Below are positions 1 to 64,000 of a stretch of DNA of 64,000 bases, piece after piece. The position numbers and the translations under genes are program-made. The DNA lies in the NCBI RefSeq assembly GCF_015711645.1, contig NZ_JABTEX010000002.1, forward strand, positions 868,001 to 932,000, written 5' to 3'. The notes under the pieces are model-generated. The model did no database searches. It was not told the origin of the DNA and saw nothing but the letters and a program-made list of their open reading frames with translations. Source of the stretch: Planomonospora sp. ID82291. GTDB lineage: Bacteria; Actinomycetota; Actinomycetes; Streptosporangiales; Streptosporangiaceae. Each line of letters opens with the position of its first letter. The first letter of the stretch is position 1.

Positions 1-1
1 G

Positions 2-676
2 GGCAACACCGTCTTCAACGGGCTGGCGGAGATCCCGACCTTCGAGGAGGTCCTGCGGCTGGCCGGTGACCACGGGGTCGGCGTCTACCCCGAGACCAAG
101 CACCCGACCTACTTCGACTCCGTCGGCCTCTCCCTGGAGGAGCCGCTGCTGGAGACCCTCCGCAGGAACGGCTGGGACGGGAGGCGCTCCCCCGTCTTCA
201 TCCAGTCCTTCGAGACCGCCAACCTGCGCGAGCTGCGGAAGAGGACCCGGCTCCCGCTGATCCAGCTGATCGGCGCGAGCGGCGCGCCGTACGACTGGAC
301 CGCCGCGGGGGACGCGCGCACCTACGACGCGATGGTCACCCCCGAGGGCCTGCGCGAGGTCGCGCGGTACGCCGACGGCATCGGCGTGGACACCCGGCGG
401 ATCGTGCCGACCGGACCCGACGGCCGCCTGCTCGCGCCCACCGCGCTGATCGGCGACGCGCACCGGGCCCGGCTGAAGGTCCACACCTGGACGGTGCGGA
501 ACGAGAACTCCCAGCTCCCGGTGGACTTCCGGCGCGGTGACCCGGCCAACCCGGCCTTCCCGCGGGCCACCGGCGACGTGATGGGCTGGCTGGAGAAGCT
601 CTACCGGCTCGGCCTGGACGGCGTCTTCGCCGACGACCCGGGCATCGCGCGCGCCGTCAGGGAACGGGTCCTCTGA
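2..676 (+). CDS. glycerophosphodiester phosphodiesterase family protein, 5' end missing
   Basis: The window opens inside this gene; about 224 C-terminal codons are present and the stop is TGA at 674-676. The visible part shows GDPD-family landmarks: YPETKHPTYF near the start (acidic and lysine residues of the active-site barrel), VHTWTVRNE late in the barrel, and a final GLDGVFADDPG strand typical of the family end. Known role: hydrolysis of glycerophosphodiesters to an alcohol and glycerol-3-phosphate. The N-terminal HRG catalytic histidine and any signal peptide lie outside the window, so location and integrity cannot be judged. Confidence 0.9.
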   Translation, partial: GNTVFNGLAEIPTFEEVLRLAGDHGVGVYPETKHPTYFDSVGLSLEEPLLETLRRNGWDGRRSPVFIQSFETANLRELRKRTRLPLIQLIGASGAPYDWTAAGDARTYDAMVTPEGLREVARYADGIGVDTRRIVPTGPDGRLLAPTALIGDAHRARLKVHTWTVRNENSQLPVDFRRGDPANPAFPRATGDVMGWLEKLYRLGLDGVFADDPGIARAVRERVL

Positions 677-800
677 GCCGCGAGCGGTCGCCGGGCGGTG
701 ACGCTGCTCCTCCCGCGGTCCCCGTGGTCCCGCGGTCCTACGGCCCCGTGGTCCGCCGGACGACGGGCCGGGCGTCACCGGGAGGCGTTCGCCTGCATCC

Positions 801-1433
801 TCACCGTCGGACGACGTCGTCCAGCGGGCGCAGCTCGTCGGCGTAGCTCACCGAGACGCGGCGCATCACGCCGGTCCCGCTGATGGAGTACTGGCCCAGC
901 CGCCACAGCGGCGGCGAGTAGGCGTGGATCGACACGCTGCCGTGCACCGCGCCGGTCAGCCGGTGGATGTGGTCCGGGCCGAAGGAGAACGACTCACCCG
1001 CCGAGACGACGGTCTCCAGGTGTTCGCCGCCGATGCGGGGATTGCACTCCAGGAGCGCCCCGGCCACCACCCGGACGGCTCCGGAGGAGACGTCGTGGTC
1101 GTGCCAGCCGGTGTCGTCCTCGGGCCGCCAGCACAGCAGCCAGACGTCGACGTGGGAGTCCCGGTAGAGGGAGGCGTAGTGCCGTCCGCCCTCTTCCGGG
1201 AAGAGGACGTGCTCCTGCCACCGGACCGGGTCGGCGGCCAGTCCGTCGACCAGCTCGCGCAGCTCGCGCCGGTCGAGGTCGCGGGCGGGCAGGCTCGCGA
1301 AGTCCGCCTCGGGGGACGCCGCCGGGGGCGCTTCCGGGTGGGCCGCCGGGGACGCCGAGGCCATTGCGGGAGGCACCGCGGGAGACGCCGCGGGAGACGC
1401 CGCGGGAGGCGCGGTCAGGGCCGCCGAGGTCAT
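801..1433 (-). CDS. cysteine dioxygenase-like cupin protein
   Basis: 210 aa. A cupin core carries GWHDHDVSSGAVRVVAG (HxH metal ligands) and, further on, FGPDHIHRLTG (third histidine). This matches the cysteine dioxygenase fold, which oxidises thiols with a mononuclear iron. The first 60 or so residues are an Ala/Pro/Ser-rich low-complexity extension with repeated AASP units, unlike the compact family. The ATG at 1433 was chosen because GGGAGG lies 5 nt upstream; the open frame runs further but overlaps the amidohydrolase. It follows that gene by 46 bp and is probably co-transcribed. The substrate could be another small thiol; only the fold is well supported. Confidence 0.82.
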   Translation of the reverse strand: MTSAALTAPPAASPAASPAVPPAMASASPAAHPEAPPAASPEADFASLPARDLDRRELRELVDGLAADPVRWQEHVLFPEEGGRHYASLYRDSHVDVWLLCWRPEDDTGWHDHDVSSGAVRVVAGALLECNPRIGGEHLETVVSAGESFSFGPDHIHRLTGAVHGSVSIHAYSPPLWRLGQYSISGTGVMRRVSVSYADELRPLDDVVRR

Positions 1434-1479
1434 GGACGGCCTCCCGCGGGTGTCCGGCGCGCACGGCCCTGGGGCTGGT

Positions 1480-2451
1480 TCATGGACGAGGCTCCTTCCG
1501 GTGGAGCAGACGGGCGGGGTTGGCGACGGAGACCGCGTGCCAGGCGGCGGCGCCGAGGGCGGGGGAGAGGTCCGGGGCGGTGGCGTAGGGCAGGTCGGAA
1601 CCGCTGACCACGACGTCGACGCCGAGCTCGCGGACGACCGCGTCGACGGCCCGGGGGCCGTAGGAGGAGGTCTCCACGAACATTCCGGTGTCCACCACCC
1701 CTCTGGCCCCGCCGCCCCGCCGGGCCAGCCGCTCGGAGTGGAGCGGCGCCAGCCCGGCCAGCAGGGCGAAGCAGACCCGGAGCCGGGGATGTCGGGGGCG
1801 GCCGAACGCGGCGAACGCGAACCAGGCGGCGTGCATCTGCTGCACGTACGGCACGACGGCGGACCACCAGCCGGGACCGTCGCCGGAGCCGCTCCCCGAT
1901 CCGCCGCCCGGTCCTCCGGCGGGCCCGCCCCCGGCGCCTGCGGTGGAGCGGTCACCGGGTCCTCCGACGGGACCGGGGTGGATGAAGAGCGGGAGGCCCC
2001 GTTCCGACAGCACGTCCAGCAGCGGGGCCACCGCGCGCAGGCCGTCCGCGGTCCGTACGGCCGTCGCCGGGAGCTGGAGCCCGGCGAGACCGCGGTCGAG
2101 GACCGCCGTCAGGCGTACCGGGTCGGGGTCGGTGAGGCAGGTCGCGGCCCAGGCGCCGAAGGGGGCCGGGAGCGCGAGCGCGTCCTCGTGGTAGGCGTCG
2201 ATGACCGGCCAGGACTCGTCGGGCGGTAGCGACTCGACGCCGAGCGGGCTCGAGAGCGAGACCAGGGCCAGGTCGAGGCCGGCGTTCAGCGCGAGGCGGC
2301 CGGCGAGGTCGTGGTCGCGCGGATCCACCTCGTAGGGGGGTTCGCCGTCCAGGTGGAGGGTCCAGCCGTCCAGGAACGGCGGGGCCGTCCGGGACCGGAG
2401 GGCGGCGAGGAACGCGGGCGTCCACAGATGCTGGTGCACGTCGACGGCCAT
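1480..2451 (-). CDS. amidohydrolase family (TIM-barrel) protein
   Basis: About 323 aa. It starts with VDVHQHLW, the HxH metal motif of amidohydrolase_2 (ACMSD-like) hydrolases and decarboxylases. Later it has FIHPGP and VVSGSDLPYA, matching the barrel histidine and the final metal aspartate. A Gly/Pro/Ser-rich insertion sits around residues 163-185. ATG 2451 is preferred to the GTG one codon earlier because GGAGG is 4 nt upstream of the ATG. It leads a two-gene unit with the cysteine-dioxygenase-like gene and has a candidate operator just upstream (2467-2486). The substrate is not evident. Confidence 0.85.
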   Translation of the reverse strand: MAVDVHQHLWTPAFLAALRSRTAPPFLDGWTLHLDGEPPYEVDPRDHDLAGRLALNAGLDLALVSLSSPLGVESLPPDESWPVIDAYHEDALALPAPFGAWAATCLTDPDPVRLTAVLDRGLAGLQLPATAVRTADGLRAVAPLLDVLSERGLPLFIHPGPVGGPGDRSTAGAGGGPAGGPGGGSGSGSGDGPGWWSAVVPYVQQMHAAWFAFAAFGRPRHPRLRVCFALLAGLAPLHSERLARRGGGARGVVDTGMFVETSSYGPRAVDAVVRELGVDVVVSGSDLPYATAPDLSPALGAAAWHAVSVANPARLLHRKEPRP

Positions 2452-2466
2452 CACCCCTCCATTCTT

Positions 2467-2486
2467 GTATTACCTACCTAGAATAC
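2467..2486. promoter_or_regulatory. candidate operator, inverted repeat GTATT-N10-AATAC
   Basis: An AT-rich island in very GC-rich DNA, 16 bp upstream of the amidohydrolase start, contains GTATT and AATAC arms separated by 10 bp, with TTG/CAA extending the symmetry imperfectly. Its position between promoter and start fits a repressor site for the amidohydrolase operon. It is not a good iron box. The regulator is unknown. Confidence 0.4.
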
Positions 2487-2574
2487 ATGCAATAGGCGGC
2501 GTGTCGTCACGGGAGGCGTGCGGGTGCGCGCGGACGCCTCCCGTTCGGGCGGTCGGGAGGGTGCCGGTCCGCTG

Positions 2575-2695
2575 GGGCCGGTCAGGTCGGGGGGTGCCCG
2601 GTCCGCTGGGGCCGGTCAGGTCGGGAGGGTGCCGGTCGGCCGGTCGGCCGGTCAGGTCGGGAGGGTGCCGGTCGGCCGGTCGGATCGGCCCGCCG
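2575..2695. repeat. imperfect GC-rich tandem repeat
   Basis: Three units built on ggccggtcaggtcgggagg followed by tgccggtcggcc are arrayed in tandem between the amidohydrolase promoter and the holin-like gene. Together with flanking DNA they fill most of the 285 bp gap. No hairpin or coding sense was recognised. Confidence 0.6.
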
Positions 2696-2736
2696 GGTCG
2701 AGGGGTGTCGGGTCGGACGGCCTGTCGGCCGCCGCG

Positions 2737-3111
2737 TCAGTCGTCGCGGCCCAGGACCAGGTCGAGCAGCCAGCTCACCACGCCGATGATGATCGCGCCC
2801 CAGAGGGCGGCCCAGAAGCCCGTCACGTTGAACGACAGGTCGAGCCGGTTGGAGATCCAGCTCGTGAGCAGGAGCAGCCCGGCGTTCACGATGAGGGCGA
2901 ACAGCCCGAGGGTCAGGACGTAGAAGGCGCAGCCGACGGTCTTGATGATCGGCTTGAGGACCGCGTTGACGAGACCGAAGACGAAGGCGACCGCGATCAG
3001 CGTGCCGATCTTCTTCGGTGTCGTCTCGCCGGAGACGGTGATCCCGTCCACGAGGAGCTCGGCCACCCACAGGGAGGCCGCCACGATGAGGACCTTGATG
3101 ATTATCTTCAC
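2737..3111 (-). CDS. phage holin family 4 / PF04020-type small membrane protein
   Basis: 124 aa from GTG 3111 with CGAGGA about 10 nt upstream. It has four hydrophobic segments, the signature VFGLVNAVLKPIIK after the second, and a C-terminal LLDLVLGRDD. The pattern matches the widespread actinobacterial 'phage holin family protein' group of integral membrane proteins with no known function; despite the name there are no phage genes nearby. The open frame extends 28 codons upstream without a convincing ribosome site. Confidence 0.8.
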   Translation of the reverse strand: MKIIIKVLIVAASLWVAELLVDGITVSGETTPKKIGTLIAVAFVFGLVNAVLKPIIKTVGCAFYVLTLGLFALIVNAGLLLLTSWISNRLDLSFNVTGFWAALWGAIIIGVVSWLLDLVLGRDD

Positions 3112-3365
3112 GTTCGGGGATCCTCGCACGGTCGAACGGACGGCCGGTAGGCCCGAAGGTCGTAGATCTTTGCGCCGACCGGTATACCCCGGCACCGGCC
3201 GCTCCGGTGCCGCCCATGACGTGGACCTGGCCCGATCTCCCGGAGCGGGACCCGCGGTGAGGCGCCGTTGACCGGGGTCGGACCGTCCGCTGACCGTTCG
3301 ATCGACGACGGGCGCGCATGGTCGCCCACATCTGGGGGCAGATGGGGCATAAGGGGGTGGGATCG

Positions 3366-3659
3366 TTGGAAACGGATGAGCTGGATGCGTTGTCGGCCCG
3401 GGAGCTCCACGACCGGGCAGTGGGGTACGCGGTGCACCACGGAGACTTCGGCTTCCTCTGGGAACTGCTCAAGATGATCCCGCCGGCCGAGGCCGCGAGC
3501 GGGAACGGCGACGAGACGGCCAACGACCTCACCCGGGTCTCGGCTCTGCTCAGCGACGCCATGGTGGCGGGTGAGGGCGAGCTCGGTGAGGCGCTGCGGC
3601 CGTTCTACATCGCCTACCTGTCCAAGCACCCGGACGCCATGGCGGCGCCCGAACCCTGA
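3366..3659 (+). CDS. conserved hypothetical protein
   Basis: 97 aa, mostly helical, acidic, with no signal or membrane segment. I do not recognise a named domain. It contains ARELHDRAVGYAVHHGD and FYIAYLSKHPD, which look like a conserved actinobacterial small protein. TTG 3366 is chosen because AAGGGGG ends 8 nt upstream. An ATG at 3318 and a GTG at 3357 are in the same frame but have poorer spacing. It stands alone, divergent from the holin-like gene. Confidence 0.65.
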   Translation: METDELDALSARELHDRAVGYAVHHGDFGFLWELLKMIPPAEAASGNGDETANDLTRVSALLSDAMVAGEGELGEALRPFYIAYLSKHPDAMAAPEP

Positions 3660-3767
3660 TCCCCGCTCCGCGGTGGAACACGGCCGCCGGGTGCGGCCCG
3701 GCGCCTCCGCCCGGCCGCACCGCACCCTTGGATAGGGTGATCGGCAGGCGACCGGGGAGGACGGATC

Positions 3768-4166
3768 ATGGCATCGGTGCATGTGGAGCGGACCGAGGAC
3801 GGATACATCGCGCGCAACGAGCGCGGAGCCGAGGTGTCCATGGGCGGCGGTGACGAGCCGGGCGTCTTCACCCCGGTCGAGCTGCTGCTGGCCGCCCTCG
3901 GCGGCTGCAACATCGTCACGGTGGAGCCGCTCACCGCCAAGCGCGGCCACCGGCTGGTCCGCCTGGCGATGACCGTCGACAGCGAGAAGGTCGAGCCGAC
4001 CCGGCTCGGACCGATCACCGTGACCTACGACGTCGAACTGCCCGAAGGCGATGAGAAGGCGGCCGAGGTCTTCCGCGCGGTCGCGCACCGCGTCGAGGAG
4101 AACCACTGCACGGTGAGCAACGCCCTGCGCAACCGCACCGAGGTCGTCCTCGAACTGCCGGTGTGA
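3768..4166 (+). CDS. OsmC family peroxiredoxin-like protein
   Basis: 132 aa, normal family length. It has the two OsmC/Ohr cysteines: one in FTPVELLLAALGGCN (Cys47) and one in VEENHCTVSNAL (Cys113). Family members reduce organic hydroperoxides with these residues. The start ATG has GGGGAGG 7 nt upstream. It is a single-gene unit. Confidence 0.9.
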   Translation: MASVHVERTEDGYIARNERGAEVSMGGGDEPGVFTPVELLLAALGGCNIVTVEPLTAKRGHRLVRLAMTVDSEKVEPTRLGPITVTYDVELPEGDEKAAEVFRAVAHRVEENHCTVSNALRNRTEVVLELPV

Positions 4167-4333
4167 CGGCCCTCCCGGGATCCGGGGCGTCGGCCCGGGG
4201 CAATACCGGGTCACTCTGGGTGTAGAGGCAAAACCAACCTGTGTATGACGTTCCCGTTGCCTTCGCCTCGCTAGTGTGGAAGCAGGTCAAGGAGGTCCGC
4301 ACAGGCCACCGGGGCCGAACGGAGACTTTTACC

Positions 4334-4451
4334 GGAAAAGGACGCGGGGGGATCGCGTCCACGAGCGGAGCCGCCGTCGTCTTGGGGGAGGCGACGGCAG
4401 AGCCCGCCAGGTGAAGACGGGGCCGGACGGTTGGGGGAACCGTCCGGCCCC
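4334..4451 (-). ncRNA. candidate structured RNA with three C-loop hairpins (6C-like)
   Basis: The 390 bp between osmC and tRNA-Lys has no gene. Read on the minus strand it holds three consecutive perfect stem-loops. The first is a 14 bp stem with a CCCCC loop (4438-4451/4419-4432), the second a 7 bp stem with CCTCCCCCAAGA (4392-4398/4373-4379), and the third a 7 bp stem with ATCCCCC followed by TTTT (4354-4360/4340-4346). Cytosine-run loops are the hallmark of the actinobacterial 6C RNA class. Strand choice rests on the final hairpin plus U-run. The sequence could instead be a terminator cluster. Confidence 0.35.
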
Positions 4452-4556
4452 GCATCTGTGCGCCGGAGTGCTCCGGGTGGATGCGTGCTCTGTACGGGTG
4501 TCTCTGTACGGGTGTGCGTTGTCCTCCGCCGGGCTGCTAGAGTTGGGCCATCGCAA

Positions 4557-4630
4557 GCGCCGCTAGCTCAGTTGGTTAGAGCAGCTGACTCTTAATCAGC
4601 GGGTCCGGGGTTCGAGTCCCTGGCGGCGCA
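4557..4630 (+). tRNA. tRNA-Lys(CTT)
   Basis: A cloverleaf is readable. The acceptor is GCGCCGC pairing with GCGGCGC, the anticodon loop is CTCTTAA (anticodon CTT), the T loop is TTCGAGT, and the discriminator is A. CC but not CCA follows. The same 74 nt recur exactly at 50600. Confidence 0.96.
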
Positions 4631-4638
4631 CCGAGGTG

Positions 4639-4671
4639 AAAACCCGGGCCGGTCTCACCGGCCCGGGTTTT
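4639..4671 (+). terminator. rho-independent-type terminator after tRNA-Lys
   Basis: A 15 bp perfect stem begins AAAACCCGGGCCGGT, with a CTC loop and a complementary arm ending in TTTT. It starts 9 nt after the tRNA. Confidence 0.8.
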
Positions 4672-4759
4672 CTCGTCCCGGCCCCGCCCCGGCCCTCAGC
4701 CCCGGTCGCCCCGGCCTCGCCCCGTTCCGGTCGCCCGGTCGTCTCAGCCCGTGGTCGTC

Positions 4760-5287
4760 TCAGCCCATGGTCTTCGCGCCGTCGAGCGCCTCGCGGATGA
4801 TGTCGGCGTGGCCGGCGTGCTGGGAGGTCTCGGCGATGACGTGCAGCAGCACCCGCCGCACCGACCAGGAGGCGCCCTGCTCGAACCACGGCGCCTGCGG
4901 GAGCGGGTGGGCGGCGTCCAGGTCGGGCAGGGTCGCCACCAGCTCGTCCGTCCGGCGGGCCACCTGCTCGTAGGCGTCGAGCAGCCCGGCCAGCGTCTCG
5001 CCCTCCAGCATGCGGAACTGGCCCTCCCAGTCGACCGGCACGCTCTGCATCGCCTCGGCCCCGCCGACCGCGAACCGCATCCACCCCTCCTCGACCCCGG
5101 CCACGTGCTTGATCAGGCCGCCCAGGCAGAGCTCGCTCACCGTGGTGCGCCGCGCGGCCTGCTCGTCGCTCAGCCCCTCGACGGTCTGGTGCAGGAAGCC
5201 CCGGTGCCTGGCCAGCGTCTGCAGCAGATCGGCCCGCTCGCCGGTGATGGGCTTCTCGCCGGTGATGGTCTTCTCCTGGGTGGTCAT
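4760..5287 (-). CDS. DinB family protein (DUF664-type)
   Basis: 175 aa, usual length. The four-helix DinB fold is suggested by histidines placed as the metal triad: LIKHVAGVEEGW near residue 60 and LLHVIAETSQHAGHAD near 155-165. Members include thiol transferases using mycothiol or bacillithiol and many of unknown role. The N-terminus contains a short internal duplication (ITGEKPITGE). Transcribed alone, toward the tRNA. Confidence 0.85.
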   Translation of the reverse strand: MTTQEKTITGEKPITGERADLLQTLARHRGFLHQTVEGLSDEQAARRTTVSELCLGGLIKHVAGVEEGWMRFAVGGAEAMQSVPVDWEGQFRMLEGETLAGLLDAYEQVARRTDELVATLPDLDAAHPLPQAPWFEQGASWSVRRVLLHVIAETSQHAGHADIIREALDGAKTMG

Positions 5288-5432
5288 GGGACCTGCCTTC
5301 CGTGGCCTTCGCGCGATCCGACGGGTTCACGTTACCGATCGGCACCGACACTTTCCGGGTGCGGAGCCGCCGGTGCGGTCGCCGCGGGAGGGGCGGGTTC
5401 GATGGGAGGCAGGGCCGTGCGGATCGGGAGGG

Positions 5433-5480
5433 CCGCGGCGAGTGCGGGCCGCGGCGAGTGCGGGCCGCGGCGAGTGCGGG
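5433..5480. repeat. three perfect 16 bp tandem repeats
   Basis: The unit ccgcggcgagtgcggg occurs three times without a mismatch at 5433, 5449 and 5465, in the gap between the DinB gene and the large Ala-rich protein. Confidence 0.9.
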
Positions 5481-5555
5481 CCGTTGTCAGACCATGCGAG
5501 ATCTTGTAGCTTGCTGGTCGATCCGCTCGTGTCCGTCGACCCGGGGAGCGACCCC

Positions 5556-6650
5556 ATGGGTGTTGCGCCCAGTGATGTGATCACCTCGGTTCCGAGCGTC
5601 TGGGGGGCGGCGAACGCCTCCAGCGCCGCGGTCGTCTTCCCGCCCGCCGTCCCCGTCGCGCTCGCGCTGGGCACGCTCGTCTCCGACCCGGCCCAGATCT
5701 GGCACGCCGGAGACCGGTACGGGAGCGTCGCCGAGCGCGTCCGGTCCGCGAACGCCCTGGTCGGGGAGGCGGTGAACGGCCGCGCGGACGCCGACCGGTG
5801 GACGGAAGGCGGCCGGGACGCCTTCATGGCCGCCCGGGTCCGGCCCTACCAGGAGACCCTCACCCAGGCCGCCGACATGTACGACGGCATGGACGCCGCG
5901 TTGAAGGCGACCGCGCTGGCCTACACGTTCGTCGGGCTGTCGTCCGCGGTCGTCGGGGCGGCGCTCGTGCGCTACGTGGCGCCGCTCCTGGCCGCCGCGG
6001 TGGTGCCCCCGCTGAAGGCTCAGGCGACCTACGTGGCCAACGCCAGGATGGTGGAGGCGAGGGCGGCCGTGCGGACGCTCATCGCGGGCCTGGCCAAGAC
6101 GAACGGCTCGGCGGCGGCGCTGCTGTCCGCGGCCGCGGTCCGGCTCGGCGCCTCCCGCGACGTGCTGGCGGGCCTGGGCGTGCTCGGTACGGCCGGGCTG
6201 GCCGGTCTGGGCGGCTACCACATCGGGGGGCGCGCCGCCCCGGCGTTGGGTGCGGCCGCGACGCCGCTGGCGTGGCCGAGGCGGATCGAGGGAGGCGCGG
6301 CGCCTGACGGGTTCGGGGTGCCCACGGCGGCCCAGCGCGCCGGGATGAGGAGCATCCATCCGGACTCCGTCAAGGCCCTGGGCGAGGACCTCGACACCGG
6401 CCCCGGCCGGATCCTCGACGCCGCCTACGAGGACGCGCGCGGCGTCGAGGTGGGGTTCCCCGGGTTCGGGGTGGCCGGGATCCACCTCTTCCACGCCCAC
6501 GGCGAGATGCGGGACGGCGCGGTCCGGCAGCTCGCCGCCGGGCGCGACGTGCCCGGCGCGTGGCTGCCCGGGCTGAGGACGACCGCCGACAACTGGGCCT
6601 TCGCCGAGCGGGCGAACACCGAGGGGAACGGGCGCGGGCCCCGCCGGTGA
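5556..6650 (+). CDS. Ala-rich WXG100/ESX-like hypothetical protein
   Basis: 364 aa from ATG 5556 with GGGGAG 7 nt upstream; the open frame begins earlier but that part lacks protein character. Residues 35-125 form helices with AERVRSANALVGEAV, RWTEGGRDAF (a W-x-G turn) and YDGMDAALKATA. This is the hairpin pattern of WXG100-superfamily proteins found at the N-terminus of secreted actinobacterial polymorphic proteins. A hydrophobic Ala/Gly-rich stretch (about 125-240) follows, then a region ending IHLFHAHGEMRDGAVRQL. No toxin domain is recognised and no secretion genes are nearby. Confidence 0.6.
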   Translation: MGVAPSDVITSVPSVWGAANASSAAVVFPPAVPVALALGTLVSDPAQIWHAGDRYGSVAERVRSANALVGEAVNGRADADRWTEGGRDAFMAARVRPYQETLTQAADMYDGMDAALKATALAYTFVGLSSAVVGAALVRYVAPLLAAAVVPPLKAQATYVANARMVEARAAVRTLIAGLAKTNGSAAALLSAAAVRLGASRDVLAGLGVLGTAGLAGLGGYHIGGRAAPALGAAATPLAWPRRIEGGAAPDGFGVPTAAQRAGMRSIHPDSVKALGEDLDTGPGRILDAAYEDARGVEVGFPGFGVAGIHLFHAHGEMRDGAVRQLAAGRDVPGAWLPGLRTTADNWAFAERANTEGNGRGPRR

Positions 6651-6662
6651 GACGGCGGGGCC
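6637..6662. terminator. bidirectional terminator between convergent genes
   Basis: The perfect hairpin GGCCCCGCCG-gtgaga-CGGCGGGGCC overlaps the end of the Ala-rich gene and faces the end of the binding-protein gene. There is no U-run, as is common in high-GC actinomycetes. Confidence 0.6.
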
Positions 6663-6710
6663 GCGGGAGGGCGCGCGTCCCGCGACCGGAGCCGGGGAGT
6701 GCGGGGTCGG

Positions 6711-7682
6711 TCAGCCCGCGAGGGCCTTGACCAGGTCGTCCAGGACGACCTGGGCGGCGAGCGGCGCGCCGCGGGTGCTCCAGACCGAGCCGTCGACGGA
6801 CACGACATGGTCGGCCTTGACGGCTTTGAGCTCCTTGAAGGCGGGGGTCTCCTTGACCTCGGCGAGGGCCTTCTCCCCGTCGGAGGTGAGGGTGGACAGG
6901 AACAGCCAGTCGCCGTCGATGTCGGACAGCGCCTCCAGGCTCAGCGGCATGGAGTGGGCGGTGCCGTCCTTGTCCTGCGCCTTGGGCCGGGTGAGGCCGA
7001 GGTCGGTGGCGACGAAGCCGGCGAACTGCCGCTTCTCCATCCAGCTCGGGCCCTGCGGGTTCCACCGGACGATGCTCACCTCGGCGGGCTTGACCCTGGT
7101 CTTCGCCTCGGCGACCTTGGCGTCGTAGTCGGCGAGGACCTTCTTGGCCGCGTCGAGCCTGTTCAGGGTGTTGCCGATGCCCATGAACGACAGTTTCCAG
7201 TCGTCGGTGGGGGCCATCGTGACCACCGTCGCAGGGGTGATCTTGCGGAGCTGGTCGAGTATCTGCTGGTCCTGCATGTCCCCGGCGAGGATCAGGTCGG
7301 GCTGGACCTCGACGACCTTGTCGATCACCGGCTGGAGCAGGTTCCCGACGACGGGGATGCCCTGGACCTTGTCGGCGAGGTACGCCGGGGGCTTGTCGAT
7401 GCCCTGGCCGTTGGTGATGCCGACCGGGGTGACGCCGAGGGCGAGGGCGGCGTCGAGGTCCTCCTGGGTGAGGGTGACCACGCGCTTCGGCTCCGCGGGG
7501 ACCTTGATCAGGGTGCCGGTGGCGTCCTTCACCTCGCGGGTGGCGGCCGAGGCCGGTGCGGCGGCGGAGGCCGAGGCCGCGGGCGCCGCTGACGTGTCCG
7601 GGGAGGACGTGCCGCACGCCGCGACGGCCAGGACGGCGAGAGCGGCGGCGAACAGGCCGCCGGCCCTACGGAGGGGGGTCAT
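6711..7682 (-). CDS. iron-siderophore ABC transporter substrate-binding lipoprotein
   Basis: 323 aa. It has a lipoprotein signal with lipobox AVAAC (Cys about 23), a short Ala/Ser linker, then a FecB/FepB-type binding domain: KRVVTLTQEDLDAALALG, DLILAGDMQDQQ and FLSTLTSDG. It should capture a ferric siderophore outside the membrane and pass it to the permease encoded divergently. The shared 55 bp promoter region contains two iron boxes (7700-7738), so iron repression is expected. The ligand is inferred from context to be the catecholate made by the dhb operon. Confidence 0.9.
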   Translation of the reverse strand: MTPLRRAGGLFAAALAVLAVAACGTSSPDTSAAPAASASAAAPASAATREVKDATGTLIKVPAEPKRVVTLTQEDLDAALALGVTPVGITNGQGIDKPPAYLADKVQGIPVVGNLLQPVIDKVVEVQPDLILAGDMQDQQILDQLRKITPATVVTMAPTDDWKLSFMGIGNTLNRLDAAKKVLADYDAKVAEAKTRVKPAEVSIVRWNPQGPSWMEKRQFAGFVATDLGLTRPKAQDKDGTAHSMPLSLEALSDIDGDWLFLSTLTSDGEKALAEVKETPAFKELKAVKADHVVSVDGSVWSTRGAPLAAQVVLDDLVKALAG

Positions 7683-7699
7683 GCGAACTCCAGACCAGA

Positions 7700-7738
7700 T
7701 GAGGTAAGACTTACCTACTTTAGGTTAGCCTTACCTTA
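7700..7738. promoter_or_regulatory. two DmdR/IdeR-type iron boxes, divergent promoter
   Basis: Box 1 at 7700-7718 has the perfect palindromic core AGGTAAG-A-CTTACCT. Box 2 at 7720-7738, ttaggttagccttacctta, matches 16 of 19 positions of the actinobacterial iron-box consensus TTAGGTTAGGCTAACCTAA. Centres are 20 bp apart (7709 and 7729). Box 2 runs into the ATG of the permease gene. Known role of such boxes: repression by Fe(II)-loaded DmdR/IdeR. Confidence 0.88.
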
Positions 7739-9966
7739 TGTTTACGCAACCCCGGGCCCCCCTCCCGGTGTTCACCCTCTGCCTGACGGCACTGCTGGGG
7801 CTCGCCGCGGCCTCCGTGCTGACCGGCGCCGGCCGGGTCGCGCCGGAACAGGTCCTCGACTACCTGATGGGCGCCCGCGGCGACCACCACCTGGAGATGG
7901 TCGTCACCACGCTCCGGCTGCCCCGCACCCTGGCCGCCCTCGTCGTGGGCGCCGCCCTCGGCGTCTCCGGCATGCTGCTGCAGGCGGTCACCCGCAACCC
8001 GCTCGCCGAGACCGGCCTGCTCGGGGTCAACTCGGGCGCGGCCCTCGGCGTGGTCGTCGGGATCGTGTACGCGGGCGCGCAGACCGGCGGGGCCTACCTG
8101 GTCTGGGCGCTCGGCGGCGCGCTGCTGGCCACCGGGGTCGTGCTGCTGATCGGCTCCCGCTTCTCCCCGCTCAAACTCGTCCTGGCGGGTGCGGCGCTGT
8201 CGGCCACGCTCACCGGCATCACCTCGGCCCTGCTGGTCGCCGACCCCGTCACCTTCGACCAGTACCGGTTCTGGGTGCTCGGCTCGCTCGCGGGCGTCCC
8301 GCTGGAGCGGGTCCTGTCGGTCTCCCCGGCGATCCTGGCCGGGCTCGGCCTGGCCGCGCTGGCGGCCCGGCCGCTGGCCGCGCTCTCCCTCGGCGACGAC
8401 ATGGCCGTGGCCCTCGGCCACCGGCCCGGCCGTACCCGGGTCGCGGTGACCGTGGCGGTGACGCTGCTCAGCGCCGCCGCGGTCGCGGTCGCCGGGCCGA
8501 TCGGCTTCCTCGGGCTGCTGGCCGGCTACCTGGCCAGGACCCTGCTCGGCGGCCGGGTCGGCCCGCAGATCGTGCTGTCGGGCCTGGCCGGCGCCCTGGT
8601 GCTGCTCGGCGCGGACGTGCTCGCCCGGGTGGTCATGCGGCCGTACGAGGCGCCGGTCTCCCTGCTGATCGCCGTCCTCGGCGGACCCGTGCTGATCGTG
8701 GTGGCGCGCTCCCGCGCGGTGGCCGCCGGGGCCGGGGACCTGATCTCGGGCGGGGCCGCGCGCCGCGGGGCCGGTCTCCTCCGGCCTCCGCTGGAGGGGG
8801 TCCGCCGGATCCTGCGGCGGCGGGCCGGAGCGGACCGCGCGGGCGGGACGCGGCCGGACGGAGCCCGCGCGGCCGGCCTCTCCGCGCCCGCCGTACGGCG
8901 CCGCGCCGCAGGGTCCGGGCCGGGGCGGGGACCGCTGCCGTCCGACACGCTGCCGGTACGGCTCGGCGCCCTGTCGGTCCTGCTCCCCGTGCGCTCCTCC
9001 TTCGCCGCCGTGGCGCTGGCCGCGCTCGCGGTGGCGGCGGGGGTGGCCGCGCTGGTGGCCGGGCAGTCCGCGATGTCCGCCGGCCAGGCGCTGGACGCGC
9101 TGCGCGGGACCGGGACGGGCGGGCAGATCCTGCTCGTCCAGGAGATCCGGCTGCCCCGGATCGTCGCCGGGCTGGTGGCGGGGGCCGCGCTCGGCCTGTC
9201 CGGCTGCCTGACCCAGGCGCTGGCCCGCAACCGGCTGGCCACCCCCGACATGCTCGGCATCAACCAGGGCGCCGTCATCGCCATCATGCTGGCCGGGCTG
9301 GTGTCGTCCGCGGAGATGCTCTTCGAGCACTGGTGGACCGGCCCGCTCGGCGCGCTCGCCGCCACCGCCGTGGTCTTCGCGATCTCCGGCGGCGTCGGCA
9401 CCCAGGGCTACCGGTTCATCGTCACGGGTCTGGCGGTCACCACCCTGGGCGGGGCGCTGACCCAGTCGGCCCTGGCCTGGAACGGGCTCAGCTCGGCCAC
9501 GGCCATCCACTCCTGGAGCGTCGGCAGCCTCGCCGGACGCGGCTACCCGGTGGCGCTCCCGGTGGCCGCCGGGCTGGCCCTGCTGCTGCCCGCCGCGCTG
9601 GCCGTCTCCCGGAGGCTGGACGTGATGCGGTTCAGCGAGGACGTCGGCGCCGGGCTCGGGGCGGACCCCCGCAGGACCCGGTCGGCCGTCCTGGCCCTGG
9701 CCGTGGCCCTGGCCGGGCTGGCGATCGGCATCGGCGGGCCCATCGCCTTCGTCGCGCTGGCCGCCCCCGTCATCGCCGCCCGCCTGTCCGGGCCCGCCCG
9801 GCTCCCGCTCGTCGGCGCGCCCCTCACCGGGGCCGCGCTCGTCGTGGCCGCCGACACGATCGGCCGCGTCGTCGCCTCCGGGGCGGAGATCCCCGCGGGC
9901 GTCGTGACGAGCATCCTGGGCGGCCCCTTCCTGCTGTGGACCCTGCTCTCCGACCGGAGGTCGTGA
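7738..9966 (+). CDS. fused double FecCD-type iron-siderophore permease
   Basis: 742 aa, twice the usual FecCD length and arranged like FhuB. The first permease domain (about 1-330) has RTLAALVVGAALGVSGMLLQ and TRNPLAETGLLGVNSGAALG. An Arg-rich linker of about 75 residues follows (about 335-410), then a second domain with LPRIVAGLVAGAALGLSG and ATPDMLGINQGAVIAI. Each half repeats the hallmark gating motif. ATG 7738 has no Shine-Dalgarno and overlaps an iron box, so translation is probably leaderless. No ATPase gene follows; the esterase starts 1 bp after the stop. Confidence 0.92.
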   Translation: MFTQPRAPLPVFTLCLTALLGLAAASVLTGAGRVAPEQVLDYLMGARGDHHLEMVVTTLRLPRTLAALVVGAALGVSGMLLQAVTRNPLAETGLLGVNSGAALGVVVGIVYAGAQTGGAYLVWALGGALLATGVVLLIGSRFSPLKLVLAGAALSATLTGITSALLVADPVTFDQYRFWVLGSLAGVPLERVLSVSPAILAGLGLAALAARPLAALSLGDDMAVALGHRPGRTRVAVTVAVTLLSAAAVAVAGPIGFLGLLAGYLARTLLGGRVGPQIVLSGLAGALVLLGADVLARVVMRPYEAPVSLLIAVLGGPVLIVVARSRAVAAGAGDLISGGAARRGAGLLRPPLEGVRRILRRRAGADRAGGTRPDGARAAGLSAPAVRRRAAGSGPGRGPLPSDTLPVRLGALSVLLPVRSSFAAVALAALAVAAGVAALVAGQSAMSAGQALDALRGTGTGGQILLVQEIRLPRIVAGLVAGAALGLSGCLTQALARNRLATPDMLGINQGAVIAIMLAGLVSSAEMLFEHWWTGPLGALAATAVVFAISGGVGTQGYRFIVTGLAVTTLGGALTQSALAWNGLSSATAIHSWSVGSLAGRGYPVALPVAAGLALLLPAALAVSRRLDVMRFSEDVGAGLGADPRRTRSAVLALAVALAGLAIGIGGPIAFVALAAPVIAARLSGPARLPLVGAPLTGAALVVAADTIGRVVASGAEIPAGVVTSILGGPFLLWTLLSDRRS

Positions 9967-9967
9967 C

Positions 9968-11215
9968 ATGCCGCCGTACTCCCCCGAATCCGGTTCCCCG
10001 GGCGTGGCCGCGCCGGACGGCCGGGCCACCCCGCTGGTCGAGCCGTCCGGGACGCCGGGCCGGTACCGGGTGACCTTCCTGTGGCGGGCCCGGTCGGCGG
10101 ACGAGCGGGCGGTCGTCCTGATCAACACGCTGACCGACCGGGACCGGCACGCGGGCGACATCGGCGGTCACGTGATGACCCGGGAACCGGGCGGCGACCG
10201 GCTCCGCCTGACCTACGAGCTCGACGGGGACCTGCGGGCGAGCTACCAGATCCTGCCGTGTACGGAGGTCCCCGGCACCGACCGGGACTCCTGGCTGCGC
10301 GTCATGATGACGGCCCTCCCCGACCCGGGCAATCCCCTCCGGATCCCCGGCGGCCACGGCCGCAACGCCTCCTCCCTGCTGGAACTGCCGGAGGCCCCCG
10401 CGCAGCCGTACCGGGACCGGCGTCCGGGCGTGCCCGCCGGGCGGGTGCACGAGAGCGCGGTCGCCGGACGGCGGGTCTGGGTCTACACGCCGCCGGGGCA
10501 CGAGGCCTCCATCGCGGAGGGCTCTGCGCCGGGTTCGCCGGGGGTCTCAGCGCATCCGGCGGCTCCGGAGGCCCCCGCGGCGGAGCGGGACGGCGGGGCG
10601 GCGGGGCGCGGGGGCGGCGGGCCGTACCCGGTGCTGGTCCTGCTCGACGGGGACGTGTGGGCCGGGCGGATCGCGCCGACGATGGACAACCTGATCGCCG
10701 AGGGCCGGATCCCGCCGACGGTCGTGCTGCTGCCCGACGCGGTGGACCGGCCGACCCGGCTGCGCGAGATGGCCTGCCACGAGCCGTTCGTCCGGCACCT
10801 GGCCGGCGAGGTGCTGCCGTGGGCGGAGCGGGCGTGGGGGGTCACCGGCGACCCCGGGCTGACCGTGGTCGCGGGCCAGAGCTTCGGCGGGCTCACCGCC
10901 TCCTACGCGGCGTTCACCGCACCCGAACGCTTCGGCAACGTGCTCTCGCAGTCCGGCTCCTACTGGTGGAGCGACGACGACCCCGAATGGCTGACCCGGC
11001 GCTACGAGCGGGCGCCCCGGCTCCCGGTCCGCTTCCACGTGGAGGCCGGACGGCTGGAGTGGATGCTGCTGGCCGAGAACCGGCGGTTCGCCGAGGTCCT
11101 GGCGGCCAAGGGGTACGAGGTGACGCTCACCGAGTACAACGGCGGCCACGACCCGGCCTGCTGGCTGGGCGGACTCGCCTCCGGGCTCTCCGGCCTGGCC
11201 GCGGGGTGGCTGTGA
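9968..11215 (+). CDS. enterochelin esterase (Fes-type) for a catechol siderophore
   Basis: 415 aa. An N-terminal Fes domain (VTFLWRARSADERAVVLI and PGGHGRNASSLLELPEAP, residues about 20-140) precedes an alpha/beta-hydrolase. The hydrolase has the nucleophile motif GQSFGG, PVLVLLDGDVW and a C-terminal NGGHDPACW histidine. The low-complexity stretch at about 180-220 is an unusual insertion. Family role: intracellular cleavage of the ester bonds of a catechol trilactone to release iron. It is coupled to the permease (1 bp gap) and to the M20 gene (GTGA overlap), so uptake and iron release share one transcript. Confidence 0.9.
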   Translation: MPPYSPESGSPGVAAPDGRATPLVEPSGTPGRYRVTFLWRARSADERAVVLINTLTDRDRHAGDIGGHVMTREPGGDRLRLTYELDGDLRASYQILPCTEVPGTDRDSWLRVMMTALPDPGNPLRIPGGHGRNASSLLELPEAPAQPYRDRRPGVPAGRVHESAVAGRRVWVYTPPGHEASIAEGSAPGSPGVSAHPAAPEAPAAERDGGAAGRGGGGPYPVLVLLDGDVWAGRIAPTMDNLIAEGRIPPTVVLLPDAVDRPTRLREMACHEPFVRHLAGEVLPWAERAWGVTGDPGLTVVAGQSFGGLTASYAAFTAPERFGNVLSQSGSYWWSDDDPEWLTRRYERAPRLPVRFHVEAGRLEWMLLAENRRFAEVLAAKGYEVTLTEYNGGHDPACWLGGLASGLSGLAAGWL

Positions 11216-12423
11216 CGGGCGCGGAGGACGGAGCGGACGTGATGGGCGCGGAGGGGACGGGAGCGGACGTGATGGGCGCGGAGGGGACGGGTGCGGACGG
11301 AGCGGGGGGCGACCCGGTGAAGGCCGCGATCCGGGAACGGGTGCTGGCGCACGCCGAGGCGCTGGTCGGACTGAGCCACCGCATCCACGCGCACCCCGAG
11401 ACCGCTTTCGCCGAGCACCGGGCGGCGGAGTGGACGGCGCGGGAGCTGCGGGCGGCCGGGTTCGAGGTGACCGCCGGGGCGGGCGGCCTGCCGACCGCCT
11501 TCTCCGCGTCGTACGGCTCCGGCCCCGTGACGGTGGCGTTCTGCGCCGAGTACGACGCGCTGCCCGGCCTCGGCCACGCCTGCGGGCACAACGTGATCGC
11601 CGCCGCGGCCGTCGGCGCGGGCCTGGCGCTCGCCCCGGCCGCCGCGGCGCTCGGCCTGACCGTGAAGGTGGTGGGCACCCCCGCCGAGGAGCGCGGCGGG
11701 GGCAAGGCGCTGCTGCTGGAGGCGGGCGTCTTCGACGGCGTGGACGCGGCCATGATGGTGCATCCGGGGCCGTTCGAGACCGTCAGGTTCCGCTCGTTCG
11801 CGCTCGGCACCCTCGACGCCGAGTACCTCGGCCGCCCGGCCCACGCCACCCTGGCCCCGCACGAGGCCCGCAACGCCGCCGACGCGATGACCCTGGCCCA
11901 GGTCGCGATCGGGCTGCTGCGCCAGCAGCTCCCGCGCGACTGGCACGTGCACGGCGTGGTGACGGCCGCGGGGGAGGCGCCCAACGTCATCCCGGCCCGC
12001 GCCACGGCGAGTTACGAGATCAGGACCGCCAGGGCCGAGGACCTCGCGGCGCTCCGCGCCCGGGTGGAGGACTGCTTCCGGGGAGCCGCCACGGCGGCCG
12101 GCTGCGAGCTGCACCTGACCCGCCCGGAACCGGACTACCTGGACTTCCGCGACGACGCGGGCCTGGCGGAGCTGTACGCGGCCAACGCCGCCGCGCTCGG
12201 GCGGCCCGCCCCGGTCGAGCGGGAGCCGTTCGCGATGACCGACATGGCCAACGTCTCGCACGCGGTCCGCGCCATCCACCCGATGCTCGACATCGGCGCC
12301 GGCGGGGCCGTGCCGCACGACGCCGCCTTCGCCGCCGCCGCCGCGGCCCCGGCCGCCGACCGCGCGCTGCTCGACGCCGCCGTGCTGCTCGCCTGGACGG
12401 CGGCCGACCTGGCGCGGCGGTGA
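11212..12423 (+). CDS. M20 family amidohydrolase/peptidase
   Basis: 403 aa. It has M20/AbgB-type motifs: HRIHAHPETAF, AEYDALPGLGHACGHN (metal ligands), VGTPAEERGGGK (catalytic Glu pair), and a dimerisation lid with GRPAHATLAPHEARNAADA. Such enzymes hydrolyse amide bonds of N-acyl amino acids. GTG 11212 overlaps the fes stop (GTGA). The first 35 codons contain a perfect 30 bp duplication (MGAEGTGADV repeat), and a GTG at 11317 could be the functional start. Context suggests a siderophore amide as substrate; this is inference. Confidence 0.86.
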   Translation: MTGAEDGADVMGAEGTGADVMGAEGTGADGAGGDPVKAAIRERVLAHAEALVGLSHRIHAHPETAFAEHRAAEWTARELRAAGFEVTAGAGGLPTAFSASYGSGPVTVAFCAEYDALPGLGHACGHNVIAAAAVGAGLALAPAAAALGLTVKVVGTPAEERGGGKALLLEAGVFDGVDAAMMVHPGPFETVRFRSFALGTLDAEYLGRPAHATLAPHEARNAADAMTLAQVAIGLLRQQLPRDWHVHGVVTAAGEAPNVIPARATASYEIRTARAEDLAALRARVEDCFRGAATAAGCELHLTRPEPDYLDFRDDAGLAELYAANAAALGRPAPVEREPFAMTDMANVSHAVRAIHPMLDIGAGGAVPHDAAFAAAAAAPAADRALLDAAVLLAWTAADLARR

Positions 12424-12605
12424 CGGCCGACGGCGCGGTCGTGACGGGCGGCCGGGTGCTCGGGCTCGGCGGTGGCGGCCGGTCGGGTGCGGTGGCGGCC
12501 GTCCGGCGCGGCGGGGGCGGGGGCGGTCCGGCCGTGACGGGCGGCCGGGTGCGGCCTCCGGTCCCGGAACGCCACCCCCGTTCGCTCTTCAGGAAACGTT
12601 CAGGC

Positions 12606-12644
12606 TATGGTAAGCCGGTCCTAAGTTAGGTAAGGCTTACGAGT
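12606..12644. promoter_or_regulatory. two iron boxes upstream of efeU
   Basis: The proximal box at 12626-12644 begins ttaggtaaggcttac and has the palindromic core GTAAG-G-CTTAC. A degenerate distal box at 12606-12624, tatggtaagccggtcctaa, matches 12 of 19 consensus positions. Centres are 12615 and 12635, again 20 bp apart. The pair ends 10 bp before the chosen efeU start. Confidence 0.75.
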
Positions 12645-12654
12645 GGAGGCCACC

Positions 12655-13497
12655 GTGCTCGCGAGTTACCTCATCGGCCTCCGTGAAGGTCTGGAGGCGG
12701 CGCTCGTCGTCTCCATCCTGGTGGCCTTCCTCGTCAAGAGCGACCGCCGCGACCGGCTGCCGCTGGTCTGGGCGGGCGTCGGGGCCGCGGCCGTGCTCTC
12801 GATGGTGTTCGGCGCGCTGCTCACCTTCACCGCCGCCCACCTCGACCTGCAGCAGCAGGAGCTGTTCGAGGCGGTCGTCTCGATAGCGGCGACCGTGTTC
12901 GTCACGTCCATGATCTTCTGGATGCGGACGGCCGCCCGGCGGATGTCCGGCGAGCTGCGGGAGAAGCTCGGCGAGGCGCTGCGGCTGGGCCCCGTGGCCG
13001 TCGTCGTGGTGGCGTTCCTCGCGGTGGCGCGCGAGGGGCTGGAGACCACGCTGCTGTGGTTCGCCGCCGTGCAGGGCGCCACCACCACCGCCAGCCCGCT
13101 GATCGGCATCTCCCTCGGCCTGCTGACCGCGGTCGCGCTCGGCTGGGGGCTGTACCGCAGCGCCCTGCGGATCAACCTCACCACGTTCTTCACCTGGACC
13201 GGCCTGCTGCTGATCCTCGTCGCCGCCGGCATCCTCAAGTACGGCGTGCACGACCTGCAGGAGGCCGGGTTCCTGCCGGGGCTGAACACCCACGCCTTCG
13301 ACATCAGCGGCGTCCTCGACCCCGGAGCCTGGTACTCGATGGTGCTGGGCGGCATGTTCAACGTCACCGCCCAGCCGAGCGTCCTGGAGACCGTCGCCTG
13401 GGTCGCCTACGCGGTCCCCGTCCTCGTCCTCTTCCTGTGGCCCGGCGGCAGGACGCCCGCGGGTCCCGCCCCCCAGCCGGCCCAGACCGCTTCCTGA
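12655..13497 (+). CDS. efeU: EfeU ferrous iron permease (FTR1 family)
   Basis: 280 aa with about seven membrane segments. Two copies of the iron-binding REGLE motif are visible: LREGLEAALVV near the N-terminus and AREGLETTLLW in the fourth segment, the defining feature of Ftr1/EfeU. GTG 12655 is chosen because GGAGG lies 5 nt upstream; an in-frame GTG at 12643 overlaps the iron-box region. First gene of efeUOB, 14 bp before efeO. Confidence 0.95.
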   Translation: MLASYLIGLREGLEAALVVSILVAFLVKSDRRDRLPLVWAGVGAAAVLSMVFGALLTFTAAHLDLQQQELFEAVVSIAATVFVTSMIFWMRTAARRMSGELREKLGEALRLGPVAVVVVAFLAVAREGLETTLLWFAAVQGATTTASPLIGISLGLLTAVALGWGLYRSALRINLTTFFTWTGLLLILVAAGILKYGVHDLQEAGFLPGLNTHAFDISGVLDPGAWYSMVLGGMFNVTAQPSVLETVAWVAYAVPVLVLFLWPGGRTPAGPAPQPAQTAS

Positions 13498-13511
13498 CCG
13501 GAGTCAACGCA

Positions 13512-14678
13512 ATGCGCACCCCCACCGCCCTGCCCGCCGCCGTACCCGCCGTGGCGGCCGCCGTCCTCGCCCTCGCCGGTCTCGCCGGCTGCTCGTCGGC
13601 CGATCCCGGCTCCGGCACGGGGGCCACGGCCGCCGCCGGGGCGAAGGACGGCCCGATCGCCGTCGCCGCCACCGACACCGAGTGCAGGGTCGCCGCCGCC
13701 GAGGTGGCCGCGGGCACCTCGACGTTCTCCGTGACCAACGGCGGCGCCAAGGTGACGGAGTTCTACGTCTTCGCCGCGGGCGACCGGGTGATGGGCGAGG
13801 TGGAGAACATCGTCCCCGGCCTGACCCGCGAGCTCGTCGTGGAGCTTCCGGCGGGCACCTACGAGACGGCCTGCAAGCCCGGGATGACCGGCAAGGGCAT
13901 CCGCAACGCCCTCAAGGTCACCGGGGAGCACAAGCCGCTGACGGACGACGCGAAGCTCGCCGAGGCCGTCGCCGGCTACAAGCGGTACGTCAAGTCCCAG
14001 TCGGACACCCTGCTGGTCAAGACCAAGGAGTTCGTGGACGCCGTCAAGGCCGAGGACATCGACAAGGCCAAGGAGCTGTTCCCCGTCTCCCGCACCTACT
14101 GGGAGCGCATCGAGCCGGTGGCGGAGATCTTCGGCGACCTCGACCCGGCGATCGACGCCCGGGAGAACGACGTGGCCGAGGGCGAGGAGTGGACCGGCTT
14201 CCACAAGATCGAGAAGGATCTGTGGGTCGCCGAGGACGTCTCGGGCGACGACGAGCTGGCCGACAAGCTGATGACCGACGTCACCACGATCGTGGAGAAG
14301 GCCAACGCGGCCGAGCTCTCCCCCGTGCAGCTCGCCAACGGCGCCAAGGAGCTGCTCGACGAGGTGGCCACCGGGAAGATCACTGGCGAGGAGGACCGCT
14401 ACTCCCACACGGACCTGTGGGACTTCGCCGCCAACCTCCAGGGCTCCAGGGCCGCGGTCCAGGCGCTCCGCCCGGTCCTGGAGGAGCGCGACCCGGCGCT
14501 GGTGAAGACCCTGGACGAGAGGTTCGCCGCCGCCGAGGCCGCGCTGGAGGCGCACCGCAGCGGCGACGGCTGGAAGCTGCACACCGAGCTGTCGAAGGAG
14601 GACCTGCGCGTGCTGTCGGACGCCATCAACAGCCTCTCCGAGCCGATCAGCAAGGTCGCGGCGGTGGTGGTCCGGTGA
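13512..14678 (+). CDS. efeO: EfeO imelysin-type iron-binding lipoprotein
   Basis: 388 aa. A lipoprotein signal ends LAGLAGC. An N-terminal cupredoxin-like domain (TDTECRVAAAEVAAGTSTF) is followed by the M75 imelysin domain with the metal motif HKIE in TGFHKIEKDLW. EfeO delivers iron to EfeU from the outer face of the membrane. The full-length two-domain form is kept. The stop overlaps the efeB start. Confidence 0.94.
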   Translation: MRTPTALPAAVPAVAAAVLALAGLAGCSSADPGSGTGATAAAGAKDGPIAVAATDTECRVAAAEVAAGTSTFSVTNGGAKVTEFYVFAAGDRVMGEVENIVPGLTRELVVELPAGTYETACKPGMTGKGIRNALKVTGEHKPLTDDAKLAEAVAGYKRYVKSQSDTLLVKTKEFVDAVKAEDIDKAKELFPVSRTYWERIEPVAEIFGDLDPAIDARENDVAEGEEWTGFHKIEKDLWVAEDVSGDDELADKLMTDVTTIVEKANAAELSPVQLANGAKELLDEVATGKITGEEDRYSHTDLWDFAANLQGSRAAVQALRPVLEERDPALVKTLDERFAAAEAALEAHRSGDGWKLHTELSKEDLRVLSDAINSLSEPISKVAAVVVR

Positions 14679-15934
14679 GCGGGCTCAGCCGCCGGTCGCT
14701 GTTCGGGCTGGGCGCCGCGGGCGTCGCCGCCGTCGGGGCCGGCGCGGTCACCGCCCGGGTGCTCGCGGACGAGCCGCCCGCCGCCCGCACGGTGTCGTCG
14801 TCCTCGGCGGCCGACGCGGTGCCGTTCTACGGCGAGCACCAGGCGGGGATCACGACCCCCGCCCAGGACCGGCTGCACTTCGTCGCCTTCGACGTGACCA
14901 CCACCGAGCGGGCCGAGCTGGTCGACCTGCTGCAGGAGTGGACGGCCGCCGCCGCGCGGATGACCCAGGGCAAGGAGGCCGGCGCGCTCGGCGCGGTCGG
15001 CGGGGCCCCGGAGGCCCCGCCGGACGACACCGGCGAGGCCCTCGGCCTGCCCGCCTCCGGCCTCACGCTGACGGTCGGCTTCGGGCCGTCGCTGTTCGAC
15101 GGGCGGTTCGGGCTGGCCGGCCGGAGGCCGCCCGCGCTCGCCGACCTGCCCGCCTTCCCCGGCGACGGGCTGCTGCCCGAGATCTCCGGGGGGGACGTCT
15201 GCGTCCAGGCGTGCGCGCACGACCCGCAGGTGGCCGTGCACGCGATCCGCAACCTCGCGCGGCTCGGGTTCGGCAGGGTGAGCGTGCGCTACTCGCAGCT
15301 GGGCTTCGGCCGTACGTCGTCCACCTCCCGGGCGCAGGCCACCCCGCGCAACCTGATGGGCTTCAAGGACGGCACGAACAACCTCAAGCTCGAGGACACC
15401 GCGATGCTCCGCGACCACCTGTGGGCGGCCCCGGGCGACGGCCCTGCCTGGATGGACGGCGGCGCCTACCTGGTCACCCGCAAGATCCGGATGCACATCG
15501 AGACCTGGGACCGCGCCCCGCTGGCCGAGCAGGAGGCGATCTTCGGCCGGGACAAGGGCGAGGGCGCCCCGCTGTCCGGGAAGGCGGAGTTCGACGAGCC
15601 GGACTTCGCCGCGACCGGTTCCGGCGGCGAGCCGGTGATCCCCCGGGACGCCCACATCCGGCTCGCGCACCCCACCGCGCACGGCGGGGCACGCCTGCTG
15701 CGCCGCGGCTACAACTACGTCGACGGCTCCGACGGCCTGGGCCGGCTCGACGCGGGCCTGTTCTTCATGGCCTACCAGCGCGACCCGCGCAAGCAGTTCG
15801 TCCCGGTGCAGAAGGCGCTGGCCGCCACCGACCCGCTCAACGAGTACATCAAGCACGTCTCCAGCGGCCTGTTCGCCTGCCCGCCCGGCGTGGTGGACGC
15901 GGGCGACCACTGGGGCAGGGCGCTCTTCGCCTGA
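14675..15934 (+). CDS. efeB: EfeB Tat-exported Dyp-type haem peroxidase
   Basis: 419 aa starting at GTG 14675, overlapping the efeO stop by 4 nt. The N-terminus SRRSLFGLGAAG is a Tat signal. The Dyp hallmark GFKDGTNN (GxxDG) and haem-site surroundings such as HIRLAHPTAHGGARLLRRG are present. EfeB is thought to oxidise Fe(II) or act on haem in this system. The gene stops 2 bp before a duplicated gene fragment begins, so its terminator region has been replaced. Confidence 0.95.
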   Translation: MSGLSRRSLFGLGAAGVAAVGAGAVTARVLADEPPAARTVSSSSAADAVPFYGEHQAGITTPAQDRLHFVAFDVTTTERAELVDLLQEWTAAAARMTQGKEAGALGAVGGAPEAPPDDTGEALGLPASGLTLTVGFGPSLFDGRFGLAGRRPPALADLPAFPGDGLLPEISGGDVCVQACAHDPQVAVHAIRNLARLGFGRVSVRYSQLGFGRTSSTSRAQATPRNLMGFKDGTNNLKLEDTAMLRDHLWAAPGDGPAWMDGGAYLVTRKIRMHIETWDRAPLAEQEAIFGRDKGEGAPLSGKAEFDEPDFAATGSGGEPVIPRDAHIRLAHPTAHGGARLLRRGYNYVDGSDGLGRLDAGLFFMAYQRDPRKQFVPVQKALAATDPLNEYIKHVSSGLFACPPGVVDAGDHWGRALFA

Positions 15935-15936
15935 GG

Positions 15937-16447
15937 GGCCGCGGCCCGGCCGGAGCTGGCGGCCTTGGCGGTCATGGTGCACGGCCGCGAGCGCAAGGTC
16001 GTCGAGGCGTTCGCCGCGGCGCTCGCGGAACTGCCCGACGATCACGCTCCGAAGTACTATGAACACGCTTACAGCATGTCCGCACCCGAGGTGCGGCGCC
16101 TTCTGGAGGAGATCATGACGTCCACCACCTGGCCGGTCTACAGCCCCTTCGCCCGTGAGCACTACGGCCGCGGCCTGGAAGAGGGCAAGCTCGAAGGCAA
16201 GGCGGAGGGCAAGGCGGAGGGCAAGGCGGAGGGCAAGGCGGAGGGCAAGGCGGAAGGCAGAGCCGAGGAGGCGGCCCGGCTGGTGCTGCTGGTGCTGGCC
16301 GCCCGCGGTCTGCAGGTGCCGGACGACGTCCGGGCCCGGATCGCCGCCTGCGCCGACCTCGCCCGGCTAGAGTCCTGGGCGACCCGCGCGGTGACCGTCC
16401 CGACCGTGCACGACCTGTTCGGCGAGACGGACGAAGCGGACCGCTGA
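15937..16447 (+). pseudogene. truncated copy of the Rpn-like PD-(D/E)XK gene
   Basis: This segment is nearly identical to the C-terminal half of the gene at 21196-22170 but lacks the whole nuclease half. Homology begins 2 bp after the efeB stop at a point that is mid-gene in the full copy. An open frame of 160 codons remains from TTG 15965 or ATG 15974, containing HGRERKVVEAFAAALAELPD, six Lys/Arg-Ala-Glu repeats and the same C-terminus VPTVHDLFGETDEADR. No ribosome site or promoter of its own is visible. Confidence 0.85.
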
Positions 16448-16484
16448 CGGGCATCCGTCACATGGCTCCGGTGAGCCGTCTCCG
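15937..16484 (+). repeat. direct repeat, left copy (548 bp)
   Basis: Matches 21636-22207 almost base for base, including 37 bp of identical non-coding DNA after the stop codon. The 24 bp length difference corresponds to two 12 bp units in the GKAE repeat. Confidence 0.93.
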
Positions 16485-16637
16485 GCCTGCGACCGGCCTG
16501 CGACCGGAACGTTCGGGTCCGCCGGTCCACCCCGCCGCGCGAGGACGAGCCTGCGGTGCCGGCGCCGAAGGGGCGGGCGCGGGGCGACGCCCGCCGGTGC
16601 CCGGGGGCTCCGGCGGGCGCCTGGACGGCGTCGGCCG

Positions 16638-18917
16638 TTACGGGGCGTCGTAGCCGAGGGTGTAGTTACCGCTGCCGCTGTAGGAGTGGACGCGGTAGCG
16701 GTAGGTGCCGGCGGTGCCGTTGTAGGTCAGGCTCTCATCGGGGCCGTCGGAGGTGCTGCGGGCCACGGTGCTCCAGCCCAGGGAGCCCCGCTTCTGCAGG
16801 TACAGGTCGAAGTCGGCGCCGTCGGGGCCGTCGAGGCAGGCGCGGTGCGTCCCGGTGGCGGTGGTCGGGAAGGAGCCGCCGTCGGGCTGGTACTGGCTGG
16901 CGCCGGAGCTCAGGGTCCCGGTCCTGGTGGTCTCGAAGCCCTGGCAGGCGCCGCCGCCCGGACCGCCCACGGTCAGCGTGAAGGCGGCGGTGCGGGTGGC
17001 GGTGGCGCCGGTGCCGGTGACGGTGACGGGGTAGGTGCCCGCGGGGGTGGTGGCGGAGGTGGCCACGGTCAGTCTCGCGGTGCCGCCGGCCTGTACGGAG
17101 GCGGGGGTGAAGGAGGCGGTGGCGCCCGCGGGCAGGCCGGAGGCGGACAGGGCCACGGTCTGCGCGGAGCCACCGGTGACCTGGGTGGAGACGGTCGCCT
17201 CGACGGAGCCGCCGGGGTCGGTGGAGGCCGAGGCCGGGGCGACCGCGACCGAGAAGTCGTTCCCGGACGAGCACGGGGCGTCGTTGCCCGCCACGTTGAC
17301 CGCGGTCCAGGCCGCCTGGACGGTCCGGTACTCGGCCGAGCAGCTGCCGTACAGGTCGGTGGCGGCGCGGAGCGTGTAGGCGCGGGCGGTGTTGGCCGGG
17401 TTGCCGCTGTTGACGTAGCGGGTGCTGGAGGTGAAGTAGGAGTCCAGCGCCCGGAACCAGATCTTCTCCGCCTTCGCCCGGCCGATGCCGGTCACCGCCG
17501 GGGCCGAGCCGCACACCGGCGAGGTGCCGTACGGGGTCGCCCCGGTCCCCTCGGCGAGGTCGAAGAAGAAGTGGTTGCCGACGCCGGAGGAGTAGTGGAC
17601 GTCGACGCTCGCGGTGGAGGTCGACCAGCAGGAGTGCGAGCTGCCGTCCAGCGCGGGGTTGTACATGTAGCGGAGCGGGGCGCCGTTGCCCCTGATGTCG
17701 ATCTTCTCGCCGACCTGGTAGTCGCCGGGGTCGGCGCTGTTGCCGGCGTAGAACTCGACCATGTTCCCGAAGATGTCGCTGGTGGCCTCGTTCAGGCCGC
17801 CGGACTCGCCGGAGTAGGTCAGGCCGGCGGTGTTCTCGGTCACGCCGTGGGACATCTCGTGCCCGGCCACGTCGATGGCGACCAGCGGCTTGGCGTTGCC
17901 CGAACCGTCGCCGTAGGTCATCTGGGAGCCGTCCCAGAAGGCGTTGACGTAGTTGCTGCCGTAGTGGACCCGGCTCGGCACGCCGCTGCCGTTGCCGAAG
18001 ATGCCGTTGCGGCCGTGCACGTTCTTGAAGTAGTCGAACGTCGTGGCGGCGCCGTGGTGGGCGTCCACTCCGGCCGACTGGCGGTTGCCGTTGGAACCGG
18101 TGCCCCAGGCGTTGTCGGGGTCGCTGAACGTCGTGCACGTGCCGCTGGTGCGGTTGTTCATGTCACACGTTCTGCCGTTGCCGCGGTCCGGGTCGACCAT
18201 GGTGTACGAGCTCCCGGACTGCGTCGTGGAGATCGTGACGGTGCCGGAGTAGATCGAGTTCCCGGTCCCGTCGACCAGGGTGTTCGCGCTGCCCCCGGTG
18301 TGCGCCGGGACGCCCTCGACGGCCGACCGGATCTCGTCGTAGGAGTCGGTGACCTCCCCGGAGGAGGCGTCGACGATCACGTGCAGCCGCGAGGGCGTCT
18401 GCCCGTCGGCGGCCCAGCCGCCGACCACGGTCTCCCAGGCCAGGCGCCCCTGTCCGGAGGAGGCGTCGACGAACAGCTCTGGATCGCCGACCTCGGTGAT
18501 CTTCCCGGTGAACGCGGCCTTGGCCTTCCCCGCGGCGGTGGCGGCCGACGCCTTCGGGGTGGTGCCGAGCGTCAGCGCCTCGGTGAGTCCGACCGAGGCG
18601 TCGGTGAAGGCGCCGTCGGACCCGAGGTGGACGACGAAGTCGCCGCCGCGGACCCGCAGGCCCCGGTAGGTGCGGTGGTAGCGGACGTGCGACGCGCCGT
18701 CGGCGTCCACCCGGACGTTCTGGACCTTGTAGTCGTCCTGGCCGGCCCCGCGGATCGCGTCGCGGTGCCGCTCGATGGCCTGTTCGGCCCTGGCCACGGC
18801 GGCCGCGTCGGCGGGCGCGGGGGGCGGATCCGCCCAGGCGGGTACGGCGAGCACGGTGGCCGCCGTCAGGGCGGTGGCGATACCGACCGGAGTCAGTACC
18901 CGGAGGAACCCTCTCAT
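16638..18917 (-). CDS. secreted M4 family zinc metalloprotease (thermolysin-like)
   Basis: 759 aa. In order: a signal peptide ending near VPAWA, FTP/PepSY propeptide (RTYRGLRVRGGDFVVHLG), M4 catalytic domain with GHEMSHGVTENTAG (HExxH) and GGLNEATSDIFG (third ligand Glu), and an alpha domain with YSSGVGNHFFFDLAE. An Ig-like stretch rich in VTGTGATA repeats follows (about 555-660), and last a pre-peptidase C-terminal domain ending YRVHSYSGSGNYTLGYDAP. ATG 18917 begins the signal peptide; upstream in-frame codons are not protein-like. Function: extracellular neutral protease. It lies inside the segment bounded by the direct repeats. Confidence 0.95.
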   Translation of the reverse strand: MRGFLRVLTPVGIATALTAATVLAVPAWADPPPAPADAAAVARAEQAIERHRDAIRGAGQDDYKVQNVRVDADGASHVRYHRTYRGLRVRGGDFVVHLGSDGAFTDASVGLTEALTLGTTPKASAATAAGKAKAAFTGKITEVGDPELFVDASSGQGRLAWETVVGGWAADGQTPSRLHVIVDASSGEVTDSYDEIRSAVEGVPAHTGGSANTLVDGTGNSIYSGTVTISTTQSGSSYTMVDPDRGNGRTCDMNNRTSGTCTTFSDPDNAWGTGSNGNRQSAGVDAHHGAATTFDYFKNVHGRNGIFGNGSGVPSRVHYGSNYVNAFWDGSQMTYGDGSGNAKPLVAIDVAGHEMSHGVTENTAGLTYSGESGGLNEATSDIFGNMVEFYAGNSADPGDYQVGEKIDIRGNGAPLRYMYNPALDGSSHSCWSTSTASVDVHYSSGVGNHFFFDLAEGTGATPYGTSPVCGSAPAVTGIGRAKAEKIWFRALDSYFTSSTRYVNSGNPANTARAYTLRAATDLYGSCSAEYRTVQAAWTAVNVAGNDAPCSSGNDFSVAVAPASASTDPGGSVEATVSTQVTGGSAQTVALSASGLPAGATASFTPASVQAGGTARLTVATSATTPAGTYPVTVTGTGATATRTAAFTLTVGGPGGGACQGFETTRTGTLSSGASQYQPDGGSFPTTATGTHRACLDGPDGADFDLYLQKRGSLGWSTVARSTSDGPDESLTYNGTAGTYRYRVHSYSGSGNYTLGYDAP

Positions 18918-19429
18918 GCTGTTCTCGCTCTCTGGCGATGTGGGGGGACCGCGGTGGCGGCGTACGGCCGCCGCCGCGGACATCGACGCGAGACCTGCCA
19001 TGGCGGGCGGGGCCCGTCAGGATCTGCCGGCAGGGATCGCCGCGAACAACGCGGACGAACGGTCCCACTCCGGACGGAAATGGGTCAATATTTTCAACTC
19101 CTGCTGCAAACTTCTGTCGATCGACTGCCGGGGTGATCGCTCAGTGCGCCGGGTTCTGCACGGAGAGCGAGGGAAGGCGCTTGCTGCGCCGGGAACCGGC
19201 AAGCGGATCGGCAAGTGCGTCGTCGGGCGGGATCGCGGGTGGCCGGTGGGCGGGGAGCGCCCATGGGCCGATGGGTCGCTGGGCGGAGGGGCCTGGCTCC
19301 GCCGGAAGGCGCTCGGTGGGCGGGAGCGCCCATGGGCCGATGGGTCGCTGGGCGGAGGGCGGCGGGCGGGCGGAGGGGCCTGGCTCCGCCGGAAGGCGCC
19401 CGGTGGGGGACCGGGCGGTCCGCTCGCGG
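18918..19429. other. intergenic region with repeats, no gene seen
   Basis: 512 bp between the start of the M4 protease gene and the end of the XRE regulator. The first 330 bp hold the protease promoter region and nothing I can name. The last 165 bp are the direct repeat described at 19244-19407. Confidence 0.6.
19244..19407. repeat. two direct repeats of 70 and 87 bp
   Basis: Both units begin cggtgggcgg, share gagcgcccatgggccgatgg, tcgctgggcggag and ggcctggctccgccggaagg, and end before another cggtggg at 19401. The second unit has an extra GC-rich insertion of about 17 bp. Confidence 0.85.
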
Positions 19430-20905
19430 TCAGGGGAGGTCGCGGCCGAACCGGTCGGTGAAATCGCGCACATCCGGCCGGCCGCTCCAGCGGGCCGCCA
19501 GCCTGCCGCGCAGCCCGCGCAGTTCCCTGCCGATCAGCGCACTCGGTACGGAGACCGCCTCCGCCAGCACCGGGGCGGCGACGGCCAGCGCCGCTTCCGG
19601 ATCCCCGGCGCACGCGTGGCAGTCGGCCAGCCGCAGCGTGAGCAGCAGCCGGGCGGGACGCATCCGCTCCGCGAGACCGCCCAGCGACCGCTCCATCGCC
19701 TCGGCCGCCAGGCAGGCCACCGACCGGTCCGCCGTCAGGGCGGCGATGTCGCGCAGGGCACCACCCGTCCCCGACTCCAGATGGACCTCTCCGGAGGCCC
19801 CGCACAGCCACGGTGCCTCGGTCAGATCGCGTTCCCCCAGGCGGGACAGGCCCGTCCGGGCCCGCACCAGGTGCCGCCGGGACTCCAGCGCGTCACCGCC
19901 GAGGGCGTGCGCCCGCGCCTCGCAGAGATCGGCCGCGACGGCCGTCCAGCGCAGGCCGGGATCGGCGGTTCTGATCGCGCGTGCGTATGCCAGGGCCGAG
20001 GGAGCGTCGTTCTCCAGGCGGGCGACCGTGCTCATGTCGTAGAGGATGGTGGCGCACGCCCCGATGTCGTCGGATGCGGCGGCCCAGCCCAGCCCTTTGT
20101 GGAGCCAGGCCATCGCCATCCCGTTCTGGCCGCGCTGCATCCGCAGCTCGCCGGCGAGCTGCGCGTAACCGGTGGCGAGCCGCCAGAGCACCCGCCGGGC
20201 CGGCCCCGCGAGCCCCTCCACGCGTCGCGCGATCGCGTGGAGCGCCTGTTCGACCACCGTGATCGTCTCCGGCGACGTCCGCTCGGTGCCGGCGCGCCAG
20301 CAGGCCACCAGGAGCCCGGAGAGCACGTGGACGGTGTCGGAACCGGTATCCGCCGGGAGATCGGAGGCGCAGAACGCGAGATACGCCGGGAGCGCGTCCA
20401 CCGGCGCGGGAACCGTACAGCCCGCGTCGTCGTGGAGGGGGCACTCGAAGCCGCGGCCGGGCAGGCGGCACGGCCAGCCGAACACGTCCGGGAAGACCAG
20501 GCCGGCGGCTCCGGCGTCCCTGCCGTCTCCGCTGCCCGCGCCGTCCCCGCCGTCGCCGGGCAGTGGGCCGAATCTGCTTCCGGCGGCCCCGGGCGGTGGG
20601 CCGAGTCCGCTTCTGCCGATGGCCCCGGGCGCACCTTCCGTCTCCTCGTGCCGGGATGCCGTATAGACCGCCAGCAGCTCCCCGCCGGCTCCGAGGACCT
20701 CGTCGAGGCGGCGGGCCAACTGCGGCGACGGCTCGCGCCTGCCGCCCTCCAGCTTGCTGATGGCGCTGTGATCGTAACCGACCCTGGTACCGACCTGTGC
20801 CTGGGTGAGACCGGCCCGCTGCCGCCAACGGCGGAGCTGACGGCCGAACTCGGCCCAAGGCGTCAGCGCTCCGGGTGCGTCCGCCCGAGTGTCGACGACG
20901 TCCAC
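19430..20905 (-). CDS. XRE-family helix-turn-helix regulator with TPR-like C-terminus
   Basis: 491 aa. An N-terminal HTH_3 domain (about 18-75: LRRWRQRAGLTQAQVGTRVG and SAISKLEGGRREPSP) is followed by a Gly/Ser linker and a long all-helical C-terminal region resembling tetratricopeptide arrays of actinobacterial regulators. Start GTG 20905 has GGGAGG 4 nt upstream. It may control itself or the adjacent M4 protease; no operator was found. Confidence 0.85.
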   Translation of the reverse strand: MDVVDTRADAPGALTPWAEFGRQLRRWRQRAGLTQAQVGTRVGYDHSAISKLEGGRREPSPQLARRLDEVLGAGGELLAVYTASRHEETEGAPGAIGRSGLGPPPGAAGSRFGPLPGDGGDGAGSGDGRDAGAAGLVFPDVFGWPCRLPGRGFECPLHDDAGCTVPAPVDALPAYLAFCASDLPADTGSDTVHVLSGLLVACWRAGTERTSPETITVVEQALHAIARRVEGLAGPARRVLWRLATGYAQLAGELRMQRGQNGMAMAWLHKGLGWAAASDDIGACATILYDMSTVARLENDAPSALAYARAIRTADPGLRWTAVAADLCEARAHALGGDALESRRHLVRARTGLSRLGERDLTEAPWLCGASGEVHLESGTGGALRDIAALTADRSVACLAAEAMERSLGGLAERMRPARLLLTLRLADCHACAGDPEAALAVAAPVLAEAVSVPSALIGRELRGLRGRLAARWSGRPDVRDFTDRFGRDLP

Positions 20906-21195
20906 CAGACCTCCCGCGCGCACGGAGCACACCGCGTGGCGCGATATGTCACCACTCGGTCACCGAGGTGCCGGGATCGTAACACCCGCCGTCCGCCACT
21001 GATATAAGCCTTCCGCGCAGACCGGCCATCCGGCTTTGAGGGAATGTGATCCCCTCAAGCTCCTGGCTCATGTCCGGTGTCCAGTGAATGATCTGGTTCT
21101 GTGGGAAGTTCTGGGAAGTCCGCGGTTCGGCAGCGGATCGTCGGTCCATCACCGATGTGATTACTCAATGTGATTCATGTGTGACAATAAGCGAC

Positions 21196-22170
21196 GTGCC
21201 ATCTCCCCGACATGACTCTCTGATCAACCTCTTCCGCGACCGCCCCGAGCTGGCCGTGGAGATCCTGCGCGACCTGCTGGGGCAGGACCTGCCCGTCACC
21301 CCGCTGGTCCGGCTGGAGAACACGACGTTCAACACCCGGCCCTCCGACGACATCGAGGCCGACCTGGTCCTCGCCCTGGGGCCGCCGGCCGCTCCGGCGC
21401 ACGCGATCATCGTCGAGATCCAGCAGGACAAATCCAAGAATCCCCGGCAGCTCGCCCGCTACGCCGCCGCGCTCTGGCTGCTGCTGGGCTGCGACGTCAC
21501 GGTCCTGGTGGTCTGCCCCGACGCCAGGACCGCCGAGTACTACGCCCGGCCGATCGATTCGGGCCTGTCCGGTTACCGGCTGCAGGCCTGCGTGCTGGGG
21601 CCGGACGGCATCCCCGCCATCACCGACCCGCAGCAGGCCGCGGCCCGGCCGGAGCTGGCGGCGATGGCGGTCATGGTGCACGGCCGCCAGCGCAAGGTCG
21701 TCGAGGCGTTCGCCGCGGCGCTCGCGGAACTGCCCGACGATCACGCTCCGAAGTACTATGAACACGCATACAGCATGTCCGCACCCGAGGTGCGGCGCCT
21801 CCTGGAGGAGATCATGACGTCCACCACCTGGCCGGTCTACAGCCCCTTCGCCCGTGAGCACTACAGCCGCGGCCTGGAGGAAGGGAAGGCCAAGGGCAGA
21901 GCGGAAGGGAAAGCGGAGGGCAAGGCGGAGGGCAAGGCGGAGGGTAAGGCGGAGGGCAAGGCGGAGGGCAAGGCGGAGGGCAAGGCGGAGGAGGCGGCCC
22001 GGCTGGTGCTGCTGGTGCTGGCCGCCCGCGGTCTGGAAGTGCCGGACGACGTCCGCGCCCGGATCGCCTCCTGCGCCGACCTCGGTCGGCTGGAATCCTG
22101 GGCGACCCGCGCGGTGACCGTCCCGACCGTGCACGACCTGTTCGGCGAGACGGACGAAGCGGACCGCTGA
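21196..22170 (+). CDS. Rpn-like PD-(D/E)XK nuclease-family protein
   Basis: 324 aa. The N-terminal half has the restriction-like fold signature: DDIEADLVLALG followed by HAIIVEIQQDKSKN (D...ExQ..K), preceded by DSLINLFRDRPELAVEILRD. A linker and then a highly charged repeat of eight GKAE-type tetrapeptides (about 236-270) lead to a helical tail ending LFGETDEADR. Related proteins are annotated as transposase-like or recombination-promoting nucleases. GTG 21196 gives a typical N-terminus; GTG 21181 is possible. The second half is duplicated at 15937. Confidence 0.78.
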   Translation: MPSPRHDSLINLFRDRPELAVEILRDLLGQDLPVTPLVRLENTTFNTRPSDDIEADLVLALGPPAAPAHAIIVEIQQDKSKNPRQLARYAAALWLLLGCDVTVLVVCPDARTAEYYARPIDSGLSGYRLQACVLGPDGIPAITDPQQAAARPELAAMAVMVHGRQRKVVEAFAAALAELPDDHAPKYYEHAYSMSAPEVRRLLEEIMTSTTWPVYSPFAREHYSRGLEEGKAKGRAEGKAEGKAEGKAEGKAEGKAEGKAEGKAEEAARLVLLVLAARGLEVPDDVRARIASCADLGRLESWATRAVTVPTVHDLFGETDEADR

Positions 22171-22207
22171 CGGGCATCCGTCACATGGCTCCGGTGAGCC
22201 GTCTCCG
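21636..22207 (+). repeat. direct repeat, right copy (572 bp)
   Basis: Partner of 15937-16484. The two copies frame 5.15 kb holding the M4 protease gene, the XRE regulator and the 5' half of the Rpn-like gene. Confidence 0.93.
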
Positions 22208-22235
22208 CCTTCGGCGTGGCCGGGGGCGGAGACGG
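22199..22235. terminator. hairpin between convergent genes
   Basis: An 11 bp perfect stem CCGTCTCCGCC / GGCGGAGACGG with a 15 nt loop, between the Rpn-like gene and the end of the MFS gene. Confidence 0.6.
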
Positions 22236-22240
22236 ACCGG

Positions 22241-23626
22241 TCATCCGGCTCGGGCCACGACCGCCGCCGGTGTCAGGAGCACCGCGGCCAGGAACGCCGC
22301 CGCGAGGAAGGCGGCGGAGACCAGCAGCGCGGCCGGGTAGCCGGCGGCGACCGCGAGGGCGCAGACGCCCACGCCCAGCGCGCCGCCGAGCATGCGCAGC
22401 GACTGGAACAGGGTCATGGCCCGGCCCATCACCTCCGGGCCGACGCCGTCGAACGCCGAGATCTGGACCGCCGTCACCGCGTGCCCGAGCACCAGGCCCA
22501 CCGAGAACATGATCGCTCTCAGGGCCCAGGGGCCGGGGGCGGCCAGGGCGAGCACCGTGAACAGCGCCGCACCGCCGAGCAGGCCGAGCGCCGTCACCCG
22601 CCGTTCGCCCCACCGGGCGCAGACCCGGTCGACGGCGAACCCGGCGGCCATCAGTCCCAGCGCCTCGGGGAAGACCACCAGCCCGGCCTCCGAGGCCGAG
22701 GCGCCCAGCGCGTCCTGGTACATCAGCGGGAAGACGAAGAGCATGCCCATCAGGCCCGCCGCCGCCAGGGACGCCGCCGCGGCGCCGCGCAGGAAGCCGC
22801 GGTCGGCGAGCGGCCGCAGGTCCAGCAGCGGAGAGGCGGCCGTCCGCTCGGCCGGGACCAGCAGGGCGGTGAGCACCGCCCCGGCCGCCAGCGCCGCGAT
22901 CACCCACGGGGATGCCCAGCCGCCCGCGGCGGCCTCGCCCAGCCCGTACATCAGCAGGCCGAAGCCGGAGGCGGCCAGCAGCAGGCCGCGCAGGTCGAAC
23001 CGGCCCGCCGCCCCCGCTCCGGGGGAGGGGACACGGACGGCCGCGAGTCCGAGGAGCACCGCGGCGACGCCGAAGGGCACGTTGAGATGGAACGCCCACC
23101 GCCAGGAGAGGTGGTCGGCCAGCAGCCCGCCGAGGACCGGGCCCAGCGCGGGGGCCAGCGCCGTCGGCACGACGATGTACCGCGACAGCCGCATCCGCTC
23201 CTCGGGGGCGTAGGCGGTGAACAGCATCGTCATGCCGGCCGGGGTCAGCACCCCGCCGCCGACGCCCTGCAGCACCCGGAAGCCCACCAGGGAGTCCAGG
23301 TTCCAGGCCAGCCCGCACAGCGCCGACGCCGCGGTGAACAGCGCCAGCGCGGCGAGGAACACCCGCGCCGCGCCGTACCGGTCGCACAGCCACCCGGCGA
23401 CCGGCATGGACACCGCCAGGCTGGCCAGGAAGGAGCCCTCCACCAGGTTCGCGGCGGCCGGGCCCACGCCGAGGTCGGCGGCGATGGAGAACAGCGCCGG
23501 GTTGACGATCGTCGCGTCCAGGCCGTTCATGCACATGGCCGTCACGTAGACGGTCAGTACGGCCCCGCGCGCGGCCCGGCCCGCCTCCGCCGGACGGTCC
23601 CGCGCCGGGGTGGACGATCCACTCAC
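22241..23626 (-). CDS. MFS transporter, DHA2/EmrB-QacA type, probable siderophore exporter
   Basis: 461 aa, strongly hydrophobic, about 14 helices. MFS motif A is [14 protein letters not shown] after the second helix, and the DHA motif C region is [21 protein letters not shown]2 members are proton-driven exporters. It is the last gene of the dhb operon and its GTG overlaps the mbtH stop (GTGA). Export of the new catechol siderophore is inferred from this position. Confidence 0.9.
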
Positions 23627-23817
23627 CGGGTCAGGCTCCGGGGACGCAGGTCGGTCCAGTGCGCGGCGACGTAGGCCAGGCAGGCGGCGCGCGCCTCGGG
23701 GCCGAAGCGGACCGCCCAGCCGTCGGGGACGGCGGCGAAGGACGGCCAGATGGAGTGCTGCTCCTCGCCGTTGGCCAGGACGAGGAACTCGCCGTCGGGG
23801 TCGTCGAAGGGGTTCAT
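23623..23817 (-). CDS. MbtH-like NRPS accessory protein
   Basis: 64 aa, usual length. Contains the family signature [19 protein letters not shown] with both conserved tryptophans, then the third at [12 protein letters not shown]. MbtH proteins bind adenylation domains and aid folding and activity. Its ATG overlaps the NRPS stop (ATGA) and its stop overlaps the MFS start. Confidence 0.97.
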
Positions 23818-26800
23818 CGGTTCCGCTCCCGGAGTCGGGCCGCGACGATCGCGCCGATCTCGGCGATCGGTCCCGGCCGGGTCATGTCCTTGTGGCTGCA
23901 GGCCACGTCGTGGGCGTCGATCATGCCGCTGACGTGGGGCCGCCAGGTGTTCGGGGTGAGGGTGTCGTCGATGGTGTCGACGGTGGCGCGGAAGAACAGC
24001 ACGTCGCCGTCGAACACCCGGGTGTCGAGCCCCCGCACCAGGCGGTTGGTGTTCAGGTAGAGGTCCCGCAGCGAGCGGAGCGTCTCCACCGGCAGGCCCG
24101 CCAGCGGACTGCCCTCCCGGCGCAGCACCGCGATCGCGCCCTCCAGGGTGGACGCGGCGTCCGGCGCGAAGCCGCCCATGGTGAGCAGCGCCTCCAGCGC
24201 CTCGGCCTCGTCGGAGGGCGGCAGGTCCCGCATGCCCTCGGCCGGGTAGGCGTCCAGGATCGCCAGCGGCGCGACGCCGTGGCCGGCCAGCCGGAGCTGC
24301 ACGGCCATCTCCTGGGCGATGATGCCGCCGGTGGACCAGCCCAGCAGGTGGTAGGGCCCCTCCGGCTGGACCGTGCGGATCTGCGCCACGTAGTCGGCCG
24401 CGAGGTCCCGCAGCGAACCGGGCAGCGGGTCCCGGCGGGCCTGCAGGCCGTAGATCGGCCGGTCCGGCAGGTGCCGGATCAGACCGCTGTAGCACCAGCT
24501 CAGCCCGCCCGCCGGATGGACGCAGAACAGCGGCGGGGCCGAGCCCGTCTCGCGCAGCGGCAGCAGCACCGCCAGCGGGTCGACGCCGCCGTCCCCTCCG
24601 CCCTGGACGAGGGCGGCGAGCCCGGCCGGGGTGGGCGCCTCGAAGAGCGCGCCGATGGTCACCTCGGTGCCGAGGACCTCCCGGATCCGGGAGACCAGCC
24701 GTACGGCGAGCAGCGAGTGCCCGCCCAGCTCGAAGAAGCCGTCGTCGGCGCCCGCCCGGGGCAGGTCGAGCACCTCGGCGAAGAGCCCGCAGAGCGTCTC
24801 CTCCAGGGGCGTGGCCGGAGGCCGTCCCCCGGCGGCGGGCGCGGCGGGCGCGGGCAGCGCCCGGCGGTCGAGCTTGCCGTTGACGGTGAGCGGGAGCGCG
24901 GGGATCTCCACGACCGCCGAGGGCACCATGTAGTCCGGCAGCGCCTGCGCCGCGAACCTGCGCAGCTCGGCGGTGTCGAGCACCGTGCCGTGGGCTGTGT
25001 CGTGCGCTGTGTCGGGTTCGGTGCCGTGGGCTGTGTCGTGCGCTGTGTCGTGCGGTGTGCCGGGTTCTGTGCCGTGCGGTGTGCCGGGTTCTGTGCCGGG
25101 TGCTGTGCCGTGCGCTGTGTCCGGTACGGCGTAGGCGACCAGGCGGCGATCGCCCGGCCGGTCCTCGCGGACGATCACCGCGGCCTGTCCGACCGCGGGG
25201 TGGCGCAGCAGCGCCGCCTCGATCTCACCGAGCTCGATCCGGAAACCGCGCACCTTGACCTGCTGGTCGGCGCGGCCGACGTAGTCGAGGGTGCCGTCCG
25301 GCTTCCAGCGGGCCAGGTCGCCCGAGCGGTACATGCGCGAGCCGGGCGCGCCGTACGGGTCGGCGACGAACCGTTCGGCGGTCAGCCCCGGTCGGCCGAG
25401 GTAGCCGCGGGCCAGGCCGTCGCCGGCCACGTACATCTCGCCCACCACGCCCGGCGGCACCGGCTGCAGCCGGTCGTCCAGCAGGTAGACCCGCAGGTCG
25501 GGGATGCCCCGGCCGATGAGGCTGCCCTCCCGGTGGTCCGGGGAGAGCGGCATGTGCGTGACGTGCACGGTCGTCTCGGTGATGCCGTACATGTTGACCA
25601 GGAGCGGGCCGCCGCCGGCCGGGCCCGGCTCGTCCCGCGGGCCGGACGGGCCGGGTCTGCGGGCGTACCAGTCGGACAGCCGGGCCAGTTCCAGCGCCTC
25701 CCCGCCGAACACCACGTACCGCAGCGCCAGCTCGCGCCCGTCGTCGGCCGCGACGAGCTGGTAGAACGCCGACGGGGTCTGGTTGAGCACGGTGACCCGC
25801 TCGCGCTCCAGCAGGGCGAGGAAGTCCTCGGGGGACCGGCTCACCTCGTAGGGGACCACGACCAGGCGCCCGCCGTACAGCAGCGCGCCCCACAGCTCCC
25901 ACACCGAGAAGTCGAAGGCGTAGGAGTGGAAGAGCGTCCACACGTCGTCGGGGCCGAAGCCGAACCAGTGGTCGGTGGCCGACATCAGCCGGACCACGTT
26001 GTGGTGGGTGACGAGCACGCCCTTGGGCCGGCCGGTCGAGCCGGAGGTGTAGATCACGTACGCGGCGCCGCCCGGCGACAGGGACCGCTCGGGGTCGTGG
26101 TCGAGCCAGTCGTCCAGGTCCTCCAGCCAGCCGGGGTCGACCACGCAGACCGGTGCGGCGTCGGAGATCATGTAGTCGAGCCGGTCGACCGGGTAGGTCG
26201 GGTCCAGCGGCAGGTAGGCGGCCCCGGTCTTCACGACCGCGAGCAGCGCGACGACCAGGTCCGCCGACCGGGGCAGCGCGAGCGCGACGATGCGCTCCGG
26301 CCCCGCGCCGTGCGCGGCGAGCTTGTGCGCCAGCCGGTTGGCCCGCGCGTTCAGCTCGGCGTAGGTGAGCTCCGTCCCGGCGGCGGTGACGGCCACGGCG
26401 TCCGGGGTGCGGCGGGCCTGCGCCTCGAACAGCTCGGGCAGGGTGGCGCCCGGTTCGCTGACCCGGTCGCCGTTCCAGTCCTCGATCACCGCCCGCCGCT
26501 CGGCCCCGCTGAGGATGCCGAGCCCGCTGACGGGCCGCTCCGGGTCGGCGACGGCCGCCTCCAGCAGGCGCACCAGCCGGTCGGCGACGGAACGGGCCGT
26601 TCCGGCGTCGAACAGGTCGGCGCTGTACTCCAGGAAGCCGGAGCCGGACCGGTCGAGGTTGAGGGTCAGGTCGAACTTGGCGGTGCCGGTGTGCACCACC
26701 TCCACACCCGGGGCCGGGGCGTCCTGGTGCACCAGCATCACCTGGAACAGCGGGTGCCGGTTGCGGGCCCGGGGCGGGTTGAGGACCTCGACCAGCCGGT

Positions 26801-29800
26801 CGAACGGCGTCTCGGCGTGGTCGAAGGCGGCCAGGTCGGCCTCCTTCACCCGCCGGAGCAGTTCGGTGAAGGTCGGGTCGCCGGAGGTGTCGGTGCGCAG
26901 CACGAGCGTGTTGACGAAGAAGCCGACGGCGTCGTCCAGCGCGCTGTCGCCCCGGCCCGCCACCGGCGTGCCGATCGGGATGTCCGTGCCGGCGCCGAGC
27001 CGGGTGAGCAGGGCCGCGAGGGCGGCGTGCAGCACCATGAAGACGCTCGCGCGGTTCGCCCGGGCGAGCGCCTCGATCCCGGCGGTCAGGCCGGGGCCGA
27101 ACCGGACGGGGACCGTGCCGCCCGCGCCGCTGGAGACGGCCGGGCGGGGCCGGTCGGCGGGCAGCTCCAGCCGGTCGGGCAGGCCCGCGAGGGCACCGGT
27201 CCAGTAGGACAGGTCGGTGTCGGGCAGGTCGCGCTGCCAGAGCGCGTAGTCGGCGTACTGCACCGGCAGCGGCGCGAAGGCGGGCGCGGTGCGCGCCTTG
27301 CGGGCCTCGTAGGCGGCCAGCAGGTCGCGGACCAGCGGCTCCGTCGACCAGCCGTCGCCGGCGATGTGGTGCAGGACCAGCACCAGCACGTGCTCCGTGC
27401 CGTCCCCGTCGCCGCCTCGGCCGCCGTCGCCGCCCCGGAGCAGGTGGGCCCGGAACGGGGGCTCGACCGCCAGGTCGAACCCGCGGCGCGCGACGGTCCG
27501 GACGGCCTCGGCCAGGTGCTCGCCGGGCTGCCAGACGGGCAGCGGCACCGGGCCGGGCTCCAGGATCCGCTGGCAGGGCACGCCGTCGCGCTCGGGGAAG
27601 ACCGTGCGCAGCACCTCGTGGCGGGCGACCAGGTCGCCGAGCGCGGCCTCCAGCGCGGTACGGTCCACCGGGCCGGGCAGGCTCAGCGCGATGGGGATGT
27701 TGTAGGTCGGGTTCGGCCCCTCGATCCGGTACAGGAACCAGAGCCTGGCCTGCGCGGACGAGAGCGGGACCGGGTCGGGCCGGTGCCGGGGCCGCAGCGG
27801 CGGCCGGGCGGCGTGGCCGGCGGGCAGCCGGGTGACGAGCTCGGCGGCGGTGGGCGCCTCGAAGATCGTCGCGATCGGCGTCCGGACGCCGAAGGTCTCC
27901 CGGATCCGCACGGCCAGCCGCGCGGCGAGCAGCGAATGGCCGCCGAGCTCGAAGAAGCCGTCCTCCACCCCGGCCCCGGGCACGCCCAGGACCTCGCGGA
28001 AGAGGTCGCGCATGGCGTGCTCGGAGGCGTTCTCCGGCTCCCGGCTCCGCCGCGTCGCGGCGTCGACGTCGGGCAGTGCCGCCCGGTCCAGCTTCCCGCT
28101 GGGGCTGCGGGGCAGCGCGTCCAGCCAGGCGAAGGCCGAGGGCACCATCCCGGCCGGGAGCCGGGCGGCGGCGAACGCGCGCAGCCCGTCGGCGTCCAGG
28201 GCGGTGTCGGTGGCCGGGGCGTCCGGCGATCCGGCGGCGTCCGGGAGGACCGGTGCGTCCGGGGCGGCGGGCTCTCCGGCGGGCTCTCCGGCGGGCACCG
28301 CGTAGGCGACCAGCCTGCCGCCGCGGACGGCCACGGCGGCGGCGGAGACCCCGGGGTGCTCCTCCAGCACGGCCTCGATCTCGCCGGGCTCGATCCGGAC
28401 GCCGCGCACCTTGATCTGGTCGTCGGTGCGGCCGAGCAGTTCGAGTCGCCCGTCGGCGGTCCAGCGGGCCCGGTCGCCGGTCCGGTACAGGCGCGAGCCG
28501 CCCGGCCCGGCCACGAACCGCTCGGCGGTCAGCTCCGGGCGGCGGAGGTAGCCGCGGGCCAGGCCGTCTCCGGACAGGTACAGCTCGCCCGCGACCCCGG
28601 CGGGAGCCGGCTGCAGCGCGTGGTCGAGCACGTGGGCGCGGGTGCCGAGGGTGGGGCCCTCGGTGCCGTCGCCGAGCCGGGTGTAGGCGTCGACGGTCGC
28701 CTCGGTGGGACCGTAGTGGTCGACCGCGAGCGTCCCGCTCTCCCGCAGCCGCCGCCAGAGCGGTTCGGGCACGGCCTCGCCGCCGACCACGACGATCCGC
28801 GGCGGCGCCGCCAGCAGCGCGGGCATCTCCTTCAGATGGGACGGGGTCAGGTCGAGGTAGTCGATCGCGTGCTCGCGGACGTGGGCGGTCAGCGCCTCGG
28901 GGTCCCGGTAGGTGTCGTCGTCGAGCAGGTGCAGCTCGTGTCCGCCGACCATCCACAGGACGGGGTCGAGGGAGGCGTCGAACGAGAACGACGCGGTGTG
29001 CGCCACCCGGAGCCGCTCGCCGGAGGGGAACAGCCGCTCGCGGTGGCTGGCGAACAGGGCCGCCAGGCCCCGGTGGGTCGCGACCACGCCCTTGGGCCGT
29101 CCGGTCGACCCCGACGTGTAGATCACGTACGCGGCGTCGTCGGGCCGGGGGAGGGGGAGCCCGGCGCCGGACGGGGGCTCCGCGGGTTCCGGGGAGGCCG
29201 GGAAACCCAGGGTCTCCGGGGAGGCCGGGGAGGCCGGGGAGTTCGGGAAGGCCGGGGGACTCAGGGTCTCCGGGGACTCGGGGGGCTCGGAGGACTCGGG
29301 GGACGCGGCCAGCCAGTCCGGGGTGACCACGATCGACGGCCGCGCGTCGGCGAGCATGAACTCCCGCCGGTCGGCCGGGTAGGACGGGTCGACCGGGAGG
29401 AACGCGGCGCCGCTCTTCAGTACGGCGAGCAGCGCCACCACCAGGTCGGCCGAGCGCGGCAGCGCCAGCGCCACGATCCGCTCGGGCCCGGCCCCTTCCC
29501 GGACCAGTCGCCGGGCCAGCCGGTCGGCCCGCGCACCCAGTTCGCCGAAGGTCAGCTCCTCGCCCGAGCAGACGAGCGCCCGCTCGCCGGGCGTCAGCCG
29601 TACCCGCTCGTCGAAGACCTCGACGACGCCGCGCGGCGCGGCGGACCCGGCGGAAGACCCGGGGGACCCGGGGGACGATCCGACGGCGGACCCCGGGACG
29701 GACCCGGACGGTCCGGTGGAGGACGCGGCGGACCCGGACGGTCCGGCGGGGGACGCGGCGGGCAGGAGCGCGGCGGCGGGCAGGGCCGCCTCGTCCTCCG

Positions 29801-31190
29801 CGGTGAGCAGCGGCAGGCGGCCGACCGGGGTGCCGGGCGGGACGTCGGCCAGGGCCGACAGGAGCCGGGCCAGCCGCCGGGCGTGGACGGCGAGGTCCCG
29901 CTCCGTGTACAGGGCGGCGTTCCCGTCGAGTTCGAGGGTGAGGCGGTCGCCGTCGAGCAGGAGCGCCACCGCCAGGTCGTCGACGGGTCCGGCGGCGAGG
30001 TTGCGCACGGTGGCGGGGAACGGACCGAACTTCACGTCGGAGGCGAACGGCTTGATGTTGAGCAGCGGGCCGAACAGCGCGCGCGAGGAGCCGGACAGGC
30101 CGAGGTCGCGGCGGAGCTCCTCGATCCGGTAGCGGGAGTGGCGGCGGGCCTCGGCCATCCGCCGGGCCGTCTGGCGGACCAGGTCGCCGAGCGGGACGCC
30201 GGGGCGCACGTCGAGCCGGAGCGGGAGCACGTTGACGGTCAGGCACGGCACCCGCAGGGCGGCGCCGGACCGGTTCATCAGCGGCAGGCCGACCAGGACG
30301 TCGGTGCTCCCGGTGAGCCGCCCGAGGTAGACGGCGACCCCGGCGGCGGTCACCTCGGCCCAGGTCGTCCGGGTCTCGCGGGCCAGCGCCTCCCAGTGCC
30401 CGGTGGCGGGCAGCTCCTCGCGGTGCCGGACGACCTCGCGGGCCGAGAGCGCGGGCGCGCCCGCCAGGCCCGCGGGCTCGGGGGCGCCGTCCAGCAGGCC
30501 GAGCCAGTAGGCGCGGTCCTTGGCGTGGCGCTCGGAGCCGAGGTAGGCGGCCTCCTCCTCCAGCACGGGCGCCAGCCCGCCGAACGGGCTCGGGCCGCTC
30601 GGCAGGCCGTCGGCCAGCGCGCCGTAGATCTCCGCGACCCGGCCGACGAGCATCGCCATCGCGTAGGCGTCGATCAGCAGGTGGTGCACGCGCAGGTACC
30701 AGGTGAACCGGTCGTCGGCCAGGCGGAGCAGGGCGTGGCGGGACAGGGAGCCGTCGGCGCCGCCGTCCACCGGGTCCACCGGGGTGCGCACGTCGGCGCG
30801 CATCCACGCCTCGGCGGCGGCCTCCGGGTCGTCCTCGCCGCGCAGGTCGAGGACGGTGATGGAGTCGCGCAGCGAGTCGCACTCCGGCAGGTACTGGGCG
30901 GGCTCCTCGGTGAAGCGCAGGCGCAGCGGCTCGGCCTCGGCCAGGCCGCGCCGGAGCGCCCGCTCGAACAGCGCCGGGTCGAGCGCGCCGTGGACGTCGA
31001 CCCGGTCGGCGGTGTTGTAGACGGGGTTGCCGGGGTCCAGCCGCTGGGCGAACCAGATGCCCGCCTGCGCCCCGGTGAGCGGGAAGGTCTCGGCGCCCGG
31101 TCCGAGAGCGCCCGGTCCGAGAGCGCCCGGTCCGAGAGCGCCCGGCCCGGCGGTGTTCAGTCCGGCGGTGTTCGACGCGGAAGCGCTCAA
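23814..31190 (-). CDS. dhbF: DhbF-type NRPS, C-A-PCP-C-A-PCP-TE, predicted DHB-Arg-like-Thr
   Basis: 2458 aa. Domains by residue: C1 35-470 (HHLLIDA), A1 525-1040 ([11 protein letters not shown]), PCP1 1052-1120 (GGHS, Ser1086), C2 1140-1565 (HHIAGDG), A2 1585-2110, PCP2 2125-2195 (Ser2159), TE 2215-2458 (GWSTGG, Ser2286). No epimerase domain. The A2 pocket reads D-F-W-N-V-G-M-V-H, the threonine code. The A1 pocket reads D-A-D-D-V-G-H-V-D, with acidic 278 and 331 as in arginine-type domains. Start TTG 31190 overlaps the carrier-protein stop (TTGA) and has GGAG 8 nt upstream. Low-complexity insertions occur at 14-32, 480-520, 628-678 (inside A1) and 2025-2072 (inside A2). Confidence 0.93.
24985..25125. 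repeat. 12-bp-register tandem repeat inside the A2 domain
   Basis: Units such as gctgtgtcgtgc and gtgccgtgcggt repeat about a dozen times and encode a run of His-Asp/Gly-Thr-Ala/Glu-Pro tetrapeptides in the C-terminal subdomain of A2, between VAYAVPD and [11 protein letters not shown]. Frame is kept. Confidence 0.85.
31096..31150. repeat. three 15 bp repeats at the NRPS N-terminus
   Basis: The unit gcccggtccgagagc occurs three times and a fourth is degenerate. It encodes the PGALG repeats at residues 15-32 of DhbF before the first C domain. Confidence 0.85.
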
Positions 31191-31405
31191 CTCAGCAGCT
31201 CCGCCCAGGCCGCGACGGTGGGCTTCTCCGCCAGGTCGGCGAAGGTCAGCTCGACGCCCTCGCGGCGCCACCGCTCGATCAGGGTCATCACCCGGATGGA
31301 GTCCAGCCCGGCGTCCATGAGGTTCTCGTCGAACTCCAGCTCCTCGGGGTCCACGTAGAGCAGCTCGGCGATCTCGGCGCGGAGCCGTACGGCGGTCTCA
31401 GACAC
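31187..31405 (-). CDS. stand-alone aryl carrier protein
   Basis: 72 aa acyl-carrier fold with the phosphopantetheine site [10 protein letters not shown], as in the ArCP half of EntB/DhbB. DhbE should load 2,3-dihydroxybenzoate onto the serine for the first condensation of DhbF. In most catechol pathways this domain is fused to the isochorismatase; here it is a separate gene whose GTG start lies 8 nt inside the isochorismatase gene. Confidence 0.92.
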
Positions 31406-32045
31406 CGGCCACCTCCCGGGTGAGGGCGCGGCTGAGCTGACGGGTGGTGACGGTGACGGCGCAGCGCTGGGCGGCGTAGTCGAGGGCCATCCGGTGGTGC
31501 TCGGCGGAGAAGTCGGCGACCGCGTCGGCCACCACGAACGGCTGCACGTCCCGCATGAACGCCTCGCAGGCGGTCATCAGCACGCCGATGTGCGCGTAGA
31601 TCCCGCAGACGATGAGCTGGTCGCGGCCGAGGGAGTCCATCAGCTCGGCCAGGCCGGTCCGCTGGTAGGCGCTGTAGCGCCACTTGGTGAGCAGCACGTC
31701 GCCCTCGCGCGGCGCCAGCTCCTCGACGATCCGGGCGTCGTGCGGGTCGGGGCCGATGCCGTCGCCCCAGAAGTCGAGGAGCAGGCCGCGCTGCTCGGCG
31801 CTCTGGCCGCCGGGCTGCGCCGAGTAGACGACGGGCACGCCCAGCGCCGCGCAGTGCTCGCGCAGCGCCAGGACGTTGGACATCAGCTCGACCAGCGGCG
31901 ACCGCCCGGGGGTGAAGGCGCGCACGAAGTGGTTCTGCATGTCGTGGACGAGCAGGACGGCGCGGCGGGCGTCGGGCCGCCACGCGACCCGGTTGGCGGG
32001 CAGGGTGTCCGGCATCGGGTACGGCTGGATCGGGGGGATCGCCAT
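31398..32045 (-). CDS. dhbB: isochorismatase without carrier domain
   Basis: 215 aa, matching the isochorismatase half of EntB/Dhb[14 protein letters not shown] (catalytic Asp), [31 protein letters not shown] and [19 protein letters not shown]. It converts isochorismate to 2,3-dihydro-2,3-dihydroxybenzoate and pyruvate. The C-terminal carrier domain is absent and encoded separately just downstream. It lies 6 bp after dhbE. Confidence 0.95.
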
Positions 32046-32051
32046 GGTCTG

Positions 32052-33593
32052 TCAGGTCCTTTCGCGGAGGTGGCGCTTGCTGACCTTGCCCACCGCGGTC
32101 TGCGGGAAGGCGTCGACGAACTCGAACCGGTCGGGGATCTTGAAGGCGGCGATGCCGCGGTCCCGCAGGAAGGCCCGGAGCTCGGCCTTCTTCGGCGCCT
32201 CGCCGCGGCAGATCAGGTAGGCGCAGGTGCGCTCGCCCAGGTAGGGGTCGGGGACGGCGACCACGCTGGCGTCGCGGACCGCCGGGTGGGCCAGGAGGTG
32301 GTTCTCGACCTCCTCCGCGGCGATCTTCTCGCCGCCCCGGTTGATCTGGTCCTTGGCCCGGCCCTCGACGACGAGGTACCCGCCGGGGGTGCGCCGGACG
32401 ATGTCGCCGGTCCGGTAGAAGCCGTCCTCGGTGAACGCCGTCCTGTTGTGCTCGTCGGCGCGCCAGTAGCCGCGGATCGTGTACGGCCCGCGGGTCAGCA
32501 GGTGGCCGTGGTCGCTCTCGTTCCCCTCGTCGTCCAGGATGAGGATCTCGTCGTCCGGAGAGATGGGGCGGCCCTGGGTGGAGACGATCACGTCCTCGGG
32601 GTCGTCGAGCCGGGTGTAGTTGACCAGCCCCTCGGCCATGCCGAAGACCTGCTGGAGGGTGCAGCCCAGTTCGGGCCCGACCCGCTTGGCGGCCTCCTCG
32701 CTGAACTTGGCCCCGCCGACCTGGAGCACCTCCAGGCTCGACAGGTCGTGCGCGGTGGTCGCGGCGGCGTCCATCCAGACCAGCGCGAGCGGCGGGACCA
32801 GCGCGGCGATGGTGACCCTCTCCCGCTCGACGAGCGGGAAGCAGGTGCCGGGGCTCGGGTCGGGCGCCAGCACGCTGGCCGCTCCGGCGCTGAGCGCGCC
32901 GAAGACGCCCGGGGAGCTCATCGGGAAGTTGTGCGCGGCCGGCAGCGCGCACAGGTAGACGCTGTCGGGGGTCAGCCCGCAGATCTCCGCGCTGGCCCGG
33001 AAGCTGTAGACGTAGTCGTCGTGGGTCCGCGGGATCAGCTTGGGCAGGCCGGTGCTGCCGCCGGACAGCTGGAGGAACGCCACGTCCCCGGGGTCGGCGT
33101 CGGGCAGGTCGAGGGGGCCGGTCCCCGAGGGCGCCTCCAGCCCGGCCAGGTCGGCCAGGGTGAACGCGCGGGTGCCGGGGGCGTACGCCTTGTGCTCCTC
33201 GTCCGGGCAGACGTAGGCGGCGGCCTCGGTGAACGCGCAGAAGTAGGAGATCTCCGCGGAGCGGTGCGCGGGCAGCGCGAACACCGGCCAGGCGCCGATC
33301 CGGAAGAGCGCGAAGCAGACCTGGTGGAACTCGGGCACGTTCGGCAGCTGCAGGACGACCCGGTCGCCGCGCCGGATCCCGGCGGCGTGCAGCCCGGCGG
33401 CGAGCCGGTCGGCCCGCTCGTCCAGGTCCCGGAAGGTCCACCGGGCGGCGGGTGCGCCCGGGGAGCCGGGGGAGATCAGCGCGGGGCGGTCGCCGTACCG
33501 GGCCGCCAGGTCGCGCAGCAGGCCGCCGAAGGTCTCACCCCGCCAGTATCCGGCGGCGCGGTAGCGGGCGGCGGTGTCGTCAGGCCAGTGCAT
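32052..33593 (-). CDS. dhbE: 2,3-dihydroxybenzoate-AMP ligase
   Basis: 513 aa. ANL-family motifs: [18 protein letters not shown] (P-loop), [12 protein letters not shown] (aryl-acid pocket asparagine of DhbE/EntE), [20 protein letters not shown], and the terminal lysine in [13 protein letters not shown]. It adenylates 2,3-dihydroxybenzoate and transfers it to the aryl carrier protein. The start overlaps the end of dhbC by 14 nt. Confidence 0.96.
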
Positions 33594-34803
33594 CGGTGCT
33601 CACTCCCAGGGCGCGCAGCATGGTCCGGAACTTGGCGGAGGTCTCGGCGAGCTCCCGCTCGGGGTCGGAGCCGGGGACGATCCCGGCGCCGGCGAAGAGC
33701 CGCAGGGTCCGCTCCGCCACCTCGGCGCAGCGGATGGTCACCGCCCACTCGCCGTCGCCGGCCGCGTCGGTCCAGCCGACCAGGCCGGTGTAGGCGCCGC
33801 GGTCGAACGGCTCCAGCTCCCCGATCACCCGCCGGGCCTCGGCGCGCGGCGTCCCGCACACGGCCGGGGTGGGGTGCAGGGCGGCGGCGAGCGCGAGGAC
33901 GGGGGTGCCGGGGTCGCGCAGCACGCCGGTGACCCGCGTGGACAGGTGCCACATCGTCTCGGTGGAGGTCAGCTCGGGGGACTGCGGCACCTCCAGGCGC
34001 GCGCAGTACGGCTGGAGCGCGTCGGCGACCGCCTCCACCACCAGGCGGTGCTCGTACAGGTCCTTGGCGGAGGCGGTCAGGGCCTCGGCGCGGCGGCGGT
34101 CCTCGGCGGGGTCGGCGCTGCGGGCCGCGGAGCCGGCGAGGGGGTTGGAGAGCACGGCCCGGCCGCGGCGCGAGACGAGTAGCTCGGGGCTGGCGCCGAT
34201 GAGGGTGCGTCCGCCGGGCAGCGGCGCGGCGAAGGACAGGTCCCGCCCGGCCAGGGGGCGCAGCAGGTCGCGCAGGTCGAGGGGGCCGTCGCCGTCGAGT
34301 TCCAGGGTCCGGGCCAGGACCACCTTGCGCAGGCCGTCCGGGTCGTCCGCGGCGCTCTCCATGATCTCCACCGCGCGCCGTACGGCCTTGCGGTAGTCGG
34401 CGGGACCGGGGACCGGCCGGACCCGCCAGCCGCCGCGCGGGGCCGCCGCGACCGGCGCCAGCGGACCCGACCAGGTCGCGGCATCCGGGACGATCAGGTG
34501 CGCCGCGCCGTCGAACCCGATCGCCCCGGCCGCCACCCCGCTCGCGGCCCCGTCCGTCACCTCGGCGGTGATCCCGTTCGCGCTTCCGTTCGCGCTTGTG
34601 TTCGCGGTTCCGTTCGCCGTACCGCTCGCCGCGCCGTCCGCGCCGAGCACGGCCGCCACCCGTTCGGGCAGGGAGCCGAGCCCACCGCCGACGACGGTGC
34701 GCACGCCGCGGGTGAGCAGCGTGCCGCCCGGCGAGGAGAAGAGCACCGACGCGCCGGGTGCGTATCCCGCCAGCGGATCCGCGGCGGTTGTCAGCGAATG
34801 CAT
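33580..34803 (-). CDS. dhbC: isochorismate synthase
   Basis: 407 aa. Chorismate-utilising fold with [57 protein letters not shown] and [12 protein letters not shown], all standard for DhbC/EntC. It makes isochorismate from chorismate, the first pathway step. Residues about 57-80 carry an Asn-Gly-Thr/Ser-Ala low-complexity insertion encoded by short repeats. ATG 34803 has only a weak ribosome site. Confidence 0.95.
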
Positions 34804-34910
34804 CGAGGTCCAATCTGGTCGGGCGCGGAAGGCCGCGCCGCCGTCGGCGAGGGGGTCCCGTCCGGTCGGGCGCGGAGGCCGCGCCGTCGCCGGAGAGGGG
34901 TGCTGTCCGG

Positions 34911-35711
34911 TCACGTGCGGAGGGTCGCGCCGCCGTCGACGAGGAGGTCGTGCATGGTGATGTGCCGGGCCCGGTCGGAGGCGAGGAAGAGGACGGCGTC
35001 GGCGACGTCCGCGGGCTCGGCGACGCGGCCGAGCGGGATGCCGACCCGGAAGGCGGCGGGGTCGCCGTCGAGCACGGCGCTGCGCGCGTCCTCGGGCTCC
35101 CGGTCCCCGGCGAGCGCGCGCAGCATGGCGGTGTCGGTCGAGCCGGGGGAGACGACGTTGCAGCGGATGCCGTGCCGGGCCAGCTCCAGGCCCAGGCAGC
35201 GGGTGAACATGGCGGCGGCGGCCTTGGAGGCGGCGTAGGCGGCCATGCCGATCCGCGGCACCGAGGCGGCGTTGGAGCCGACGGTGACGATCACGCCGCG
35301 CCGCCGGGGGGTCATCCGGGCGGCGACCGCGCGGGAGGCGTGGAAGACGCCGTCGGCGTTGACGGCGAAGGTCCGCCGCCACCGCTCGTCGTCGGTCTCC
35401 GCGGCCTGGCCGGGCAGGAGCACGCCCGCGACGTTGACCAGGATGTCGATCGGGCCCAGGTCCCGCTCGACGGCCGCGACGGTCTCCTCGACCGCGCGCG
35501 GGTCGCACACGTCCAGCCGGTACGGCGTCGCGCCCTTGAGCTCCTCCGCCGGGGCGGCGTCCGGACCGCCCGCGGCCCCCGCCGCGGGCACGGCGTCCAG
35601 GTCGGCCGCGGCGACCCGCGCTCCCGCCCCGGCCAGGGCGGTGCAGACGGCCCTGCCGATGCCGCCGGCCGCCCCGGTCACCAAGGCGACCCGGTTCCCG
35701 ATCCCGTCCAC
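34911..35711 (-). CDS. dhbA: 2,3-dihydro-2,3-dihydroxybenzoate dehydrogenase
   Basis: 266 aa short-chain dehydrogenase: NAD-binding [16 protein letters not shown], and the active-site Tyr/Lys in [14 protein letters not shown] with the upstream Ser in VGSNAAS. It oxidises the dihydrodiol to 2,3-dihydroxybenzoate. GTG 35711 has GGAAGG 7 nt upstream. First gene of the operon; two iron boxes lie 15-54 bp upstream. A small Ala/Gly insertion (about residues 40-55) is lineage-typical low complexity. Confidence 0.95.
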
Positions 35712-35726
35712 TCCACGACCTTCCGC

Positions 35727-35765
35727 TTAGGTTAGGCATGCCTTATTAAGGCAAGCCTTGCCTAA
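35727..35765 (-). promoter_or_regulatory. two DmdR/IdeR-type iron boxes at the dhb promoter
   Basis: Box 1 at 35727-35745, ttaggttaggcatgcctta, matches 15 of 19 consensus positions. Box 2 at 35747-35765, taaggcaagccttgcctaa, has the perfect palindromic core AGGCAAG-C-CTTGCCT. Centres 35736 and 35756 are 20 bp apart. An AT-rich TTAATAAG, a possible -10 on the minus strand, lies between them. Iron-replete repression of the whole operon is expected. Confidence 0.88.
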
Positions 35766-36094
35766 TTTGATACTTTCGTGGTGATCTGTCAAGTCGCGTC
35801 GGATCCTGCGATGGTCGGGCGGCATCGGGTCGACCTGACCGCATCGTCGGAGTCCGGAGTCGCGCGCGAGTCGTAAGGCTCTCGTCCTGCTGTCCCGCTC
35901 CGATCCCTGTGGCAACTCCGGAGCGTCGCGCTGCCGTCGCTGTGGGGTGGTGCAGTCGGTTGCGGTGGACCGATATGCGTGATGTGGGTGTAAATCCACC
36001 ACCCTGCCTAGATCATTATCGGTCGATCTTGATATACGTGATCGCCTTTATCCCCTCTTTATACGAATGGAGTCTTGGTGGGTTCTCCGCCTAG
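35766..36094. other. intergenic region, no gene seen
   Basis: 329 bp between the dhb iron boxes and the IS5-family element. It is less GC-rich than its surroundings toward the right. I found no open frame with protein character, no strong hairpin and no repeat. Confidence 0.5.
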
Positions 36095-36537
36095 GGCGTG
36101 TATTTGGTTGTGATCAAGAGGTGGTCCGGGCGAGGTCTTTGACCTAGATCATCGCGGCGCGAAGGTGGAGGCCGGCGAGGTAGCTCGCAGGGGTCTTGTC
36201 ATAGCGGGTGGCGATGCCTCGCCAGGCCTTCAGCTTGTTGATCAACAAGACGCCCGCGTCCCTCCACTGCCGGAAGCGGTTGTGGACGGTCGGCCAGGCA
36301 CCGAACTCCTTCGGCATCTCCCGCCACTGCCCACCCGTCCGAAACCGCCAGATCACGCCCTCGAACTGCTGTCGCAGCCGCTCGGGGTACGGGCCGTACC
36401 TGCCGATCGGCAGGTACGGCTCGATGAACTCCCACTCCTCGTCCGTCAGTTGCGCGCGTGTCACGTCCGACGGTCTACCGGATCAGGCCTCGGCATGAGG
36501 ACGAATCCCCGCAATTGATCACAACCCGATACGCGCC
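36095..36537 (-). mobile_element. internally deleted IS5-family element (MITE-like), CTAG target
   Basis: A 443 bp element with 23 bp terminal inverted repeats at 36095-36117 and 36515-36537 that differ at three positions. Both ends are flanked by CTAG (36091-36094 and 36538-36541), which looks like a 4 bp target duplication. The interior is the two ends of an IS5-type transposase gene joined in frame with the catalytic core removed. It could move only with a transposase supplied from elsewhere. Confidence 0.85.
36144..36464 (-). pseudogene. IS5-family transposase, catalytic core deleted
   Basis: 106 codons. The first 72 are the normal N-terminus of actinobacterial IS5 transposases (LTDEEWEFIEPYLPIG, FRTGGQWREMPKEFGAW, VHNRFRQWRDAGV). 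The rest is the usual extreme C-terminus (LKAWRGIATRYDKTPASYL, GLHLRAAMI). About 150 residues with the DDE triad are missing at the junction GVLLINKLKAW. Reading frame is preserved. Confidence 0.88.
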
Positions 36538-36552
36538 CTAGGGTCGTCCAGC

Positions 36553-36732
36553 ATGATTCTCCGAGCAGTCTTTCTTGCCTTTGGCGCCACAACCCTGTTT
36601 CTAGGGGGTTTGGTCAGCTTCTTCTCTACCGGCGTCCCTCGCGAGGGAGGCATCGGGTTAGCGATCGTTGGGGTCGGGTTCATGATCGGAGCACATGCTC
36701 AAGCTGTCGCGGCCTTGAAGGCGAATAAATGA
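36553..36732 (+). CDS. small two-helix membrane protein, unknown
   Basis: 59 aa: MILRAVFLAFGATTLFLGG, a short polar loop with STGVPREGG, then GLAIVGVGFMIGAHAQAV and a KANK tail. Two probable membrane helices. Base composition is clearly less GC-rich than the neighbours and it sits between two transposase remnants, so it may be acquired DNA. No clear ribosome site is present; it could be non-coding. Confidence 0.4.
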   Translation: MILRAVFLAFGATTLFLGGLVSFFSTGVPREGGIGLAIVGVGFMIGAHAQAVAALKANK

Positions 36733-36766
36733 GTGTTTGATCCTGGAAGTTCTGCCTGATTCGGTT

Positions 36767-36886
36767 TCAGGCACTGCGCCAGATCGGAATGGTTTCGCCA
36801 ATTAGGTGGCAGCTCATGAGATCGATCATCGTGATGTGGATCATGACTTTAGAGCTGGCCGGCAGGGTCTCGTAGTCGCGGGCCAT
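36767..36886 (-). pseudogene. transposase C-terminal remnant
   Basis: Reading ARDYETLPASSKVMIHITM then IDLMSCHLIGETIPIWR gives the characteristic C-terminal tail of a different IS5-type transposase subgroup common in actinomycetes. A stop lies in frame eight codons upstream of its first methionine and nothing else of the gene remains. It directly follows the PIN gene. Confidence 0.6.
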
Positions 36887-36907
36887 GTCAATCGACGTTG
36901 ATCTGCT

Positions 36908-37462
36908 TTAGAAGACCAGTCGTCGTACCTCTTCGGTGAAGCCGCTCACTCCGGCCCGATCCAGCCGGGTGAGCAGTCCCCCGAGATCCGTCGGCGGTCG
37001 GCGATAGGCGGTCGCACGTTCGCGGAGGATGTTCACGACCAGGCCGGGAAAGGCGTCAAGGAGGTCCATGAGGAAGGTGTCGGGATGGATCGCCTGAACA
37101 TCGTAGAAATTTACGGTCTTGTCGGGGAAGTCGTCCAGATTGGCGGTGACGATCACCTGGGCTGAACTCGCCAGCGCTGCTGCCAGAACGTGCCGGTCAT
37201 CCGGATCGGGAAGCGTCAGGGCGTCGACGTACTCCTCCCATCCTTCTACCTCGGCCCCCTCGAATGCCATGGACATGAGCCGTAGGGTGCGGTCGAAAGC
37301 GGCGGGGGCGACCCGCCGCTTGGCGAGGACGTTGCGGCGGACCTCCTCCAGGATCGCCGACGACCAGACGGGCCGGTACAGCTCGTTCTCCGCGAGAGTG
37401 AGCAGGACGTCGCGCAGCGTGTTGGGGAAAAGGACTGAGCTGTCAAGGACTACGACGAGCAC
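36908..37462 (-). CDS. PIN domain ribonuclease, probable toxin
   Basis: 184 aa. A PIN fold is indicated by VVLDSSVLFPN (first Asp), SAILEEVRRNVL (Glu) and LPDPDDRHVLAAALASSAQ (acidic pair), then VTANLDDFP. This matches the 'PIN domain-containing protein' group encoded after excisionase-type DNA-binding proteins. It should act as a VapC-like RNase held in check by the upstream gene, which ends 12 bp before this GTG start. Confidence 0.85.
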   Translation of the reverse strand: MLVVVLDSSVLFPNTLRDVLLTLAENELYRPVWSSAILEEVRRNVLAKRRVAPAAFDRTLRLMSMAFEGAEVEGWEEYVDALTLPDPDDRHVLAAALASSAQVIVTANLDDFPDKTVNFYDVQAIHPDTFLMDLLDAFPGLVVNILRERATAYRRPPTDLGGLLTRLDRAGVSGFTEEVRRLVF

Positions 37463-37474
37463 GGGGAGGATCCT

Positions 37475-37936
37475 TCAGGTGGGGAGGTCCTCATCCTCGT
37501 ACAGGCCGAGGTCCTCTGTCCGGCGGATCATCTCGTTCAGGAGTTCCCGGCGTTCGCTGCGGCGGCGCCGCTGGTAGTCGAGCACGTCTTCCAGGCGTAT
37601 CCGGCGATGCCTGCCCGGTTGCTCGAAAGGTATCTCGCCCTCCTCCAGCAGTCTGACCAAGGTCGGCCGGCTGATCCCGAGCAGATCGGCGGCCTCCTGG
37701 GTGGTCAGTCGCTGTGCGGACGGCACGATCGTGATGGCGCGGCCTGCCGCCATGGCCTCCACAACCTGGACCAGCACTTCGTAGACCTGGTGCGGAAGCT
37801 GGACCTGCTCACCGCCGGGGCCTACCAGCACCGCATCCTCCGCAGAGTGCTCGACCAGTGCCGCGAGCATCGCGACCCGCCCCTGATCGAGCGGATCGCT
37901 CGGTGGCAGCACCGTCCGATCGGCCAGCACCGTCAT
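37475..37936 (-). CDS. excisionase/MerR-type helix-turn-helix antitoxin
   Basis: 153 aa. HTH region LTTQEAADLLGISRPTLVRL followed by a wing RRIRLEDVLDYQRRR (about 73-120), the excisionase-family fold used as antitoxin with PIN toxins. The C-terminal tail RRTEDLGLYEDEDL is acidic and may bind the toxin. ATG 37936 has GGGAGG 4 nt upstream and is preferred to a start 19 codons earlier. Operon with the PIN gene. Confidence 0.82.
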   Translation of the reverse strand: MTVLADRTVLPPSDPLDQGRVAMLAALVEHSAEDAVLVGPGGEQVQLPHQVYEVLVQVVEAMAAGRAITIVPSAQRLTTQEAADLLGISRPTLVRLLEEGEIPFEQPGRHRRIRLEDVLDYQRRRRSERRELLNEMIRRTEDLGLYEDEDLPT

Positions 37937-38019
37937 GTGACCTCCCTGTCTCGCCTCTCTCCTCAGCATGACCAGAAAACGAAAAATTCGCAAGCGGGGG
38001 ATCTCGGGAAGCCTTCATG

Positions 38020-38207
38020 CGGACGGCCCCGGGGGAGAAGGTCAGGGGCGCGAAGCTCCGTGCTGGTCGCCAATGCCGTACGGCATAGCGGCCGGGCGCG
38101 TGGTCTGGTTCCAGCTCACGGAGGACGCCGACCTCCCCGGCTCCCGGCCGGGGCACTCGGTCGGTGAAGCGCACCGATGGCATCAGCCTTCGGATTCCAC
38201 CTGCTGA
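38020..38207 (+). pseudogene. decayed fragment of an anti-sigma-type HATPase
   Basis: One frame reads SSVLVANAVRHSG, like the N-box ELVTNAVRHSG of actinobacterial ATP-binding regulators. The next frame immediately reads GRVVWFQLTEDADLP, like their C-terminal strand. The intervening G-box region is missing and the frame is shifted. This fills most of the 320 bp gap between the two antitoxin-type genes; otherwise that gap is empty. Confidence 0.35.
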
Positions 38208-38256
38208 CTCTGATCATGTTCGAAGCGGGCGACAAAAGAGGCGCTGAACCGTTTCG

Positions 38257-38712
38257 TCACCCGGCGTCCGAAGACGGCATGCCGTAGAGGCCCGTGTCAA
38301 CGGCGTCGGCGGTCATCTCGTCCAGCAGGGCCTTGCGCCGGCGACTGCGTCGTTCCTTGTAGTCGAGCACCTCGTGCAGGGGAATGCGCCGGCTGTCGTT
38401 CGGGCGGGTGAAGCCGATCTCGCCGTCGTCGAGGAGCTTGATCAGCGTCGGCCGCGAGACACCGAGCAGGTCTGCGGCCTCTCTGGTGGTCAGCTCCCGG
38501 TCCATGGGCACGATGGCCACGCCACGGCCCGCGGACATCAACTCTGCGATCCGGATCAGAGCCGAGGCGAGAGAAGGAGGGAGCTCGGTTTCGGCGTCTC
38601 CTCGGACGAGCCGGAGCCGCGGGTTTCCCTGCCGGTGCAATGTGCGTTTCACTTTCTCAAGGGCACCGGACTCCTCCGGGTCGGGCATCAGGGCATCAGC
38701 TGTGACTGTCAT
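38257..38712 (-). CDS. orphan excisionase-type HTH protein, paralogue of the antitoxin
   Basis: 151 aa with LTTREAADLLGVSRPTLIKL and RRIPLHEVLDYKERRSRR, clearly related to the antitoxin at 37475. Its tail ADAVDTGLYGMP resembles the partner-binding tail. AGGAG lies 9 nt before ATG 38712. No PIN gene follows it, so it is either a solitary regulator or a pair that lost its toxin. Cross-talk with the neighbouring module is possible. Confidence 0.8.
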   Translation of the reverse strand: MTVTADALMPDPEESGALEKVKRTLHRQGNPRLRLVRGDAETELPPSLASALIRIAELMSAGRGVAIVPMDRELTTREAADLLGVSRPTLIKLLDDGEIGFTRPNDSRRIPLHEVLDYKERRSRRRKALLDEMTADAVDTGLYGMPSSDAG

Positions 38713-38883
38713 GCCGCGCTTCTCCTTCCCGGGGCTCCTCGCCAGGATCGCAGGCCGAGTGCAAAAAGTGCAAGCATGGTGTCGCGCTCCCCGGCAGGGC
38801 CGCGCCGCCCCCGGGACCGCCGGGCCAGGGCGCGTCGCCCGCCGATTCCCACGGCGGGGGCGCCGGGTCCGGGCCGGGCATCG

Positions 38884-40353
38884 CTAGCGGACCCCGTTCC
38901 GCTGGAAGGACTCGAGAACCGCCTCGGTGACCGGGACGAGGCTCGCGATCACCTCCTTCTGCGGCATGAGGACGGACTTCGGATCGTTGATCTCGGCGCC
39001 CTTCGGGCGGTCGGAGCCGCCGAAGGAGACCTCGACCACGGCCGGGCCGGAGAGCACGACGGCCTCGGCGACCCCGACGTGCGCGCTCGGGGTCCGGTTC
39101 TTGCGGTACTGGTGGAACGCCCGCTCGCCCCAGTCCTCGGGCTCGGTCACCTCGTACCAGAACGACTCCTGGAAGCCGCTGCCCTCCCACTCCTTCGCGT
39201 CGGCCCGCCGGTCGATGTAGTACTGCTCGGCCGCCCAGGGATCGGGTTTCCCGACGCGGTCGACGAAGGCGGTGAAGGTGACGAAGACGCTGCGCAGGCG
39301 GTGCTTGTCCCCGGCCGGGATCTCCCGGTTGTTCCAGCGGCAGGTGACGGTCGTCCGGTCGCCGCTCTGCGCGCGCTCCGACTTGAGCGCCGCGCCGGGG
39401 ACCAGCGGCTCCGCGACCGGCGTCACCTCGGCGCAGACCCCGGGGAAGGCGATCGCCGTCGGCGTCGGCGTCGGCGTCGGTGACGGCGACGGGGAGGACG
39501 TCGGCCCGGGCGTCGAGCGGGCGTACGGCCGGCCCTGCCGCCAGGCCGCGACGGCCTCGGAGACCTGCCGGAGCACGAGCCCGGCCTCGCGCAGCGCGTT
39601 CTCCTCGGTGACGGACTGCCTGCCCTCGGCGGAGAAGAGGGGGGCGTCCTTGCGCTGCTGGTCGGCCTGGTACTGCACCTCGACGGTCACGTCGCCGACC
39701 CGGCTGAACCCCGCCCCGAAGGCGTACCTCGTCTTCCCCTTGGCCCAGGTGTACTGGAGGTGCGCCTCGTCGCCCACGCCCTCCGCCTTGCGGACGGGGG
39801 AGCGGTAGTAGTCCTTCTGGGGGTGGCTCTCGGCGAACCGGGCCGCCTCCAGGTCGTAGCCGTAGTCCCGCCGGGCGATGGTGTCGGCGGTCTCCGTCTT
39901 CTGCCCCTCGTGCCGGGTGACCTTGACGCTGATCTGGCGGCTCCGGCGGTACTCGCCGTGCGAGAAGTCGAGGTTCTGCCAGGAGCAGCCCCAGGTCACG
40001 TAGGCCGGCGAGGAGTCCCGGCGGTCGTCGGTGGAGTCGCTCACCTTCGCCTGGGGGACGAGGCGGCCGACGTCGACCGGGTCGAGCATGGTGCAGACGT
40101 CCGGCGGAGCGGCGGGTCCCTGGGAGACGGGGACCGCCGGGGACGCGGCGGGGGCCGGGGGATCGGCGGCGTTCAACCGGCTCACCAGCAGGTAGGAGCC
40201 TCCGCCCGCGGCCACGGCGAGCGCGGTCACGCCCGCCACGGGCGGCAGCCACCGCAGGGGTCCCCGCGCCGGGAGCGGGGAGGGTGCGGTCGGCCCCGAC
40301 CCGGCCGGTGCGGTGGCCGGTGCGGTGGGGCGCTCGGGATTGCCGGAACTCAC
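38884..40353 (-). CDS. membrane-anchored protein with Cys-containing extracytoplasmic domains
   Basis: 489 aa from GTG 40353 with AGGAGG 5 nt upstream. A Pro/Ala-rich cytosolic N-terminus and one membrane helix (about 37-55, VAGVTALAVAAGGGSYLLV) precede two outer domains. The first has DVCTMLDPVDVGRLVPQ and TWGCSWQNLD, the second GVCAEVTPVAEPLV and TVTCRWNNRE; a SPTPTPT linker separates them. The same CxxL...CxW pattern occurs outside the two adjacent kinases, so it may be a co-sensor. No enzyme motif is seen. Confidence 0.7.
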   Translation of the reverse strand: MSSGNPERPTAPATAPAGSGPTAPSPLPARGPLRWLPPVAGVTALAVAAGGGSYLLVSRLNAADPPAPAASPAVPVSQGPAAPPDVCTMLDPVDVGRLVPQAKVSDSTDDRRDSSPAYVTWGCSWQNLDFSHGEYRRSRQISVKVTRHEGQKTETADTIARRDYGYDLEAARFAESHPQKDYYRSPVRKAEGVGDEAHLQYTWAKGKTRYAFGAGFSRVGDVTVEVQYQADQQRKDAPLFSAEGRQSVTEENALREAGLVLRQVSEAVAAWRQGRPYARSTPGPTSSPSPSPTPTPTPTAIAFPGVCAEVTPVAEPLVPGAALKSERAQSGDRTTVTCRWNNREIPAGDKHRLRSVFVTFTAFVDRVGKPDPWAAEQYYIDRRADAKEWEGSGFQESFWYEVTEPEDWGERAFHQYRKNRTPSAHVGVAEAVVLSGPAVVEVSFGGSDRPKGAEINDPKSVLMPQKEVIASLVPVTEAVLESFQRNGVR

Positions 40354-40382
40354 GGGAACCTCCTGCGGGGACGGGGTGCGGC

Positions 40383-41981
40383 TCAACCGCCGGACGAGCC
40401 GGACGAGCCGGACGGCCCGGACGAGCCGGACGCGCGGAGTCCGGCCGCCACCCGCTCGGCGGCGCGCAGAGCGGTCCGCTGGTCGGCCGGGCGGACCCCG
40501 CCGTCCTCGGCGCGGGTCCACTCCACCCTGACGATCAGGTTGCTGACGCGGAGCCAGACGGTGCAGACGGTGCGGGAGATGTTCGCGCCCTCCCTCGCGT
40601 AGTCCCGGGCGAACGCCTCCTCGCCGATGCCGGGCAGCGCGCGGATCGGGGACCGGGTCTGGCGGCCGAACAGGGTGTCACCGCCCGCCTCCTCCCCGGT
40701 CTCCCGCCGCATGCGGTCGAAGAGCAGCCGCGCGGCCTCGGGCGCGGGGGTCTCCCCCTGCGGGGGTACGGCCTGCGTCCGCACGCTCACCCAGCGGTAG
40801 GGGACGCCGCCCTTCAGGTAGTTCCATGTGCACTCGTCCACCTTGGTCATCCTCGGATCGGTGACCTGGCCGACCAGCACGCGGACCTGTTCGACGGTGA
40901 GCAGGTCGCAGGCCTCGGGAGCGGCGGCGAACCGCCCCCGGTCCGGCCCGTCGCCCGGTGACGCGACCAGGGTCCAGGCGACCGCCGCACCGGCGAGCGC
41001 GGCGGCCGGCACCGCGACGGCGGCGGCCCGGAACCGGCGCCGCCCCGGCCGCGCGGGAGCGGGCCGGACGGACGGCGCGCCCGGCGTGCCCGGTGCTCCC
41101 GGCGTGCCCGGTGCTCCCGGCGCGGCCGACACGACCGGTGTTCCCGAGACGGCCGACACGCCCGGCGCGACCGGCACCGTGGGGACCGAGCGGTAGGAGG
41201 TCGTGCCGGCGATCCGGTCGAGGACCTCCCGGACCGCCGCGGGCGCCGGGCGCCGGGCCGGGTCCTTGGCGAGCACGGCGAGCAGGAGCCCGCCGAGCTC
41301 GGGCCCGGCCAGGACCGGGGCGGGCGGCTCGTGCATCAGCACCGCGGCGGCGACGGCGGCGGGGTGGTCGCGGCGGAAGGGGGCGCGCCCCTCCACCGCC
41401 GTGTACAGCGTCGCCCCCAGCGCCCACAGGTCGGACTCCGGTCCCGCGGGCTCCTCCCGGAGGCGTTCGGGGGCCGTGTACCCGGCGGAGCCGGCCCGGT
41501 CGGCCAGGCTCTGCTCACCGGTCATCGGGGCCGCGATGCCGAAGTCGGCGAGCACCGCCGTACCGTCCCGCTCGACCAGCACGTTGCCCGGTTTGACGTC
41601 GCGGTGCAGCATGCCGTGCGCGTGCGCGGCCTGCAGCGCGTCCAGGATCCGCAGGCCGATCGCGGCGACCCGGGGCTCGGGGAGCGGCCCCCGCTCGATC
41701 AGCCGGTCCAGGGAGACGCCGTCGATCAGGTCCATCACGATCCACGGCAGGCCGCCGTCGGTCACCACGTCGTGGACCATGACGATGGCCGGGTGGTTCA
41801 CCCGGGCGGCGGCCCGTGCCTCGGCGATCGCGCGCTCGGCGAACCCGGCGCCGCCGCGCAGCTCCTTGACCGCGACGTCGCGGCGGAGCGTCTCGTCGTG
41901 CGCCCGCCAGACCGTGCCCGCGCCCCCCTCGCCGAGCCGCTCCAGCAGCCGGTACCGGCCGGCCAGGGTGCGTCCGGTCAT
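40383..41981 (-). CDS. PknB-type serine/threonine protein kinase
   Basis: 532 aa. Kinase domain 10-265: LGEGGAGTVWRA, VAVKEL (catalytic Lys), HRDVKPGNVLV, DFGIA and a YTAPERL region. A Pro/Gly/Thr linker leads to one membrane helix (about 325-345) and an outer domain with EACDLLTVEQVRVLVGQ and ECTWNYLKGG, then RTVCTVWLRV. ATG 41981 overlaps the upstream kinase stop (ATGA). Confidence 0.92.
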   Translation of the reverse strand: MTGRTLAGRYRLLERLGEGGAGTVWRAHDETLRRDVAVKELRGGAGFAERAIAEARAAARVNHPAIVMVHDVVTDGGLPWIVMDLIDGVSLDRLIERGPLPEPRVAAIGLRILDALQAAHAHGMLHRDVKPGNVLVERDGTAVLADFGIAAPMTGEQSLADRAGSAGYTAPERLREEPAGPESDLWALGATLYTAVEGRAPFRRDHPAAVAAAVLMHEPPAPVLAGPELGGLLLAVLAKDPARRPAPAAVREVLDRIAGTTSYRSVPTVPVAPGVSAVSGTPVVSAAPGAPGTPGAPGTPGAPSVRPAPARPGRRRFRAAAVAVPAAALAGAAVAWTLVASPGDGPDRGRFAAAPEACDLLTVEQVRVLVGQVTDPRMTKVDECTWNYLKGGVPYRWVSVRTQAVPPQGETPAPEAARLLFDRMRRETGEEAGGDTLFGRQTRSPIRALPGIGEEAFARDYAREGANISRTVCTVWLRVSNLIVRVEWTRAEDGGVRPADQRTALRAAERVAAGLRASGSSGPSGSSGSSGG

Positions 41982-43717
41982 CTCAGGCTCCGCAGGGCCG
42001 CCTCGCCCTGCCGCGCCACCGCCAGCGCGCCGTTCCTGATGTCGGCGTCGGTGGGCCGGGAGGAGAGCGAAGAGTACCGGGCCTCGACGACCAGGTCGAG
42101 GAGCCGGAAGGTCACCACGCCGGTGTGCGTCCGGCCGCTGGGGGAGTTCACGTCGTGGGCGAAGGCCTCCTCGCCCAGGCCCGGCACCGTACGGCGGGCG
42201 GTCCGGTCGGCGGGCACCCCGTCGACGCCGAGCTCCTTCCACGCCCAGGTGACCCGGGCGGCCTCGGCGTGCTCCCGGCCCAGGGCGGCGAAGAGCTTGC
42301 GCGCCGACTCCCCGGTCAGCCCCCACGGCTGCGGGGTGTCGCTGTCGGTGACGGGGACCAGGGCGATCCCGCTCTTGTCCGCGGTCCAGGCGCAGCCGTC
42401 GCCGACCGGCCGCCCGGCCGGAGGCGTGGCGAGGCCCATGATCCGGCGGACCTGCTCGGCGGTGAGCAGCGCGCAGAAGTCCACCGGCTCGTCGAACGAG
42501 GTCCGCTCGCCGGGCCCGGAGGCGAACGCCAGCGCCGCTCCCGCCGCCGCTCCCGCGACGCAGGCGACGGCCGCCACGGCCGCCCAACGGCGGAGCCCGC
42601 CCCGGCGCCCCGTCGGAGCCGCCCCGGGCCCGTCCGGCCCGGCGCCGGGGTCGCGGGGGGAGCCGGCGGCTCCGTGCGGGACGTGCGGGCCGTACTCCTG
42701 CGGGGCCGCGGCGGCTCCGTGCGGGACGTGCGGGCCGTACCCGTGGGGGGGCGGCGGGCCGGGGGGCGACGGGGTGGGCGGGCCGTACCCGGGGAAGGGA
42801 CGCGGGCCCGGTGCGGGGGCGTGCGGCACCGGGAGGCCGTGCACCTGCTCGTGCGGGCGCGGCGGCGGGGGGAGGACGGGCGGCGGGGGCGGGACCTCGG
42901 GGGCGTGCCCGGCGGCGACCTGGGCGAGCAGCCCGCGCAGGGCCGGCGCGTCCGGGCGCTGCGCGGGGTGGCGGGCCATCATCGCGGTCAGGACCGGGCC
43001 GAGCGCCCCGGCCCGCCGCGGCGGCCTGATCCGGCCGGCGAGCGTCGCGCTCAGCCGCGCCAGGGGCTCGCCCTCGATGGCCGGGACGCCCTCGACCCCG
43101 AGGTACAGGGTGGCGCCGAGCGACCACAGGTCGGAGGCGGGCCCGCCCGGCTCGCCGTCGAGCCGCTCCGGGGCGATGAACCCGGGCGACCCGATGAGCA
43201 GGTCCGCCTGGGTCAGCGTCGCGTCGCCGGCGAGCCGGGCGATGCCGAAGTCGGTCAGGACGACCCGTCCCGCGTCGGTCAGGAAGACGTTGCCGGGTTT
43301 GACGTCGCGGTGCTGGATGCCGCGGGCGTGCGCGGCGTCCAGTCCGTCGAGGAGCTGCGCGCCGAGTGCGGCCGCCTGCTCGGGCGGGAGCGGGCCCCGC
43401 TCCGCGACGAACTCGGCGAGGGTACGGCCGCGCAGCAGTTCCATGACGATCCACGGCCTGCCGTCGTGCACCGCCACGTCGTGCACGGCGACGACCGCCG
43501 GATGGCGCAGCCGCGCGGTGGCCTGCGCCTCCCGTACGGCGCGCGCGACCGCCTCGGCGCGCTGGGCCTCGCTCAGCCCGGGGGGCGGCGTCAGCTCCTT
43601 GACCGCCACCTCGCGGTCGAGCATCTCGTCCTTGGCCAGCCAGACGGTGCCCATCCCGCCGCTGCCCAGTCGGCGCAGCAGTCGGTAGCGCGTCGTGAAA
43701 TCGTCCCCGTCCGGCAT
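41978..43717 (-). CDS. PknB-type serine/threonine protein kinase
   Basis: 579 aa. Kinase domain 8-265: LGSGGMGTVWLAKD, VAVKELTPP, HRDVKPGNVFLTDAG, DFGIARL and GSPGFIAPERL. A Pro-rich linker with repeated YGPHVPHGAA, a membrane helix (about 380-400), then an outer domain with DFCALLTAEQVRRIMG and DGCAWTADKSG. No clear ribosome site precedes ATG 43717, so it may be leaderless. It is the first of three minus-strand genes with related sensor domains. Confidence 0.92.
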   Translation of the reverse strand: MPDGDDFTTRYRLLRRLGSGGMGTVWLAKDEMLDREVAVKELTPPPGLSEAQRAEAVARAVREAQATARLRHPAVVAVHDVAVHDGRPWIVMELLRGRTLAEFVAERGPLPPEQAAALGAQLLDGLDAAHARGIQHRDVKPGNVFLTDAGRVVLTDFGIARLAGDATLTQADLLIGSPGFIAPERLDGEPGGPASDLWSLGATLYLGVEGVPAIEGEPLARLSATLAGRIRPPRRAGALGPVLTAMMARHPAQRPDAPALRGLLAQVAAGHAPEVPPPPPVLPPPPRPHEQVHGLPVPHAPAPGPRPFPGYGPPTPSPPGPPPPHGYGPHVPHGAAAAPQEYGPHVPHGAAGSPRDPGAGPDGPGAAPTGRRGGLRRWAAVAAVACVAGAAAGAALAFASGPGERTSFDEPVDFCALLTAEQVRRIMGLATPPAGRPVGDGCAWTADKSGIALVPVTDSDTPQPWGLTGESARKLFAALGREHAEAARVTWAWKELGVDGVPADRTARRTVPGLGEEAFAHDVNSPSGRTHTGVVTFRLLDLVVEARYSSLSSRPTDADIRNGALAVARQGEAALRSLR

Positions 43718-43765
43718 AGCCGGAGGATACCGGACGTACTTCTTGTGTCACTTTGATCACTCCAT

Positions 43766-43812
43766 GTGGGCCGCCGGGACCGTGAACATCGTGGGCCGCC
43801 GGGACCGTGAAC
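43766..43812. repeat. 22 bp direct repeat, period 25
   Basis: gtgggccgccgggaccgtga plus ac occurs at 43766 and again at 43791 in the promoter region between the kinase and the oxidoreductase gene. Confidence 0.85.
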
Positions 43813-43820
43813 GCCCGGAA

Positions 43821-43851
43821 TTGACCTCGACCATGGTCGAGGTCGCAGAGT
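43821..43851 (+). promoter_or_regulatory. MerR-type promoter/operator
   Basis: A perfect 22 bp palindrome at 43823-43844, half-site GACCTCGACCA, lies between -35 TTGACC (43821-43826) and -10-like CAGAGT (43846-43851). The 19 bp spacing is what MerR-family activators require. It drives the oxidoreductase at 43886. Confidence 0.7.
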
Positions 43852-43885
43852 GGGAGCGACACGGGCGAGACGTGAGGAGTCTGGG

Positions 43886-44794
43886 ATGAAGGTTGCGGCG
43901 TTCTCCGAGTTCGGCGGCCCCGAGGTGCTGCGGATCATGGAGGTGGAGACCCCCGAGGCGGGCCGCGGCCAGGTGCGGGTCCGGGTGCGGACCGCGGGCG
44001 TGCAGCCCTTCGACGTGGCGGTGCGGCAGGGCTGGACCCCGCCGGGGGTCTCCGGCGGCCTGCCCCGGGTGCCGGGGAACGAGTTCGCCGGGGTGGTCGA
44101 CCAGGTGGGCGCCGGGGTGGTCGGGATCGCGCCGGGCGACGAGGTGCTCGGCTTCGACCTGCTGGGCTGCTACGCCGAGTACGTCGTGGTCCCGGCGGAG
44201 CACGTCGCCCCCAAGCCCGCGGGCATGTCGTGGGAGGTGGCGGGCGGCTTCACCGCCGGGACCCAGACCGCGCACATCGCGCTGGAGCAGCTGGACCCGG
44301 GCGAGGGCGACACGCTCCTGGTCCACGCCGCCGCCGGCGCGGTGGGCACCGCCGCGGTGCAGCTCGCCCGGTCGCGCGGCGCCGTGGTCATCGGCACCGC
44401 GCGCGAGGAGAACCACGACTACCTGCGCTCCCTCGGCGCCGTCCCGGTGGCGTACGGCGCGGGCCTGGAGGAGCGGGTCCGCGCGGCGGCCCCCGGCGGG
44501 GTGGACGCGGTCCTGGACGGGGCGGGCGGCGAGGCGCTCGACGTCTCGCTGCGCCTGGTGGAGCCCGACCGGATCGTCACCCTGGTCGAGCACGGCAGGG
44601 CCGCGGAGCTGGGCGTGCAGACGACCCGGGGCGTGCGCCTGGCCTCGCGGCTGGCCGGGCTCGCCGAACTGCACGTCCGGGGCGGCCTGGCCTGGCACGT
44701 CCGCCGGGTCCACCCGCTGGAGCGGGCCGCCGACGCCCACCGCGAGGTCGAGGCCCGCCACGGGCGGGGCAAGGTGGTCCTGTCCGCGGACTGA
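43886..44794 (+). CDS. NADP-dependent quinone oxidoreductase-like MDR protein
   Basis: 302 aa medium-chain reductase without zinc ligands: GGPEVLRIMEVETPE, VPGNEFAGVVDQVGAGV, and the nucleotide site VHAAAGAVGTAAVQLARSRG. Family members reduce quinones or enones with NADPH. ATG 43886 with GGAG 6 nt upstream. The MerR-type palindrome suggests induction by a redox or drug signal, but no merR gene is adjacent. Confidence 0.88.
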   Translation: MKVAAFSEFGGPEVLRIMEVETPEAGRGQVRVRVRTAGVQPFDVAVRQGWTPPGVSGGLPRVPGNEFAGVVDQVGAGVVGIAPGDEVLGFDLLGCYAEYVVVPAEHVAPKPAGMSWEVAGGFTAGTQTAHIALEQLDPGEGDTLLVHAAAGAVGTAAVQLARSRGAVVIGTAREENHDYLRSLGAVPVAYGAGLEERVRAAAPGGVDAVLDGAGGEALDVSLRLVEPDRIVTLVEHGRAAELGVQTTRGVRLASRLAGLAELHVRGGLAWHVRRVHPLERAADAHREVEARHGRGKVVLSAD

Positions 44795-44907
44795 CGGGAG
44801 GCTGGTCCCCGGGAGGAATTCTTAGTAAGGTTTCTTGTTAATAACGTGCTATCCGTCGGCCGTTGGACACGCCTTACCTCCATTCCCCCCAATCAGGAGG
44901 CGTCCAC

Positions 44908-45783
44908 GTGTACGTGCGACCCAAGGCGGCCACCGGGGCCGCCGCCCTCATGCTCGGATCCCTGCTGGCCGTGGTCCCCACCACCCCCGCGCAGGCCCAC
45001 GGATCCATGTCGAACCCGCCCAGCCGCGCCTACGTCTGCAAGACCGAGGGCCCGGACAACCCCAGGTCCGCCGCGTGCAAGGCCGCCGTCGCGGCCGGCG
45101 GGACCCAGGCGTTCTACGACTGGCACGAGGTGTCCCGGCTCGACGCCGGCGGACGGCACCGCCAGATCATCCCGGACGGCCGGCTCTGCGGCGCCGGGCG
45201 GGACAAGTACCGCGGGCTGGACCTCGCCCGCGCCGACTGGCCCGCCACCCGGGTCGCCCCCGGGCCGCTGACGATCACCTACCACGCGACCGCGCCGCAC
45301 GCGAACAGCGACTTCGAGTTCTACATCACCAAGCCGGGCTGGAACCCGACCCAGCCGCTGCGCTGGTCGGACCTGGAGCACATCAGGACCTTCACCAACC
45401 AGAACCCCACCACCTACACCAACTGGACGATCAACCTCCCGCAGCGGAGCGGCCGGGCCCTGATCTACTCGATCTGGCAGCGGGTGGTGGGCAGCGAGGA
45501 GGCCTTCTACACCTGCAGCGACGTCGACTTCGGCGGCGGCACGAACCCCTCCCCGACGCCCACCCCGACCGCGACCCCCACCCCGACCCCCACGGTCACG
45601 CCCACCCCCACGCCGACGCCCACCCCGACCTCGCAGCCGGGCGGCTCCTGGGCCCCGAACACCGCCTACGCGGTGGGCGCGCGGGTGACCTATGGCGGGG
45701 CGGCCTACCAGTGCCGCCAGGCGCACACCTCGCTGACGGGCTGGGAACCGCCGAACGTCCCGGCCCTCTGGCAGCGCCTCTGA
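44908..45783 (+). CDS. AA10 lytic polysaccharide monooxygenase with CBM5/12
   Basis: 291 aa. The signal peptide ends AQA and the mature chain starts HGSMSNPPSRAYVC, giving the N-terminal copper-brace histidine (His31). The second brace histidine lies in YHATAPHANSDFEFY. A Thr/Pro linker of about 40 residues precedes a C-terminal carbohydrate-binding module with WAPNTAYAVGARVTYGGAAY and GWEPP. It should cleave crystalline chitin or cellulose oxidatively outside the cell. GTG 44908 has AGGAGG 7 nt upstream. An AT-rich promoter region precedes it. Confidence 0.95.
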   Translation: MYVRPKAATGAAALMLGSLLAVVPTTPAQAHGSMSNPPSRAYVCKTEGPDNPRSAACKAAVAAGGTQAFYDWHEVSRLDAGGRHRQIIPDGRLCGAGRDKYRGLDLARADWPATRVAPGPLTITYHATAPHANSDFEFYITKPGWNPTQPLRWSDLEHIRTFTNQNPTTYTNWTINLPQRSGRALIYSIWQRVVGSEEAFYTCSDVDFGGGTNPSPTPTPTATPTPTPTVTPTPTPTPTPTSQPGGSWAPNTAYAVGARVTYGGAAYQCRQAHTSLTGWEPPNVPALWQRL

Positions 45784-45793
45784 CCCGGCCGCC

Positions 45794-46420
45794 ATGACGC
45801 GACGCCGTGCGGAGCACGGAGCGCGGCGCGTCCCGCCGGCCCTCCCGGTGGTCCCGCTCGCCCTCGCGGTCCTCGTGGCCGCGGTGGGCTGCGGCACCCC
45901 CGAGGGCCGGTGGGCGCGGGAGGCGGCGGCCGAGCGGGCGGCGGCGGCCGGCGCCGCCCGGGGCTTCAACCCCGCCGACGTGATGTTCCTGCAGATGATG
46001 GTGGTCCACAACGGACAGGGCGTCGAGCTGGCCCGGCTGGCACGCGGTCGCGGGGTCCGCGAGGAGGTCGGGACCCTGGCGGCGGCGATCGCCGCGACGC
46101 AGGAGGCCGAGACGGCCGCCATGGCGGGCAGGCTGCGCGACTGGGGCCAGCCGCCGACCGCCCCGCCCGACGGGCACGCCGCGCACGGCGGGATGCCGGA
46201 GACGGCCGACCGGGAGATCGCCTCGGTCGCGGACGCCGCCCCCGCCGACTTCGAGCGGGCGTTCCTCAACATGATGATCGCCCACCAGGACGACGCGGCG
46301 CAGCTGGCCAGGGGGGAGGCCGCCATGGGGCTGCATCCCGAGGTCAGGGCGCTGGCCGGGCGGATCGAGGCCTCCCGCGCGGCGCAGATCGAGCGGATGC
46401 TGACGCTGCTCGGCGGCTGA
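45794..46420 (+). CDS. DUF305 family lipoprotein
   Basis: 208 aa. Lipobox VAAVGC near residue 33. Two DUF305 helical repeats with FLQMMVVHNGQGVELARLA and FLNMMIAHQDDAAQLARGE, each carrying the conserved methionine/histidine pairs thought to bind copper. It starts 10 bp after the LPMO gene. Copper handling near a copper enzyme is a plausible link but unproven. Confidence 0.9.
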   Translation: MTRRRAEHGARRVPPALPVVPLALAVLVAAVGCGTPEGRWAREAAAERAAAAGAARGFNPADVMFLQMMVVHNGQGVELARLARGRGVREEVGTLAAAIAATQEAETAAMAGRLRDWGQPPTAPPDGHAAHGGMPETADREIASVADAAPADFERAFLNMMIAHQDDAAQLARGEAAMGLHPEVRALAGRIEASRAAQIERMLTLLGG

Positions 46421-46503
46421 CGCCGTACGGCCGGCGGTCCCGGCCGCGGGTGCGGAGGATCCACGGGAAGGCGGATCCGCGGGGAAGGCGGCGGCTCGCC
46501 GAC

Positions 46504-46565
46504 GGCGGCGGTCACCGGCGGGCGGGGCGGCGGTCACCGGCGGGCGGGCGGGGCGGCGGTCACCG
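46504..46565. repeat. three tandem GC-rich repeats
   Basis: The unit gcggcggtcaccggcgggcggg, slightly variable, repeats three times across the gap before the stop of the shikimate-kinase-like gene. Confidence 0.75.
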
Positions 46566-47078
46566 GTCGGCGAGCGACGCGAGCACCGAGGCGGCCACCT
46601 CCCGGGGCCCGGTCGCCGACACGTCGAAGGTCAGGTCCGCCACCTCGGCGAAGAACGGCCCCCTGCGGGCGCGCTGCTTGGTGAGCATCGCGTCGAGGTC
46701 GGGTTCGAAGTGCGGGCGGTGCCCGCCGGAGAGCATCCGCTCGGCGAGGACCTCCGCGGGGGCGTCCAGCCAGACCACCACGGCGGAGGCCAGCGCCGCC
46801 CGGCAGTCCGGGTCCTCCACCGTGCTCGCCGCCGCGGCGATCACCGGGGGCGGCTGCTCGGCGAGGGCCGCGCGCAGGTGCTCGGCCTCCCGGCGGTGCA
46901 GCTCCTCCACGCCCTCGCGCTCGGCGACCTGGGCCGCGGTGGCGCCGCCGTACCGGGCGGAGAGGTCGGGGTCGCTGTCGCGCAGCCCGCGTCCCAGCTC
47001 GGCGGCCAGGATGCGGGCCACGGAGGACTTCCCGGAGCCCATCAGGCCCGTCACGACGATCGGACGGTCGAATTTCAC
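46560..47078 (-). CDS. shikimate kinase-like P-loop protein
   Basis: 172 aa. Walker A GLMGSGKSSVARILA, the acidic DSDPDLSARYGG region and REGVEELHRREAEHL match the shikimate/gluconate kinase family, with the lid region SGGHRPHFEPDLDAML. The shikimate-binding arginine and GG pattern are not well conserved, so the true substrate is doubtful, and no aro genes are near. GTG 47078 has GGAGG 5 nt upstream. Confidence 0.8.
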   Translation of the reverse strand: MKFDRPIVVTGLMGSGKSSVARILAAELGRGLRDSDPDLSARYGGATAAQVAEREGVEELHRREAEHLRAALAEQPPPVIAAAASTVEDPDCRAALASAVVVWLDAPAEVLAERMLSGGHRPHFEPDLDAMLTKQRARRGPFFAEVADLTFDVSATGPREVAASVLASLADR

Positions 47079-47155
47079 GGCTGCCTCCGAGGTCAACGTT
47101 TGAGATCCGTGTGGGGGATAGGTGAAGGGGCGTTGGCACGAAGGAGGGACATCCC

Positions 47156-47419
47156 ATGACCATCGCAGGCGGCATCATCCTCATCATGCTCGGCGCCATC
47201 TTCACATGGGCGGTCGAATTCGATCTCGCGGGGTTCGACATCAACATCCTCGGCGTCATCCTGATGCTGGGCGGCCTGGTCTGGCTGCTGATCGCCATCT
47301 ACCGGATGAACGTCGCCCGCAGGGCCATCGCGCCCACCACGGTGGTCGTCGAGGAGGACCCGGTGACCCACCGGCGCGTCTACGAGGAGCGCCGCTACGA
47401 CGACCCGCCGGTCGTGTGA
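47156..47419 (+). CDS. DUF6458-type small membrane protein
   Basis: 87 aa with two helices (AGGIILIMLGAIFTWAV and INILGVILMLGGLVWLLI) and a charged tail EERRYDD. Typical of the actinobacterial DUF6458 family of unknown function. GGAGGG precedes the ATG. Confidence 0.78.
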   Translation: MTIAGGIILIMLGAIFTWAVEFDLAGFDINILGVILMLGGLVWLLIAIYRMNVARRAIAPTTVVVEEDPVTHRRVYEERRYDDPPVV

Positions 47420-47450
47420 GATTCCCGCAACGTGAGACGGAGGACGGACA

Positions 47451-47702
47451 GTGAGCACGCTCGTATCCCGAGGCGTGGGAACCGCAGGCGGAATGCTCGG
47501 CGGTCTCGTCGCCGGAGCCATCTTCAAGCAGGTCTGGAAACTGGCCGCGGGCAAGGAGGACGCGCCGCAGGCCACGTCGGAGGAGTACGGCTGGGGCGAG
47601 ATCCTCGTCGCGGCGGCCGTGCAGGGCGCGATCTACGGCATGGTCAAGGCGGCGATCGACCGCTCCACGTCCCGGAGCCTGCACCAGGCCACCGGCGCGT
47701 AG
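47451..47702 (+). CDS. DUF4235 family membrane protein
   Basis: 83 aa. The family pattern GMLGGLVAGAIFKQVWKLAAGKEDAPQ then YGWGEILVAAAVQGAIYG is evident; it has two helices and unknown function. GTG with GGAGG 7 nt upstream. It follows the DUF6458 gene by 31 bp. Confidence 0.85.
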   Translation: MSTLVSRGVGTAGGMLGGLVAGAIFKQVWKLAAGKEDAPQATSEEYGWGEILVAAAVQGAIYGMVKAAIDRSTSRSLHQATGA

Positions 47703-47864
47703 GGCCGCCGAGGCGACCCGCGCGAGGACCCCGGTCCCCCGGAAGGGCCGGGGCCTTCGCGTGTCCGGGACCGGCCCGGTGCGGTCTGCGGTCGGTCTCC
47801 GGTCCCGTTTGCCCTCCGGCATCGCGGGAAGGCGATCTGTTCTGAGGGCGAAAGGAGTTCGATC

Positions 47865-48110
47865 ATGGAGGCTCCGCAGTACGTCGCCGCACGGGTGCAA
47901 CAGGCGCTGGCGGAGGACGAACGCACCACCGAACTCGGCATCCGGGTGGACGTCCGGGGAGAGCAGCTCTTCCTGCGCGGAGAGGTGACCTCCGAGGAGC
48001 GCCGCGATCTGATCGCCGGCGTGGCGGAGGAGGCGGCTCCCGGACTGGCGGTCCGCAACGAGCTCACCGTGGCGGACATCCGGGAACCGGGAGGGGAGGA
48101 GAAGCTGTGA
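47865..48110 (+). CDS. BON domain protein
   Basis: 81 aa consisting of one BON domain: VDVRGEQLFLRGEVTSEERRD and NELTVADIREPG. No signal peptide, so it is probably cytosolic. Its last codons overlap the metallophosphoesterase start (GTGA). Confidence 0.85.
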   Translation: MEAPQYVAARVQQALAEDERTTELGIRVDVRGEQLFLRGEVTSEERRDLIAGVAEEAAPGLAVRNELTVADIREPGGEEKL

Positions 48111-48838
48111 GCAAGCTGCGCATCGCGGCGGTCGGTGACGTGCACCTGGGCGAGGACGTCCGGGGCCGCTACCGCGAGCATCTCGCCGGCATCGAGGAGA
48201 AGGCCGACGTGCTGCTCCTGGCCGGGGACCTGACCCGGCACGGCACGCTGGAGGAGGGGCAGGTGGTGGCGGACGAGTTCCGCGACCTGCCCGTCCCGGT
48301 GGTCGCCGTGCTCGGCAACCACGACCACCACTCCGACCGGCCCGCGGAGATCGCGGCTCTGCTGCGCGACGCCGGGATCATGGTGCTCCACGACGACGCG
48401 GTCGTCCTCGACATCGACGGGACACGGCTCGGCGTGGTCGGGGGCAAGGGGTTCGGCGGCGGTTTCGCCGGCAAGTGCGCCAGCGAGTTCGGCGAGCCGG
48501 AGATCAAGGCGTTCGTGAACCACACCAAGCGGATCGCGGACCGCTGGCGCCGCGCGCTCAAGGAGACCGAGGCCGACGTGCGCGTCGTCCTGTCGCACTA
48601 CTCGCCGGTCAACGACACGCTGCAAGGCGAGCCGCTGGAGATCTACCCGTTCCTGGGCAGCTACCTGCTGGCCGAGGCCGCGGACGCCGAGGGCGCCGAC
48701 CTGATCGTGCACGGCCACGCGCACAAGGGGACCGAGAAGGGCATGACGCCCGGCGGGATCCGCGTGCGCAACGTGGCGCTGCCGGTGCTGGGCCGGGCGT
48801 ATGCGGTCTACTGCCACGACGGTGACGGCCACTGCTGA
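48107..48838 (+). CDS. calcineurin-like metallophosphoesterase
   Basis: 243 aa. All metal motifs are present in order: GDVHLGED, LLAGDLTRHG, LGNHDHH, LSHYSP and HGHAH. Substrate unknown. Coupled to the BON gene by a 4 nt overlap. A strong hairpin follows. Confidence 0.92.
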   Translation: MSKLRIAAVGDVHLGEDVRGRYREHLAGIEEKADVLLLAGDLTRHGTLEEGQVVADEFRDLPVPVVAVLGNHDHHSDRPAEIAALLRDAGIMVLHDDAVVLDIDGTRLGVVGGKGFGGGFAGKCASEFGEPEIKAFVNHTKRIADRWRRALKETEADVRVVLSHYSPVNDTLQGEPLEIYPFLGSYLLAEAADAEGADLIVHGHAHKGTEKGMTPGGIRVRNVALPVLGRAYAVYCHDGDGHC

Positions 48839-48865
48839 GGCCGTCCCGCCGCCGCGACCGTCCGT

Positions 48866-48898
48866 CGGCGGCCGGCCCCCCGCCGGGGCCGGCCGCCG
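48866..48898 (+). terminator. hairpin terminator after the metallophosphoesterase
   Basis: A 14 bp perfect stem CGGCGGCCGGCCCC with a 5 nt loop, 28 bp after the stop codon. No U-run. Confidence 0.65.
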
Positions 48899-49003
48899 AA
48901 CGCGCTTTCGGGACCGTAGGGCAGGGCGGGATCCGCGGTGCGGGGACCTGTGGTGTGGCGACGGCACCGGGGATCTCCGTGGCGGGCGGGAGGCGGACAT
49001 GCG

Positions 49004-49031
49004 AGCGGGCCGGGTGGGAACCCGGCCCGCT
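49004..49031. terminator. second hairpin facing the GPGG gene
   Basis: A 12 bp perfect stem AGCGGGCCGGGT with loop GGGA, 67 bp beyond the stop of the minus-strand small membrane protein. It could serve either strand. Confidence 0.5.
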
Positions 49032-49097
49032 AGGTCGTGTGAGCGGAATTTTCCGACGGGACTTCGACGTGGCGGTCTCGGCGGGCCATGGCCCGCG

Positions 49098-49247
49098 TCA
49101 GACGTTGAAGATGCTCACACCCCCCGGACCCACCAGGAAGCCGAGCACGATGAGGACGATCCCCCAGAGGAGGTCGCGACGGGCCAGGATCACATAGATC
49201 CCGGAGATGACCAGTACGACTGCGATGATCCAGAGCAAGGTAGCCAT
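49098..49247 (-). CDS. GPGG-motif small membrane protein
   Basis: 49 aa: WIIAVVLVISGIYVILARRD, then LLWGIVLIVLGFLVGPGGVS and IFNV. Two helices and the terminal GPGG signature define a widespread actinobacterial micro-protein family of unknown role. It is too short for ordinary gene calling but its composition and motif are convincing. It lies 25 bp after the DUF6328 gene stop. Confidence 0.88.
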   Translation of the reverse strand: MATLLWIIAVVLVISGIYVILARRDLLWGIVLIVLGFLVGPGGVSIFNV

Positions 49248-49272
49248 GTAGGGCGACTGCCCCAAGGAATCG

Positions 49273-49773
49273 TCATTTAACGCCCTTCTCCCGGTAAAGG
49301 TCGATCAATGGCTGGACGAGCCACAGCCAGGCGCTGAGCAGCCCCACCGCCCCGCCGAAGACCGCCGCCGGCCAGCCGGGGATCACCGTCTCCGTGACGA
49401 GTGCGACCGCGCTGGTCATCGCCACGGCGAGCGCGATCGCGCCGATGATGCCGAGTTCGTTGGCGCGGTGCAGCATCTTCTCCTTCAGTCCCGTGCGGAA
49501 CAGCAGGCGGTGCTGGGCCGCCGGCGTGATGAAGCAGACGGAGGCGAAGGCCGAACTGAGCAGCGAGATGAAGAACAGCCAGCGGCCGAGGGTGTCCACC
49601 TTGCCGAAGCCGGCGGAGAACGGCAGCGTCAGCAGGAAGGCGAAGAGGACCTGCACCCCGGTGACCGCGACGCGCAGGCCCTGGAGCAGCTCCGTCAACT
49701 CGCGGTCAACGCGTTCCTTGTGACTCTCACCCGGCGCGGGGGGTTCTGTCCGGACTTCTTCAGGTTGAATCAT
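49273..49773 (-). CDS. DUF6328 family membrane protein
   Basis: 166 aa with four helices. ELTELLQGLRVAVTGVQVLF and FLLTLPFSAGFGKVD, then RWLFFISLLSSAFASVCFITP, are the family hallmark. Function unknown. ATG 49773 is preferred to the TTG one codon earlier. Confidence 0.85.
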   Translation of the reverse strand: MIQPEEVRTEPPAPGESHKERVDRELTELLQGLRVAVTGVQVLFAFLLTLPFSAGFGKVDTLGRWLFFISLLSSAFASVCFITPAAQHRLLFRTGLKEKMLHRANELGIIGAIALAVAMTSAVALVTETVIPGWPAAVFGGAVGLLSAWLWLVQPLIDLYREKGVK

Positions 49774-49847
49774 CAAAGTCCATTACCCTGGCTTGCCCAG
49801 GTCATACCTGGGGACTACGGGCCGGTCCAGGGGGTAGCCCCTCGTCT

Positions 49848-50444
49848 ATGGGAAGCCACAGCCACGAGGTCACCGACGCGATCCTGGAGACGTTGAAGCG
49901 GTCGAGCAGCGCGCTCAAAGACGCCGGCGTCCGCTTCGCGCTCGCGGGCGGATGCGCCGCCTATGCACGCGGGGCCGCCCCCTCGCTGCACGACGTCGAC
50001 TTCGTCCTGCCGCAGGAGGACGTGCCGTCCGCCCTGGAGGCGCTGCGCGAACTGGGCTTCACCACGGCCAAACCGCCGGAGGACTGGCTGGTCAAGGCCT
50101 ACGACGAGGGCCGCCTGGTGGACCTGATCTTCCGGATCGCCGACAACGCGGTCACGCCCGCGCTGCTGGAGCGGGCCGAGCCGCTGAAGGCCTCCGCGGT
50201 GATCGTGCCCGTCCTGGAGGCGACCGATCTGGTCATCTCGTGGCTGCTGCCGCTCTCGGAGCACGCCTGCGACTACGGATCCCTGCTTCCCCAGGTCCGG
50301 GCACTGCGCGAGCAGGTCGACTGGGACCGGGTGGCGGCGGTCGTCCGCGACTCGCCGTACGCGTCCACGTTCCTGATCCTGCTGGAGCGGCTGGGCGTGA
50401 TATCCGACCCCGTGGACGCGGCGGGCGATGCGGCCTGGCCCTGA
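49848..50444 (+). CDS. nucleotidyltransferase-fold protein
   Basis: 198 aa. FALAGGCAAYARGAAPSLHDVDFVLP matches the MNT-type nucleotidyltransferase core (GG, then DxD), and KAYDEGRLVDLIF supplies the third acid. Similar proteins include AbiEii-like and MNT antitoxin nucleotidyltransferases. No HEPN partner is visible next to it, so its role is open. Confidence 0.75.
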   Translation: MGSHSHEVTDAILETLKRSSSALKDAGVRFALAGGCAAYARGAAPSLHDVDFVLPQEDVPSALEALRELGFTTAKPPEDWLVKAYDEGRLVDLIFRIADNAVTPALLERAEPLKASAVIVPVLEATDLVISWLLPLSEHACDYGSLLPQVRALREQVDWDRVAAVVRDSPYASTFLILLERLGVISDPVDAAGDAAWP

Positions 50445-50599
50445 ACGGCGGGAGCGCCCGGACCGCCGGGCGCCCGGACTGCCGGGCGCCCGGACCGCCG
50501 AGCGGCGGGAACATCTGGAGCGGCGGCAGTGCCGTACTCCGTACATGTCAGGCGATGTACGGACCACCGGGCGGAGTCCTGTATGATGTTCCAGGTCAG

Positions 50600-50673
50600 G
50601 CGCCGCTAGCTCAGTTGGTTAGAGCAGCTGACTCTTAATCAGCGGGTCCGGGGTTCGAGTCCCTGGCGGCGCA
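50600..50673 (+). tRNA. tRNA-Lys(CTT), second copy
   Basis: 74 nt identical to the tRNA at 4557, with the same anticodon CTT and the same CC after the discriminator. Flanking DNA is unrelated. Confidence 0.96.
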
Positions 50674-50678
50674 CCGGC

Positions 50679-50712
50679 GAAGGGCCCGGGTCACCTGTGA
50701 CCCGGGCCCTTC
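50679..50712 (+). terminator. terminator after tRNA-Lys
   Basis: A 16 bp perfect stem GAAGGGCCCGGGTCAC with a 2 nt formal loop, followed by TTCTTCG. It may also end the CBS-BON transcript from the other side. Confidence 0.8.
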
Positions 50713-50765
50713 TTCGTGCGCCGCGGACCGCCCGGTTCCCCCGGGCGGCTCGCGGGCGCCCTCGA

Positions 50766-51473
50766 TCAGGCGTTGACGTCGTCCTCGTCCCACTGCAGAT
50801 CGTCGACCACGCCGACCACGCCGTTGACCCGGAGCACCGCGCCGGGCAGGATCCGCGTGTCGCTGCGCTGCCGCATCCGGCCGCTCAGCCTCACGACCCC
50901 CTGGTGCACCGTGACCTCCACGGCGGAGGTGTCCACCCAGGCGGAGTGGTCCAGGACGTCCTTGCGGATCTCGCGGGCGATCTCCTCGTCGCTGCGCAGG
51001 AAGACCTTCAGCAGGTCCTGGCGGCTGACGATCCCCTCGATCCGGCCGTCCCCGTCCACGACGGGCAGGCGCTTGACGCCGTGCTCGTCCATCAGCCGCA
51101 TCGCGTACACCACCGCCGCCTGCGGCCTGATGGTGACGGCGGGGGAGGTCATCAGCTCGGCGGCCGTGTCGCCCCGCACCTTGGTCCCGACGCCTCCGGA
51201 GCCCCCGGCCCCGCCCCCCGCCCGGCCGAGCCGGTGGCGGAGCCGGACGCGCAGCGGCGGCCGGTAGCCCTCGCGGTGGTACTGCTCCTTGAACTCCTCC
51301 TTCAGCAGCAGGTCCGCCTCCGATACGACGCCGATGACGCGGTTCTCGGCGTCGACGACCGGAACCGCGCTCACACCGCGGGCGAGGAGCACCTCGGCGA
51401 CCTCCTTGAACGGTGTCGCGGCGGCGACCGACACCACCTCGCTGGTCATGACTTCGCCGACCTGGACGCGCAT
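50766..51473 (-). CDS. CBS-BON domain protein (paralogue 1)
   Basis: 235 aa. CBS1 (VGEVMTSEVVSVAAATPFKE to VVSEADLLLKEEF), a Gly-rich linker, CBS2 (LMTSPAVTIRPQAAV to GIVSRQDLLKVFLRSDEE), and a C-terminal BON domain (AVEVTVHQGVVRLSGRM). CBS pairs bind adenine nucleotides; BON domains bind lipids or polymers. The first of three paralogues in 3.3 kb. Confidence 0.92.
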   Translation of the reverse strand: MRVQVGEVMTSEVVSVAAATPFKEVAEVLLARGVSAVPVVDAENRVIGVVSEADLLLKEEFKEQYHREGYRPPLRVRLRHRLGRAGGGAGGSGGVGTKVRGDTAAELMTSPAVTIRPQAAVVYAMRLMDEHGVKRLPVVDGDGRIEGIVSRQDLLKVFLRSDEEIAREIRKDVLDHSAWVDTSAVEVTVHQGVVRLSGRMRQRSDTRILPGAVLRVNGVVGVVDDLQWDEDDVNA

Positions 51474-51667
51474 CGTCTCCTCCTCGGGAGCGCGGGGGCT
51501 TGCCTTCCTCCCTCATCCCACCCCACGGCCGCCCTCGGATGGAGGGTCGCAAGTCCTTCGTCACCAGGTCATTGCGCCTCTTCTCCCGGTTTCCGGCTAC
51601 CTGGGCAATGCGCGGAGTTTTCCGGGATGAGACCTGGCTCGGGTTACTCTGGGCCGGGGGTCGCGAT

Positions 51668-52138
51668 ATGAGAGCGTTCGTCTGTGTGCTGGCGTTGACC
51701 GCGGCGGCAGCCGGCTGCGGTTCCGGGCCCGAGAGGACCCCGGCTCAGGCGCCGCCGGTCCCGGCGGCGGGGACGGCGGTGAACCCGGCGCGGCCGGACG
51801 AGGCGCGGCCGGACGAGACCGGCGCGGCTCCCGGCGGGTCCACCCCGTCCGGGTCCCCCGCGGGCCGGACCGAGGTGAGCCCGGACCAGCACCGCGTCCT
51901 GACCGGCCAGTGCCGCTACGCCGACTCGGCCGGGCTGCGGGAGAAGTGCCTCGCGGAGGTCCGGCGCGGATACCGGGTGGGGCGGGAGAACCGCGACCTG
52001 GACTGCCGGACGTACTCCGGCGTCACCGTGTGCGGCCGGCTCCTGCTCAGCGACCGGGAGCGCCGGTGCGTCGAGAAGTGGGTGACGGGCGGGCTGACGC
52101 GGCGCAGAGCCGAGGTGGAGTGCTACGTCTTCTCCTGA
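51668..52138 (+). CDS. Cys-rich lipoprotein, unknown
   Basis: 156 aa. Lipoprotein signal with TAAAAGC (Cys17), a Pro/Ala spacer, then a compact C-terminal domain with six cysteines in ordered spacing (GQCRYADSAGLREKC, DLDCRTYSGVTVCG, RRCVEKW, EVECYVF). The cysteines suggest disulphides. No family recognised. Confidence 0.7.
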   Translation: MRAFVCVLALTAAAAGCGSGPERTPAQAPPVPAAGTAVNPARPDEARPDETGAAPGGSTPSGSPAGRTEVSPDQHRVLTGQCRYADSAGLREKCLAEVRRGYRVGRENRDLDCRTYSGVTVCGRLLLSDRERRCVEKWVTGGLTRRRAEVECYVFS

Positions 52139-52260
52139 CCGGGCCGCCGGAACGTGCCGTCCCGGCGGGGACCCGGACGGTGGCCGCGATTCCGATAGGA
52201 AGGGCCGCTGCGGGGCAGTTGACCGTGAACGCTGATCGCCCACCCCGGAGGGATCACGAT

Positions 52261-52422
52261 ATGACGATCAATCCACTGCCCCTGTGCCGGACCTGCGGGG
52301 CCATGGTGGAACACCCCGGCCGCCACCGGGAGTGGCACGAGGCCCTCGAACGCCTGGTTCCCGGACTGGAGGCCGAGCTGTCGCACGGGGCCGAGGACCC
52401 GGGCCACGGCCACACCTTCTGA
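52261..52422 (+). CDS. small Cys/His protein, unknown
   Basis: 53 aa. PLCRTCGAMVEHPGRHREWH has Cys-x2-Cys followed by histidines, like a small zinc knuckle. The tail GAEDPGHGHTF is also His-rich. GGAGGG lies 8 nt before ATG 52261. It sits between the lipoprotein and the second CBS gene. Confidence 0.6.
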   Translation: MTINPLPLCRTCGAMVEHPGRHREWHEALERLVPGLEAELSHGAEDPGHGHTF

Positions 52423-52516
52423 CGCCCCCTTCCCCTGACTCCTTCAGCCGGGACGGCTGCGACGGCTGCGGAAGCCGGGACGGCCGCGACGTCCGCCGCG
52501 GCTTCCGCGGCCGTGC

Positions 52517-53227
52517 TCAGACCCCGGCCCAGCCGGTCGAGACGGACACCGTGTCGTCGGTCCGCCAGGAGAGCTCGTCGACCACGTCGACGACCCCGTC
52601 GAGGTTGCGGGTCACGCGGACGGCCGCGACGGCCTGGCTGCGCGTCTCCAGCTCGCCGGAGAGCGTCACGACCCCCTCCCGCGCGGTGATCCGTACGGTC
52701 TCCGGATCGGCCCAGAGGTTCCGCACGATGACGTCGTCGCGGACGCGCCGCTCGATCTCGGCGTCGCTGCGCACGAACACGCGGATCACGTCGCGGCGGC
52801 TGACGATGCCGACCAGGGTCCCGTCGGAGGTGACCACGGGGAGCCGCTTGACGCCGTGCCGGTCCATCATGCGGGCGACCAGCACGATGGAGGAGTCGGG
52901 GGTGGTGACGACGGCGGGGGAGGTCATCAGCTCCTCGGCCGTGTCCCCGGCCGCCCGGCGCTCGACGTCGCCGTCCTCGGTCAGGCGGTGGCGGAGCCGG
53001 GTGCGCAGCGGCGGACGGTACGCCTCGCCGTAGTAGCGCTCCTTGAACTCCTCCTTGCGGAGCAGGTCGGCCTCGGACACGACGCCGACCACCCGCTGCT
53101 CGGCGTCCACGACCGGGACGCCGCTCACGCCCCTGTCGATGAGGAGCTCGGCGATCGCGTAGAAGGGCGCGTTCGCCCGTACGGCCGCGACCTCGGCGGT
53201 CATGACGTCCTTGACGGTCAGCTTCAT
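52517..53227 (-). CDS. CBS-BON domain protein (paralogue 2)
   Basis: 236 aa, the closest relative of paralogue 1: VKDVMTAEVAAVRANAP, VVSEADLLRKEEFKERYY, LMTSPAVVTTPDSSIVL, VSRRDVIRVFVRSDAEIE, then BON (TVRITAREGVVTLSGELETR). Same layout and length, divergent tail. Confidence 0.92.
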   Translation of the reverse strand: MKLTVKDVMTAEVAAVRANAPFYAIAELLIDRGVSGVPVVDAEQRVVGVVSEADLLRKEEFKERYYGEAYRPPLRTRLRHRLTEDGDVERRAAGDTAEELMTSPAVVTTPDSSIVLVARMMDRHGVKRLPVVTSDGTLVGIVSRRDVIRVFVRSDAEIERRVRDDVIVRNLWADPETVRITAREGVVTLSGELETRSQAVAAVRVTRNLDGVVDVVDELSWRTDDTVSVSTGWAGV

Positions 53228-53365
53228 GGTGAACCTCCGGTTGGGGGGCGTTGAGGGAAACGGGGTGGTGCCGGTCTCCCACCGGGGGCAGGAGGGGCCG
53301 GGGCGCGTGCGCCGGGCGGAGATCCCGGGGAAGGGGCCGGGCGCACGTGCCGGTCGGGGGTCCGG

Positions 53366-53965
53366 TCAGGGACCGGAGTGCGTGACCCGGACGATCCCGG
53401 GGACGGTGCGGGCCAGCAGGTCGGCGATCCGGTCGGCCGGATCGCCCGCGTGCCCCCGCAGTTCGGCGACGCCGTCGCGGACGGAGACCTCCCAGTGCGG
53501 GCCGGCGGGGTACTGCTCGCGCAGCGCGGCGCGCACGTCGGCGCGCAGGTCCTCGTCGGTCCGGGCCAGGACGGCCAGCAGGTCGCGGCGGCTGACGATG
53601 CCGGCGAGGCGGCCGTCCGCGACCACCGGCAGGCTCTTGATCCGCTTGCCGACCATGAGGTCGACCAGCTCCACCACGTCGGTCGTCGGGGTCACGGACA
53701 CCACCTCGGGCGTCATGACCTCCTCGACCAGCAGCGGCAGTCGCGCGCCGTGCCCGAGCACGGTGCGGGCGCTCGCCCGGGGGTCGCGCTCGAACTCCCC
53801 GCGCAGCAGGTCCATCTCACTGACGATGCCGATCAGCCCTCCGTCCTCGCCGAGGACGGGGGCGGCGGTGATGTCGGCGGCGTGCAGCACCCGGACGGCC
53901 CGCCGTACCGGGTCCGTGGAGCGGACCGTGACGACCGCTTCGGTCATGACCTCGCGGACCAGCAT
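53366..53965 (-). CDS. CBS-BON domain protein (paralogue 3)
   Basis: 199 aa from ATG 53965. VREVMTEAVVTVRSTDPVRR, IGIVSEMDLLRGEFERDPRA, EEVMTPEVVSVTPTTDV, GIVSRRDLLAVLARTDED, then a short BON (WEVSVRDGVAELRGHAG). It is shorter than the other two because the inter-CBS linker is compact. Older and more divergent than paralogues 1 and 2. Confidence 0.9.
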   Translation of the reverse strand: MLVREVMTEAVVTVRSTDPVRRAVRVLHAADITAAPVLGEDGGLIGIVSEMDLLRGEFERDPRASARTVLGHGARLPLLVEEVMTPEVVSVTPTTDVVELVDLMVGKRIKSLPVVADGRLAGIVSRRDLLAVLARTDEDLRADVRAALREQYPAGPHWEVSVRDGVAELRGHAGDPADRIADLLARTVPGIVRVTHSGP

Positions 53966-54247
53966 GACTGCGACCCCTTCCTCAGGCGGTGCCGTCGCCC
54001 CGGCCGGATTCGCCTCCCTGCCGGGGATCTCCCACTCCCCCATTCCACCGCCCGGCGGGGCCGGAGCGGAGGGGGCGGAGGTCCCCGGTGGCAGGGCCTT
54101 TCGGCCACGGTCCGGCGGAGGCCGCAGAGATAGGGGAGGTCGCAGGGGGAGAGGAGGCCGCAGAGGTCAGAGCGCGAAGACGGGACGGCGCATTCCAGGG
54201 GGCGGGCCCGCGGAAGGACGCCTCGGCCCGCCGCGGCGGGCGCGGTC

Positions 54248-55123
54248 TCAGAACGGCGTCGGAGCGGTCCTCGCGTGGGCGGCCGTCTCGCCCTCCCAGT
54301 CGACGGCCACCTTCTCCGGGTCCTCCGCGGCGATCCGGACGGGCAGCCGGGTGCCGGGCACCGTACGGTGCAGGTGCGCCGGGGGCACGCGGTGGCCGAG
54401 CCGCACCTGGTACGGCGCGCGCCCGTCGCCGGGGGCCACCTGCAGCACGAACCCCACGATCGGATCGCCGTTGTCGGCGGTCATGCCGTTCAGGTCGAAG
54501 GTGCCCGTCACCGTGGCGGTGCCGGGCAGGCCCCGGGCCAGCAGGTCGGCCGCGGACAGGTGCTCGGCGACCACCGGCTCCTGCCGGCCGGGCGGGCGGC
54601 TCCAGTCGACGGCCAGCCGCCGCGGGTCCGCCGGGTCGATCCGCACGGACAGCGCGGAGCCGGGCAGCACCGCGCCGACGAGCAGCCGGGGCAGGGTCTC
54701 GCGGTGCGCGACCCGGTAGGGGGCCGCGCCCTCGGGGCGGACCTCCAGCTCGAAGCCGACCAGGGGCTGGTCGTTCACGGTCATGCCGGTGTCCCGCATG
54801 GAGAGCACGACGGCGGCGGCGGGCACCCCGCCGGCGAGCAGGTCGTCGTTGCCCCGGGTCATGTCCCGGATCATCTCGAAGAGCCCGCCGGCCTTCTCCG
54901 CGCCGAGCCGATCCTCGAACACCGACATCCCCCGGCGGAAGGCCGCCGTGTGGAACGACCAGGCCGCGGTGAAGACCCCGGCGAAGGTCGTCATCATCCC
55001 GGCGACGAAGGCGGGGGCCGCCCAGGCGGGCGTCGGCCACATGGCCATCCCGGTGACCCCCACCGCGAGGAGGACGCCCCCGCAGATCCCGACTCCCGCA
55101 CCCAGCTTTCCCATGCCTGCCAT
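54248..55123 (-). CDS. membrane protein with two repeated beta modules
   Basis: 291 aa. Two N-terminal helices (GVGICGGVLLAVGVTGMAMW and PAFVAGMMTTFAGVFTAAW) and then two similar modules of about 85 residues. Module 1 has DDLLAGGVPAAAVVLSMRDT and ends [14 protein letters not shown]; module 2 has DLLARGLPGTATVTGTFDL and ends RIAAEDPEKVAVDW. Both are predicted cytosolic or surface beta domains. Start ATG 55123 has GAGGGA 6 nt upstream. No named family recognised. Confidence 0.72.
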   Translation of the reverse strand: MAGMGKLGAGVGICGGVLLAVGVTGMAMWPTPAWAAPAFVAGMMTTFAGVFTAAWSFHTAAFRRGMSVFEDRLGAEKAGGLFEMIRDMTRGNDDLLAGGVPAAAVVLSMRDTGMTVNDQPLVGFELEVRPEGAAPYRVAHRETLPRLLVGAVLPGSALSVRIDPADPRRLAVDWSRPPGRQEPVVAEHLSAADLLARGLPGTATVTGTFDLNGMTADNGDPIVGFVLQVAPGDGRAPYQVRLGHRVPPAHLHRTVPGTRLPVRIAAEDPEKVAVDWEGETAAHARTAPTPF

Positions 55124-55359
55124 CGACGTTCCCTCGTCCTCTCCGAGATGCCGCTGCGGGACACCGCTCCGGAACACCGCTCCGGGCCGTCGTTCCGCGC
55201 CGTCGTTCCGGGACGACCGTCCCGGAACGCCGCGTCCGTGCTGCCGCCGTGAGGTAACCGCGTGCCGCTTACACGCCGGTTGCAGGGGGATTGCCGTGCT
55301 CCGTCCATGCCACGCCTGAAGCGGTGACGGTCCGTGCGCGACGGGGTATGGGCCCCGCC

Positions 55360-56268
55360 ATGGAACATGTGGTGGTGGGGGTCGACGGATCGGCGAGCAG
55401 CCTCCGCGCGGTGGAGTGGGCGGTGCGGGAGGCGGGACGCCGCCGTCTTCCCGTCCGGGTGGTGCACGTGGTGCACGAGTGGCTGCACTCCCGGGCGGAG
55501 GGCGAGATCGAGGAGGTGCGGCAGTGGATGTGGCACAACGGCCGCGAGATCGTCGACCAGGCGGTGGCCCACGCGCACGCGTCCGCTCCGGGAGTGGAGG
55601 TCGCCGACGTGATGGCCTTCGGCGAGCCCGCGCACGCCCTGGCCGCCGAGGCGGGGTCGGGGGACCTGCTCGTGGTCGCCTCGCGCGGGGAGGGCCGGAT
55701 CTCCAGCCTGCTGCTCGGGTCCGTCGCGCTGAAGGTCGTCTCCCAGGCGTCCTGCCCGGTGGCGGTCGTCCGCGGCCCGGTGGAGCCGGGGCGGGAGTTC
55801 GGCGAGGTCGTCGTCGGCGTGGACGGGTCCCCCGCCGGAGCCGAGGCGCTCCGGTTCGCGGCGCAGGAGGCGTCGGTCCGCGGGGTGCGCCTGCGGGCGC
55901 TCCTGGCGTGGAACCTTCCCGTCGCGGCGTCCACCCTGCTCCCGCCGTCGCTCTTCGACCTCACCGAGATCGAGGGCGTCTGGGCGCGCGTCCTGCAGGA
56001 GACGGTGCGGCCGGTCGCGGAGGCCCATCCGGAGCTCGAGATCGTGCACGAGCAGGTGATGGGCCATCCGGTCCAGGCGCTCGTCGACGCCTCGGAGGCG
56101 GCCGACCTGCTCGTCATGGGATCGCACGGCAAGGGGGCGCTCGCCGGGCTCTTCCTGGGGTCGGTGAGCCACGGCGTACTGCACCACGCCTGCTGTCCGG
56201 TGACGGTGATCGGCCCCCGGGCGGTCGCCGCCCGCGCGGGCGACCCCGTCGGCGAGGGGACCGGTTAG
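55360..56268 (+). CDS. universal stress protein, two UspA domains
   Basis: 302 aa. Two UspA domains: first VVVGVDGSASSLRAVEWAV to VASRGEGRISSLLLGSVALK, second VVVGVDGSPAGAEALRFAA to MGSHGKGALAGLFLGSVSHG. Both keep the ATP-binding G-x2-G-x9-GS pattern. ATG 55360 gives the standard N-terminus; ATG 55348 four codons earlier is possible. Confidence 0.93.
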   Translation: MEHVVVGVDGSASSLRAVEWAVREAGRRRLPVRVVHVVHEWLHSRAEGEIEEVRQWMWHNGREIVDQAVAHAHASAPGVEVADVMAFGEPAHALAAEAGSGDLLVVASRGEGRISSLLLGSVALKVVSQASCPVAVVRGPVEPGREFGEVVVGVDGSPAGAEALRFAAQEASVRGVRLRALLAWNLPVAASTLLPPSLFDLTEIEGVWARVLQETVRPVAEAHPELEIVHEQVMGHPVQALVDASEAADLLVMGSHGKGALAGLFLGSVSHGVLHHACCPVTVIGPRAVAARAGDPVGEGTG

Positions 56269-56370
56269 CGGGGCGGTACGGCGGGGCGCGGCGGGGGACG
56301 GGGGACGGGGGACGGGGGAGCATCGCCCGGGGCGGTCTGGAGTGCCGCCGACTGGGTAGCCGTGGAGACC

Positions 56371-57327
56371 ATGACGACCTACGGCTTCCACTCATCACAC
56401 GAGCAGATCCACCCGGCCGAGCTGCTGAAGGCGGTGACCCGGGCCGAGCAGGCGGGTTTCACGGCGGCGATGTCGTCGGACCACTTCTCGCCGTGGAGCG
56501 GGCGGCAGGGCCAGTCCGGCTTCGCCTGGTCCTGGCTGGGCGCGGCGCTCCAGGCCACCGGCCTGCCGTTCGGCGTGGTCAACGCACCGGGGCAGCGCTA
56601 CCATCCGGCGATCATCGCCCAGGCGATCGGCACTCTCGGCGCGATGTTCCCGGGCCGGTTCTGGGCCGCGCTGGGCACCGGGGAGGCGAGCAACGAGCAC
56701 ATCACCGGGGAGCGCTGGCCGCGCAAGGCGGTGCGCACCGCGCGGCTGCGCGAGTGCGTCGACGTCATCCGGGCGCTGCTGGCGGGCGAGGAGGTGAGCC
56801 ACGACGGGCTGGTGACCGTGGACCGGGCCCGGCTGTGGACCCGGCCGGAGACCCCGCCGAAGCTGGTGGGGGCCGCGGTGAGCGCGGAGACCGCCCGGTG
56901 GTGCGCCGAGTGGGCCGACGGGCTGATCACCGTGAACGCCCCGCTGGAGACGCTGCGCGAGCTCGCGGCGGCCTACCGGGACGCGGGGGGCCGCGGGAAA
57001 CTGGCCCTCCAGGTCCACCTGAGCTGGGCGGAGAGCCGGGAGGAGGCCGAGGCGATCGCCCACGAGCAGTGGCGCAGCAACGTCTTCCGTCCCCCCGTCT
57101 GCTGGGACCTCGACACGGCCGAGCTGTTCGACGTGGTGGCGGAGGAGGTCACGCCGGCCCGGGTCGCCGAGGTGGTCAACGTCTCGTCCGACCTGGGATG
57201 GCACGCGGCCCGCATCAACGAGTACGCCGAACTGGGCTTCGAGGAGGTCTACCTGCACCACGTCGGCCAGGAGCAGGCGGCGTTCATCGACGCCTTCGGC
57301 GCCGAGGTGCTCCCGCAGCTCAGGTGA
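56371..57327 (+). CDS. LLM-class flavin-dependent oxidoreductase (TIGR03885-like)
   Basis: 318 aa luciferase-like barrel: TYGFHSSHEQIHPAELL, MSSDHFSPWS, LGTGEASNEHITGE, RLRECVDVIRALLAGEEV and EVYLHHVGQEQAAFIDAFG. The pattern fits the FMN-dependent TIGR03885 subgroup rather than classical F420 enzymes. ATG 56371 is used; an in-frame GTG lies three codons earlier. A (gacgggg)n run separates it from the usp gene. Confidence 0.88.
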   Translation: MTTYGFHSSHEQIHPAELLKAVTRAEQAGFTAAMSSDHFSPWSGRQGQSGFAWSWLGAALQATGLPFGVVNAPGQRYHPAIIAQAIGTLGAMFPGRFWAALGTGEASNEHITGERWPRKAVRTARLRECVDVIRALLAGEEVSHDGLVTVDRARLWTRPETPPKLVGAAVSAETARWCAEWADGLITVNAPLETLRELAAAYRDAGGRGKLALQVHLSWAESREEAEAIAHEQWRSNVFRPPVCWDLDTAELFDVVAEEVTPARVAEVVNVSSDLGWHAARINEYAELGFEEVYLHHVGQEQAAFIDAFGAEVLPQLR

Positions 57328-57366
57328 CATGTCGACATATTGCCGAAACGAGAGTGTCGCGATCGG

Positions 57367-57414
57367 TTCACATGGACGGGGTGGATGTCCTACATTGAGA
57401 TGGGAGCGCTCCCA
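57367..57414 (+). promoter_or_regulatory. promoter with CebR-type LacI operator
   Basis: -35 TTCACA (57367-57372), 18 bp spacer, -10 TACATT (57391-57396), and the perfect palindrome TGGGAGCGCTCCCA at 57401-57414 over the expected start point. This 14-mer is the published binding sequence of CebR, the cello-oligosaccharide repressor of Streptomyces. Confidence 0.75.
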
Positions 57415-57431
57415 TAGGTGAGGAGAAGCCA

Positions 57432-57881
57432 GTGTCCCCCCTGAACGGCTCGCTCATGGCGCCATCGGACCGCGCCCACACCGTCGAAGGCCTCCTGGCC
57501 GCGGCCCCCACGAGCGTGCGCGAGGCCCGCTCCCTGGTCCGCCGCGCGCTTCCCGGCTGGGGCGCCGAGGACCTGGTGGACGACTGCATGCTCATCGTGA
57601 GCGAGCTGGTCACCAACGCCGTCCGCCACGGGGGCGCGGCCTGCGCGCTGCGCCTCGGCGGCGACGGGATCCGCGTGTACGGCGAGCTCTTCGACCCGGG
57701 CGCGGGCGCGCCGCGGATGTGCGAGGCGGACATGGAGGCCACCGGGGGCAGGGGCCTGCAGATCGTCGACGCCCTCGCCGCCGGCTGGGGCGTGTCCTGG
57801 CCGGAGTCCGGCGGGAAGATCGTCTGGTTCGTGCTCGGCGGCGGAGGCGCGCCGTACGGGGCGTTCGGCGCCCTCGCCTGA
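57432..57881 (+). CDS. anti-sigma-type ATP-binding protein (HATPase_c_2)
   Basis: 149 aa. N-box MLIVSELVTNAVRHGGAA, G1-like ELFDPGAGAPR, G2 TGGRGLQIVDALAAGWGV and the final KIVWFVL strand. This is the actinobacterial regulatory ATPase/kinase fold related to SpoIIAB/RsbW. GTG with GGAG upstream. Expression is probably under the CebR-type box 18 bp upstream, an unusual regulator for this family. Confidence 0.88.
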   Translation: MSPLNGSLMAPSDRAHTVEGLLAAAPTSVREARSLVRRALPGWGAEDLVDDCMLIVSELVTNAVRHGGAACALRLGGDGIRVYGELFDPGAGAPRMCEADMEATGGRGLQIVDALAAGWGVSWPESGGKIVWFVLGGGGAPYGAFGALA

Positions 57882-57994
57882 TCCGCTTCCCCGTCCGGTC
57901 CGCGCCCTCGGGTGGAAGCGGAACCGGGCTGTAAGAAAGCCTTCCTTCGGGCCACATGCTCTACGACCGACGTGTCCCGACCGAAGGAACCGGC

Positions 57995-58531
57995 TTGCTC
58001 AACCCACACGAGCGCTTCACCGCGCTCTACACCACCTACCAGGCGCGGGTGTACGGCTACGCGGTGAGCCGCGCCGGACACCGGCTCGCAGAGGACGTGG
58101 TCAGCGAGACCTTCCTGGTGGCCTGGCGGCGGCTGGACGACATCCCCGACCACGCGCAGCTGCCCTGGCTCCTCCGCGTCGCCCGCAACCTCCTGCGCGA
58201 CGGCTTCCGGCAGGCCGCCCGGCGCGAATCCCTGGAAGCCGAACTGAGGACCTGGCTGGAGGAGGCCGCCGACGCGGGCGAACACGCCACCGAGCGCGTC
58301 ACCGTACTCCGCGCGCTGGCCGCCCTGTCCGAAGCCGACAAAGAGATCCTGACCCTGACCACCTGGCACGGGCTGTCCACCGCGGAAGCGGCCGAGGTGC
58401 TCGGCTGCACCAGGGCCGCCTTCTTCGTCCGGCTGCACCGAGCGCGCCGACGGCTGCAGGCGGCGATCGACACCACCGAGACCGGCACGTCCCGAAAGTC
58501 CGTGACCGTTTCAGGAAGGAAACCCCGATGA
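57995..58531 (+). CDS. ECF RNA polymerase sigma factor
   Basis: 178 aa. Sigma2 (YTTYQARVYGYAVSRAGHRL, AEDVVSETFLVAWRRLDD) and sigma4 (ALAALSEADKEILTLTTWHG, AEVLGCTRAAFFVRLHRARR) are complete. TTG 57995 is favoured by AAGGA 6 nt upstream; an in-frame ATG at 57956 is the alternative. The stop overlaps the next gene's ATG (ATGA), as for a sigma/partner pair. Confidence 0.9.
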   Translation: MLNPHERFTALYTTYQARVYGYAVSRAGHRLAEDVVSETFLVAWRRLDDIPDHAQLPWLLRVARNLLRDGFRQAARRESLEAELRTWLEEAADAGEHATERVTVLRALAALSEADKEILTLTTWHGLSTAEAAEVLGCTRAAFFVRLHRARRRLQAAIDTTETGTSRKSVTVSGRKPR

Positions 58532-59706
58532 GCCGTAAGCCCGACGCGATGGACCGGCTCGCCATGGCCCGTCCGGCTTCGCTGGATCGCGGATCGCGCG
58601 TCTCCGCCGCCGACATGCTGGTCACGGCCACCACCGGGAGCGCGGGAGAACCGTCGCCCGGCCCGTCGCGCCCGGGACGGCTCCGCCCGGCCGCCGCCCC
58701 GGCCCGGTCCCGCCGGTGGACGCCGCTGTGGGCGCCGCTGGCCACGACCGCGATCGTGGTCCTGGTCTTCACGCTGGTGACGAACCTGGCACCGGCCCCC
58801 GCCGTGCTCACGCCGCCGAGGGCCAACCAGGAGCTGTTCGACCTGGCCGACAGGATCGAGAGACTCCCCGCGGGCGGCGGCGCCTACTGGCGCGAGGTGG
58901 CGGTCGACGGCGGTCACCTGTTCAGCGGCGGCTACACGCTCCTGGTGGTCGACCGGAGGGAGACCTGGCAGCCGCGCGACCCCGCCGATCCGGTGCTCAC
59001 GCAGCGATGGCGGGGCAGCGCCCGACCGGCCACCGCCGCGGACGAGCGCCGCTGGCGGGCGGCGGGATCCCCCGCCCGGGTCAAGGGGCACTGCGAGACG
59101 GGGGAGTCGTGCGGTTCGGTGCCGGTCGCCGCCGCGCCGGAGGACTGCAGGTACACCCTGCGGACGGACCCCGCGGGGATCTATCCCGACAGGACGGTCG
59201 GCGAATTCACCATGGCGGATCTGGCGGCGCTGCCCACCGAGCCGGCCGAGCTCAGGAAGCGGCTCCGTGCCTACCACGCGATCTGGTACAGCCGCGGTTT
59301 CACCCGGTCTTTCGAGGAGTTCCTCCCCTCCACCGTGAATCTCCTGGGCATGCCGCTCAGTCCCGCCCAGCGCGCCGCGATCATCCGGGTCCTGGCCGGT
59401 CTGCCGACCACCAAGGTCGTGGGCGCGGTGACGGACCCCTTGGGAAGAAGGGGCATCTCCGTGGACTTCGGCGGGCCGGAGGGCTTCGTGGTGTACTCCG
59501 AGAAGCCACGCGAGGAGTTGCCGGTCCGTTACCGGCAGATCCTCGACCCGGAGACCGGGGAGAAGCTCTCCTCCGTCTCCTACGCGGCCCGCACGGCGCT
59601 GGGAGCGACCGAGGGCCAGATCATGGCCTACCAGGCCCGCGGTTCCGAATCGGGCTGGACCGGGCCGCCGGCTTCCCCCGTGAAGGGGTGCGAGAAGGGC
59701 CGGTGA
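58528..59706 (+). CDS. CU044_5270 family membrane protein, ECF partner
   Basis: 392 aa. A cytosolic N-terminus, one membrane helix (about 72-90, WAPLATTAIVVLVFTLVTNL) and an extracytoplasmic domain with YWREVAVDGGHLF, LRTDPAGIYPDRTV and SRGFTRSFEEFLPS. This matches the CU044_5270 family usually encoded right after an ECF sigma. A role as anti-sigma or sensor is inferred from the overlap and topology. Confidence 0.85.
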   Translation: MSRKPDAMDRLAMARPASLDRGSRVSAADMLVTATTGSAGEPSPGPSRPGRLRPAAAPARSRRWTPLWAPLATTAIVVLVFTLVTNLAPAPAVLTPPRANQELFDLADRIERLPAGGGAYWREVAVDGGHLFSGGYTLLVVDRRETWQPRDPADPVLTQRWRGSARPATAADERRWRAAGSPARVKGHCETGESCGSVPVAAAPEDCRYTLRTDPAGIYPDRTVGEFTMADLAALPTEPAELRKRLRAYHAIWYSRGFTRSFEEFLPSTVNLLGMPLSPAQRAAIIRVLAGLPTTKVVGAVTDPLGRRGISVDFGGPEGFVVYSEKPREELPVRYRQILDPETGEKLSSVSYAARTALGATEGQIMAYQARGSESGWTGPPASPVKGCEKGR

Positions 59707-59785
59707 AAGGGCTCCTCGTCCTCCGGCGAGCCGTACGCGCATCCCTGGGAGGACGACGGGCCGCGAGGTGCCCCGGGGCCGGCGG

Positions 59786-61030
59786 TCACCGGGCCCGGAG
59801 GAGCTCCTGACGGCGGCGCTGCAGGAAGGCGCGTTCGGCCGCGTTCTGCGTGCGGGCCGCCGCGGCCTCGTAGGCCCGGGCCGCCTCGGCGTCGCGGCCC
59901 AGGCGGCGCAGCAGGTCGGCGCGGACGGCGTGGTAGACGTGGTAGCGGTCCATCACCCGGTTCGGCGCGCGGTCCCCGCCCAGCGCGTCCACGAGGGACA
60001 GCGCCGCCTGCGGCCCGTCGACCTCGGCGACGGCGACCGCGCGGTTGAGCGCCACGACCGGGCTCGGGTCCAGAGCCAGGAGCAGGTCGTACAGCTGCAG
60101 GATCTGCCGCCAGTCGGTGCCGGCGGCGTCCGGCGCGTCACCGTGCACGGCGTTGATCGCCGCCTGGACCTGGTACGGCCCCGGCCGTCCGCGCCGCAGG
60201 CACCTGCGCACCAGGTCCTGGCCCTCGGCGACCAGGCCGCGGTCCCAGTGAGTGCGGTCCTGGTCGGCGAGCGGGACCGGGCCGCCGTCCGGGCCGGTCC
60301 GGGCGGCCCGCCGGGACTCGGTGAGCAGCAGGAGCGCCAGCAGCCCCAGGACCTCCGGCTCGTCGGGCATCAGCCCGACCAGCAGGCGGGCCAGGCGGAT
60401 CGCCTCGGCGCACAGGTCCTCGCGGCCCAGCCGGTCGCCCGAACTGGCCGTGTGGCCCTCGGTGAAGATCAGATAGACCACCGCCAGCACCGAGCGCAGG
60501 CGGTCCGGCAGGTCGGCCTCGCGCGGGACCCGGTAGGGGATCCGGGCGTCGCGGATCTTGTTCTTGGCCCGGACCAGCCGCTGGGCCATCGTCGGCTCGG
60601 GTACCAGGAACGCGCGCGCGATCTGCGCGGTGGTCAGCCCGCCCAGCAGCCGCAGCGTCAGCGCGACGCGGGCGGCGGGGGCCAGCGCGGGGTGGCAGCA
60701 GGTGAACAGCAGGCGCAACCGGTCGTCGCGCACGGGACCCTCCTCGGCGGGTTCGTCGCGGGTGTGCAGCAGGGCGGCCCGGGCGTGCCGGTCGTCGCGC
60801 GAGGACTCCCGGCGGTGGCGGTCGACGGCCCGGTTGACGGCCGTGGTGATGATCCAGCCCGCCGGGCCGGGCGGCGGCCCCTCGACCGGCCAGCGCCGCA
60901 GCGCCGCGGTGAACGCCTCCTGGACCGCCTCCTCGGCGGCGTCGATGTCGCCGAAGCGGCGGACCAGGACGGCGACCGCGCGGCCGTACTCCTCACGGAA
61001 GACGCGCTCGATCTCCGCGCGGGCGTTCAC
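59786..61030 (-). CDS. ECF42-type RNA polymerase sigma factor with long C-terminus
   Basis: 414 aa, more than twice a normal ECF. Sigma2 (VFREEYGRAVAVLVRRFGD to GWIITTAVNRAVDRHRRESS) and sigma4 (LRLLGGLTTAQIARAFLVPE, TMAQRLVRAKNKIRDA) lie in the first 170 residues. A helical TPR-like extension follows, starting VYLIFTEGHTASSGD and including ALDPSPVVALNRAVAVAEVDG. This architecture and the linked DGPF protein define group ECF42. GTG 61030 has AGGA 7 nt upstream. Confidence 0.92.
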   Translation of the reverse strand: MNARAEIERVFREEYGRAVAVLVRRFGDIDAAEEAVQEAFTAALRRWPVEGPPPGPAGWIITTAVNRAVDRHRRESSRDDRHARAALLHTRDEPAEEGPVRDDRLRLLFTCCHPALAPAARVALTLRLLGGLTTAQIARAFLVPEPTMAQRLVRAKNKIRDARIPYRVPREADLPDRLRSVLAVVYLIFTEGHTASSGDRLGREDLCAEAIRLARLLVGLMPDEPEVLGLLALLLLTESRRAARTGPDGGPVPLADQDRTHWDRGLVAEGQDLVRRCLRRGRPGPYQVQAAINAVHGDAPDAAGTDWRQILQLYDLLLALDPSPVVALNRAVAVAEVDGPQAALSLVDALGGDRAPNRVMDRYHVYHAVRADLLRRLGRDAEAARAYEAAAARTQNAAERAFLQRRRQELLRAR

Positions 61031-61038
61031 GGGGCGTC

Positions 61039-61401
61039 CTACGACAGGTGGTCGCCGGGCTCGCCCTGGAACGGGCGCACCTCGACCGGGAGCGTGGTCG
61101 CCCGGGCGAGCTTGCGCCCCCACTCCAGCGCGGCGTCCAGATCGGGCGCGGCGATGATCGACAGGCCGCCGACGTGCTCCTTGCCCTCGGCGTACGGGCC
61201 GTCGGTGACGAGCACCTCGTCGCCGCGGACCCGCACCACGGTGGCCGAGGCGGGGTCGTGCAGCCCGCCGGCGAAGACCCACGCCCCGGCGGCGCGGAGC
61301 TCGTCGTTGAAGGCCTCCACATCCCGCATGATCGGCTCCAGGACCTCGGGCGCGGCCGGGCCGCCGCCGGGCTGCTGGATGCTGAGCAGGTAGTGCTTCA
61401 T
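61039..61401 (-). CDS. YCII/DGPF domain protein
   Basis: 120 aa. KHYLLSIQQPGG, AGAWVFAGGLHDPASATVVR and VTDGPYAEGKEHVGGLSII (the DGPF motif) and EVRPFQG. Proteins of this kind are encoded with ECF42 sigma factors and are under their control. It ends 8 bp before the sigma gene. GAGGAG lies 9 nt before ATG 61401. Confidence 0.92.
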   Translation of the reverse strand: MKHYLLSIQQPGGGPAAPEVLEPIMRDVEAFNDELRAAGAWVFAGGLHDPASATVVRVRGDEVLVTDGPYAEGKEHVGGLSIIAAPDLDAALEWGRKLARATTLPVEVRPFQGEPGDHLS

Positions 61402-62352
61402 CTTCGCGGTCTCCTCGACGTGTCGGGCGTCGCCGCCGGTGTTCCCGGCCGCTCACTTCCTACACGAACGGCCCGCCGCCGGATCGACACGACGCCCACC
61501 GGTTCTCCCCGCGGCGGCCGGCGGCCTTCCGGGCCGGGCTCCCCGCTCAGGCCGACGGCCGTCCGGACGGGCCCCTCGGTCCGGACGGCCGTCTTCCGGT
61601 CCGGGCCGGATGACGGGCGGGACGGGTCGTCGGGCGGATGCGGGTCCGGGCCGGACGGCCCGCGTGATCGGTGCGACGGTATGACCTGCGGATACTGGAG
61701 ATGCCTGAAATTTCTATCATTAACATCATTAAGTATTAGTGTCGATACCTTGACGGACGATATCCGTAATCCATATCTTCGGCACGTGGGAGCGTTCCCA
61801 CGGGTGGTGGGAGCGCTCCCACGACGTGTGCCGGTCGCCACCCCGACCGCGCGGTCGGTGGAGTCCACGGGTTTCCGACGACCTCGGAGTCCTGCTGCGA
61901 CTTCCACGGGAGATCCCGGAAAACGAGGTCCGGGCGCTCCGGTGTCCTGGTCCGATGCTCGTTGAGCTGGTTGTTTTCGATGTCCTCCGGCGCCGCGTCC
62001 GCAAAGCCGCGGACCGGGGACTCCGCGTGCCGGGAGTCCGCAGGAGCGCCGCGCCGTCGCGGCGCGGCCCGCGAACCGCCGGACGGGATTTCCCTCTACC
62101 GGGAGAGTGTCGTGACGTACGCCTTTAATTCGCTAAATGACCGTTTCTGGATCGATGTCCGTATTAAACGTTTTTCTGTCCGGTGGTCGCCGCCTGGCGG
62201 CGGACGGGCACGGGCGGCGGGCGGCGGGACGGGAGACGGGCGCGGGCGGGAGTCCGGGGCGGGCGGCCCGAGACGCCGAGGGCGTCCGGCGGAGGCCCCC
62301 GGAGCCGCGGCATGACCCCGTACCGCTGGCACGACGAATCGGTGGAGACCAG
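61402..62352. other. long intergenic region, no gene supported
   Basis: 951 bp. It holds a promoter with two CebR-type boxes (61750-61821), an AT-rich stretch around 61700-61745, and another around 62120-62180. Open frames exist but none has protein-like composition or a recognised motif. If the promoter drives kmo, the leader would be about 570 nt. Confidence 0.55.
61750..61821 (+). promoter_or_regulatory. promoter with two CebR-type LacI operators
   Basis: -35 TTGACG (61750-61755), 17 bp spacer, -10 ATATCT (61773-61778). The operators are TGGGAGCGTTCCCA (61787-61800) and TGGGAGCGCTCCCA (61808-61821), 21 bp apart, just downstream of the expected start. The second is identical to the box at 57401. 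Confidence 0.7.
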
Positions 62353-63777
62353 ATGACGGACGACGATCTTTCCCGACCCGCGCCGCACGGGAGCACCGGG
62401 TCCGGACCGGCAGGGCCGCGCGCCGCGATCGTGGGCGCGGGGCTGTCCGGGTCCCTGCTCGCCCTGTTCCTGGCCCGGCGGGGCTACCGGGTGGAGGTCT
62501 ACGAGCACCGCGACGACCCGCGCCTGAGCAAGGACGAGGGCGACGGGCGCTCCATCAACCTGGGGCTGTCCGCGCGCGGCATCCGGGCCCTGCGCCGGGC
62601 GGGGCTGCTGGAGGAGCTGTGGCCGCACACCGTGCCGATGCGGGGCCGCATGATCCACGCCCCGTCGGGCGAGCCGACGTTCCAGCCGTACGGCACGGCC
62701 GACCACGAGATCCTCTACTCGATCCGCCGCGGCGTGCTCAACGCGCTGCTCATCGAGCACGCCGAGGCCTGCGACGGGGTGGCATTCAACTACGGGCTGC
62801 GCTGCGTCGACCTCGACGCGGACACCGGCACGCTGACGCTGTCCGACACGATCTCGGGAGAGACGCGGAAGGTGGAGGCCGACCTCGTGGTCGGCGCGGA
62901 CGGGGCCTTCTCCGCCGTGCGCCGGTTCATGCAGCGCGGCAGATCCGCCGACCTGCACCAGGAGTTCCTCGAATGGGGGTACAAGGAGCTCACGATCCCG
63001 CCGGCGCCGGACGGCGGCCCGCGGACCCCGATCGAGGCCCTGCACCTCTGGCCGGCCCACCGCGCGCTGATCGTCGCGCACCCCAACACCGACAACTCGC
63101 TGACCTGCACGCTCTTCCTGCCGCACGAGGGCGGGTCGAGCTTCGCCTCGATCCGTTCGGGCGCCGAGGCCGAACGGTTCTTCCGCAGCAGGTTCCCCGA
63201 CGCCCTGGAGCTCATCCCGGACCTGGCCGGGGAGTTCGAGGCCAACCCGGTCGGGCGCCTGGTCAGCGTGCGGACCTCGGCCTGGCACGCGGGGGAGCGG
63301 GTGGTGCTCGTCGGAGACGCCTGCCACGCCGTCTACCCCTTCTACGGCCAGGGCATGAACGCCTCCTTCGAGGACTGCCTCGTGCTCGACGAGTGCCTGG
63401 CCCGGCACCCCGCGGACCGGGGCGCCGCGCTGCGGGAGTACCAGGACCGGAGACGGCCGCACACCGACGTCCTGGCGGAGCTGTCGAAGGAGAACTTCCT
63501 GGAGCTGCGCGACGGCCTGCGCTCCCCCGCGCGCCTGCTCCGGGCGCGCGCCGACCTGACGCTCAACCGGATCTTCCCCCGAGGATGGCAGCCGTTGTAC
63601 ACCATGATCTCGCACACCTCGATGCCGTACGGCGAGGCGCTGCACCGCGCCCGCCGGCAGAACGCGCTGCTCGGCGCGGCCGCGGCGGTGCTGTCCGCGG
63701 GAACCGCCCTGGGGGCGGCCGCGGCCGTACGGCACCTGCGGCGGCGGGCCGGATCCCCCGCGAGGAGGACCGGATGA
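62353..63777 (+). CDS. kmo: kynurenine 3-monooxygenase-like FAD enzyme
   Basis: 474 aa. FAD motif AIVGAGLSGSLLALFLARRG, then EGDGRSINLGLSARGIRAL (the KMO signature), VVGADGAFSAVRRFMQ and VVLVGDACHAVYPFYGQGMN. The tail ends in one hydrophobic helix followed by arginines (AAAVRHLRRRAG), as in membrane-associated KMO. It hydroxylates kynurenine with NADPH and O2. ATG 62353 has GGAG 5-6 nt upstream. Confidence 0.9.
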   Translation: MTDDDLSRPAPHGSTGSGPAGPRAAIVGAGLSGSLLALFLARRGYRVEVYEHRDDPRLSKDEGDGRSINLGLSARGIRALRRAGLLEELWPHTVPMRGRMIHAPSGEPTFQPYGTADHEILYSIRRGVLNALLIEHAEACDGVAFNYGLRCVDLDADTGTLTLSDTISGETRKVEADLVVGADGAFSAVRRFMQRGRSADLHQEFLEWGYKELTIPPAPDGGPRTPIEALHLWPAHRALIVAHPNTDNSLTCTLFLPHEGGSSFASIRSGAEAERFFRSRFPDALELIPDLAGEFEANPVGRLVSVRTSAWHAGERVVLVGDACHAVYPFYGQGMNASFEDCLVLDECLARHPADRGAALREYQDRRRPHTDVLAELSKENFLELRDGLRSPARLLRARADLTLNRIFPRGWQPLYTMISHTSMPYGEALHRARRQNALLGAAAAVLSAGTALGAAAAVRHLRRRAGSPARRTG

Positions 63778-64000
63778 TCCGCCACCCCGACCGCGACGAC
63801 CTGGTCCTCTTCGAGATGGGCGACCTCGACCTGGTCCCGCCGCCGCCGGGCGTCGCCGAGCACCTGACCGCCCTGCGCACCGTGCGGGAGTGGATGGGCG
63901 ACTACCTGTGCCGGCCGCTGCCCGAACTGGGCCGCAGGGGAGCCGTGTGCCCGTACACGTCGACGTCGCTGGACAAGGGCCGGGCCTTCCTCGCGGTGCA
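63774..64000 (+). CDS. conserved protein (DUF6875-like), 3' end missing
   Basis: 75 codons to the window edge. ATG 63774 overlaps the kmo stop (ATGA), so the two are co-translated. VREWMGDYLCRPLPELGRRG then AVCPYTSTSL resembles a domain of unknown function (DUF6875) often linked to secondary metabolism; this assignment is from memory. Function unknown; a role in kynurenine-derived metabolism is only suggested by position. Confidence 0.55.
   Translation, partial: MIRHPDRDDLVLFEMGDLDLVPPPPGVAEHLTALRTVREWMGDYLCRPLPELGRRGAVCPYTSTSLDKGRAFLAV

Follow-up and report, generated by a model that had tools for sequence, protein, structure and literature searches.

In the 64,000-nucleotide stretch of Planomonospora sp. 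ID82291 DNA analysed here (the window), a truncated and a complete copy of an rpn-like gene flank a thermolysin-like metalloprotease gene and its neighbouring regulator. The explanation that we consider probable as a whole is that the rpn-like family has a gene-within-gene organization, in which the full gene would encode an RpnL-like nuclease and, from an internal site, an RpnS-like C-terminal helical product, and that the left copy is a deletion remnant probably still encoding an RpnS-like protein.

The repeat pair and its neighbours

The arrangement comprises the following features, given in window coordinates with their strand:

12643-15934, forward: efeU-efeO-efeB iron-uptake operon; 95% nucleotide identity and collinear with the P. 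parontospora locus (L102); absent between hydrolase and Rpn in L079, L067, L070 and L066
14675-15934, forward: efeB (TIGR01412, E 2.4e-159)
15937-16484, forward: left copy, 3' half of the rpn-like gene (from about codon 147) plus 37 bp of 3' flank; very probable deletion remnant, with 558 bp absent at the efeB junction relative to L102
16105-16111, forward: internal Shine-Dalgarno GGAGGAG of the left copy, kept across the family beyond codon choice
16115-16447, forward: predicted stand-alone RpnS-like ORF of the left copy, 110 aa, from alignment with stand-alone relatives and the C-termini of full genes
16187-16270, forward: tetrapeptide-repeat array of the left copy, 7 units (computed)
16638-19001, reverse: M4 (thermolysin-like) metalloprotease (PF01447, PF02868); L102 orthologue at 89% (amino acids)
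19430-20932, reverse: NsdA-family HTH regulator, partner of the protease (NF053720); adjoins an M4 homologue in four other genomes (L146-L149)
21127-22207, forward: right-copy unit (promoter region, complete gene and 3' flank); homologous to L102 5932-6953, absent between NsdA and MFS in L102
21196-22170, forward: complete rpn-like gene, 324 aa, GTG start, predicted RpnL-like PD-(D/E)XK nuclease (hhalign to E. coli RpnA/C/E, fold matches)
21804-21810, forward: internal Shine-Dalgarno GGAGGAG of the right copy, likewise kept across the family beyond codon choice
21814-22170, forward: internal RpnS-like ORF of the right copy, predicted from sequence
21886-21993, forward: tetrapeptide-repeat array of the right copy, 9 units (computed)
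22241-23626, reverse: MFS (DHA2) exporter (TIGR00711) beside a siderophore-type NRPS; Rpn-MFS adjacency in L079, L067, L070 and L066

An earlier sequence-only reading of this DNA had described direct repeats framing the M4 protease and the regulator, and repeats of more than 500 bp indeed lie on either side, at 15937-16484 and 21636-22207, on the same strand and with about 5.7 kb between their starts. Also as that reading had it, the left repeat starts 2 bp downstream of the efeB stop codon (TGA, 15932-15934), both copies show 37 bp of further identity 3' of the stop codon, and the full gene, with its GTG start, stands at the far end. The two repeats are about 96% identical outside indels and the tetrapeptide array, the left one being 24 bp (two tetrapeptide units) shorter within this (EGKA)n-coding array, and their length and identity exclude chance similarity. 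The reading frame of the left copy is open up to the stop common to both copies. It is also the frame of efeB, with the TGA alone between the two (15932-16447), and read-through would yield an efeB fusion. The same genome carries a third copy on contig C7, which shows 94-97% identity along most of its length, and, on contig C9, a distant relative (36%). The number of tetrapeptide units differs in each of the close copies, being nine in the right, seven in the left and one in that of C7.

The protease and the NsdA-type regulator (16638-20932) form a divergent pair conserved in other genera of the family and apparently represent a portable two-gene module. Between them, at 19253-19409, direct repeats of about 38-44 bp occur at spacings of 69 and 87 bp; the alignment to P. 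parontospora breaks at this array, which seems specific to this genome. No integrase or transposase was found among the identified ORFs of the segment between the Rpn copies, nor any repeat-to-repeat deletion in relatives, and the segment is accordingly classed neither as a mobile element nor as a repeat-bounded island.

Gene order in relatives and the origin of the left copy

The closest comparison is provided by P. parontospora JCM 3093 (L102), where the order is efeU-efeO-efeB, complete rpn-like gene, M4 protease, NsdA regulator and MFS exporter, with no rpn-like gene between NsdA and MFS. The flanks on either side of the left copy are collinear between the two genomes, window 12567-15943 and 15937-19253 corresponding to L102 2521-5889 and 6441-9722, and what the window lacks in between is 558 bp comprising (i) a strong hairpin after efeB (z -5.0), (ii) the promoter region, and (iii) codons 1-146. 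Because L102 has an intact gene at this place between collinear flanks, the left copy is read as the remnant of a complete gene: very probably a resident gene truncated at its 5' end by deletion, not an inserted tail, the deletion being deduced from comparison with this one relative. A second, formerly complete rpn-like gene would thus have stood between efeB and the M4 protease, and a 558-bp deletion in this lineage would have removed its front half together with the hairpin.

In P. venezuelensis and three Planobispora species (L079, L067, L070, L066) the order is hydrolase, rpn-like gene, MFS and NRPS, with no efeUOB, protease or regulator between those genes. This gene order looks older, which makes the MFS exporter, on sequence comparison, an old neighbour of the rpn-like gene, and indicates that efeUOB, the protease and the regulator arrived later, on the branch of this genome and P. 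parontospora. As for the right copy, fewer events are needed if it is a new duplicate in this genome than if it is old and P. parontospora has lost it. The 37 bp of its 3' flank match those of the left copy of this genome exactly, but not those of L102, an identity that could equally stem from gene conversion. Downstream of the right copy, at 22171-22240, lies a very stable hairpin (z -6.0), of which the left copy has the first arm only. Among the family loci fetched from other genera, none has efeB followed by an Rpn tail, and none is close enough for dating.

The sequence-only reading had proposed that the left copy arose by insertion or an Rpn-linked rearrangement beside efeB, so that the Rpn copies would bound a 5-kb protease/regulator segment losable by recombination. 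The area by the iron genes has been rearranged, as proposed; the insertion itself is contradicted by the intact gene that P. parontospora has there. Flanking direct repeats of such length, a portable gene pair and the absence of protease and regulator from four relatives speak for this model, but P. parontospora carries the segment with an intact gene at its left and none at its right, and the persistence of the segment consequently does not need paired repeats. Moreover, the relatives without the segment lack efeUOB as well and look ancestral, and none of the five relatives compared shows the predicted outcome of a deletion, with efeB running into the Rpn tail and the protease gone. The insertion model is thus considered very unlikely, while deletion of the segment by recombination between the copies is, as an event, possible. 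The arrangement that the same reading had named as evidence against itself, an identical order with diverged copies, was not encountered either, the nearest relative having only the left-position gene, intact.

A Campbell-type integration is a stronger contender, though still judged unlikely. Here a circle bearing the protease, the regulator and an Rpn gene would have recombined with the Rpn gene already resident to give two copies, of which P. parontospora later lost the right one and this genome half of the left. In its favour, Rpn beside MFS is the older state, the right copy keeps the MFS on its 3' side and has a 5' flank like that of the gene next to efeB, and the copies do recombine; on the other hand, it requires one event more than the arrival of efeUOB and the protease pair on the two sides of a resident gene followed by duplication here, it leaves efeUOB between the hydrolase and the left copy unexplained, and no circle or integrase is seen. 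With deletion of a resident gene as the preferred origin, the locus offers a caution for genome reading: a half gene at the border of a segment may be what a deletion left behind.

The identity between copies is likewise open to a reading other than recency. When complete genes are placed on a tree, the right copy pairs with the C7 copy from its own genome (98/95), and so do both copies from P. parontospora with each other (84/85), even though their flanks (2.5 kb at 90.5%) mark C7 and L065 of P. parontospora as orthologues; copies therefore cluster by genome, not by position. In addition, the three close copies are mosaics, the left following C7 mid-gene and the right copy at the 3' end and past the stop. 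Since copies within a genome are closer than positional orthologues, their high identity is attributed to gene conversion, not to recent duplication, and the sequences indicate that dispersed rpn-like copies undergo homogenisation. High repeat identity is then not a measure of age.

The complete gene and its probable internal start

Searches of the protein against Pfam, NCBIfam and PADLOC gave no Rpn model, the FliH/Yae1 matches obtained being repeat-driven noise, and the Rpn models (Transposase_31, PDDEXK_2; Pfam/COG5464) gave no match up to E 10 with the window protein and six relatives; the gene is therefore filed as Rpn-like only, not as an Rpn family member. A profile of 55 relatives nevertheless aligns with E. 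coli RpnA/C/E (hhalign E 3e-5 in a single comparison, probability 73%, 26% identity over 90 residues), the match being limited to the first 90 residues. D56 and E74-x-Q76 fall in register with D63 and E82-x-Q84 of RpnA, and D56, E74 and Q76 are invariant across the 55 alignment rows. The predicted structure (mean pLDDT 87) finds PD-(D/E)XK nucleases as its top fold matches, the best being NucS/EndoMS (Z 8.7, rmsd 3.0-3.1, 99-101 residues). From profile and model together, the full product is predicted to be an RpnL-like PD-(D/E)XK nuclease that Pfam does not recognise.

DUF4351 (PF14261), the annotation of some separate RpnS proteins (PMC10327210), matches the C-termini of several members weakly at the right place, the best at E 1.3e-4; none of these matches reaches the curated cut-off. 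The copy in the window scores E 0.17, and a DUF4351 search across its own genome gave no match. The RpnS parts of this family and of E. coli align poorly by hhalign. A sequence search of the PDB, where the small protein of E. coli RpnA is entry 7th0, returned nothing relevant to the window family. The model of the small ORF, of modest confidence, shows a long helix followed by short helices, and a fold search with this low-confidence model gave no RpnS-like match.

Within the gene, the position of Met207 carries a start codon in 89/89 genes (84 ATG and 5 GTG), a set of full genes or genes scored as such that includes the left half copy. A Shine-Dalgarno of at least 4 nt at the right distance precedes it in all 86 genes counted, which leave out the left half copy and two genes with an internal deletion; with synonymous codons redrawn 500 times, the mean is 54 and the maximum 66. 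The bias extends to single codons, the first Glu codon of the site being GAG in 84/84 against a background of 63%, and the Leu at -4 ending in G in 48/49, compared with 7/50 for the Leu at -5. These counts are over related sequences, not independent events, with shared ancestry uncorrected. These codon patterns lend strong support to a conserved internal ribosome-binding site, and translation starting internally at the Met207 site is accordingly held with high confidence. The same observations could be imagined as protein constraints, with L-E-E-I-M conserved as part of a helix, and the residues are indeed well conserved; however, synonymous codons are biased towards the Shine-Dalgarno, all non-Met cases at the position are GTG and lie in full genes, and stand-alone copies start at this very site. 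Furthermore, a stand-alone copy in L094 (about 6905-6920) keeps GGAGGAG before its ATG despite a shifted reading frame, which selection on the DNA site instead of the peptide would predict. Protein constraint is hence regarded as most improbable. Codon patterns of this kind provide evidence for an internal start that is independent of experiments.

The C-terminal unit as a separate gene

One or more extra C-terminal-only genes lie just downstream of the full gene in 16/80 named loci, counted by hand, and in one locus (L053, 2493-3546) a full rpn-like gene is followed by three stand-alone C-terminal copies in tandem. In the pairs examined, homology between stand-alone and full gene stops 2-58 nt upstream of the internal start, and this edge defines the unit copied: the ORF together with its internal ribosome site. 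Within the small ORF the array starts near residue 21-25, which coincides with the end of the published E. coli range (8-20 residues after the internal Met) or lies just past it; the array varies in repeat number among members with lengths that step by 4, and differs in length between full and stand-alone gene in 13/16 pairs. The idea of a consistently lower repeat number in stand-alone copies had to be given up, as 8 have fewer, 5 more and 3 an equal or nearly equal number.

The RpnS of E. coli, made from the internal start, binds the nuclease RpnL and inhibits it; rpnS also occurs as separate genes, and the addition of one repeat abolishes inhibition (PMC10327210, Zhong et al. 2023). By analogy, the full gene at the right would encode a nuclease together with an inhibitor of it, and the left copy, which keeps the whole internal unit, may give a stand-alone RpnS-like protein of 110 aa. 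With the hairpin after efeB gone, transcripts of the iron operon are likely to run on into the left copy, and the remnant is now probably transcribed with efeUOB. That the small product acts as an antitoxin is, on the E. coli precedent, evenly balanced. If the E. coli length-matching rule holds, arrays of seven, nine and one units lead one to expect no cross-inhibition, and the left product would be a poor antitoxin for the right gene or for C7.

That the left copy yields a functional product we hold only tentatively. The competing view, somewhat better placed but still short of even, is that the copy is debris: a truncated rpn-like pseudogene without product, whose similarity to the other copies gene conversion has maintained. 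This view is compatible with a deletion origin and contests solely the functional product. Consistent with debris, the 5' edge of the copy lies 178 nt upstream of the internal start and so does not match that of stand-alone genes elsewhere, its promoter region is lost, conversion with the other copies is evident, and some other family members contain stop codons. Yet its frame is open to the stop, the internal Shine-Dalgarno and ATG are intact, and the array has changed by whole 12-bp units only. The dN/dS of the left copy (0.3-0.5) is like that of full copies, a value based on few changes and confounded by gene conversion.

The family resembles the E. coli RpnL/RpnS system (rpnA-E) in (i) a PD-(D/E)XK N-terminus with D...E-x-Q, (ii) an internal Shine-Dalgarno and ATG, (iii) a predicted helical C-terminal part with a variable number of tetrapeptides, the array here starting about 20 residues after the internal Met, at the edge of the E. 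coli range or slightly outside it, and (iv) extra stand-alone C-terminal genes downstream. It differs in being actinobacterial, without a Pfam Rpn match and with N-terminal similarity confined to the modest level given above, and in that stand-alone copies usually depart from the repeat number of their linked full gene; the left copy, moreover, lies 5 kb upstream, behind an iron operon, and the likeness is here known from sequence. The rpnE-ypaA pair of E. coli K-12, where a stand-alone rpnS follows rpnE (PMC10327210), similarly has a separate C-terminal unit near a full gene, but directly downstream of it, whereas that of the window stands upstream and was formed, on the preferred reading, by 5' truncation of a full copy.

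On this sequence comparison, the gene-within-gene toxin-antitoxin design would extend to an unannotated actinobacterial family, whose natural full/stand-alone pairs with known repeat-length mismatches are direct material for the length-matching rule of E. coli. A broader proposal, which we consider improbable, is that Streptosporangiales Rpn-like genes repeatedly release the internal unit as separate antitoxins with unmatched repeat lengths and specificities, the one here having come under iron-operon control via efeUOB; if true, iron supply would set the antitoxin level in this genome. Finally, E. coli K-12 rpnA adjoins the feoABC iron operon (L167, 4164-8046), which recalls the window copy beside efeUOB and is probably a coincidence.
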